DNA from: an uncultured Lachnospiraceae bacterium
Lineage (GTDB): Bacteria; Bacillota; Clostridia; Lachnospirales; Lachnospiraceae
Length of the DNA stretch: 38,030 bases
Assembly: GCA_947626985.1 (NCBI GenBank)
Contig: CANQUG010000034.1
Location: 1 to 38,030 of the forward strand
Reading direction: 5' to 3'
Under the pieces are notes generated by a model, which saw only the letters and a list, made by a program, of their open reading frames with translations, was not told the DNA's origin and made no database searches. The translations under genes and the position numbers were made by a program. Shown here one piece after another: positions 1-38,030 of the stretch; position 1 is the first letter of the stretch; every line of letters starts with the position of its first letter.

Positions 1-1293
1 CTGATAGAAGGGTTCGAAAATAAACTCCTGCTCCTTTTCGCCGATGCCGCAGCCGTGATCCTTCACACAGATGCAGATCCTGTCCTCCTCCCGGAAAAGC
101 CGGATTTCTACCAGCGCTTTTCCTTCGCTGTATTTCACCGCATTATGGACCAGATTCTGAAGGAGGATGGTCATAAGGGTCACATCCACGCTGGCGCTGA
201 CCTCCTGAAGAGAAAAACGGAATTCCACATCCCTGTCCGCCTTCAGCTCCTCCTCCTCGCAGACTGACTGCACAATATCCTCGAGGTTCACAAACTCCTT
301 CTCCAGCACCACTCCTGCCTGCTCCAGGCGGCTGAGCCGAAGGAGCTGCTGCACCACATCGTTGGTCCTGCGGGCCTGGCGGTCGATGACCTCAAAGGCC
401 TCCCGGTATTCCTGCTCCGTGCAGTTCTGGTCTCTGACCGCCTCGCACTGGGCCAGAATAATAGCCATGGGCGTGCGAAGCTCGTGTGCCACGTCCGAAT
501 TAAAACGCTTCTGGGACTGAAAAACCTCCTCCAGCTTGTCCAGCATCCGGTTATTGGCCTCCGAAAGGATCCCGATCTCCCGGAAACGGCCGTGATAGTC
601 TGTCCTCTGAGAAAGGTCGTTGTTATTGCGGATATTTTCCGCCACCCGGCAAAGCTGTCCGATGGGACGGGATACCATCCTGGCAAGCATGGTGCTGAAG
701 AGAATGGCCACCGCAAGGATCACCGGAATGCTCAGATAGCACATCCTCCAGAGGACCTGAAAAGGACTGGAAACGGCGCTTTTCTCCGCAAGGCACCGGA
801 AAAGCACCGTTTTTCCCGTTGTTCTGGTGAGATAGGTCTGAACCCGGTCCAGAAGATAATAATCCTTCTCGCCCAGAGTGAGGGAAAGGAGCTCATCCAC
901 AATGGCAGCCTTCCCCTTGGTGACAATGGCTCCGGGAATCTCTTCCTCAGGGATCTCTTCCGGATATTCCCCGGCCCAGACCTCCCCGGACCGGTCCAGG
1001 AGAATAAAATAAATCCCTGTGTCTCTGTCAGAGAGCTCCTCCGAAAATTCCACCTTTCCGTTTTTCATGGTGATATTTTTGCTGTTCCTGCGAAGCTGTC
1101 TGGAAAGATCTGATCGGATGTAGGAGCGCACGGCGCCCTCCGCCAGAATGTTGACGGCAAACAGCAGGAGCATGCTGATGGTAAGGATCATGAGGATGAT
1201 TCCCGCCGTGAGAAATCCTCTGATGGAAATCTGGACGTCCTTCAGCCGCTTTCTTTTTCCGCACGCATTTTCATTCTTTTTTTCTTTTTTCAA
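1..1293 (-). CDS. Sensor histidine kinase, 3' end outside window
   Basis: Membrane sensor kinase expected to phosphorylate the response regulator encoded immediately upstream. The frame is open over 431 codons to the window edge. It begins with a UUG that overlaps the regulator's stop (CTTTGA), with AGGAA about 8 nt before it; the nearby ATGs are in frames that stop quickly. Visible order: basic cytoplasmic N-terminus, membrane helix about 28-50, extracytoplasmic region 51-185, second membrane helix about 186-205, HAMP-like linker 206-260, and an H-box with phospho-acceptor His270 (context VAHELRTP). The N-box follows (Asn380 and Asn384), then the G1 box (DHGCGIG, 412-418) and F-box (FEPFY). 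The final G2 box lies beyond the window. The extracytoplasmic sensor region gives no clue to the ligand. The family call is secure, the signal is unknown. Confidence 0.93.
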   Translation of the reverse strand, partial: MKKEKKNENACGKRKRLKDVQISIRGFLTAGIILMILTISMLLLFAVNILAEGAVRSYIRSDLSRQLRRNSKNITMKNGKVEFSEELSDRDTGIYFILLDRSGEVWAGEYPEEIPEEEIPGAIVTKGKAAIVDELLSLTLGEKDYYLLDRVQTYLTRTTGKTVLFRCLAEKSAVSSPFQVLWRMCYLSIPVILAVAILFSTMLARMVSRPIGQLCRVAENIRNNNDLSQRTDYHGRFREIGILSEANNRMLDKLEEVFQSQKRFNSDVAHELRTPMAIILAQCEAVRDQNCTEQEYREAFEVIDRQARRTNDVVQQLLRLSRLEQAGVVLEKEFVNLEDIVQSVCEEEELKADRDVEFRFSLQEVSASVDVTLMTILLQNLVHNAVKYSEGKALVEIRLFREEDRICICVKDHGCGIGEKEQEFIFEPFYQ

Positions 1294-1976
1294 AGGCTTT
1301 CCTGTTCCTCACATCTGAGCACATAGCCTGTGCCCCGTATGGTCTGAATCATTTTATAATCAAATTTTTCGTCTATCTTCCGCCGGAGGTAACGGATGTA
1401 CACATCCACCACGTTGGAGCTTCCGCTGTAGTCCAGGCTCCATACGTTGGACTCGATCTGTTCCCGGGTGACAATGATATTTTTGTTTCTCACCAGGTAG
1501 AGAAGGATCCAGAATTCTCTGGGGGACAGACTGATGGGCACTCCGGCCCGCTCCACCTTATGGGTGTTGCAGTCCACCGTCAGGTCTCCGCAGCGGTATA
1601 CGTTTCCGGAAATTTCCGGCTTCCTCCTGGTAAGCACCTTCACCCTGGCCAGGAACTCCGCGAATACAAAGGGCTTGAGGATGTAGTCGTCCGCTCCCAG
1701 GTTCAGTCCCTTCACCACGTCCTCCGTGTCGTCCCGGGCGGTGAGAAAGAGCACCGGGGTCTGGATGCCGGCTCTGCGCACCTTCTCCAGCACCTGGAAG
1801 CCGTCCCTCCCGGGGAGCATCACATCCAGGATGGCTCCGTCGTACTGGGCGGAAAGCAGATAATCGGTCGCTGTTTTTCCGTCATAGCAGAATTCCACAT
1901 TGTATCCTTCCGCGGTGAGGCGGTTCACAATAATTTTATTCAGGTCCTTCTCGTCCTCCACTACAAGCAGCCGCAT
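1290..1976 (-). CDS. OmpR/PhoB-family response regulator
   Basis: DNA-binding response regulator, 228 residues, the usual length for the family. The receiver domain occupies residues 1-118, with acidic pocket Glu7/Asp8, phospho-acceptor Asp51 (ILDVMLPG), switch Thr79 and Lys101 (LKPF). The winged-helix effector domain covers about 128-225 and ends in the typical IRGTGY motif. The start is supported by AGGAAGGAG upstream. The stop codon overlaps the UUG start of the partner kinase, so the two are translationally coupled. The operon faces left, away from the sigma factor operon, and a -10-like hexamer lies about 165 nt upstream. Target genes cannot be told from this sequence. Confidence 0.95.
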   Translation of the reverse strand: MRLLVVEDEKDLNKIIVNRLTAEGYNVEFCYDGKTATDYLLSAQYDGAILDVMLPGRDGFQVLEKVRRAGIQTPVLFLTARDDTEDVVKGLNLGADDYILKPFVFAEFLARVKVLTRRKPEISGNVYRCGDLTVDCNTHKVERAGVPISLSPREFWILLYLVRNKNIIVTREQIESNVWSLDYSGSSNVVDVYIRYLRRKIDEKFDYKMIQTIRGTGYVLRCEEQESL

Positions 1977-2071
1977 GGTTCATTCACTCCTTCCTGCCAG
2001 GGGCGCGGGGTCACGCCGGAGATCCTGTGATGATTGCCGGTTCGTCCTGAGCGCCGGTTCATTTTGATCGC

Positions 2072-2127
2072 CGGAATATTTTATTTGCCGGAATGTCCTG
2101 ATCATCGGAATATCTTATTTGCCGGAA
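2072..2127. repeat. 34-bp-spaced direct repeat, two copies
   Basis: The 22-nt segments starting at 2072 and 2106 (CGGAATATTTTATTTGCCGG, then CGGAATATCTTATTTGCCGG, each followed by AA) match at 21 of 22 positions and lie 34 bp apart. Both copies are in the leader of the two-component operon, between its likely promoter and start codon. They could be paired protein-binding sites or simple duplication. Confidence 0.6.
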
Positions 2128-2140
2128 CAAATTTCTCCTT

Positions 2141-2146
2141 ATTATA
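2141..2146 (-). promoter_or_regulatory. Probable -10 box for the two-component operon
   Basis: On the minus strand the sequence reads GGTATAATAAGG, a perfect TATAAT about 165 nt before the response regulator start. The -35 region at 17-nt spacing is poor (TAGAGA), so the promoter may need an activator. No better candidate is seen nearer the gene. Confidence 0.4.
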
Positions 2147-2300
2147 CCAGATGGTTTCTCATATCTCTATAGTTATTTTTTATTTTAGAAAAATATTGTA
2201 AAGATCTGTAACATTTCTTTGCTAAAATTGTTTTATGTATGACGGCTGGTTTTCAGCCGGCGGGATTGGATTCACATGCAGATGCCGGTAAGTTCACGAA

Positions 2301-2389
2301 GCAGGCAGACAGGATGTGTCAAATTGGCGCACGGACATCGGCAGACTCATGAGGCAGGCAGACAGGATGTGTCAAATTAGCGCACGGAC
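2301..2389. repeat. 53-bp-spaced direct repeat, two copies of 36 bp
   Basis: The segment at 2301-2336 recurs at 2354-2389 with a single difference (ATTGG versus ATTAG). Its core is GGATGTGTCAAATT, flanked by GCAGGCAGACA and GCGCACGGAC. The second copy ends exactly where the left arm of the inverted-repeat element begins. Confidence 0.75.
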
Positions 2390-2567
2390 GCCGGCGAGGC
2401 TGCACTTTTGTCATGCAGACGGCGCAACGCTCCGCCGAACTAACCGCTAACTCCAACTAAAACGCTCAGGAAGAGCCTTCGCGCCTAAGTTTCCGTAAGC
2501 GGTGGATTTCGTCTGCACTAAAACCGCGCCTGAACTGTCTGCCTGACAAAAGTGCAGCCCCGCCGGC
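2390..2567. repeat. 178-bp element with 31-bp terminal inverted repeats
   Basis: The left arm (2390-2420) and the reverse complement of the right arm (2537-2567) agree at 29 of 31 positions; their shared core is GGCTGCACTTTTGTCA. The 116-bp interior has no open frame of note and is rich in CTAA/CTAAC motifs. The size and arms fit a MITE-like or palindromic repetitive intergenic element, or a long structured RNA. No transposase is nearby and no clear target-site duplication flanks the arms. I do not recognise the family. Confidence 0.6.
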
Positions 2568-2568
2568 T

Positions 2569-2792
2569 GTTTATGGGTATTTCAGTGGAAGATTACTCCA
2601 TAAACAGATCCGCAGCCTGGAAATCGGAATAGGTGTTTATGAATCTTTCTGTGGAAGATTACTCCATAAACAGATCCGCAGGCTGGAAATTGGAATAGGT
2701 ATTTATGAATCTTTCTGTGGAAGATTACTCCATAAACAGATCCGCAGGCTGGAAATTGGAATAGGTGTTTATGAATCTTTCTGTGGAAGATT
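2569..2792. repeat. 66-bp tandem array, about 3.4 copies, hairpin units
   Basis: The motif GTGGAAGATT recurs at 2585, 2651, 2717 and 2783, giving an exact 66-bp period. Copies differ by only a few substitutions; the first is preceded by a degenerate 16-nt segment. Each unit holds inverted segments: GAAGATT and ATAAAC on the left pair with GTTTAT and AATCTTTC on the right. The period is a multiple of three and one frame stays open through all copies, but it lacks a start codon. The array ends about 35 nt before the sigma factor start, so it lies in that operon's upstream or leader region. Confidence 0.85.
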
Positions 2793-2826
2793 CACTGAGC
2801 GATAATATATGAGAGGAGGGATGCTT

Positions 2827-3333
2827 ATGGGAACGGAGCTGACAGAGCTCATCCGGCAGCTTTATGAAGCATACAGCAGGGAGCTCTATCTTTACCTGCG
2901 GGCACTCTGCGGCAGTTCCTCCCTGGCGGAGGATCTTATGCAGGATACGTTCCTGAAGGCCATTCTCTCGCTGCCGCCCGGACACGGAAATATGCGGGCG
3001 TGGCTGTATATGGTGGGGAGAAATCTTTATCTGAATCACAGAAAAAAGCAGAAACGGGAGGTTCCCATGGAGGATCGCGGCGATCCGCCCTCCCGGCAGG
3101 AGCTTCTGGAGAAAATTTTAAGCGATGAGAGAAAACGGGTCCTGTATGCGGCGCTGAGCCGGCTGGAACCCCGGAAGCGCGAAGTTCTGCTGCTGCAGTA
3201 CTTCTCCGGTCTGTCTCAGAAGGAGATCGGGGCCGTCATGCATCTGACTCCGGAAAATGTACGGGTTCTGGCCTGCCGGGGCAGACAGGAGCTGAAAAAG
3301 CTTATGGAGGAAAATCACTATGACCTATCGTGA
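2827..3333 (+). CDS. ECF-type RNA polymerase sigma factor
   Basis: Sigma-70 family factor of the extracytoplasmic-function type, 168 residues from the chosen start. Region 2 covers about residues 5-70, with the core-binding segment AEDLMQDTFLKA and the -10-recognition segment around RAWLYMVGRNLYLNHRKK. Region 4 covers about 105-160 (helix-turn-helix LSQKEIGAVMHLTPENVRV). In-frame ATGs also occur at 2809 and 2821. The AGGAGG at 2814-2819 sits 7 nt before 2827 and inside or too close to the others, so 2827 is preferred. It overlaps the anti-sigma gene by 14 nt, which ties the two together. ECF factors usually drive their own promoter, but I cannot pick the site with confidence. Confidence 0.93.
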   Translation: MGTELTELIRQLYEAYSRELYLYLRALCGSSSLAEDLMQDTFLKAILSLPPGHGNMRAWLYMVGRNLYLNHRKKQKREVPMEDRGDPPSRQELLEKILSDERKRVLYAALSRLEPRKREVLLLQYFSGLSQKEIGAVMHLTPENVRVLACRGRQELKKLMEENHYDLS

Positions 3334-4702
3334 ATTGTTGGAATTGTATAAAAACGGCGCTCTGGAAAAAAGTGAAATGGAACAGGTGAGAAAGGATATT
3401 GAGAAGCAGGATGCCATCAGCGAATATCTGTACAGTGAATCTTCTCTGCTGAACTGGGACGGGCGGCCAAAGGAAGATCCCGGTATGGAAAGCTCCGGAG
3501 ATTTTATTCCGGAAAGCAGTGAAAAAAGGTCTGAACTCCCGCCCGAAAGAAGGGAGAGGGAGAACGAAAATTACTATGCTGCCCGGGACAGGGCGGCATC
3601 CGGACCGGGTTCCCATCCGGGCCAGGACAGTATGGAGGAAAAATTTATACAGATGGTCCGGCGCTCCATCCGGCGCGCCTTTATCCGGATGGGAATCACC
3701 GTGGGCGCCGTGCTTCTGGTTCTGCTGCTCTTCTTCCAGCTGGCACTGCCCGGCATTGTTTCTCTGTTTTACTATGATCCGGGAAAAGCTGTGACGGCGG
3801 GAAGCGAATCCAGCCGCATGAGTCTGGATATGGCGGTTTACACGGAACTGATGGTGCCCGGTTATCACCGGGATTATGTATCCGTGCGGGACAACGGCTT
3901 CGGCGATTATGAGATCGTCATTCATCAGAACTGCAGTCTGAATCAGATCTTCACAAATATTACCGGAAGGATCCGGCGGAATCACCTGATCCTTTACAAC
4001 AATAATATTCTGAGTCCGCCTTCCTCAAATATGTTTGAATGGTACAATTATAACTGGGACCCTGCTCTTCCCCTGTCGGAGCAGATCGCCGAACCATGGA
4101 TCGAAGAAGAGGACGGTTCCCTCATCTCCGTAAATTCCTGCGCCGCAGGTTCCCCGAAGGATGCGCTGGAACATTTAAAGGAGCTCTCCGGCGACAGAAC
4201 ATATATCGCCTATGTCTCTCTGGACCGGGAGATGGACTACGATGAATTTGCACAATATTTGGAAACATTGGATCTGGGAAGTGTGTGGTGCGCTCCCCGC
4301 ACCCGTGAGAAAAGCACGGATAACCTGGGATTTTACTACTTTCCCTCCTGCAGCACTTCCCTGAACTGGGACGAAGAAGCCTATCCCGCTCTGCAGCTGT
4401 GGCAGACAGGCCCTTCGGACAGCGGCTATGAAGAACAGCTGGAAAGCATGCGCTCGGAAGAATACGCCCGCACCCATTTCGTCAGTATGCTGCGGTACCT
4501 TTCCCGGCAGAAAACCTTCTGTGAAATGATGAAGGAGGCGGGATGCCTGTTTTCTGCGGAAAATCTGGAGCCTGCCGCCGAATATGTGGAGGAGCACGGT
4601 CTCCGTATCTACGGTTTTTCCGTCGTGACGGACAAAGAAACGCTTCTGGATCTGAATGAGGATGATGAGGTGTACGTTATCGCCACGGAGCCCCTGCAGT
4701 GA
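3320..4702 (+). CDS. Membrane anti-sigma factor, Sigma_reg N/C type
   Basis: Probable regulator of the overlapping ECF sigma factor, 460 residues. The cytoplasmic N-terminus (about 1-120) starts with a short helical sigma-binding-like segment (YRELLELYKNGALE) followed by a charged linker. A single membrane helix lies at about 124-149 (ITVGAVLLVLLLFFQ). The rest is an extracytoplasmic domain that would sense the signal. The layout and the MGITVGA...LPGIVSLFYYDPGK region fit the sigma-factor-regulator N- and C-terminal domain families of Firmicutes. No zinc-binding HxxxCxxC motif is present, so it is not a ZAS-type anti-sigma. The stimulus is unknown. A hairpin about 180 nt downstream may end the operon. 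Confidence 0.82.
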   Translation: MTYRELLELYKNGALEKSEMEQVRKDIEKQDAISEYLYSESSLLNWDGRPKEDPGMESSGDFIPESSEKRSELPPERRERENENYYAARDRAASGPGSHPGQDSMEEKFIQMVRRSIRRAFIRMGITVGAVLLVLLLFFQLALPGIVSLFYYDPGKAVTAGSESSRMSLDMAVYTELMVPGYHRDYVSVRDNGFGDYEIVIHQNCSLNQIFTNITGRIRRNHLILYNNNILSPPSSNMFEWYNYNWDPALPLSEQIAEPWIEEEDGSLISVNSCAAGSPKDALEHLKELSGDRTYIAYVSLDREMDYDEFAQYLETLDLGSVWCAPRTREKSTDNLGFYYFPSCSTSLNWDEEAYPALQLWQTGPSDSGYEEQLESMRSEEYARTHFVSMLRYLSRQKTFCEMMKEAGCLFSAENLEPAAEYVEEHGLRIYGFSVVTDKETLLDLNEDDEVYVIATEPLQ

Positions 4703-4728
4703 CCGCAAGAGCAGGCACAGACAGACGA

Positions 4729-4863
4729 CTGCATTCAGGCTCCCGCAGGGGCAGACGCAGCCGCGGCAGTCTTGGAAAACGGCTGCATTCAGCCTCACGC
4801 AGGGGCGGATGTATGTCATGCGCAGACGGTCAGCAGATCAGGAGCATGGGCAGACGCAGCCGC
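4729..4863. repeat. Short direct repeats after the anti-sigma gene
   Basis: CTGCATTCAG-type segments start at 4729 and 4783 (54 bp apart), each followed by a CGCAGGGGC motif. A 16-bp segment, GGGCAGACGCAGCCGC, occurs exactly at 4749-4764 and 4848-4863. These look like remnants of local duplication in non-coding DNA. Confidence 0.6.
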
Positions 4864-4882
4864 AGCGATCACCGTATGACAG

Positions 4883-4917
4883 AATGACAAATAATCCCGG
4901 GGATTTCGTCATTTTGT
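4883..4917 (+). terminator. Possible terminator of the sigma/anti-sigma operon
   Basis: AATGAC at 4883-4888 pairs with GTCATT at 4908-4913, and the interior (AATCCC / GGGATT) pairs further. The stem is followed by only four T residues, so termination may be inefficient. Confidence 0.4.
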
Positions 4918-4958
4918 CAAGAAACTTCTGAAAACTTTGTAGGTTTCTTCTCTAGCCC

Positions 4959-4981
4959 TGAAACCGCATTTTCGTTATACT
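4959..4981 (+). promoter_or_regulatory. -10 box and cre-like sequence before the ABC ATPase
   Basis: TATACT at 4976-4981 is a good -10 hexamer 59 nt before the start codon, but the -35 region is poor (TAGCCC). The sequence just upstream, TGAAACCGCATTTTCG (4959-4974), loosely resembles catabolite-responsive elements. For a sugar-import ATPase that would make sense. The match is imperfect and the assignment is speculative. Confidence 0.3.
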
Positions 4982-5040
4982 GTTTACAGTTCAAAACGAA
5001 ACCCCTGTATATAAAAATAAAATTTTGGAGGAAATTTATC

Positions 5041-6132
5041 ATGGCAAGTTTATCGTTACAGCACATTTGCAAGAAATACCCCAATGGCTTTGAAGCGGTT
5101 AAGGATTTCAATCTTGAGATCGCCGACAAGGAATTCATCATCTTCGTAGGTCCGTCAGGCTGCGGAAAGTCCACCACCCTTCGTATGGTAGCCGGTCTGG
5201 AGGAGATTTCCAGCGGTACCCTGAAAATCGGCGACAAGGTTATGAATGACGTAGAGCCCAAGGACCGTGATATCGCAATGGTATTCCAGAACTACGCTCT
5301 GTATCCCCATATGACCGTTTATGACAACATGGCATTTGGTCTGAAGCTGCGTAAGGTTCCGAAGGACCAGATCGACAAGGCCGTTCGTGATGCCGCCAGA
5401 ATCCTTGACCTTGAGAAGCTCCTTGACCGTAAGCCGAAGGCTCTTTCCGGCGGTCAGAGACAGCGTGTTGCCATGGGCCGTGCTATCGTTCGTAACCCCA
5501 AGGTATTCCTTATGGACGAGCCGCTGTCCAACCTGGATGCCAAGCTCCGTGTACAGATGCGTATTGAGATTTCCAAGATCCATCAGAGACTGGGCGCTAC
5601 CATCATCTACGTAACACATGACCAGACAGAGGCTATGACCCTTGGTACCAGAATCGTTGTTATGAAGGACGGCGTGGTTCAGCAGGTTGATACTCCTCAG
5701 AATCTGTATGACAAGCCCGGCAACCTGTTCGTAGCAGGATTCATGGGATCTCCGCAGATGAACTTCCTGGATGCCCAGATCGCAAAAGAGGGCAATAATG
5801 TTGTTGCCAAGATCGGCGAGTATAAAGTAGTTGTTCCCGCTGCCAAGGCAAAAGCTCTTGAGAACGGCGGCTATATCGGAAAGACCGTTATCCTTGGTAT
5901 CCGTCCTGAGGACGTGAAGGATGTTCCCGACGGCGAGATGTCTTCCGTTGTTAAGGTTTACGAGCTTCTTGGCGCCGAAGTATTCCTGTACTTCGATATC
6001 AACGGAACACAGGTTACCGCCCGTGTTGCTCCCAACACTCCCGCCAAGACCGGTTCCTCCATCAAAGTTACCTTTGATATGGCGAAATCTCACTTCTTCG
6101 ATAAGAGCACAGAGCTGGTTATTGCCAACTGA
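5041..6132 (+). CDS. msmX: Multi-sugar ABC importer ATPase, MsmX/UgpC type
   Basis: Nucleotide-binding subunit that powers carbohydrate ABC importers from the cytoplasmic face. It has 363 residues, normal for the family. Walker [10 protein letters not shown] spans 37-45, the Q-loop is at [10 protein letters not shown], the signature LSGGQ is at 135-139, Walker B VFLMDE is at 155-160 and the switch His is at 193. The C-terminal third is an OB-fold (TOBE/MalK) regulatory domain (IRPEDV region). GGAGG lies before the ATG. No permease or binding protein is adjacent, as expected for MsmX-type ATPases that serve several importers. Codons are dominated by GTT, GTA, CGT and CTT, unlike the GTC/GTG/CTG-rich neighbours, which suggests high expression. 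Confidence 0.93.
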
Positions 6133-6150
6133 TCTGCCTGAAAAATTTCA

Positions 6151-6178
6151 CCCGGGGAAATATTTCCCCGGGTTTTTT
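6151..6178 (+). terminator. Strong intrinsic terminator after the ABC ATPase
   Basis: Positions 6151-6172 form a perfect palindrome, CCCGGGGAAATATTTCCCCGGG in two halves around 6161, followed by TTTTTT. It lies 19 nt after the stop codon and should end the message before the PucR-type gene. Confidence 0.88.
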
Positions 6179-6207
6179 CTATTCGTCTCTGGCGAAAGGA
6201 GAATGTT

Positions 6208-7308
6208 ATGGGAATACAAATACAACAGCTGCTGGAAAAATGTCTGAAGGACTGGAAAAAGATCTGCCATCTGGATTTCTGCCTGCTGGGAGAAAACAAC
6301 TCCGTTTTTGTCACCACCGCGGAGAAACAGCTTCCCTCTCCGGCCAAAATAGAGGAGTTCCGTTCCGGCCGCGCCCTGTGCATGGCCAATTCCAATCTCT
6401 GCCTGTATAAGATCTCCGCCGGTTCCGGAGGGAATCTTCCGGATCTCCTCGTGGTGTGGGGAACCGGGGAATCGATGGCTACGATCGGAGAGCTTGCCGT
6501 CTGCCAGATCGAAAGCCTGATCGCCGCCAGCTCCGAGAAACAGGATAAAAACACCTTCATGCAGAACGTGCTTCTGGGTACCTTCTCCCCCGTGGAGATC
6601 TTCAACCGCGCCAAAAAGCTTCACATTTCTACCACCGCCCGCAGGGCCATCTTCTTGGTGGAGACCAGACAGTCCCGGGATGAAAACGCTCTGGCCACCA
6701 TCCGGAACATTTTCTCCGCGCGCACCAGGGACTTCATCACCTCCGTGGACGACACCGGCATCATCATCATCCGGGAGCTGCAGTCCACAGAGGATTATGA
6801 GGATCTCTCGGAGACCGCCCACATGCTGGTGGCCATGCTGAACACGGAGGCCATGACCTCCGCCTGGGTTTCCTACAGCAGCATTGCCGAGGATCTCCCC
6901 CATCTGTCCGAGTCCTTTAAGGAAGCCCGCATCGCTCTGGAGGTGGGCAAGATCTTCTACGCCCAGAAAAATGTATTCAGTTACAACCGTCTGGGAATCG
7001 GACGGCTGATCTATCAGCTTCCCGCCTCCGTCTGCGAGATGTTCATCAATGAGATCTTCCGGGATGAAACGCTGGACTCCATTGACGAGGAGACCCTGTC
7101 CACCATCCGCATTTTCTTCCAGAACAATCTGAATCTGTCGGAAACCTCCCGGCAGCTTTATGTTCACAGAAATACTCTGGTGTACCGCTTTGAAAAGCTG
7201 GAGAAAAAATTCGGTCTGGATATCCGCACCTTCGAGGACGCCCTCACCTTCAAGCTGGCCATGATGGTATCCGATTACCTCAAACACTCCAAAAAGGAAG
7301 AAAACTGA
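6208..7308 (+). CDS. PucR/CdaR-family transcriptional regulator
   Basis: Probable DNA-binding regulator, 366 residues. The C-terminal part (about 300-355) holds the PucR/CdaR helix-turn-helix: FFQNNLNLSETSRQLYVHRN followed by TLVYRFEKLEKKFGLD. The middle (about 135-260) resembles the GGDEF-like domain found in this family. The N-terminal third looks like a ligand-binding region without a clear motif. AAAGGAGA precedes the ATG. It lies 75 nt after the ABC ATPase with a strong terminator between, so it is probably transcribed separately or by read-through. The family often controls sugar or purine catabolism; control of sugar uptake is an inference from position only. Confidence 0.85.
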   Translation: MGIQIQQLLEKCLKDWKKICHLDFCLLGENNSVFVTTAEKQLPSPAKIEEFRSGRALCMANSNLCLYKISAGSGGNLPDLLVVWGTGESMATIGELAVCQIESLIAASSEKQDKNTFMQNVLLGTFSPVEIFNRAKKLHISTTARRAIFLVETRQSRDENALATIRNIFSARTRDFITSVDDTGIIIIRELQSTEDYEDLSETAHMLVAMLNTEAMTSAWVSYSSIAEDLPHLSESFKEARIALEVGKIFYAQKNVFSYNRLGIGRLIYQLPASVCEMFINEIFRDETLDSIDEETLSTIRIFFQNNLNLSETSRQLYVHRNTLVYRFEKLEKKFGLDIRTFEDALTFKLAMMVSDYLKHSKKEEN

Positions 7309-7316
7309 CAATTAAT

Positions 7317-7345
7317 GGGGACGGCGCGCCGCACCGTCCCCTTAT
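7317..7345. terminator. Hairpin between convergent regulator and glpK genes
   Basis: GGGGACGG (7317-7324) pairs with CCGTCCCC (7334-7341), with CGCGCCGCA as the loop. It sits 9 nt after the regulator stop and 8 nt or more beyond the glpK end, so it could serve both. Neither side has a proper T-run. Confidence 0.55.
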
Positions 7346-7352
7346 CTGTATC

Positions 7353-8849
7353 CTAATCCTCCTTCGCCCAGCCGAAGGTACAGCGAACCGCCTTCTTCCA
7401 GCCTTTCAGCAGCTTCTCTCTTTTCTCCTGAGAAATGGAAGGCAGGAACTCCCTCTCCTGCTGCCAGTTCTGTTTCAATTCCTCCGCGTTTTTCCAGAAA
7501 CCTGTAGCCAGCCCCGCCAGATAGGCCGCCCCCAGCGCGGTGGTCTCAATACAGCTGGGACGCACCACGGACAGTCCCAGAATATCCGCCTGGAACTGCA
7601 TGAGGAAGTTATTGGCGCTGGCTCCTCCGTCCACACGAAGGGATGTCACATCCATCCCCGCTTCCCCCTTCATGGCCTGGATCAGATCCTGAACCTGATA
7701 GGCCAGGGATTCCACAGTGGCACGGATCAGATGAGCTTTCCCCGCTCCTCTGGTGAGGCCCAGGACCGCTCCCCTGGCGTACTGGTCCCAGTAGGGCGCG
7801 CCCAGTCCGGTAAAGGCAGGCACCACATAAACGCCGTTGGTATCCGGTACGGAAAGACAGTATTTCTCAGATTCCGGAGCGCTCTCCAGAATCTGCATCT
7901 CGTCCCGCAGCCACTGAATAGCCGCTCCCGCCACGAACACGCTTCCCTCCAGAGCATAGCCTGGAGTCCCGTCCGGGTTCACCGCCATGGTGGTGAGAAG
8001 TCCCTGAGTGGAGGAGACCGGCTCTTTTCCTGTGTGCATCAGAAGGAAGCAGCCTGTCCCATAAGTATTCTTCACATCTCCCGGCCGGAAGCAGCACTGT
8101 CCGAACAGCGCGGACTGCTGATCCCCCGCGGCTCCCGCAATGGGGATACGCCCGCCGATCAGATTTTCGTTGGTGTAACCGTAGATGCAGCTGCTGGGCT
8201 TCACCTCCGGAAGCATGCATCTGGGAATCTGAAGCTTTTCCAGAATCTCATCATCCCACTGCTTCTTATAAATGTCAAAAAGCATGGTCCGGGAAGCGTT
8301 GGTATAATCAGTCACATGGACCTGTCCTCTGGTCAGCTTCCAGATCAGCCAGGTGTCCACTGTACCGAACAGAAGCTCTCCCCGCTCCGCCGCCTCCCTG
8401 GCCCCGTTCACATGGTCCAGAATCCATTTGATCTTCGTCCCGGAAAAATAGGCGTCGGGAACCAGACCGGTTTTCCTTCGGATAACATCCGAAAAGCCCT
8501 CCCGCTCCAGCTCGTCGATGATGTCGGAGGTTCTCCGGCACTGCCACACGATGGCGGGATACACGGGATTTCCCGTCCTCTTATCCCACACGATGGTGGT
8601 CTCCCGCTGATTGGTGATGCCGATGGCTTCGATATCCCCCGCGTCCGCCCCGATCTTTCCCATGGCCTCGATGGCCACAGACATCTGGGAGGACCAGATC
8701 TCGTGAGGATCATGCTCCACCCAGCCCGGCTTCGGATAAAACTGTGTAAACTCCTTCTGGGCCACGCTGCACATGTTTCCCTTTTTGTCAAATAAAATGC
8801 AGCGGGAGCTGGTCGTCCCCTGGTCCAGAGCCATAACATATTTTCCCAT
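7353..8849 (-). CDS. glpK: Glycerol kinase
   Basis: Phosphorylates glycerol to glycerol-3-phosphate in the cytoplasm, 498 residues (family about 500). The N-terminal phosphate-binding loop is DQGTTSSRC (9-17), the substrate region includes NQRETT (80-85), and the C-terminal FGGY-type stretch includes [15 protein letters not shown]. The start ATG at 8849 is preceded by AGGAGG; the frame extends 32 codons further upstream but without a ribosome site and across the promoter. The loop after YGYT (residues about 223-235) has no histidine, whereas enterococcal and Bacillus enzymes carry there the His that HPr phosphorylates. No glpF or glpD is adjacent. Confidence 0.96.
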
Positions 8850-8916
8850 ACCTGTGTATCCCTCCTGTCCTTTTGTAAAAAATGCAGCACATCCGATAAA
8901 ATTTACTGACAATAAT

Positions 8917-8945
8917 ATCTTAACATTTTCCAAACTGACAGGCAA
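8917..8945 (-). promoter_or_regulatory. Promoter of glpK
   Basis: On the minus strand TTGCCT (8940-8945) and TAAGAT (8917-8922) are separated by exactly 17 nt, ending about 67 nt before the glpK start. It fits a sigma-A promoter. Confidence 0.55.
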
Positions 8946-8984
8946 GACAAAGTCTGTGTTTCCGAAGAAATCCGGCCGGCATAA

Positions 8985-9899
8985 TCAGATCAGATTCACC
9001 AGCAGATTTTTTCCGATAAAATAGCCCAGAACCAGAACGCCCAGAATAATTCTGTAGTAGCCGAACACCTTGAAATTGTGTCTCTTGATATAATCCACCA
9101 GGAATTTAATGGCGAGTATGGAGACCAGAAACGCCACCAGCATTCCCACCGCCAGGATCAGAATTTCCCCACTGGTGAACGAAAAGCCAAATTTCAGCAG
9201 CTTTAAAAGGCTGGCGCCGAACATCACCGGAATGGCCAGGAAAAAGGTAAACTCCGCCGCCACCGTGCGGGATGTGCCCACCAGAATGCCGCCGATAATG
9301 GTGGAGCCGGAACGGGACGTTCCGGGAATCACAGACAGCACCTGGAACAGTCCGATCAGAAACGCCGTCTTAAAGGACAGATCATTCAGAGAAACGCAGA
9401 CGGGCCTGCGCCTTCTGTTATAGTTCTCCACAAGGATAAAGGCCACGCCGTAAACGATCAGCGCTATGGCAACCACCACATAGTTATTGAAGTGTTCCTC
9501 TATAAAATCGTTAAATGGAAGAGCGATGATTATGGTCGGCAGGCAGGCCACCACAATCTTGAACCACAGCATCCATTTTTCCTTGTCACAATAGTGCTCC
9601 ACGAAGGTAAAAATGATCCGGTTCAGCTCGGATCCTCTGTCCAGTTTATAGCGCACCTTCCTGGAAATGTGCTGGCGCCGGTGAAAGGGCCAGAGCTTTC
9701 CCCAGTAGAGCACCACCACCGCCAGGATCGCTCCCAGCTGGATCACCACCAGGAAAAATTCTTTAAATTCCGGAGTCATATCCAGATGGATAAATTCATC
9801 CACCAGAATCATGTGGCCGGTGCTGCTGATGGGCAGCCACTCGGTGATCCCCTCCACAATTCCAAGAAATATCACTTTCAGCAACTCAATGATTTCCAT
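8985..9899 (-). CDS. uppP: Undecaprenyl-diphosphatase (bacitracin resistance type)
   Basis: Integral membrane enzyme that converts undecaprenyl pyrophosphate to the monophosphate, recycling the lipid carrier for peptidoglycan and surface polysaccharides. It has 304 residues. The conserved active-site motifs are present: [17 protein letters not shown] (13-29, with Glu16, Glu20 and His29) and [10 protein letters not shown] near residue 200. Several hydrophobic helices follow. The frame continues 22 codons further upstream, but GGGAGGA lies 6 nt before the ATG at 9899, so this start is preferred. The polymer locus at the other end of the window would use the same lipid carrier. Confidence 0.94.
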
Positions 9900-10241
9900 T
9901 CTGTTTCCTCCCTTCATTTGCCGCCGCACGCTGTGAAAGCAGCGAATCTGTTCCACAGTACGCATATCCCGGTATTCTACGATGCCTGTTTCCCCTCACT
10001 GACAGCCTGTAATACCAGAATATTCTCCTCCCCTTACGGTCAGCACACCTTCAATTTGCTCACTGCATTATATCACAAAAAAAGCAGGGATTCTACCCGT
10101 GAATCCCTGCTATGATTTCTCATTATACGGCTATTTCTGACGATTTTTTCTTTCAATGACAGGAACAATCTGCCTTTCAAATCCCGGAAGCATCCCTTCA
10201 CCGCTGTTGTCAGCATTCACGGACCTTCGCCTGCCGGCCTG
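9900..10241. other. 342-bp intergenic region, carB to uppP
   Basis: It contains the carB terminator (10077-10110) and, overlapping its far side, a minus-strand TATAAT (10067-10072) that may be the -10 of uppP; its -35 is poor. The stretch 10111-10241 between the terminator and the carB stop shows nothing I recognise. No gene is supported. Confidence 0.55.
10077..10110 (-). terminator. Strong intrinsic terminator of carAB
   Basis: On the minus strand GCAGGGATTC, a 7-nt loop and GAATCCCTGC form a perfect 10-bp stem followed by seven T residues. It lies about 130 nt past the carB stop. Confidence 0.9.
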
Positions 10242-13200
10242 CTATCTTCCGGCGATGGTGGCAATATCGATGAGGGTCAGCCGGTTCAGATCCGTATTCT
10301 CCAGACTGGTAGCCAGCGCCTGAGCGGTATCCAGGGAGGTCAGCACGTTCACTCCCGTCTCAATGGCGTTTCTGCGGATGAGAAAACCGTCCTTCTGATG
10401 CTCGATGCCCTGAGGGGGCGTATCGATGACCACATCGATCCTGTGCCCCAGGATCAGGTCCAGAAGATTGGGGGAGGGCTGCTCCAGCTTATTGGTGCGG
10501 ATCACCCGGACGCCGTTGGCCTTCAGCGCCCTGGCGGTGCCTCTGGTGGCGTAGATCCGGTAGCCCAGAGCCTCGAACCGTCTGGCAATGGGGATGATAT
10601 CCTGCTGATCCTCGTCCTTTACGGTGATGATCATATTTTTATATTTGGGAAGACGGATACCCGCGCCCAGGAAGGCTTTGTAAAGGGCCTCGTTAAAGGT
10701 TTCCGCAATACCCAGACATTCTCCCGTGGACTTCATCTCCGGCCCCAGACTGATATCCGCGCCCCGTATTTTCTCGAAGGAGAATACAGGCATCTTGATG
10801 GCAAAATACTTCGCCTCGGGCTGCAGTCCCGGCTCGTAGCCCAGCTCCCTCAGGGTGTGCCCCAGAATCACCCTTGTAGCCAGGGGCACGATGGGAATGC
10901 CCGTCACCTTGCTGATGTAGGGCACCGTACGGCTGGAGCGGGGATTTACCTCGATGACGTAAACCTCCTCGTTGCAGACAATAAACTGAATATTGATCAT
11001 TCCGATCACGTGGAGGGCCTTCGCCAGACGGCGTGTGTACTCCACGATGGTATCTTTCGATTTCTGACTGATGGTCCGGGCGGGATAGACGGAGATGCTG
11101 TCGCCGGAATGGATGCCTGCCCGCTCGATGTGCTCCATGATACCGGGAATGAGGATCTCCTCCCCGTCGCACACGGCGTCCACCTCAATCTCCTTGCCCA
11201 TCAGATATTTGTCAACCAGAATGGGATGCTCCTGCGCGATCTGATTGATGATGCCGATGTACTCCTCCACATCCTCATCGCTGACCGCGATACGCATGCC
11301 CTGACCGCCCAGCACGTAGGAGGGACGCACCAGAACCGGATAGCCCAGATCCGCCGCGGCCTTTTTGGCCTCCTCCGCCGTAAACACGGTATGTCCCTTG
11401 GGACGGGGAATCCGGCACTGCTCCAGAATCTCATCGAAGAGCTCTCTGTCTTCCGCGGCGTCCACATCCTTTGCGGAGGTGCCCAGAATCTTTACGCCCA
11501 TCTTCATGAGGGCTTCCGTCAGCTTGATGGCGGTCTGGCCGCCGAACTGCACCACCGCGCCGTCAGGCTGCTCCAGATTTACGATATTCTCCACATCCTC
11601 GGGAGTCAGGGGCTCAAAGTACAGTTTGTCCGCGATATCAAAGTCGGTACTTACGGTCTCCGGGTTGTTGTTGATGATGATGGTCTCATAGCCTTCCTTC
11701 GCAAAGGCCCAGGTACAGTGGACGGAACAGAAGTCAAACTCGATTCCCTGTCCGATACGGATAGGGCCGGAGCCCAGCACCAGAACCTTTTTCCTGCCGG
11801 CAGTGGGGCTGGCCTCGTTCTCCGTGCTCTCATCCCCGTACACGGAATAATAGTAGGGCGTCGCCGCGGCAAATTCCGCCGCGCAGGTATCCACCATCTT
11901 ATATGCGGCCCGGATACCGTACCGCGCCCGGAGCGCCTTCACCTCGGCGGCGCTCTTCCCGCAGAGGCGCGCGATCACATCGTCGGGAAACTCCATGCGC
12001 TTCGCCTCCAGAAGAAGCTCTTCGGTGAGCTCCTGCTCTCTCAGCGCCTGCTCCATCTCCACGAGCACCGCGATTTTATCAATAAACCAGAGGTCGATCT
12101 TCGTCATGTCATGAATGCGTTCCTGGGGAATCCCCCGGCGGATCGCCTCGGCGATCTTCCAGATCCTCCGGTCGTCCACGATCTGCAGCGCCTCCAGAAG
12201 CTCCTCCTCATCCAGATGAGAAAAATCGTAGGACAGAAGGCTGTCCACATGCTGCTCCAGGGAACGGATAGCCTTCATGAGGGCGCCCTCGAAGTTGTAA
12301 CAGATACTCATCACCTCTCCGGTGGCCTTCATCTGGGTGGTGAGGGTTCGTTTCGCGGTGATGAATTTGTCGAAGGGGAGCCTGGGGATCTTCACCACAC
12401 AGTAGTCCAGCATGGGCTCGAAGCTGGCGTAGGTTTTTCCGGTGATCGCATTGGGAATCTCATCCAGAGTGTAGCCCAGAGCAATCTTGGCCGCCACCTT
12501 GGCGATGGGGTAGCCGGTAGCCTTGCTGGCCAGAGCGGAGGAACGGCTCACACGGGGATTCACCTCGATCACGCAGTACTCGAAGCTCTCCGGGTGAAGG
12601 GCAAACTGCACGTTGCAGCCTCCTGTGATGCCCAGCTCCGTAATGATATTCAGAGCGGAGGTACGGAGCATCTGATACTCCTTATCTCCCAACGTCTGAG
12701 AGGGGGCCACCACGATGGAATCGCCGGTATGAACGCCCACCGGATCGATATTCTCCATGTTGCAGACCGTGATGCAGTTTCCCGCGCTGTCCCGCATCAC
12801 CTCGTACTCGATCTCCTTCCAGCCGGCGATGCAGCGTTCCACCAGAACCTCTCCCACCCGGGAAAGGCGGAGTCCGTTCTCCAGAATTTCTCTCAGCTCA
12901 TACTCGTTACCGGCGATACCGCCGCCGCTGCCTCCCAGAGTATAGGCGGGCCGGAGAACCACCGGGTATCCGATGGTGTTGGTAAAGGCCAGACCCTCCT
13001 CCACGGAGGTCACCACCTGAGAAGCCGCCACCGGCTCTCCGATCTTTTCCATGGTATCCTTAAATTCCTGGCGGTCCTCCGCCTTTTTAATGGTCTCGGC
13101 GGTGGTGCCGATGAGCCGCACATTATTCTTCTTTAAAAATCCCCGTTCCTCCAGCTCCATGGCCAGATTCAGTCCTGCCTGTCCTCCCAGGGTAGGAAGG

Positions 13201-13457
13201 ATGCTGTCGGGATGCTCCTTCTGGATCAGCTGTTCCACCACCTCCACGGTGAGGGGTTCGATGTACACTCTGTCCGCAATGTCCTTATCCGTCATGATGG
13301 TGGCGGGATTGGAGTTCAGAAGCACGACCTCCATGCCCTCCTCCTTCAGAGAGCGGCAGGCCTGGGTGCCTGCGTAGTCAAACTCCGCAGCCTGGCCGAT
13401 GATGATCGGGCCGGAGCCGATGACCAGCACTTTATGAATGTCTCTGTTTTTTGGCAT
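10242..13457 (-). CDS. carB: Carbamoyl-phosphate synthase, large subunit
   Basis: Makes carbamoyl phosphate from bicarbonate, ammonia supplied by the small subunit, and two ATP, for pyrimidine and arginine synthesis. Full length at 1071 residues. Two homologous ATP-grasp halves are visible: the first begins [21 protein letters not shown], the second (about residue 555) [19 protein letters not shown]. Between them is the oligomerisation region. The last 130 or so residues form the methylglyoxal-synthase-like allosteric domain ([18 protein letters not shown]). Its start codon overlaps the last base of the carA stop (TAATG), which gives translational coupling. A strong terminator follows. Confidence 0.97.
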
Positions 13458-14533
13458 TATCGTTTCCCTCCCATCATTTCCATGAATCTGTCAAACAGGT
13501 AGCCGGAATCCTGAGGCCCGGGGCAGGCCTCGGGATGGAACTGCACGGTGAATATATTTTTGCCGGTATAGGACATGCCCTCGTTGGTGCCGTCGTTCAC
13601 ATTTACGAAAGCGGGACGGGCGATTCCCTTCTCCTCCAGAGCGGTGGCGTCCACCACATAGCCGTGATTCTGGGAGGAAATATAGACCCTTCCGTCGGAG
13701 AGATCCTTCACCGGGTGATTGCCTCCCCGGTGGCCGTATTTCATTTTATAAGTATCGCCCCCCGCCGCCAGCGCCATGAGCTGATGGCCCAGACAGATGG
13801 CGAAGATGGGAACGTCGGATTCGTATAATTTCCGGATTTCCCCGATGATGGACACGCACTCCTTGGGATCTCCGGGACCGTTGCTGAGCATGATGCCGTC
13901 AGGGCCGTCCCCCAGAATCTCCTCCGCGGAGGTGAGCGCAGGGTAAATCGTCACCCGGCAGCCTCTCTCATTCAGGGAGCGGGCAATATTTCTCTTGGCG
14001 CCAAGATCCAGAAGCGCCACCTTCGGGCCGGGGCCATCCAGCACCTGCCTCTGGTCACAGGTGACCTTTTCCACTACTTTTCCTGTTTTATAAGCTTTTA
14101 AACGGGGGATGACTTCGTCAGGCTGAAACTGTTCATTGACGGTGATCATGCCGTTCATGGTACCCTTTTCGCGAAGGATCTTCGTGAGAGCTCTGGTATC
14201 GATGCCGGCAATACCTGGAATATCATATTTGTTCAAGAAATGCTGAATCGTGTCCTCGCTTCTGAAATTGCTCGGGATACGGGATAATTCACGGACAATA
14301 AAACCGTCGATCCACGGTTTTCGGGATTCCTGGTCCTCATGGCAGATGCCGTAGTTTCCAATCAGCGGATACGTCATACAGACAGCCTGCCCTGCGTAGG
14401 AGGGGTCGGTCATTACCTCCAGATAGCCGGTCATGGAAGTATTAAAAACAATTTCGCTGACGATCTCCCGCGGAGAACCGATACTGGTACCCTGAAACAC
14501 ATGGCCGTCCTCTAATATCAGAAATGCTTTCAT
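13457..14533 (-). CDS. carA: Carbamoyl-phosphate synthase, small subunit
   Basis: Glutamine amidotransferase subunit that hydrolyses glutamine and channels ammonia to CarB. It has 358 residues. The N-terminal domain (1-140) has the typical [19 protein letters not shown] segment. The class I glutaminase domain (about 170-358) carries nucleophile Cys247 (AICLGHQ) with His333 and Glu335 (QFHPEA). AAAGGGAG precedes the ATG. It is first in a two-gene operon with its own promoter, which has a palindrome between -35 and -10. No PyrR-type leader attenuator is visible. Confidence 0.97.
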
Positions 14534-14663
14534 ACGATCTCCCTTTCTGTGCTTTTCTCAATCAGGGGTTCCGTTTCACCTCGGTCAAAAATGCCGGAGG
14601 ACGAATTTTCCTCACCGGACTCCCGCAAATCATCCTTCTGGTACTTTACCCTAAATCTTCAAA

Positions 14664-14692
14664 ATTGTATCACAGGAGACCTGTGTTTTCAA
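14664..14692 (-). promoter_or_regulatory. Promoter of carAB
   Basis: On the minus strand TTGAAA (14687-14692) and TACAAT (14664-14669) lie exactly 17 nt apart. They end about 130 nt before the carA start. The long leader has no obvious terminator hairpin. Confidence 0.7.
14671..14685. promoter_or_regulatory. Operator-like palindrome in the carAB promoter
   Basis: CACAGG-AGA-CCTGTG is a perfect 6-bp inverted repeat with a 3-bp centre. It fills the spacer between the -35 and -10 boxes, where a bound dimer would block polymerase. The cognate repressor is unknown. Confidence 0.55.
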
Positions 14693-14738
14693 TAACATCC
14701 TTCAGAAAAAATTTTTTTATTTTTTTTGAAAATATCTA

Positions 14739-14767
14739 TTGACATTTTTCGGATACTGAGTTAATAT
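14739..14767 (+). promoter_or_regulatory. Promoter of tRNA-Leu
   Basis: Consensus TTGACA (14739-14744), 17-nt spacer, TAATAT (14762-14767), about 35 nt before the tRNA. It is back to back with the carAB promoter. Confidence 0.85.
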
Positions 14768-14802
14768 AAACAAGCAGTCGCGAGAGAGCGGCTGAAAAAA
14801 AT

Positions 14803-14886
14803 GCAGGAGTGGCGGAATTGGCAGACGCGCAGGCTTCAGGTGCCTGTGGTCGCAAGATCGTGTGGGTTCAAGTCCCATCTCCTGCA
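14803..14886 (+). tRNA. tRNA-Leu (anticodon CAG)
   Basis: An 84-nt class II tRNA. The acceptor arms GCAGGAG (14803-14809) and CTCCTGC (14879-14885) pair perfectly, with discriminator A at 14886. The anticodon arm is CAGGC-TTCAGGT-GCCTG, which places CAG as anticodon. A long variable arm (TGGTCGCAAGATCGT region) and T-arm GGGTTCAAGTCCC follow. CCA is not encoded. It reads CUG codons. Confidence 0.97.
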
Positions 14887-14909
14887 CTTTTTTATTGTCC
14901 AAAAAGATT

Positions 14910-14962
14910 CGAGAGTGCTGAAAACCCTTGATTTTACCGGGTTTCTGGCACTCTCGTTTTTT
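14910..14962 (+). terminator. Terminator of tRNA-Leu
   Basis: CGAGAGTGC (14910-14918) pairs with GCACTCTCG (14948-14956), extended by AAACCC/GGGTTT inside, and is followed by TTTTTT. It is a long, strong intrinsic terminator. It also separates the tRNA from the convergent hydrolase gene. Confidence 0.92.
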
Positions 14963-15009
14963 ATGCAGACAGGAAAATCTGCAAATTTTCTGCTGCCTTT
15001 CTGCTTCCT

Positions 15010-16632
15010 TCAGTTCAGATAACTATGTACCTTCCCCGCGATACTCTGAATTCCCCTGACGCCATAATACGCAGAGCACCTGGAGAATACGCAGAGAACA
15101 TAAGTGGTTTTGGGACCGTAGACAATGGCTATGTCATGCTGATAGCTGCTCGTTTCTCCGGTTTTGTTGGCCACTTTTGTTCCGGAAGGGAGCCCTGCCG
15201 GAATCTTCACTCTTCTTGTCTGACGAAGAAGAAGGTTCAGCATCTCGGTGGAATAAGCGGAAGAAACACAGGTACCTCTGTAGATCCGCTCCAGAAGAAC
15301 GCCGCAGTCTTTAGCAGAACTCTTATTCGTCCCTCCGTCGCTGGCGTAAGCGGAAGACGCCGGATGAAGGGTCGTATGGCAGGCTGTGCTGGTATAGCCG
15401 TTCTTCGTCAGATACTGATTCACCACAGCCGCTCCGGATACGAAATTTCTGCCGGGGCTGTTGTAACGCACCAGTTCATTATACGCATCGTTGCTGCTCA
15501 CCGTAATCATGGAGGTCAGAAGGCTTTTGACGGTCGGACTGTAGGAAAGCTTCTTCTGACTGATCTGATCAAAGGTGGACGCCATGACAAAGGCCTTGAT
15601 AGTGCTGGCTGGATACATGGGAGAATCGTTGATATTCACCACTGTTCCGGTTTTCAGATCCTTTACATAGACAGACCAGGTGCCCGGATAACCGGCAATC
15701 ATCTGGGTCAGCTGTTTTTTCAGAGGACTGAGAGCCATCTCCTCTCTGGCGCATTTCCTTCCGTCGCAGTCCACATAGGACCCGTCGGGAACCTGCATGC
15801 TCCTGGCGATGGTTCCGTCCCCCAGCAGATAATATCCGTCCACCCAACGGTTCACATACTTCTGGCCCTGAGAGGAAATGTAATAGTTCTTCCCTCCCAC
15901 AGTGACCCAGCCGGCTTCCTGACTCAGGCCTCCGTTGGGAGCGCCGAAATAATAGGTTCCTTTAAAGGAACGGCCGTTCACTTTTCCGGTAAAATCATGA
16001 AAATCCGCTCTGGTGCAGAGCTTTCCGAATCTGTTGAAGTAATAATACCCGGCCGGAAAATATCTGCCGGAAACCCGCTGAGGCTGAAGATAACGAATCT
16101 GCTCCGTTCCCGAAATATCACAGAGCTTACCGCAGGCGCCAATATAAAAATAGCCGCTGAACAGCATCCCCCGGCACTGAAAACCGGAAAGATAATGCAG
16201 TCCATAATCTTTAAAAACAAAACGCCCGATCTTCGTGGTATAGTAATATCCGTGAAATTCCACGCCCTTCGCCTTCGCGCTCCGGATGAAACGGACCCCT
16301 TCCTCCTGAAGGAGCACTCCATTCTCATCAAAAAAATAAAAGCCCGTGAAGATTCCATGAACGGCAGGAATCTTCAGATACTGAGGCCCTGTCAGCGGCG
16401 CGCCCTTTTTATTATACAGACAAAATTTCCCGCCGGCATACTCCAGATATTTTCCGCTGCCGTTGATAAAATGAATAATTTCTGCGGCAGGCGTCTTCCC
16501 TGCCGCAGAAACCGTTGCCACGGGCAAAAATCTGCCGATTATACGGGTACAGAACTCTGCTCCGGCCATCCCTCCTGAAAACAGAAGAAACAACAGGACC
16601 GCCGGAAGCAAATTTCTTTTCAGCCTCTTCAC
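15010..16632 (-). CDS. Secreted serine hydrolase, beta-lactamase-like, with repeat domain
   Basis: Exported penicillin-recognising-type serine hydrolase of 540 residues. A signal peptide or anchor lies at 5-25. Residues about 50-295 are Tyr/Gly/Phe-rich and show cell-wall-binding-like repeats (GFYFFDENG, GYFYIGACGK, GYYYFNRFGK, GTYYFG, NYYISSQGQKY). The C-terminal half (about 300-540) has the three active-site motifs of the class A beta-lactamase-like fold: S343-T-I-K346, S379-S-N381 and K490-T-G492. No class A omega-loop glutamate motif (ExxLN) is apparent, so a peptidoglycan-related role or other hydrolase activity is as likely as beta-lactamase activity. The start overlaps the stop of the zinc-ribbon gene by 4 nt (ATGA), so the two are coupled. 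Confidence 0.85.
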   Translation of the reverse strand: MKRLKRNLLPAVLLFLLFSGGMAGAEFCTRIIGRFLPVATVSAAGKTPAAEIIHFINGSGKYLEYAGGKFCLYNKKGAPLTGPQYLKIPAVHGIFTGFYFFDENGVLLQEEGVRFIRSAKAKGVEFHGYYYTTKIGRFVFKDYGLHYLSGFQCRGMLFSGYFYIGACGKLCDISGTEQIRYLQPQRVSGRYFPAGYYYFNRFGKLCTRADFHDFTGKVNGRSFKGTYYFGAPNGGLSQEAGWVTVGGKNYYISSQGQKYVNRWVDGYYLLGDGTIARSMQVPDGSYVDCDGRKCAREEMALSPLKKQLTQMIAGYPGTWSVYVKDLKTGTVVNINDSPMYPASTIKAFVMASTFDQISQKKLSYSPTVKSLLTSMITVSSNDAYNELVRYNSPGRNFVSGAAVVNQYLTKNGYTSTACHTTLHPASSAYASDGGTNKSSAKDCGVLLERIYRGTCVSSAYSTEMLNLLLRQTRRVKIPAGLPSGTKVANKTGETSSYQHDIAIVYGPKTTYVLCVFSRCSAYYGVRGIQSIAGKVHSYLN

Positions 16633-17162
16633 TTTTCTGCGGAGGCATTCTCCTCCGTCTCCTGAGACTCTTCCCCGGCTGCAGTCTCTTCCCCGCCGGC
16701 TTCCTCCCCTTCAGCCTCCGGTGCGGCCGCTTCCTCTGTCTCAGCCTCTGCAGGAGCTTCCTCTTCCGGCTCCGGGGCTTCCGTCTCAGGCTCCGGATTC
16801 GGGCAGGCGCTGCCGCAGTAGGGACAGTACGCTACGTCCTTATCCACTTCCTTCTGGCAGGAGGGGCAGACCTTTTTCCCCTTCCGGTCAGCCAGTTCTT
16901 TTTTATATTCTTTCACCGCATTTCTGTGCTCATCCGCCCGGCCGCACAGCTCCGCCAGTTCTCCGTCGAATTCTTCCCCGTCCCTGTAGCGCCTGTAAAG
17001 GATTTTTCCCAATTCAGCCATAATCTTCTCCACCGCGCGCTCCTCAGCGGAAATTTTATTCCGGATTTTCTGCGTCTCGTAAAGGGACTCCGCCCTCTCG
17101 CTCAGCCCTTTGGCCGTTCTGGACAACGTCTCCCCCAGCTCGTCAAAAAACTCTGTTCCCAT
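16629..17162 (-). CDS. Zinc-ribbon protein with acidic tail
   Basis: Small protein of 177 residues, function unknown. Residues 1-95 are helical and charged. A zinc ribbon follows at about 98-117 (CPSC then CPYC). The last 55 or so residues are almost all Glu, Ala, Pro and Gly. No signal peptide or membrane helix is seen, so it is probably cytoplasmic. AAGGAG lies before the ATG. The 4-nt overlap with the secreted hydrolase gene suggests a linked job, though one product is predicted inside and the other outside the membrane. Confidence 0.8.
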   Translation of the reverse strand: MGTEFFDELGETLSRTAKGLSERAESLYETQKIRNKISAEERAVEKIMAELGKILYRRYRDGEEFDGELAELCGRADEHRNAVKEYKKELADRKGKKVCPSCQKEVDKDVAYCPYCGSACPNPEPETEAPEPEEEAPAEAETEEAAAPEAEGEEAGGEETAAGEESQETEENASAEK

Positions 17163-17265
17163 TTTCTTTTTCTCCTTTCGCTTTCATTCTATCGCATCAC
17201 ATGCCTTCCTTTCCGGTCCGCATGAAATACCCTCTTCCCCTGCCGGCGCAAAACAGGGCCTTCCT

Positions 17266-18726
17266 TTATGCGCCCGCACTGTCCGTCAGAAACAGCTCCT
17301 GACCTCTCAACAAAATCCTGGGTCCTCCGGTACCCTCGATATACTCCCGGGTGATGATCACCTGACCGATGCTGTCGTCCTTGGGAATCTCATACATGAT
17401 ATCCAGCATGGCGTCCTCCAGGATGGCCCGCAGAGCCCTTGCTCCCGTGTGCTTCTCCATGGCCTTCGCGGCGATGGCCTGCAGAGCCCCCTCCTCGAAC
17501 TCCAGCTTCACCTCATCCAGAGCCAGCAGCTTCTGATACTGCTTCAGGATGGCGTTTTTCGGCTCCTTTAAGATTTTAACCAGCATATCCTCCGATAAGC
17601 CGCTGAGGGTAAAAATTACGGGCAGACGGCCGATAAACTCAGGAATCATGCCAAAATTCCGGATATCCTCCACAGTCACCTTCTCCAGAATGTCCGGATC
17701 GTTGTCATACTTATCCTTCAGGTCGGCGTAAAACCCGATGGATGCCTGCTTATTGAGCCGTTCCTTGATGATGTTTTCCAGATCGGGAAACGCGCCGCCG
17801 CAGATAAACAGAATATTCCTGGTATTCACTGTGGTGAGAGGCACCATGGCGTTTTTGCTGTTGGCTCCCACAGGCACCTCGATCTCGCTGCCCTCCAGAA
17901 GCTTCAGCATGCCCTGCTGCACCGCCTCGCCGCTCACATCCCGCTGATTCGTATTTTTCTTCTTGGCGATCTTATCGATCTCATCTATAAAAATAATCCC
18001 GTGCTCCGCCTTCTCCACGTCATTGTCCGCCGCAGCCAGAAGCTTGGAGACCACGCTCTCGATATCGTCCCCGATATAGCCCGCCTCTGTGAGGGACGTG
18101 GCGTCCGCTATGGCCAGGGGTACGTCCAGAAGTCTGGCCAGCGTCTTCACCAGATAGGTCTTGCCGCAGCCTGTGGGACCGATCATGAGCATATTGGACT
18201 TTTCGATCTCTATTTCGTCCATGGTATCCGTGGCCACCCGTTTATAATGATTGTAAACAGCCACAGACATCACCTTCTTGGCATGCTCCTGACCAATGAC
18301 ATACTCGTCCAGAGTGGCCTTGATCTTATGGGGGGCAGGAATCTTCTTCAGATCCAGAGCAGGCTTTTTTTCCTCCTCCTTCTTTTTCTTCCTGATCTTC
18401 CCCTGCTGAGGGGCCCGGTTATTCAGACTGCCCAGGTCGATCATGCTGACGCCGGGCATGCGGAGCATATCTGCAAGATTCAGTTTTCCGCTGCTCATCT
18501 GCTGATTCATGGCGTCAAAGCTCTTCTGCATGCAGTCCTGGCAGATGTGTATATTGTTGGGCAGCTCGATCAGTTTTCCTGCTTTGCTCTCCGGCCTTCT
18601 GCACAGGAAACAGAATTTTTCATACTCTCCCGGCGTTTCCTCCCGGGATTCGCTTTTCCGGAGACTTTCCTGAGATGAGCGCTCTCCCCCGCTTTTTTCT
18701 TCCATATCGTCAAACCTGTCCGCCAT
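17266..18726 (-). CDS. clpX: ClpX-like ATP-dependent unfoldase, divergent
   Basis: AAA+ unfoldase related to the substrate-recognising subunit of ClpXP, 486 residues (usual about 420). The N-terminal zinc domain has CxxC pairs at 39/42 and 62/65. A long linker with a lysine/glutamate stretch (about 110-121) precedes the AAA+ core: Walker A GPTGCGKT (183-190), pore loop GYIG (216-219), Walker B with Asp248/Glu249, sensor 2 GAR (428-430). The ClpP-docking IGF loop is kept at 330-332. The RKH loop that helps bind ssrA tags in ClpX is replaced by SKN (290-292). AAAGGAG precedes the ATG at 18726; the frame extends 43 codons further but without a ribosome site. No clpP, tig or lon is nearby, so this may be a paralogue. 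Confidence 0.9.
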   Translation of the reverse strand: MADRFDDMEEKSGGERSSQESLRKSESREETPGEYEKFCFLCRRPESKAGKLIELPNNIHICQDCMQKSFDAMNQQMSSGKLNLADMLRMPGVSMIDLGSLNNRAPQQGKIRKKKKEEEKKPALDLKKIPAPHKIKATLDEYVIGQEHAKKVMSVAVYNHYKRVATDTMDEIEIEKSNMLMIGPTGCGKTYLVKTLARLLDVPLAIADATSLTEAGYIGDDIESVVSKLLAAADNDVEKAEHGIIFIDEIDKIAKKKNTNQRDVSGEAVQQGMLKLLEGSEIEVPVGANSKNAMVPLTTVNTRNILFICGGAFPDLENIIKERLNKQASIGFYADLKDKYDNDPDILEKVTVEDIRNFGMIPEFIGRLPVIFTLSGLSEDMLVKILKEPKNAILKQYQKLLALDEVKLEFEEGALQAIAAKAMEKHTGARALRAILEDAMLDIMYEIPKDDSIGQVIITREYIEGTGGPRILLRGQELFLTDSAGA

Positions 18727-18853
18727 ACTGCTCCTTTCCGGGTACCGGCGCCAAACCCTGTCTTCTGTGCCCCGGCCGCCTGGCGCATCGTCCTGTCCGT
18801 CCCCTGCGCCGGACGCCCGTCTTCCGTCCTCAGCCGCCCTTATTAACGGTTTC

Positions 18854-18881
18854 ATTATAGCACATTCCAGTAAAGTGTTAA
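18854..18881 (-). promoter_or_regulatory. Promoter of the clpX-like gene
   Basis: On the minus strand TTAACA (18876-18881), 16-nt spacer, TATAAT (18854-18859) with an extended -10 (TGCTATAAT). The 13-nt stretch GGAATGTGCTATA is also found in the promoter of the DacF-like gene at 27798-27810. Confidence 0.65.
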
Positions 18882-18904
18882 ACTAAAGTTTTTATTAAAT
18901 CCCC

Positions 18905-18930
18905 GGGTAAAAGGGAAGAGCCTTTCCCCG
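18905..18930 (-). terminator. Weak terminator-like hairpin after htrA
   Basis: On the minus strand GGGAA and TTCCC flank AGGCTC and are followed by TTTT. It lies about 85 nt past the protease stop. The short stem makes this uncertain. Confidence 0.3.
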
Positions 18931-19013
18931 CCCGCAGCCATTTCCGGCCCCGCAGGAGAAACGCTCCTCTTCCTGAAATCTTCTCTCTTCTGTGTATCCC
19001 GGTCCATCCGGCC

Positions 19014-20495
19014 TCATCTCACGTACCTGGAGCCAAGAGTCACCTCCACGCTCTGCTCCGCATAGCCGTCCTCCCCGGCGCGGGCGATCACCACCTCGAT
19101 CTCCTCTCCGGCGGCATAGTAGGTCAGCTTCTCGGCCAGATCGCTCTTGTTCATCACCTTCTGTCCATCAAAACGGACAATAATATCTCCTCTCCGGATT
19201 CCCGCTTCCGCCGCGGGACCACCCTCCAGCGCTTCAATCACAAACACTCCGGACGGCATATTGTACATTTCCGTGGCTTCCACAGTCAGATTCGCTCCAT
19301 CGATGCCGAAATAACAGGCGTCATCATCCGTGACCTTCTCTCTCGTCTTCCGGTTCATCAGCTCCTCCAGAATAGGCTGCGCCTTGGAAAGGGGAATGGC
19401 ATATCCCATGCCCTCCACGGCGTTGTCAGCGTATTTCACGGAATTAATGCCGATAAGCTCTCCGTTCATATTCAGGAGGGCTCCCCCGCTGTTGCCGGGG
19501 TTGATGGCCGCGTCCGTCTGAATCAGGCCGGTGCTGATCCCGTCCTCCGTGGAAACGGAACGGTCCAGGGCGCTGATCCACCCGGAGGTCACGGACTGGC
19601 CGTAGCCCAGAGCGTTCCCGATCGCCACCACCTGCTCGCCCACGGTCAGGTTCTGGGAGCTGCCCAGACGGGCAATCTTGATTTCCCCCATGGTGCTCTC
19701 CGGTATATCGCTTTTATTCACGGCAATCACCGCAAGATCATTCTCCGGATCCGTTCCCTTGATCTTGGCGCTCACCGCATTCTCCACATTAATATCGCCG
19801 GTCCCGCTGGCAAGATTCAGAGTTTCCTCCTCCGCATTCGCCACATCGTTTCCGATAAAGCAGACGCTCAGCGTGTCCGCCCCCTGCACCACATGATTGT
19901 TGGTGGCAATGAGAAGTTCCTCGTCATTCTCTCCCACAATGATGCCGGAGCCGCTGCCGGTGCTGGGATACTCCCGCACTCTGTAGCCGAAAAAGGTGGG
20001 AATCTCCTGTATGCTCACGGAGGTGATCGCCACCACCGCCGGCATGGCCGCCTGGGCCACCGCCGCCACTGTACCGGTACCCTCCTGCTCCGAGGATACC
20101 AGCAGATTATCCGCCACATACCCGGAAGAGCCGCTCCCGGAGCTTTCTTCCGTGTAGAGCTGCACAGGCGTCAGCGACCCGCTGCCGGAATCCTGAAGGC
20201 CGGGAATAAATCCCGCCAGGAAATTTACCCCCTGGAAGATCACGCCGGCCACCAGACCGAACAGAACCGCCATGGAGATCACCCCGCGCACATTTTGTTT
20301 CCCTGAATTTCTTCCGGATGTTCCGGTTTCCCTTTCCTGTTTCTTCGGATAAGGCTGTTCCGCGGAGGGGAGATCCTGTTCCGCCGGCTCAGCCTGAACC
20401 ATATAATGAGAATATCTGGGAGAGGAAGAAGCTTCGTTCTGTTCTTCGTTCTGTTCTTCGTTCTGTTCCTCATTCCAGTTCCATTCATCACTCAT
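19014..20495 (-). CDS. htrA: HtrA/DegP-type membrane serine protease
   Basis: Membrane-anchored quality-control protease acting outside the membrane, 493 residues. The cytoplasmic N-terminus (1-70) is hydrophilic and starts with an NEEQ repeat (about 8-21). A membrane helix lies at about 72-98, then a Ser/Gly linker. The trypsin-like domain (about 140-380) has the full triad: His201 (TNNHVV), Asp253 (ENDLAV) and Ser336 (NPGNSGGAL). One PDZ domain covers about 400-487 (GIRRGDIIV). The gene stands alone between clpX and the polysaccharide locus. Confidence 0.94.
   Translation of the reverse strand: MSDEWNWNEEQNEEQNEEQNEASSSPRYSHYMVQAEPAEQDLPSAEQPYPKKQERETGTSGRNSGKQNVRGVISMAVLFGLVAGVIFQGVNFLAGFIPGLQDSGSGSLTPVQLYTEESSGSGSSGYVADNLLVSSEQEGTGTVAAVAQAAMPAVVAITSVSIQEIPTFFGYRVREYPSTGSGSGIIVGENDEELLIATNNHVVQGADTLSVCFIGNDVANAEEETLNLASGTGDINVENAVSAKIKGTDPENDLAVIAVNKSDIPESTMGEIKIARLGSSQNLTVGEQVVAIGNALGYGQSVTSGWISALDRSVSTEDGISTGLIQTDAAINPGNSGGALLNMNGELIGINSVKYADNAVEGMGYAIPLSKAQPILEELMNRKTREKVTDDDACYFGIDGANLTVEATEMYNMPSGVFVIEALEGGPAAEAGIRRGDIIVRFDGQKVMNKSDLAEKLTYYAAGEEIEVVIARAGEDGYAEQSVEVTLGSRYVR
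20434..20470. repeat. 12-bp tandem repeat within htrA
   Basis: Three near-perfect copies of CTTCGTTCTGTT on the plus strand encode the N-terminal NEEQ repeats of the protease on the minus strand. Copy number change would keep the frame. Confidence 0.75.
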
Positions 20496-20643
20496 ATATG
20501 CACCTGCTCCCTTCTTTCATTGAGCAGACAGCTGCAGATTCAGCCGTCTCAAATCCATAAAAAGCCATCTTTTACGTTTCATGGATTCAGTGTATCAGGG
20601 AATTGTGTTGAAATTGTGTCTGTTTTTTTAAAAATGGATGTTC

Positions 20644-21612
20644 TTATGTTTCCCGCATTTCCCTGCTCCAGTAGCCCTTATTCATGGACAGCGCCCGCGC
20701 CATCCCCCGGGGCATCCGGCGGAAATTCTTTCCCGCCAGATATCCGGCGTATTTGAAGGCGCTCTGGGCAAAAAGAACAGGAAGGAGCCCCGCATATCCA
20801 TGATTCACCAGGTAAGACGCCGTATTTTTCACCAGCCGGATTCCTTCGCCCTCCGAGGGGATCCCCTGAAAAACCTCCGGATGCTGAACCTGCGATACTC
20901 CCACGTCAAAATTTCTGAAAAACTGCTGCAGACAGGAATAATTGTGAGAATGGATCACCCGGGCGTCCGCCGCATAGGCAATTCCGTAGCCTGCCCTGAT
21001 CATTCCGGCGGCAAAGACCATATCCTCATTAAAAATGGCAGAGTCCGCAAACCCTCCCAGTTCCTCATATACACGCCTGACATATGCGGCGCATACGTTG
21101 GAACAGAAATAGGTTTTCACCCCGCAGCGCGGAAGATCCTCCCTCCTTTTTACGGAGGACTCCGAAGGATAATTAAAGTCTCTGGTAAAACGCTCTATCA
21201 CGCCGCAGTCCCTGCGGGGAATCTGCCTTGCGTAGGCCGCCGCCACATTCTTCTCCTCCAGAATGGGACGGATCAGCTTTTCCAGAAGATACCGGTCCTC
21301 CGGAAGGGCGTCCTGCGTCATATACACCAGAATATCCCCTTCACACATTTTGGCCGCGGCAGCTCTGGTGGCTCCGTGATCAAACTCCGCCTTTCTCAGA
21401 TGATGCACCTCCAGAAGGGGAAATTCCTCCTCCCACTCAGGATTCCAGAATTCCTCCTCCGTGTTCATAACTACGATCTTTTCCACGGGAAGGCTCTGCT
21501 TTTCCAGACGTTTCAGAATCGTCGGGAATTCCTCTGCCGGACGATATGTGGGAATGATCACATCCACCGTTTTCCTGTTTGACATCATGTCTGAAGCTGC
21601 ACCCATCTGCAC
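20644..21612 (-). CDS. GT2 glycosyltransferase, rhamnosyltransferase-like
   Basis: Cytoplasmic nucleotide-sugar glycosyltransferase with a GT-A fold, 322 residues. The nucleotide-binding start is VDVIIPTYRP (about 17-26); the acidic metal-binding position is MTQDALPEDR near residue 100; the acceptor-side motif is FNEDMVFAAG. The HGATRAAAA segment and overall pattern resemble rhamnosyltransferases of the GT2 family. The start is a GTG at 21612; an ATG two codons later is equally possible, with AGGAAAGGA upstream of both. It follows the LCP gene with a 119-nt gap that holds a stem-loop. Substrate is inferred only. Confidence 0.83.
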   Translation of the reverse strand: MQMGAASDMMSNRKTVDVIIPTYRPAEEFPTILKRLEKQSLPVEKIVVMNTEEEFWNPEWEEEFPLLEVHHLRKAEFDHGATRAAAAKMCEGDILVYMTQDALPEDRYLLEKLIRPILEEKNVAAAYARQIPRRDCGVIERFTRDFNYPSESSVKRREDLPRCGVKTYFCSNVCAAYVRRVYEELGGFADSAIFNEDMVFAAGMIRAGYGIAYAADARVIHSHNYSCLQQFFRNFDVGVSQVQHPEVFQGIPSEGEGIRLVKNTASYLVNHGYAGLLPVLFAQSAFKYAGYLAGKNFRRMPRGMARALSMNKGYWSREMRET

Positions 21613-21646
21613 GTTCTTTCCTTTCCTGTTCCATAGACACAGTACA

Positions 21647-21679
21647 AGACCATCCCCCCGCTTCGGGTAAGGATGGTCT
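21647..21679. terminator. Stem-loop between LCP and glycosyltransferase genes
   Basis: AGACCATCC (21647-21655) pairs perfectly with GGATGGTCT (21671-21679), with an inner CCCG-CTT-CGGG stem. Neither strand has a T-run after it. It may be a processing site or partial attenuator rather than a full terminator. Confidence 0.45.
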
Positions 21680-21731
21680 GATCATGGTTCAATATCCTTC
21701 CGCTGTACCGGCATCCTGCTCATAACCGCTC

Positions 21732-23123
21732 TCACAGATACCCGTCGTCAAATCCGCCGGAATCTCCGCCGCCGTCTTCATAGCCCCCGGAATCTCCCTC
21801 ATCGTAGCCGCTGTAATCTCCATCGTCGTAGCTGCCGTCTCCGTAATCTCCCTCATCGTAGTCTCCGTCGTCGTAGCTGCCGTCTCCGTAATCTCCGTCG
21901 CTGTAGCCTCCGTCTCCGTAATCTCCGCCGTCGTAATCATAATTCCCATACCCTTCATCCTCATAGCCTCCGTAATCCTCAGGCTCCTGATATGTATATT
22001 CGGCACTCTCCTCGGGCGTCTGCGTGATAGAGAAATCCCCGCCTCCTTCGGAGACCATCTCCGTGATCCTGTCGCTGTTGAACTGCACCTGAGCAGAGGG
22101 CACATAATCCGTCTTTCCGTACAGGAATTCATGGAGACGGGATACATTGCTGCTCAGGGAGGTGGGAGCGATGATACTGGTTTTTGTCCCTCCGGGATAA
22201 ATATCCGTCATCGAATACTCAAAGGGGAAACCTGTGGTGCTTCCCAGGCGGTAACCGATCACCGCCGGGATCAGCTTCAGAATTTCCGTCTGATTCAGAG
22301 AAGTCTGCACCATGGTGAAGACTTCATCCATAATATTGAAAATGGTAGTGAGACCCGCTGTTTTCGCCTTGTCCACCAGCATGGAGATCACTCTTCTCTG
22401 CCGTTCGGTCCGCCCCATATCCAGGTTGGCCGTATAACGGATCCGGCAGTAGGAGGTAACCTGCACGCCGTTCAGATGATATGTCCCGATAATCTCCTCC
22501 AGGCCTTCCGGAGTCTGGGGCTCCTCCGGAGGCAGCTCTACGGGAGTGTAGTCCTTCCCGGTCTCTTTGGACACCTCGATACAGAAATTGTTCATATGCA
22601 CGATTTCCGCGTAGGAAAGAGGAATGTCCAGACCGCCCAGCAGATCCACCACGGTAGACAGAGCGTTGAAATCAACGGTCACATACTCCGTAATATCCAG
22701 GTCCAGGTTCGTGTTCAGCATGGAAATGGCTCTCTCGGGACCGCCGGCGGCGTACGCGGAGTTGGCCTTGGAATAGTTGCCTCCTCCCACATCCAGCACC
22801 GTGTCCCTGTAAACGGAAACCAGCTTCACTTCCCCTGTATCGTTGTTGATGCTGGCGACGATGATGGTATCGCTGTTCTCACCGCTGAGTTCCACGTTCT
22901 TCAGCCTTTTGTCGATCCCGAACAGGGCGTAGGTGGTGTAGCCGGTAAGCTCGGATTCCTTCACCTCCGGATTGACGGCGATCTCCTCCCCCTGGATCAC
23001 GGGCTGTTCGATGTGCTCCAGTCTGGAAGTGAGCTGACCGTAAAGATAGAGTCCTCCGATAAAAAAAAGCAGTATCAGAATTTCCAAAATAAACAGGAGT
23101 CTCTTTTTTCCTGATCTTCCCAT
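21732..23123 (-). CDS. LytR-CpsA-Psr (LCP) family ligase with acidic Tyr-rich tail
   Basis: Transfers lipid-linked polymers to peptidoglycan on the outer face of the membrane. It has 463 residues. A membrane anchor lies at 9-28. The LCP domain (about 62-255) has the conserved NSDTIIVASINN stretch, catalytic-type arginines at 106 (SVYRDT) and in GRTERQRR (237-244), and the DFNALSTVVDLLGGLD segment. From about 378 to the end the protein is a low-complexity extracellular tail built of Asp, Gly, Tyr, Ser and Glu in DYGDGSYDDG-like units. It lies 15 nt after the sugar phosphotransferase gene, so they share an operon. This position fits attachment of the polymer made by the locus. Confidence 0.92.
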   Translation of the reverse strand: MGRSGKKRLLFILEILILLFFIGGLYLYGQLTSRLEHIEQPVIQGEEIAVNPEVKESELTGYTTYALFGIDKRLKNVELSGENSDTIIVASINNDTGEVKLVSVYRDTVLDVGGGNYSKANSAYAAGGPERAISMLNTNLDLDITEYVTVDFNALSTVVDLLGGLDIPLSYAEIVHMNNFCIEVSKETGKDYTPVELPPEEPQTPEGLEEIIGTYHLNGVQVTSYCRIRYTANLDMGRTERQRRVISMLVDKAKTAGLTTIFNIMDEVFTMVQTSLNQTEILKLIPAVIGYRLGSTTGFPFEYSMTDIYPGGTKTSIIAPTSLSSNVSRLHEFLYGKTDYVPSAQVQFNSDRITEMVSEGGGDFSITQTPEESAEYTYQEPEDYGGYEDEGYGNYDYDGGDYGDGGYSDGDYGDGSYDDGDYDEGDYGDGSYDDGDYSGYDEGDSGGYEDGGGDSGGFDDGYL

Positions 23124-23138
23124 ATCCCTTCCCCTTAT

Positions 23139-24542
23139 TCAGTACGCATTTTTATTGATAAAGCCTTTGAAAAACGTGAGCAGAAGAATCTTAATATCAA
23201 ATCCCACAGACCAGTTCTCAATGTAATACAGATCGCACTCTATCCTTTTTCGGATGGAGGTGTCCCCCCGGTATCCGTTCACCTGGGCCCACCCGGTAAG
23301 ACCGGGACGCACCTGGTGCTTCACCATGTACCTGGGAATCTCCTCCTGAAATTTTTCCACAAAAAAAGGTCGCTCCGGTCTGGGGCCTACAAGGCTCATA
23401 TTCCCCTTTAATATGTTGAACAGCTGCGGAAGCTCGTCGATGCTTGTCCGCCGCATGAATTTTCCGATTCCTGTGACCCTGGGATCATTTTTTACCGTCC
23501 ACGCCTTTTTTTCCGCCGCCTCCGGCTGCACCTCCATGGAACGGAACTTGTACATCCAGAAGGTCCTGTTGTGCAGTCCCACGCGCTCCTGCTTATAAAT
23601 CAGGGGCCCCGGTGAGGTCAGCCTGATCAGAACGCACATCAGAAGCATCACCGGCGAGGACACGATGATGGCCAGGATGGAGCCCACGATATCCATGCTC
23701 CGCTTCACCAGGGCATTGAAGGTATTCGTCAGGGGAACATACCGGATATTGATCACCGGCAGTCCCAGAATATCCTCCGTGTAGGGCTTCGTGGGAATGA
23801 TCTTATTATAATCGGGAATGAATTTCGTATGCACTCCCGACTTCTCGCACATGGCTACAATTTCTTCCAGTCTGTCGTATTCCCCCAGTCCCAGGGTAAT
23901 GGCAATCTCGTCCAGGCGGTTCGCCGGAAGGATGACCGTCAGGTTCGCGATCCTGCCGATCACCTTCACACTTTTGTACATGGTGCCCGCCGGCACATGA
24001 TCATCCAGGATTCCCCGGATCACGTATCCCCACTGGGGATTCATCAGGATCCGGTCCACATACTCCTCCGCAGCCCTGCTGTATCCCACAAGGAGGATCT
24101 GTTTCTGATTCAGTCCTCTTCTGCGCATATCGCGCATGAGGTAATAGATCAGCATTCTGGCGCCCCAGGTCAGACAAATGTTGATGATATAGAAAAAAAA
24201 CATCATCTGACGGGAGAAATCCCCCTCGTTCAGATAGTAGAAGCCGAACATGATCAGAAGGAATCCCAAGGTGTTGGCCTTCACGATATTGGACAGCACC
24301 AGCCGCCTTCCCTGCATCCGCATGGGCTCATACAGCGCAAAGGCCTGATATAAAAGCAGATATCCCGGCACCACGAATACCAGGATAAACATATACTGCT
24401 GAAAGCTTCTGGCCCTCACCGCGTCCGCGGAAAAAGGCCCCACAAATTTCAGATACCAGGATAATATATACGAAACCACGATCACCGTGAAATCAATCAG
24501 CACATGGAGACGAGTGAAGTTTCTCTGATTATCTTTAATCAA
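23139..24542 (-). CDS. Polyprenyl-phosphate sugar-1-phosphate transferase (WcaJ/WbaP type)
   Basis: Starts polymer synthesis by moving a sugar-1-phosphate onto undecaprenyl phosphate in the membrane. It has 467 residues, typical for the large form. Membrane helices occupy about 10-140, a nucleotide-binding-like domain about 145-255, and a further hydrophobic segment about 275-300. The bacterial sugar transferase core (about 270-467) contains KRSMDIVGS, YKQERVG, MYKFRSM, SIDELPQLFNIL and LVGPRPE. The start is UUG, with AGGTGG upstream and no better ATG. It is first in an operon with the LCP gene, from a promoter about 60 nt upstream. The sugar cannot be fixed from sequence; glucose and galactose are common in the family. 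Confidence 0.93.
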   Translation of the reverse strand: MIKDNQRNFTRLHVLIDFTVIVVSYILSWYLKFVGPFSADAVRARSFQQYMFILVFVVPGYLLLYQAFALYEPMRMQGRRLVLSNIVKANTLGFLLIMFGFYYLNEGDFSRQMMFFFYIINICLTWGARMLIYYLMRDMRRRGLNQKQILLVGYSRAAEEYVDRILMNPQWGYVIRGILDDHVPAGTMYKSVKVIGRIANLTVILPANRLDEIAITLGLGEYDRLEEIVAMCEKSGVHTKFIPDYNKIIPTKPYTEDILGLPVINIRYVPLTNTFNALVKRSMDIVGSILAIIVSSPVMLLMCVLIRLTSPGPLIYKQERVGLHNRTFWMYKFRSMEVQPEAAEKKAWTVKNDPRVTGIGKFMRRTSIDELPQLFNILKGNMSLVGPRPERPFFVEKFQEEIPRYMVKHQVRPGLTGWAQVNGYRGDTSIRKRIECDLYYIENWSVGFDIKILLLTFFKGFINKNAY

Positions 24543-24600
24543 TCTCTGCCACCTCTGTCCGTTTCCTGCATGGGAACAGTCTTTTCGTTCTCATCGTTTA

Positions 24601-24629
24601 ATAATATAATAGATGAAACGCAAAAGCAA
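24601..24629 (-). promoter_or_regulatory. Promoter of the phosphotransferase-LCP operon
   Basis: On the minus strand TTGCTT (24624-24629), 17-nt spacer, TATTAT (24601-24606). Just upstream, at 24643-24658, lies a perfect inverted repeat AAAGTT-TATG-AACTTT that could bind a regulator. Confidence 0.6.
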
Positions 24630-24642
24630 CCGAATCTTACCG

Positions 24643-24658
24643 AAAGTTTATGAACTTT
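24643..24658. promoter_or_regulatory. Inverted repeat upstream of the phosphotransferase promoter
   Basis: AAAGTT and AACTTT flank TATG, ending 14 bp upstream of the -35 box. This position suits an activator or upstream-bound regulator. AT-rich composition makes chance occurrence possible. Confidence 0.35.
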
Positions 24659-24691
24659 TTATGAAATTGTTACCGGCGCTCCCCGCTCCCT

Positions 24692-25642
24692 TTAAGACCG
24701 GCGGAAGATATTCACCCACAATTCCCACTGAATCCTCCCGTACTGAGGCAGGTGAGCGAAGGAAAAGGGAACCTTCTTTTCCTTCCGGCTGATCTGGAAG
24801 CCGTTTTTTATTCCGGCGGCGTACTCCTTCCCCATTCCCTTCCAGGCAAAAAACAGGAATTTTACGGCAAATCCCGCCGCCAGCAGAGGCAGATTCAGAA
24901 GGATCTGAGGCAGAGGCATGTTTTTATAAATGAGATACACACTGTTTCTGGAGGAATACCGCGTCTTGAAATGATTGTACCGGGAACCGGTCGTGCCGCT
25001 TCCCACATGGTACACCACGGCGGCGGGAGCATACCAGTTCTCATAGCCGCAGATCCTGGCCCTGTAGCCCACGTCCAGATCCTCCAGATAGGCGAAATGC
25101 TCCTCATCGAAGCCGCCCAGTCTTACCAGCAGCTTTCTCCGGTAAATGGCGGCCCCGGCACAGGAAGAAAAAATCCGTTCCTCCTTCTCGTATGCGCGGA
25201 TGCTTTTTCCCTTTCCTCTGGCGTAGGCCCAGCCCAGAGCACAGTAGCCGTCCCCCGCGCCGTCCAGCCTGTTCCTGTCATAAAACTGAACCATCCGGGC
25301 GGAACAGGAGAACGCCTTTTTATGACGGCGGACAGCCAGCACCATCTCTTTGACAAAGTCAGGGTCCGCCTCCGTGTCGTTGTTCAGGAGCAGCACAAAG
25401 GGAGCCCGCGACAGACGGACCCCTTCATTCACAGCACGGGCAAAGCCCAGATTTTCCGGCAGGCGCACCAGGCGGACCCGGGGACAGCGCGCCTCCGCAA
25501 AAGCGCAGCTTTCGTCGGAGGAGCCATTATCCACCACGATGATCTCAAAATTCCGGAAGGTCTGCTTTTCCAGACTGGCAAGAACCCCCTTCAGATATGC
25601 CGCGCCGTTGTAATTGGGAATAATGACCGATACCTCAAGCAT
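24692..25642 (-). CDS. GT2 glycosyltransferase, single domain
   Basis: Cytoplasmic GT-A glycosyltransferase of 316 residues. Motifs: VSVIIPNYNG (4-13), VVDNGSSD (36-43), metal-binding LLLNNDTEAD (84-93), and LEDLDVGYR in the acceptor half. A hydrophobic stretch near the C-terminus (about 243-270) may touch the membrane. It overlaps the upstream two-domain GT gene by 8 nt, so they form one operon. The NNDT signature is common in rhamnosyl- and related transferases of the GT2 family. Exact donor unknown. Confidence 0.88.
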   Translation of the reverse strand: MLEVSVIIPNYNGAAYLKGVLASLEKQTFRNFEIIVVDNGSSDESCAFAEARCPRVRLVRLPENLGFARAVNEGVRLSRAPFVLLLNNDTEADPDFVKEMVLAVRRHKKAFSCSARMVQFYDRNRLDGAGDGYCALGWAYARGKGKSIRAYEKEERIFSSCAGAAIYRRKLLVRLGGFDEEHFAYLEDLDVGYRARICGYENWYAPAAVVYHVGSGTTGSRYNHFKTRYSSRNSVYLIYKNMPLPQILLNLPLLAAGFAVKFLFFAWKGMGKEYAAGIKNGFQISRKEKKVPFSFAHLPQYGRIQWELWVNIFRRS

Positions 25643-27545
25643 TTCCGTTCCTCTTCTCCCGCTTTTCCTTTTTCTCCTTCTCTCCGGAACCGGTTCCCAT
25701 CCCCGGCAGCGGTTTCAGGGAATAATTCCATTTTGTCAGTGAAAGGTTTTTGTTATAGTAAGGATCTCCGTTTTTCAGCACATCGATCCAGTGACTGCGC
25801 ATATATTCGATCTCTCTCTGAAATCTCCGCACCTTCTCCTTATTATCCTCCGCTCCTCTGGAACGGGACTCCGCATGGTACAGCCGCGCGTAGGGATCGT
25901 ACACCACCAGATACCCTTCCCGGTTCACCCTCAGGCAGAGGTCCACGTCGTTGAAGGCCACAGCCAGTTCCTCCGTGAAGCCTCCCGTCCGGACAAACGC
26001 CTCTTTTTTCATCATCATGCAGGCAGCGGTCACCGCGCTCATGTCCTGCAGAATGGACGCCTTGTGAAGATACCCGGTCCTGCTGGCGGGCATATCCGTA
26101 AACATATGGCCCGCGATGCCTCCCATACCCACCACACAGCCCCCGTGCTGAATGGTATTGGTATCCGGATAGATCAGCTTCACTCCCACGGCGCCCACCT
26201 CCGGGCGCTGGCAGACTCCCAGCATTTCCTCCAGCCAGTCGCCGTGAATGACCGTGATATCGTTATTTAAAAAGAGGACATATTCCCCCCGGGCATGGCG
26301 GACGCCGTAATTGTTGATGGCGGAATAATTAAACTCCCGCTTCCATCTGAAAAGGCGGATGCCGGGTTCCCGGGAAAGCTCCCGGTAATACCGGAAGATC
26401 TCCTCCGATGTGCTGTTGTTCTCGATGATCAGTATCTCATAATTTTTATAGGCGGTTTTTTCCCTCAGGGAATCCAGGCAGGCCTTCAGCGTCTCCTTCT
26501 GATCCCTGTTGGGTATTATGATGGATATGAGCGGTTCTCCCTTTACGGGATATTTCACCCGGTAAAAGCCCAGATCCGGCGTATGGCTGACCGCGCCCTC
26601 CGTTCCCGTCCGCTTCAGATGGGCCTCCACTGCTCTCTTTCCGGCGTCAAAGGCATACATCTTACTGGCGGGATTATCCGCCGTGGAATCTCTGTGGGTC
26701 CTCCAGTGATAGAGAATCTCCGGCACATGGACCACCCTGCGGGAAAGCTCCGTACACCGGAAAATAAAATCGTAGTCCTGGGCTCCCTCAAACTCCCGCC
26801 GGAAGCCTCCGGCTCTTTTGAGAAGACTTCGCCGGACCACAAAAAAATGGCAGATATAATTGTTGGACCTGAGAAGATCCAGATTAAAGTCCGGCTTCAG
26901 ATGAGGCTGAAAATGCTCCGACAGATCCATGGTCACTTTATCCTCATCCGTGTACAGGGCGTCTGCCTGGGGCTCTCTCTCCAGCGCGCAGACGATCTCA
27001 TAAAGAGCATTGGGCGCAAGAATGTCATCATGGTCCAGAAGTCCCACAAACTCTCCCTTCGCCATGCTCAGGGCCGCGTTGGTGTTGCCTGCGATCCCCA
27101 TATTTTTTTCCAGCCTGCGGTAACGGATGCGGGAATCTCCGGCGGCGTAGTCCTCCAGAATCTCTCCCATCCTCCCGTCCTCAGGGCTTCCGTCGGCAAC
27201 GCAGAGCTCCCAGTTCTCATAAGTCTGCGCAAGAAGGGACTCTATCATGTCCCTGAGGAATTTTTCCGGCGTGTGAAACGCGGGAACAGCCACCGAGATC
27301 AGAGGGCCGCGGGGAAAGTTTCGTCTGCGCTGCGCCGCAAGGGTTTCCTCTGAGGGGACATAGGCCGCATACCAGTCCTCATAGGGGATCTCTTCCGGCT
27401 CGAATCTCTCGTGAAGGCGGATCCAGAATTCCTTCGGTCCGTAGTGCCTGAGATACAGCAGCCCCTTCCGGATCATATAGGGAGACAGCCTGCCCAGAAG
27501 CCTTCCCCACTGAATGCTTCCCGTGATGCTCCGGTCACTTTTCAT
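25635..27545 (-). CDS. Two-domain GT2 glycosyltransferase
   Basis: Cytoplasmic polymer-extending enzyme with two GT-A domains, 636 residues from the chosen start. Domain 1 (about 80-325) has ISVAVPAFHTPE, ADGS, and metal-binding DHDD (171-174). Domain 2 (about 335-610) has ISIIIPNRDQ, IIENNS, LFLNNDITV and FNDVDLCLR. It ends in the DPYYNKNLSLT signature shared with the two larger GT proteins of this locus. An ATG at 27578 is in frame, but GGAG lies 6 nt before 27545, and the likely promoter would start transcription next to 27578. It overlaps the following GT by 8 nt. Confidence 0.9.
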   Translation of the reverse strand: MKSDRSITGSIQWGRLLGRLSPYMIRKGLLYLRHYGPKEFWIRLHERFEPEEIPYEDWYAAYVPSEETLAAQRRRNFPRGPLISVAVPAFHTPEKFLRDMIESLLAQTYENWELCVADGSPEDGRMGEILEDYAAGDSRIRYRRLEKNMGIAGNTNAALSMAKGEFVGLLDHDDILAPNALYEIVCALEREPQADALYTDEDKVTMDLSEHFQPHLKPDFNLDLLRSNNYICHFFVVRRSLLKRAGGFRREFEGAQDYDFIFRCTELSRRVVHVPEILYHWRTHRDSTADNPASKMYAFDAGKRAVEAHLKRTGTEGAVSHTPDLGFYRVKYPVKGEPLISIIIPNRDQKETLKACLDSLREKTAYKNYEILIIENNSTSEEIFRYYRELSREPGIRLFRWKREFNYSAINNYGVRHARGEYVLFLNNDITVIHGDWLEEMLGVCQRPEVGAVGVKLIYPDTNTIQHGGCVVGMGGIAGHMFTDMPASRTGYLHKASILQDMSAVTAACMMMKKEAFVRTGGFTEELAVAFNDVDLCLRVNREGYLVVYDPYARLYHAESRSRGAEDNKEKVRRFQREIEYMRSHWIDVLKNGDPYYNKNLSLTKWNYSLKPLPGMGTGSGEKEKKEKREKRNGNA

Positions 27546-27586
27546 AGGCTTCTCCATTCCTTTCTTTTTTCGAGTCATACCCGCTT

Positions 27587-27615
27587 ATTATAAGTGATTA
27601 TGTGCGGAAAATCAA
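27587..27615 (-). promoter_or_regulatory. Promoter of the two-gene GT operon
   Basis: On the minus strand TTGATT (27610-27615), 17-nt spacer, TATAAT (27587-27592). Transcription would start near 27579, which supports the downstream ATG at 27545 for the GT gene. Confidence 0.7.
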
Positions 27616-27672
27616 GCGACGGATCACTGCTCTTTTCTCCCCCGCCGCCGGATACGCTGAATGAAATTCCGA

Positions 27673-27737
27673 TTTCCGGATATTCTGTATAAGAGAAGAC
27701 GCTCTCTTTCTGATCCCGGAAAGGGAATATCCGGAAA
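27673..27737. repeat. 13-bp perfect inverted repeat between divergent genes
   Basis: TTTCCGGATATTC (27673-27685) and GAATATCCGGAAA (27725-27737) are exact reverse complements, 39 nt apart. The site lies between two promoters that point away from it, so neither message would include it. That favours a DNA-binding role over an RNA hairpin. Confidence 0.65.
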
Positions 27738-27782
27738 ACTGCAACAATTTTATTAATAAAGTTTAACATTATTCTATTTTTT

Positions 27783-27812
27783 TTGCAACAAAGGGCAGGA
27801 ATGTGCTATACT
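27783..27812 (+). promoter_or_regulatory. Promoter of the DacF-like gene
   Basis: TTGCAA (27783-27788), 18-nt spacer, TATACT (27807-27812) with extended -10 (TGCTATACT). It is followed by an untranslated leader of about 80 nt with AGGAG before the ATG. Confidence 0.75.
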
Positions 27813-27898
27813 AATGCTTACTCAGTAAAGGAATTCCGCTTCCTGCGGCGGATTTCCCCGTCATCCACGAAAATCTTTACAAAAACAGGAGATTTGTT

Positions 27899-29149
27899 AT
27901 GAACATCAGAAAATTTACCGCCGGACTTCTGGCCATCGGACTGTGCGCCACGCTGCTGGCCCGGACGCCGGTAAGAGCGGAAGAAGGGGGCGCTCCTCAG
28001 GAGGAAAGCTCCTCCATCACCACCAACGCCATCCCCGGCTGGCCCCAGGGGCCGGACATTTCGTCTACCGCCGCAGTAGTCATGGAAACCTCCACCGACA
28101 CCATTCTCTACGGCAAAAATATGGATCATCCCCTCTATCCCGCCGCCGCGGTAAAGATCATGACCATACTTCTCGCGCTGGAGAACAGCGCCCTGGAGGA
28201 TCAGGTTGTGATCACGGCCACCGGAGTCTCGGGAGCCACAGACGGCGGCGCCAATATCGCAGCCCAGCTGGATGAGGAATTTACCATGGAGCAGTGCCTG
28301 TACGCCGTCATGATGGCCTCCGCCAATGATATCGCCATGCAGGTTGCGGAACATGTGGGCGGCTCTGTGGAAGCATTTGTGGAAATGATGAACACCCGGG
28401 CCAAAGAGCTTGGCTGTACCGGCTCCGTATTCACCAATCCCACAGGACTTCCCGACGAAAATCAGCATATCACCGCTCATGACATGGCGCTCATCATGGA
28501 GGCGGCCATAACGAACGATACCTTCCGCACCATCGCCTCCGCTTCCTCATATACCATTCCCGCCACCAATGTTTCCGGCGGCGAGCGTGTCCTGACCAAC
28601 AATTTTTCCATGATGAACCCGGCCGGCTCCGTATATTACGAAGGATGCCTGGGCGGCAAGGAAGGAGCCACCAGCGCCTCGGGAAGCACGCTGGTCTGTG
28701 CTGCGGAACGCAACGGAATGCAGCTGGTTGCGGTGGTTCTCCAGAATGTCAACGATCAGATCAACGCAGAGACCATCACCCTTCTGGACTATGCCTTTGA
28801 AAATTTTCAGATGTTCTCCGCGGGAGCGGATGATTTCAATCTTCTCTCCGGCGGAACGGTAGTCATTCCCGCCGGCGCCGGTGAGGACAGCCTGACTGCC
28901 GAGGACACGGAAACGGAGGGAGAGATCAGCCGGACCTATCTCTTCGGCGGAACTCCCGTGGGAACCGCCAGGCTGATGGTGACGGAAGCCCAGGACACCT
29001 CCGGACTGGAGGAGGGAGAAAAAAACATGGCCGCCAGCGCCACCTTCTCCAGCAGCAAATCCATGATTCCCTACTACGTCATCGGCTGCGCCGGAATCTT
29101 TCTGATGATCCTTCTCATCAGAATGCTGGTGAAGACCGCGAAATCCTGA
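27899..29149 (+). CDS. DacF/PBP5-like protein without catalytic serine
   Basis: Related to D-alanyl-D-alanine carboxypeptidases that trim peptidoglycan stem peptides outside the membrane. It has 416 residues: signal peptide 1-27, penicillin-binding core about 50-300, a linker domain, and a C-terminal membrane helix about 390-411. The SxxK motif, usually PASTTK, reads PAAAVK (81-86), so Ala83 stands where the catalytic Ser should be; Lys86 is kept. SxN is intact (S141-A-N143). KTG reads KEG (254-256). The codons at 28140-28157 are clear GCC GCC GCG, so no frame problem explains this. It is the only plus-strand gene in the polysaccharide locus. Enzyme activity is unlikely; a binding or scaffold role is inferred. 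Confidence 0.88.
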   Translation: MNIRKFTAGLLAIGLCATLLARTPVRAEEGGAPQEESSSITTNAIPGWPQGPDISSTAAVVMETSTDTILYGKNMDHPLYPAAAVKIMTILLALENSALEDQVVITATGVSGATDGGANIAAQLDEEFTMEQCLYAVMMASANDIAMQVAEHVGGSVEAFVEMMNTRAKELGCTGSVFTNPTGLPDENQHITAHDMALIMEAAITNDTFRTIASASSYTIPATNVSGGERVLTNNFSMMNPAGSVYYEGCLGGKEGATSASGSTLVCAAERNGMQLVAVVLQNVNDQINAETITLLDYAFENFQMFSAGADDFNLLSGGTVVIPAGAGEDSLTAEDTETEGEISRTYLFGGTPVGTARLMVTEAQDTSGLEEGEKNMAASATFSSSKSMIPYYVIGCAGIFLMILLIRMLVKTAKS

Positions 29150-29159
29150 ATCACAATGC

Positions 29160-29209
29160 AAAAAAAGGACGGCTGCGGCAGGCGGAATATCCCCGCTCTG
29201 CCGCAGCCG
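29160..29209 (-). terminator. Intrinsic terminator of rfbD
   Basis: CGGCTGCGGCAG (29170-29181) and CTGCCGCAGCCG (29198-29209) form a perfect 12-bp stem. On the minus strand it is followed by CC and seven T residues. The stem could also slow convergent transcription from the DacF-like gene. Confidence 0.88.
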
Positions 29210-29257
29210 TTCGTCGTCCATAACGCCATATCTATGCCCCGCCGGGCTGCCCGAACC

Positions 29258-30100
29258 TCACAGAATTTCCTTCAGATACCGTTCCAGAGCATCCTGCCAG
29301 GAGGGGAGACGCCGGAAGCCCATCTCCTCCAGCTTGTCCTTGCTCATACGGCTGTTGTGAGGACGCTTCGCTCTGGAAGGATACTGGTCGCTGGTAACGG
29401 GCAGGACCTTCACGGATTTTCCCGCCGCCCGGAAAATCTCCCCGGCAAACTCATACCAGGAGCAGATTCCCTCGTTGGTCGCGTGGTAACGTCCGTATTT
29501 GTCCGTCTCCAGCATATCCACCAGAAGCCTGGCCAGATCGTACGTGTAAGTGGGAGATCCCACCTGATCCGCCACCACGGTGAGAGTATCATGGGTTTCG
29601 CTGAGCTTCAGCATGGTTTTGATGAAGTTCTTTCCGTTCACGCCGAAAACCCAGGAAATCCGGACAATATAATACTTGTCCAGATATTTCTCCACAGCCA
29701 GTTCCCCCTCGTACTTGGTCTGACCGTAAGCATTCAGGGGATGGCGCTCATCGTCAGGCTCCCAAGGCCGCTCTCCCTCCCCATCGAACACGTAATCCGT
29801 GCTGATGTAGATCATGGGCAGATCCAGTTCCCGGCACATCCGGGCAATATTCTCCGTTCCAAGCGCATTCACCCTCCGGCAGAGTTCAAGCTGATCCTCC
29901 GCCGCATCCACCGCCGTCCAGGCGGCGCAGTGCACCACCCTGTCCGCGCCGGCCTCCCGCATGACACGCTCCACCGCATCCCGGTCCGTGATGTCCATCT
30001 CCTGCACATCCACACCTACGCCCTCGTATCCTCTCTTCGCCAGTTCATCCATCACGTCGTGGCCCAGCTGGCCTCTCACTCCTGTTACTAAAACTCTCAT
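29258..30100 (-). CDS. rfbD: dTDP-4-dehydrorhamnose reductase
   Basis: Last step of dTDP-L-rhamnose synthesis, NAD(P)H-dependent, cytoplasmic. It has 280 residues, normal for RmlD. The Rossmann motif GVRGQLG is at 7-13, the catalytic triad region has STD (100-102) and YxxxK (Tyr125, Lys129), and HPLNAYGQTKYEGE is typical. AGGAGG precedes the ATG. The rfbA, rfbB and rfbC genes are not in the window. Its place among GT2 genes implies the polymer contains rhamnose. Confidence 0.95.
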   Translation of the reverse strand: MRVLVTGVRGQLGHDVMDELAKRGYEGVGVDVQEMDITDRDAVERVMREAGADRVVHCAAWTAVDAAEDQLELCRRVNALGTENIARMCRELDLPMIYISTDYVFDGEGERPWEPDDERHPLNAYGQTKYEGELAVEKYLDKYYIVRISWVFGVNGKNFIKTMLKLSETHDTLTVVADQVGSPTYTYDLARLLVDMLETDKYGRYHATNEGICSWYEFAGEIFRAAGKSVKVLPVTSDQYPSRAKRPHNSRMSKDKLEEMGFRRLPSWQDALERYLKEIL

Positions 30101-30222
30101 ATCCGTACCTCCTGATATTCGTTATAAACCGCTGTATACCAGAGACTCCGGCCCGTTCCTCACGATACCGGCTTTTATGCCGGAAACTGCCGCCGCAGTC
30201 CCGCGCCGCCCGGCCGGAAGGC

Positions 30223-32661
30223 TTAAAGCTCCTTCAGGGAAAAGTCCTGGGTTTTCAGCGAAAGATTGGGATTGTAATAAGGATCCGGCCGTGAAAAGAC
30301 CTCCGGCCACCTGGATTCCAGAATGGAAATTTCCTTTATAAACCGCGCTTCCTTCTCCGGCGTGTCCTCCAGTCCCCGGGACTTGGACTCATAATGGTAC
30401 AGCTCCGCGTAGGGATTGTACACGATCCGATAGCCCGCCCGGCCGAGCTTCAGGCAGAAATCGATGTCATTGAAGGCCACCGCCAGCTCCGGGCTGAGAC
30501 CGCCCACCTGGTCAAAGGCCGACTTTTTCACCATCATGCAGGCCGCAGTCACGGCGCTGTAATTCTGCGGGGAAATGATTCTGTGATAATAGCCGCTGTT
30601 CTCCCTGGGCTGCTGCACAAAGCAGTGCCCTGCGATGCCGCCGAAGCCGAGGACCACCCCCGCGTGCTGAATGGTATTGTCCTCATAGTACAGACGCGCC
30701 CCCACAGCACCCACATCCGGGCGCACGCAGTAGCCCAGCAGTTCCTCCAGCCAGTCGCCGCTGATGACCTTCGTGTCATTGTTCAGCAGGAGCAGATACT
30801 CTCCTCTGGCGAAGGATGCGCCGTAATTATTGATGTCCGAATAGTTGAAGGGACCATCCCAGCGCACGACTCGGATTCTGGGACTGGAGGCCTCCAGCTC
30901 TTTATAATATGCGAAGGTTTCCTCCTCCTCGCTGTTGTTTTCCACGATAATATATTCAAAGTTCCGGTAGGTGGATTTCTCCTCGATGGAGACGATGCAC
31001 CGCTTCAGATCCTCTCTGTGGTCCTTGTTGGGTATGAGAATGGATACCAGCGGTTCCCCCGGCAGAGCGAATCTGGCACGGTAAAGACCTTCGTATTCTC
31101 CTTCCCGAACCTCTGCGGAAATGCCCAGCCGGTCGTAGTGAGCCTGAATCGCCCGCCTCCCCGCCTCAGCGCGGCGGCGTCTCTCCGTGGACCGGTCTCC
31201 GCCCCTTTCCTCCTCCATTCGCCAGTGATAAAGAATTTTGGGAATATGGCGGATATGAGAAGCCTGTTCCGTACAGCGAAGGATAAAATCATATTCCTCC
31301 GCCCCCGAAAACCCGGAACAGAAGCCCCCCGCCTCATCAAATAGCCCTCTGGTCACTGCCAGCAGATGGGAAATATAGTTGGTGGCGGCCAGAAGATCCG
31401 GATTGTAATCCGGCTTCATATGGGGGCTGCTGTATTCTTTGCCGGAGACGGAGAGACGGTCCTCGTCGGAGTAGAGAAGATCCGGCGCAGGCAGTTCGCC
31501 CCAGGCTTCAGCCAGGGAAAACAGGCTGTGAGGCTCCAGCAGATCCTCTCCGCCGCAGAATGCCAGCAGGTCCCCCTGGGACGCCGCCGCGCCGCAATTC
31601 AGCTTTCCGGCACGGTCCAGGTCCTTTTTCAAAAATTTCACACGGGGATCCTCCGCCAGTTCAGAGAGCAGCTTCTCCAGAACGTCATGTTCTGACCGTT
31701 TTTTCGGGGAAGAGGCGCTTTCCTCCCCTGTCACCAGGATCAGCTCCCATCGGGAATAGGTCTGCGCTTTTACCGACTCCGCCATCCTCCGGAGGTTCGC
31801 GGGCTTCGGATGATCCAGCGCCGCGATCACCGAGATCAGAGGCATACGTGGAAGCAGTGTGCTCCTCTCCCGTCTCAGTTCCTCCTCATCAGGAAGATGA
31901 GCCGAGAGCCAGCGTCCGTAATCCACCGGACGATTCCGCTGAAACAGTCCCCGCACTCCGCCGGTGCGCAGACGGTCTGCGGCCTTTCTGGCGTAGTATT
32001 CTCCCTTGCTCATCACGGCGCCCGCAGTGCTCAGGGAAATGGGATGGACCACTTTTTTTCCCTCCTGCGCCTTCAGCACCAGATACAGACGTTTTCCCCG
32101 GAGTCCGGAGGCCTCCAGCACAAATCCGCATTCTTCCTCCACCGGACATTCCCGGAAAAGGTCCTTCACGTCCGTCCGGCTCATCAGCTGCAGGGTGAAG
32201 GGCACCGGACGCTTCTCCTGGTCAAAAAGACGGATCCTTACCGGTGAGGCGGCGACGGCCCAGCCCTGGATCCGCAGGGTTCCGGCCTTCGGGTCCACCT
32301 GTTCCTTTTCCAGATAATAGTGAGGTCTGTTCCGGTATTTTAATAAGGTGCTGATCTTTCTCCGATACCAGAGATGACGCTCCTGCCCGTGAATTCCGAA
32401 AACCTTCAGACAGCGGTAAGCCGACAGGCTTTCGGGAAGGAATACACAGGCTTCCACTCTCATGGATCCCGGATGTTCGCTGTCGTGAAGATGCTCCGAG
32501 GCGCCTCTGGCTTCGCTGCGCTCCCAGGTCAGCTTCACCGGAGTATCGTCCAGTTCCGCTCTCAGATCCCAGCCCTCAGGGATGGTTCCTCTGAGAGAAA
32601 AGCGGCAGGGATCATTGAGCCAGAACCGGCTGTTCTCCACCTTAAACTGATGATATTTCAT
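30223..32661 (-). CDS. Large GT2 protein with beta-rich N-terminus and a degenerate first GT domain
   Basis: Polymer-assembly protein of 812 residues. Residues 1-240 are probably beta-rich and include an IQGWAVAASPVRIRLFDQ stretch; the fold is not recognised with confidence. GT domain 1 (about 272-510) keeps the frame of the family (ISVIAALDHP, SDEDRL) but has GGED (370-373) where paralogues have DHDD, so its metal site looks lost. GT domain 2 (about 535-800) is intact: VSILIPNKDH, IVENNS, LLLNNDTKV, FNDIDFCLK. It ends with the shared DPYYNPNLSL signature. It lies 105 nt downstream of the 1326-residue protein and 122 nt upstream of rfbD, so one operon is likely. Confidence 0.88.
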   Translation of the reverse strand: MKYHQFKVENSRFWLNDPCRFSLRGTIPEGWDLRAELDDTPVKLTWERSEARGASEHLHDSEHPGSMRVEACVFLPESLSAYRCLKVFGIHGQERHLWYRRKISTLLKYRNRPHYYLEKEQVDPKAGTLRIQGWAVAASPVRIRLFDQEKRPVPFTLQLMSRTDVKDLFRECPVEEECGFVLEASGLRGKRLYLVLKAQEGKKVVHPISLSTAGAVMSKGEYYARKAADRLRTGGVRGLFQRNRPVDYGRWLSAHLPDEEELRRERSTLLPRMPLISVIAALDHPKPANLRRMAESVKAQTYSRWELILVTGEESASSPKKRSEHDVLEKLLSELAEDPRVKFLKKDLDRAGKLNCGAAASQGDLLAFCGGEDLLEPHSLFSLAEAWGELPAPDLLYSDEDRLSVSGKEYSSPHMKPDYNPDLLAATNYISHLLAVTRGLFDEAGGFCSGFSGAEEYDFILRCTEQASHIRHIPKILYHWRMEEERGGDRSTERRRRAEAGRRAIQAHYDRLGISAEVREGEYEGLYRARFALPGEPLVSILIPNKDHREDLKRCIVSIEEKSTYRNFEYIIVENNSEEEETFAYYKELEASSPRIRVVRWDGPFNYSDINNYGASFARGEYLLLLNNDTKVISGDWLEELLGYCVRPDVGAVGARLYYEDNTIQHAGVVLGFGGIAGHCFVQQPRENSGYYHRIISPQNYSAVTAACMMVKKSAFDQVGGLSPELAVAFNDIDFCLKLGRAGYRIVYNPYAELYHYESKSRGLEDTPEKEARFIKEISILESRWPEVFSRPDPYYNPNLSLKTQDFSLKEL

Positions 32662-32766
32662 GATTCGATGATCCTTTCCCTTTCTGCCTGAGCAGAAACA
32701 TATCCCGGGTTCTCCTGTTATCCCATGCAGTCAGGATTCTCCCGGATATTTTTTCCGCTGTTTCCA

Positions 32767-35700
32767 TTAATCCCTCCAGGAATAATCCGTGCGTGTGAGG
32801 CTCAGATTGGGGTTATAGCAGGGATCCCCGGACTTCAGCAGTTCTGCGTGGCGCTGCTGAAATCTGCGGATCTCTCCCTGGAAGCGGCCGGCCTTCTGCA
32901 GCGTGTCCTCCGGCCCTCTGGTTCTGGATTCGTAATGGTACAGAAGCGCTTCCGGCACGAATACCACCTTCTGCCCCAGCTCTCCGGCCCGCAGACAGAA
33001 ATCCACATCATTCAGAGCTACGGCATAGTTCTCGTCCAGACCGCCAAGCTTTTCGTAAATGGAGCGTTTGATCATCATACAGGCTCCTGTGACGGCGCTG
33101 ACGTCCATGGCGGTGATCAGTCTCCGGAGATATCCCGGTTCCTCCCGGTCGCTCCCTGTGAGCACATGCCCGGCGAAGCCGCCCATGCCGATCACAATGC
33201 CGGCGTGCTGCACCTTATCATCCGGATAAAGAAGCTTCGCCCCCGCGACGGCCGTACCCTCTCTCTGACAATAGCCCAGCATGCGCTCCATCCAGTCGGG
33301 AGCGATCACCTCCGTGTCGTTGTTGAGCAGAAGGAGATAGTCTCCTGCCGCCCGCGACGCGCCGAAATTATTCACTGCGGAGTAATTGAATTCCCCCGGA
33401 TACCGGAGAGCCCTCACCCGGGAATCCTGCTTCTGCAGCTCCTCATACAGCCGGAACGTTTCTTCCTTCTCGCTGTTGTTCTCCAGGATCAGAAGCTCAA
33501 AATTCTGCCAGCTGCTTTTTTCCAGCACGGAACCGATGCAGCGCTTCAGATCCTCCCCATGATCTTTATTGGGAATCAGTATGGAAATCAAAGGATTCCC
33601 GGCGATTTCATAAGTGGTGCGGTAGACCACCGTAACGCCCGTATAGGTCACTCTGGCAGCCACCGACGTGCGCTCATAGTGCTCCTGCAGAGCTCTCAGT
33701 CCCGCCTGAACCGCATAATGCTTGTTCTCGCTGCTGCCGGCGGTGGACCCGCCGTGGACTCTCCAGTGATACAGCACTCTGGGAATATGCCGGATCTGCC
33801 CGGTCTGTTCTACACAGCGGAGCAGGAAATCGTAATCCTGGGAGCCGTCAAATTCCTTCCTCATAAATCCTGCTTTTTCCTGCAGCTCCTTCCTCACTAC
33901 CAGAAGATGGCAGATATAATTCATGGAGAGAAGGAGGTCCGGATTATAATCCGGCTTAAAATGGGGCGCCAGAGGAGTTCCTGCGGCGTCCGCCAGGTCC
34001 TCGTCGGAGTAGAGAAGCTCCGTCTCCGGATGCTCCCGGAGGGTTTTCGCCGCCTGATACAGAGCGTCCTCCGTGAGCATATCATCGTGATCCGCAAACA
34101 CCAGATGGGTTCCCCGGGCCATCCCTATGGCGGCGTTGGTGTTGCCGGAGATTCCCCTGTTCTTCTTCAGGCGAAGATAACGGATTCTTTTTTCTTTTCC
34201 ATAATTCTTCCGGATATATTTCTCAATGGTGTCCTTTTCGCTTCCGTCGGCCAGACAAAGCTCCCAGTTTTCATAGCTCTGGGCTGCCACGGAATCCAGA
34301 AAAGCCTTCAGATATTTTACAGGCGTATTATAAAGGGGCGTTACCACTGAGAAGAAGGGCGCCGGCGAAAAATGCTCCTCCCTCTGGCGCTTCAGTTCCT
34401 CGGGGGAGGGCCTGTGCGTCCTCTCATAGTATGCGTAGCTTCCCGGGGCAGGAGGCTGCTCTCCCCGGAGCCGCCGCAGGGAACTCCTCACTCCGGCGCT
34501 CTTTGTCACCAGGGTACGGAGATATTCTCTGCCCTTTCCGCCCTCCGGATCCTTCACCCACTCCTTCGCTTTGTTCCATTCCTGCTTTACGTCCTGTTTC
34601 AGATTTTTCGTCAGGTCCTGGCGGATCTTTTCCAGACCCATCAGCTGTTCTGCCAGCTCCCTGTCCGCAGGATGAAGCTTCATGGAGACAAGAAGAGCTT
34701 TCGCCCCATGGGGAACAGGGATTTCCGAGATGGAAGGGTCCTCTCTGGCAATATACACCCAGTTTCCCCGGACACAGCCTTCCTGAATTACGGCTTTTTT
34801 CAGGTTCACCGGCTCTTTGTCAAAGGACAGTCTTCCGATTTCCGCCCCGCAGGGCAGATCTCCCGGATCAAGACGTAGGGAAAGGCAGTCCGGGGGAAGC
34901 TTTACCTTCACGGAAACGCTCCCGTCCCTGAAGGGGAAGGACTGGGAATCCTCCTCCCGATAGCCCGCTCCGCGGTTAAAAAACACCTGGAGACACGGGG
35001 TCATTTCCTTCTTCATCTCCAGAACTCCCGGTGAAATGGAGGCATACATGTCCCGAACAGCGCAGTGTCCCCGGGTGATATAATTCTGGAAATGCCGTTC
35101 CATGCGGGCGAAAACTTCCCTTTCGGAGAGGGAGATTCCCATAGGCCCGTAAAATTCCTCCTCGTCCAGGCACCCCCGCAGGGCGCTGGTCTCCAGATAA
35201 TAATGAATCACACGGTACAGAACATATTTGCAGGGCACCGGAAAATCGAAGGTCCACTCATAATCCAGCACCTGGGGAACCTCGTTCAGAATCAGATTGG
35301 AGCAGACCAGATCGATATTGGTAACCGGAGCGCAGGTCTGCTCCCCCGAAAGCGCCGCGTCGCCGAATACATTCCGGAACTCGTCCGTGACGGTAAAAGG
35401 CTGCTGGTCATGGATCGCCCTGATCTGACGGAGATAGGCCAGCAGTCTTCGGGACGCATCCTCCCGTTCTCCCTTCCCGATCAGCTCGTCCAGCGCCTCC
35501 TCCAGAGTCCGGCCCTCCAGGTACTCCAGCCGGACGCCGTCCTCCTCTCCGGTGCAGACATTGCATAAAAAAGGAGCGCTCTCATACTCTTTATTCAGCA
35601 GCTCCTGCCATTTTAAAAGGCTGAGAATGTGTTCCCTGCCTTCCGGATGGAGGGCTGTTTTTTTCACATACCGCTGTCCGTCTCTCTCCAAAATGTCCGT

Positions 35701-36747
35701 GCGGATGGAAAATGCTTTCGCTCTCTCGTTGGAATATTTTGAAAAAATGATCTGTCCGGCTTCTTCTTTTCGGGGGCGGTCCTCTGCGTCTTTTTCCGGA
35801 GGAAACGCCTCCGGAACCGGCATTTTCTCAGCCGCCTCCGCCACTACAAGGAAGGAATTGGAAAATTCCCGGAACATTCCCGTGTCCGCCATGCTGTCCA
35901 GGGCCTTCGCCTCGTCGAAAAGCGCCATTCTGGGCCGGTCGAAATTCAGGACATTTCCCTTAAAGTCGCCCTTCTTCGGCAGATAACTGTCGGAGTAGAG
36001 CACCATGGGGAATTTATAGTCCGGACAGGGATAATAAAATGCGGTGCGGAAATTCCCGGCACGTTCCAGAATCTTCGCAAGCTCTCCTCTGGAAAAGGTG
36101 CGCACGCCCGAAGGGGAGGGATATCCCTGAATTCCGTCAAAATAGAGACCGGTGTGATCCTCCGCGCACCCCGCCCAGTACTTCATACCCAGACGGTTTT
36201 CTATGGCGATCACGATCTTGCCCCCAGGGGAGAGATGGCTGGAAATCCTCCGGATCATCTCCTCGTAGGGCTTTTCCGTGCCGATATATCCCTGAGAATA
36301 TTCAAAAACGCCGATCAGCGTAATATAATCGTAGGTTTCCGGAAGATGCTGTTCGATATCCCGAAAGTTTCCCACCAGGATCCGGATATTGTCACGGTCC
36401 CTGTTGCGGTAAGCATTGATGGTGCTGCGCATTTTCGAGAGATCGATGCAGGTGACCTGACCGGCCTTCCGGGCCAGAGCGCCGGTGACGGCTCCGCAGC
36501 CGGAGCCGATCTCCAGGACCCTGTCTCTCTTCGTGATGGGAAGCCACTCCAGAATGTTCTGACGGATATGAGAAAAATGGTAGAGTACCGGCCAGCTGTT
36601 CTTTTCCCGGATGACCCGGTTCAGTTCCTCCTCCCGGCAGCTCTTCGCGATTCTGAGGAGCTCCTCCTCCACGGGGCCGTCGCTGTAAAGGTCCCGGCCG
36701 GGATAGTACGTATAGTCCAGAGTAATATTTCCAATCTTTTCTTCCAT
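32767..36747 (-). CDS. Methyltransferase / kinase-like / double GT2 fusion protein
   Basis: Multidomain cytoplasmic protein of 1326 residues. Domain 1 (about 50-300) is a SAM-dependent methyltransferase with motif I VLEIGSGCG (77-85). Domain 2 (about 335-560) is kinase-like: Lys362 or Lys363 (YVKKTAL), a loop N477-I-D479-x4-N484 matching HxDxxxxN with His changed to Asn, and D495-Y-E497 in the place of the metal-binding DFG-like motif. A charged helix (about 693-735) follows. GT domain 1 (about 797-1045) has DHDD (886-889) and SDED; GT domain 2 (about 1052-1310) has LNNDTE (1141-1146) and NDVD (1246-1249). AAAGGAG precedes the ATG. It sits 24 nt after the Wzt-type gene. The first two domains parallel WbdD, the O-antigen chain terminator; this role is inferred. 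Confidence 0.88.
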   Translation of the reverse strand: MEEKIGNITLDYTYYPGRDLYSDGPVEEELLRIAKSCREEELNRVIREKNSWPVLYHFSHIRQNILEWLPITKRDRVLEIGSGCGAVTGALARKAGQVTCIDLSKMRSTINAYRNRDRDNIRILVGNFRDIEQHLPETYDYITLIGVFEYSQGYIGTEKPYEEMIRRISSHLSPGGKIVIAIENRLGMKYWAGCAEDHTGLYFDGIQGYPSPSGVRTFSRGELAKILERAGNFRTAFYYPCPDYKFPMVLYSDSYLPKKGDFKGNVLNFDRPRMALFDEAKALDSMADTGMFREFSNSFLVVAEAAEKMPVPEAFPPEKDAEDRPRKEEAGQIIFSKYSNERAKAFSIRTDILERDGQRYVKKTALHPEGREHILSLLKWQELLNKEYESAPFLCNVCTGEEDGVRLEYLEGRTLEEALDELIGKGEREDASRRLLAYLRQIRAIHDQQPFTVTDEFRNVFGDAALSGEQTCAPVTNIDLVCSNLILNEVPQVLDYEWTFDFPVPCKYVLYRVIHYYLETSALRGCLDEEEFYGPMGISLSEREVFARMERHFQNYITRGHCAVRDMYASISPGVLEMKKEMTPCLQVFFNRGAGYREEDSQSFPFRDGSVSVKVKLPPDCLSLRLDPGDLPCGAEIGRLSFDKEPVNLKKAVIQEGCVRGNWVYIAREDPSISEIPVPHGAKALLVSMKLHPADRELAEQLMGLEKIRQDLTKNLKQDVKQEWNKAKEWVKDPEGGKGREYLRTLVTKSAGVRSSLRRLRGEQPPAPGSYAYYERTHRPSPEELKRQREEHFSPAPFFSVVTPLYNTPVKYLKAFLDSVAAQSYENWELCLADGSEKDTIEKYIRKNYGKEKRIRYLRLKKNRGISGNTNAAIGMARGTHLVFADHDDMLTEDALYQAAKTLREHPETELLYSDEDLADAAGTPLAPHFKPDYNPDLLLSMNYICHLLVVRKELQEKAGFMRKEFDGSQDYDFLLRCVEQTGQIRHIPRVLYHWRVHGGSTAGSSENKHYAVQAGLRALQEHYERTSVAARVTYTGVTVVYRTTYEIAGNPLISILIPNKDHGEDLKRCIGSVLEKSSWQNFELLILENNSEKEETFRLYEELQKQDSRVRALRYPGEFNYSAVNNFGASRAAGDYLLLLNNDTEVIAPDWMERMLGYCQREGTAVAGAKLLYPDDKVQHAGIVIGMGGFAGHVLTGSDREEPGYLRRLITAMDVSAVTGACMMIKRSIYEKLGGLDENYAVALNDVDFCLRAGELGQKVVFVPEALLYHYESRTRGPEDTLQKAGRFQGEIRRFQQRHAELLKSGDPCYNPNLSLTRTDYSWRD

Positions 36748-36771
36748 GGAACGCTCCTTTACCGATGATTT

Positions 36772-38028
36772 TCAGACCGGTTCCTCCACCGTCACTTCCG
36801 AGTTCATATCATAAAATCCCACCGTATTTTTCGTGGAAATCACGGTGACGCCGCAGGCGTCATACAGCCGGTGGAACACGCAGAATTCTCCCTTCTGATA
36901 TCCGGTACACCCGAAGGAAAGAAGATACTCTCCCCCCTGAAGGTCCATCCTCTGGCGGAAGGTCACCACGCACTCCCGCCCCGCCTCCGGGTGAGAGATC
37001 TGCACCTTCTCGTACATGGTATTGGTACCTGTGATCTCCGTTCCCTGGACGTTTTTGAAGGTATATGCCATAATGGGCTCCTGAATGGATTCGTGAAAAT
37101 GGATCCTCATTTTTATCTGAAACAGGCTCCCCTTGTCGATGGTGTTGGTGGGAGTTCCCCTGTCGTCCAGCACGGCAAAGGATAGAATCTCCGCCTGTTT
37201 TTCACCGTACTCAAGGGCGTTGGGATTCACACGGAAGCCCTCCTGCCGCTCCTCCTCCCGTGCTGCGTCCGTCTTCTGCTTCACCGGATCCTGACGCACC
37301 AGGAGCTGCTTGTACATGTCCACCATGGCCTTGGGTTCTCCCACGTCCAGAAGCTGCCCTTTGTTCAGAAGCACTACCCGGTCGCAGTACTTCGCGATGC
37401 TGCCCAGGTCATGGCTCACGAAGAGGATGGTTTTTCCCTGATTTTTAAATTCTTCAAATTTATGATAGCATTTGGCCTGAAAGAACACGTCTCCCACGGA
37501 GAGCGCTTCATCCACAATGAGAATTTCCGGATCGATATTGATGGCCACCGCAAAGGCCAGCCGGACAAACATGCCGCTGGAGTACATTTTTACCGGCTGG
37601 TTCACGAAGTCTCCGATGTCCGCGAAGGACAGGATATCCTCCAGCCTCTGGTCGATCTCCTCTTTGGAAAAGCCGATCATGGTTCCGTTGAGGTAGATGT
37701 TCTCCAGGCCGGTATATTCCATGTTAAAGCCCGCTCCCAGCTCCAGGAGCGCGGAAATCCGGCCGTCCACCTTCACCTCGCCCGAGGTGGGATAGAGAAT
37801 GCCGGTGATGATCTTCAGGATGGTGGATTTTCCGGAGCCGTTGGTTCCGATGATGCCCACACACTCTCCTTCCCTGACGTCAAAGCTGATATCCGAGAGG
37901 GCGTAGTGCTCTCTGTGCCGCTTCTTCCTGGTCAGTCCCAGGGATTCTCTCAGGCGGTCGGAGGGTTTGTCATAAAGCTTGTACATTTTCGATAAATGCT
38001 GAATCTGTATGACCTTTTTCTTCTCCAC
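36772..38028 (-). CDS. Wzt-type polysaccharide ABC exporter ATPase, 5' end possibly cut
   Basis: ATPase that powers export of a lipid-linked polysaccharide, working with a permease (Wzm/TagG type) not in the window. 418 residues are visible. Walker A GTNGSGKST is at 61-69, the signature YSSGM at 149-153, Walker B ILIVDE at 169-174 and the switch His at 206. The extra C-terminal region (about 275-418) is predicted beta-rich and matches the Wzt C-terminal carbohydrate-binding type, which TagH-like short ATPases lack. The reading frame starts with GTG two bases from the window end, so the true start may lie just outside. The next gene, 24 nt away, encodes the methyltransferase/kinase-like GT fusion. 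Confidence 0.92.
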   Translation of the reverse strand: MEKKKVIQIQHLSKMYKLYDKPSDRLRESLGLTRKKRHREHYALSDISFDVREGECVGIIGTNGSGKSTILKIITGILYPTSGEVKVDGRISALLELGAGFNMEYTGLENIYLNGTMIGFSKEEIDQRLEDILSFADIGDFVNQPVKMYSSGMFVRLAFAVAINIDPEILIVDEALSVGDVFFQAKCYHKFEEFKNQGKTILFVSHDLGSIAKYCDRVVLLNKGQLLDVGEPKAMVDMYKQLLVRQDPVKQKTDAAREEERQEGFRVNPNALEYGEKQAEILSFAVLDDRGTPTNTIDKGSLFQIKMRIHFHESIQEPIMAYTFKNVQGTEITGTNTMYEKVQISHPEAGRECVVTFRQRMDLQGGEYLLSFGCTGYQKGEFCVFHRLYDACGVTVISTKNTVGFYDMNSEVTVEEPV

Positions 38029-38030
38029 TG

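Follow-up and report, generated by a model that had tools for sequence, protein, structure and literature searches.

A Probable Gram-Positive Relative of Klebsiella O7 ORF6 in a Lachnospiraceae Rhamnose and wzm–wzt Locus

Could a single protein of a Gram-positive gut bacterium both polymerize a wall polysaccharide and cap its end? The question is raised by an ORF in the window analyzed here, a 38,030-nucleotide stretch of DNA from an uncultured Lachnospiraceae bacterium (Table 1). A clear ribosome-binding site, AAAGGAG, ends 6 bases before its ATG, and 24 bases separate the wzt stop from the ORF start. The original prediction, made from the sequence alone, described a WbdD-like methyltransferase and kinase fused to two glycosyltransferases in an apparently Gram-positive host. 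The 1326-residue ORF is real, and VLEIGSGCG (77–85), K362/K363, D479, N484, and D495 lie exactly where they had been placed. The coordinates also stand; the strand was not given, and the prediction overlooked the domain at ~572–705, the short helix behind it, and the neighboring wzm and wzt genes. The nearest named relatives are Blautia (Lachnospiraceae), in agreement with a Gram-positive-type host.

The same prediction knew of no described system of this layout, a belief that is corrected here. In the excerpts of Kelly et al. (2024, PMC11231755), ORF6 of Klebsiella pneumoniae O7 (ORF6-O7; GenBank MN173773.1 according to that paper) has the same module order, and both polymerization and the addition of methyl-phosphate to the terminal rhamnose are demonstrated. 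Phosphate and then methyl are added at O3 of that rhamnose, at the chain end. The kinase is unannotated, of the APH/AmiN type, and in the authors' words quite different from that of WbdD; an Ig-like CBM follows it, together with an extended coiled coil (ruler). We consider it likely that the window protein is a Gram-positive member of the ORF6-O7 kind, with terminator and polymerase in one chain.

Table 1. Features of the ORF and its gene neighborhood in the window (position 1 is the first nucleotide).
Feature	Position	Strand	Basis or remark
Whole ORF	32767..36747	minus	1326 aa, single open frame, ATG start
Class I methyltransferase, residues 1–305	35833..36747	minus	Pfam, alignment; SAM motif 77–85
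Charged, Pro-rich linker, 26 residues (306–331)	35755..35832	minus	nearest relatives have a stop and new start here
Kinase-fold domain, residues 327–566	35050..35769	minus	predicted fold; K363, D479, N484, D495, E497
Small domain within 572–705	34633..35034	minus	hhalign profile matches
Short coil-like helix, ~694–725	34573..34668	minus	crude, unspecific heptad score only
First GT2 module, residues ~795–1045	33613..34365	minus	Pfam, motif; DHDD 886–889
Second GT2 module, residues ~1050–1326	32770..33600	minus	Pfam, motif; NND 1142–1144
wzt, ABC ATPase + C-terminal carbohydrate-binding domain	36772..38028	minus	Wzt_C 3.8e-42
Second GT2–GT2 protein, 812 aa	30223..32661	minus	Pfam
rmlD, dTDP-4-dehydrorhamnose reductase	29258..30100	minus	RmlD_sub_bind 3.1e-104
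Third GT2–GT2 protein, 647 aa	25635..27578	minus	Pfam
Single-module GT2	24692..25642	minus	Pfam
Initiating sugar-phosphate transferase (Bac_transf)	23139..24542	minus	1.7e-71
LytR-CpsA-Psr (LCP) protein	21732..23123	minus	6.7e-30
GT2, possibly an adapter rhamnosyltransferase	20644..21612	minus	PF00535 2.8e-11

Modules of the chain

The modules follow one another in the order methyltransferase, kinase, small domain, short helix, GT2, GT2. A Pfam search placed methyltransferase families within residues ~60–231 of the ORF (best 8.6e-12), and the best GT2 stretches were 800–908 (PF00535, 2e-44) and 1054–1281 (PF13641, 1.6e-18). The two GT2 domains with acidic motifs are borne out, DHDD first and then NND. 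No kinase family was present among the 22 Pfam families (E up to 1) matching the ORF or among its NCBIfam matches (best 25 of 60 families).

Structure prediction, which had been suggested as a check, gave a kinase fold and not an unrelated one for residues 335–560. The predicted model of residues 327–566 has an aminoglycoside-phosphotransferase (APH)-type kinase fold (pLDDT 96.5) and, in fold comparison, matches APH and AmiN. Counting against a place in the ORF6-O7 kind, Pfam APH was matched by only 2 of 70 family members, weakly (best 0.0082); a Glu at the D495 position in the Citrobacter relative is a further adverse point.

We aligned 53 sequences plus the window, drawn from 67 full N-terminal homologues, and 69 plus the window, drawn from 91 kinase rows, leaving out near-duplicates or short rows picked by eye as well as the window's own locus (L001). 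In the 54-row set, no substitution occurs at D479, N484, D495, or E497 and hardly any at K363; Y21, Y56, G81, G83, and Y150 of the methyltransferase are also invariant there. The same four kinase residues are invariant in the wider, 70-row set. Because this invariance extends across both sets, the kinase residue pattern is more than chance.

Could the kinase-fold domain nevertheless be inactive or structural, with the methyl group put directly on the terminal sugar? There are precedents in Geobacillus WsaE, which caps with 2-O-methyl and for which the excerpts of PMC2943079 name no kinase, and in E. coli O8, whose WbdD is described in the excerpts of PMC3482155 as being without the kinase domain. 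However, invariance of the four residues in 54 and 70 rows is unlike a dead kinase, and the sequences matched by the profile are relatives of the O7-type kinase, so we regard direct methylation as unlikely. The predicted fusion of a methyltransferase and a kinase-fold domain to two GT2 modules is upheld; most probably, the protein unites a chain terminator with a polymerase.

Gammaproteobacterial homologues

The link from the window to ORF6-O7 is indirect and runs through a profile alignment with two sequences only, L117 (Pseudomonas) and L120 (Citrobacter). L117, the Pseudomonas asturiensis plasmid protein WP_024686765.1 (1457 aa), has the same modules as the window protein and is encoded directly after wzm and wzt, but it is annotated only as a glycosyltransferase, is Gram-negative, and has a longer coil-like span. 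Its residue numbering is that of ORF6-O7. Mapped via L117, the SAM residues named for ORF6-O7 are identical in the window protein at Y21, Y56, G81, G83, and Y150, with the exception of E112, which is replaced by Asp (D102). D479 of the window protein aligns to D443 of L117, two residues off the number of the ORF6-O7 catalytic Asp (D441). Counting against the link, BLAST detected the kinase segment (KIN) in 80 of 82 loci but failed to see it in exactly these two, L117 and L120. A search of L117 against plasmids matched itself and L120, and blastn against E. coli genomes gave no match; neither search brought up ORF6-O7 itself.

The small domain was aligned by hhalign with L117 (Prob 60), L118 (Prob 95), and L119 (Prob 91), over 58–62 columns each. 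The match to L117 is weak, with a score of 29.9 over 59 columns compared with 15.4 for the best of 30 shuffles, and the domain may correspond to the CBM-like one in ORF6-O7. The E. coli match L118 was rejected as a whole-protein relative: its 809-aa ORF comprises the small domain and GT2–GT2 only, and the N-terminal query had no match in its record. We also observed that the small domain recurs in other GT2–GT2 proteins.

The coil-like helix that follows spans ~32 residues, compared with ~137 in L117 (673–809, three adjoining stretches), by a crude score to which globular helices respond as well. Because the coil is short, its part as a ruler is uncertain.

Gene cluster, splits, and fusions

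The ORF adjoins wzm/wzt, with wzm on the adjoining contig (contig overlap; Pfam), and rml genes are in the cluster, as for ORF6-O7-type loci. The locus is a cluster of rhamnose-pathway, wzm–wzt, and glycosyltransferase genes with an LCP protein, and because of this content, the product is best read as a rhamnose-containing wall polymer capped with methyl-phosphate. In the mechanism we propose, the two C-terminal GT2 modules would lengthen a lipid-carried chain that contains rhamnose; the kinase module would phosphorylate the terminal sugar at the non-reducing end, and methylation of that phosphate by the methyltransferase module would then stop growth. The capped chain would be recognized by the C-terminal domain of Wzt and exported through Wzm/Wzt, and the LCP protein would probably attach it to peptidoglycan.

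Might the methyltransferase–kinase modify something other than the chain end, such as internal sugars, a side group, or a lipid-linked starter? In Gram-positive wall polymers, phosphate groups are often part of the chain or attached along its length, which speaks for such a role. On the other hand, Wzt_C is present in 81 of 82 loci and reads the cap in the systems covered by the excerpts of PMC9445017, the fused GT2 modules put the enzyme where the chain grows, and ORF6-O7 is reported to act at the chain end (excerpts of PMC11231755). We find it improbable that the target lies elsewhere than at the end.

Members of the family occur widely in Lachnospiraceae, mostly split into separate proteins, and the full fusion is rare and recurrent, the same one being found in 5 of 80 genome-contig loci. 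In the methyltransferase tree, the window stands beside ten split Blautia-type rows (SH-aLRT 92), all with a separate methyltransferase gene and with kinase and GT2–GT2 in separate frames (10/10). The tree requires at least five changes for the full fusion, as counted by a quick method with 34 of 80 inner branches weakly supported. On this placement and these changes, a fusion kept since the Gram-negatives was rejected.

The split state of those ten nearest rows would also fit an ORF created by an assembly or sequencing error out of three separate genes, but a single indel does not explain the 26-residue linker at the junction, and the recurrence of the full fusion in five loci makes such an artifact very hard to credit. 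Stop-codon readthrough between methyltransferase and kinase in some relatives was rejected, since an apparent start (ATG; GTG in L115) overlaps the stop or follows within a few codons in all 24 junctions inspected. Very long frames in some same-genus genomes were rejected as further fusions and left out of the fusion count, as coordinate arithmetic puts the kinase of several in another frame.

We judge it an evenly balanced question whether a large proportion of the Gram-positive Lachnospiraceae of the gut produce rhamnose-containing wall polymers whose length and export are set by a Wzt-read methyl-phosphate cap. In that scenario, terminator and polymerase modules would be redistributed between a single chain and sets of two or three, and the window would hold one of a number of full fusions that arose independently. 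Capping in the style of O antigens may be common among Gram-positive commensals of the gut; none of the literature matches listed, judged by title and the start of the abstract, describes it in Lachnospiraceae. If the cap is real, commensal wall polysaccharides would end in a chemically distinct group and be built to a set length, and this would bear on host sensing of such rhamnose polymers. As background, the glucorhamnan of R. gnavus is an immunostimulatory rhamnose polymer from Lachnospiraceae (excerpts of PMC12413058). Furthermore, the kinase domain of this large family in Lachnospiraceae, so far without annotation, is now tied to an enzyme with proven activity.

Comparison with known systems

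According to the excerpts of PMC11231755, ORF6-O7 shares with the window protein a methyltransferase, an APH/AmiN-type kinase, two GT2 modules (DXDD, NXD), and wzm/wzt and rml neighbors. The CBM-like domain is present in ORF6-O7 but only weakly supported for the window. ORF6-O7 serves a Gram-negative LPS O antigen whose repeat includes ribofuranose, and it has a partner ribofuranosyltransferase, whereas the window comes from a Gram-positive-type host and has an LCP protein, two further GT2–GT2 proteins, and a coil that is short by the crude score.

The novelty of the layout is further undercut by WsaE of Geobacillus stearothermophilus, a methyltransferase fused with two rhamnosyltransferase modules that, like the window protein, comes from a Gram-positive host with Wzm/Wzt export (excerpts of PMC2943079). 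As described there, WsaE acts on an S-layer glycan, and its layout differs from that of the window, in which a kinase-fold domain is present. Besides WsaE, no Gram-positive methyltransferase–kinase was found among the literature matches listed, judged by title and the start of the abstract.

WbdD of E. coli O9a, which works with the WbdA polymerase, is likewise a methyltransferase–kinase terminator in an ABC-transporter pathway. The WbdD-like label of the original prediction fits in logic but probably not as the closest relative, the kinase model matching APH and AmiN as reported for ORF6-O7. WbdD and its polymerase are separate proteins, and the WbdD kinase is similar to eukaryotic protein kinases (excerpts of PMC3482155), whereas in the window protein the kinase model is of the APH type and the one frame also encodes two GT2 modules; WbdD is thus probably a more distant analogue than ORF6-O7. 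WbdD was absent among the 50 fold rows listed for the kinase model and among the PDB sequence matches listed (13; best 60 of 76; best 60 of 67), which proves nothing. In layout, it is the common Lachnospiraceae form, with methyltransferase–kinase apart from GT2–GT2, that resembles WbdD.

The unannotated stretch between methyltransferase and GT2 modules

The original prediction described a WbdD-like methyltransferase and kinase-like domain fused to two GT2 domains, and we observed that all the residues it listed are at the positions it gave. The ORF begins 24 bases after the wzt stop codon in the window sequence, and the ribosome-binding motif AAAGGAG ends six bases 5' of its ATG.

Could the kinase-like stretch be recognized as a kinase? 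Of the 22 Pfam families matched by the ORF, none is a kinase family: besides methyltransferase and GT2 families, there are a few weak matches to unrelated ones. Likewise, no kinase family was found among the best 25 of 60 NCBIfam matches. The stretch was therefore unannotated and needed testing.

Comparison with ORF6-O7, the terminator-polymerase of Klebsiella pneumoniae O7, which is absent from the sequence collections used, runs through two relatives and the published residue numbers. When the N-terminal 596 residues were searched against plasmids by tblastn, two records matched, and both matches were confined to the methyltransferase part. One is Pseudomonas asturiensis (L117), with a single 1457-residue chain immediately after wzm and wzt; the other is Citrobacter braakii (L120), with a 649-residue protein after wzm and wzt and rml genes in the cluster. 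The Pseudomonas chain agrees with ORF6-O7, in identical numbering, at Y28, Y66, G91, G93, E112 and Y158, and its D443 stands in the place of the catalytic D441; the window residues aligning to those of the Pseudomonas chain are Y21, Y56, G81, G83, D102, Y150 and D479. A 70-row kinase profile matched the two relatives with Prob 95.9, E 6.3e-9 and a score of 61.9 over 195 columns, and the maximum from 60 column shuffles was 20.9. Two observations speak against the link: the kinases of the two relatives were not found by BLAST alone, and the position of window D495 is Glu in Citrobacter. The small domain (residues 572–705) matched the Pseudomonas chain weakly (Prob 60) and the GT2-GT2 proteins L118 (E. 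coli, Prob 95) and L119 (Prob 91) better, over 58–62 columns; for the Pseudomonas segment, the best of 30 shuffles scored 15.4, compared with 29.9 for the real match.

Gene cluster and proposed route

The window overlaps contig C55 (locus L152) of the same genome, its final 77 bases being identical to the first 77 of that contig. The window part of the cluster comprises wzt, the ORF, a second GT2-GT2 gene, rmlD, a third GT2-GT2 gene, a GT2 gene, an initiating sugar-phosphate transferase and an LCP protein. With C55, it looks like a complete rhamnose polymer set with ABC export.

Features of the window, contig C55 (L152) and one relative's locus
Feature	Location	Strand	Remarks
1326-residue ORF	window 32767–36747	minus	ATG start
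D-Ala-D-Ala carboxypeptidase (Peptidase_S11)	window 27899–29149	plus	opposite strand, within glycan cluster
LCP protein	window 21732–23123	minus	long Asp/Gly/Tyr-rich low-complexity C-terminal tail
Beta-lactamase-fold protein (PF13354)	window 15010–16632	minus	choline-binding-type repeat (PF19085); probably wall-bound
Copy of ~200-base repeat	window 2384–2573
wzm (ABC2_membrane)	C55	minus
rmlC (dTDP_sugar_isom)	C55	minus
rmlA (TIGR01207, above cut-off)	C55	minus
rmlB-like gene (Pfam GDP_Man_Dehyd/Epimerase)	C55	minus	name assigned by eye
Probable D-Ala-D-Ala carboxypeptidase (by eye)	L152 2870–4306		between rmlA and rmlB-like gene
Repeat, up to ~200 bases	L152 about 139–330		between wzm and wzt; 33-base inverted ends, 91% complementary
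68-base direct repeat	L152 341–476		two copies, 85% identity; downstream of wzm, adjoining MITE-like element
Long frame, kinase at head	L096 9925–15531

The ~200-base repeat, which looks like a MITE, has 32 other places in the genome at 80–90% identity over 111–205 bases, plus two weaker ones (37 rows, three of them self).

From anatomy, predicted fold, homology and gene context, we propose that the GT2 modules would elongate the chain from dTDP-rhamnose, and that the kinase would phosphorylate and the methyltransferase methylate its end. The coil sets length in the studied Klebsiella and E. coli systems; that of the window ORF looks short, so that it may or may not act as a ruler. The cap would be recognized by Wzt, whose C-terminal domain reads the chain-end cap in studied systems (PMC9445017), the polymer would be exported through Wzm/Wzt, and the LCP protein would attach it. 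The window's LCP protein suggests that the polymer is probably joined to peptidoglycan.

Neighbourhood and fusion in relatives

The neighbourhood was compared in 82 loci: the 80 best of 205 relatives, plus Pseudomonas and Citrobacter. All but one (81) contain Wzt_C, 80 have the Wzt ATPase, and wzm is present in 76; a wzm match was absent in L058, L067 and L094, and contigs were cut in L101, L103 and L098. Wzt_C lies immediately upstream in 79 of the 82 (rows read by eye), and a GT2-GT2 gene intervenes after it in L057 and L082. Within these stretches, bounded by flank, an LCP protein occurs in only 7 loci and an initiating transferase in 15, so that the proposed wall attachment draws more on the window than on its relatives.

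In the 80 loci, the methyltransferase stands alone in 24, with the kinase in 51, and with the kinase and GT2 modules in 5 (L047, L051, L052, L058, L067). At the junctions of the split genes (24 loci), the next apparent start either overlaps the stop or follows it by no more than a few codons, which is an ordinary coupled arrangement. On a methyltransferase tree of 83 rows (the 80 loci and, hand-labelled, the window, Pseudomonas and Citrobacter), full fusion requires at least five changes, a value equally low in 7 of 500 label shuffles, and the window is placed next to ten Blautia-type rows in which the methyltransferase is a protein of its own. These placements suggest that the fusion is likely recent and recurrent. 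The kinase also heads very long frames (1409–1869 residues) in L096, L068, L073, L075 and L083; BLAST detected GT2 similarity in L096 only, and the C-terminal parts of L068, L073, L075 and L083 are thus unlike the window's.

At 1e-3, the methyltransferase-kinase profile matched 296 of 299 genomes sampled from the window's family, many weakly, at the level of general methyltransferases; below 1e-100, it matched 112 of 299 (hand count, recounted). The kinase profile at 1e-3 matched 16 of 245 genomes of the class. Both sets of genomes include the window's own.

Comparison with known terminators

The observation is real and well explained. The layout, for which the original prediction knew of no described system, has a counterpart in ORF6-O7, with the same order and demonstrated activity (Kelly et al. 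2024, PMC11231755). That protein starts with a methyltransferase, followed by an unannotated domain of 223 residues that in its model most resembles AmiN, then by an Ig-like CBM and a coiled coil, and it ends in two GT2 modules that bear DXDD and NXD motifs. ORF6-O7 phosphorylates, and partly methylates, the terminal rhamnose at O3, D441A abolishes activity, and the GT2 part polymerises with its partner (PMC11231755). Orthologues aligned there come from alpha- and gammaproteobacteria and cyanobacteria, and homologues are also named in Gluconacetobacter and Methanoculleus; the terms Gram-positive, Firmicutes and Clostridi- are absent from the main text (PMC11231755). Among the literature matches listed, which cover few subscription journals, no title or abstract opening describes the family in Lachnospiraceae. 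A search for Gram-positive methyltransferase-kinase terminators gave, among the matches listed, Gram-negative cases and WsaE of the Gram-positive Geobacillus, a methyltransferase with two rhamnosyltransferases (PMC2943079, PMC3898925). The layout is already known, and the value of the finding is that proven terminator chemistry would be carried into a large Gram-positive gut family.
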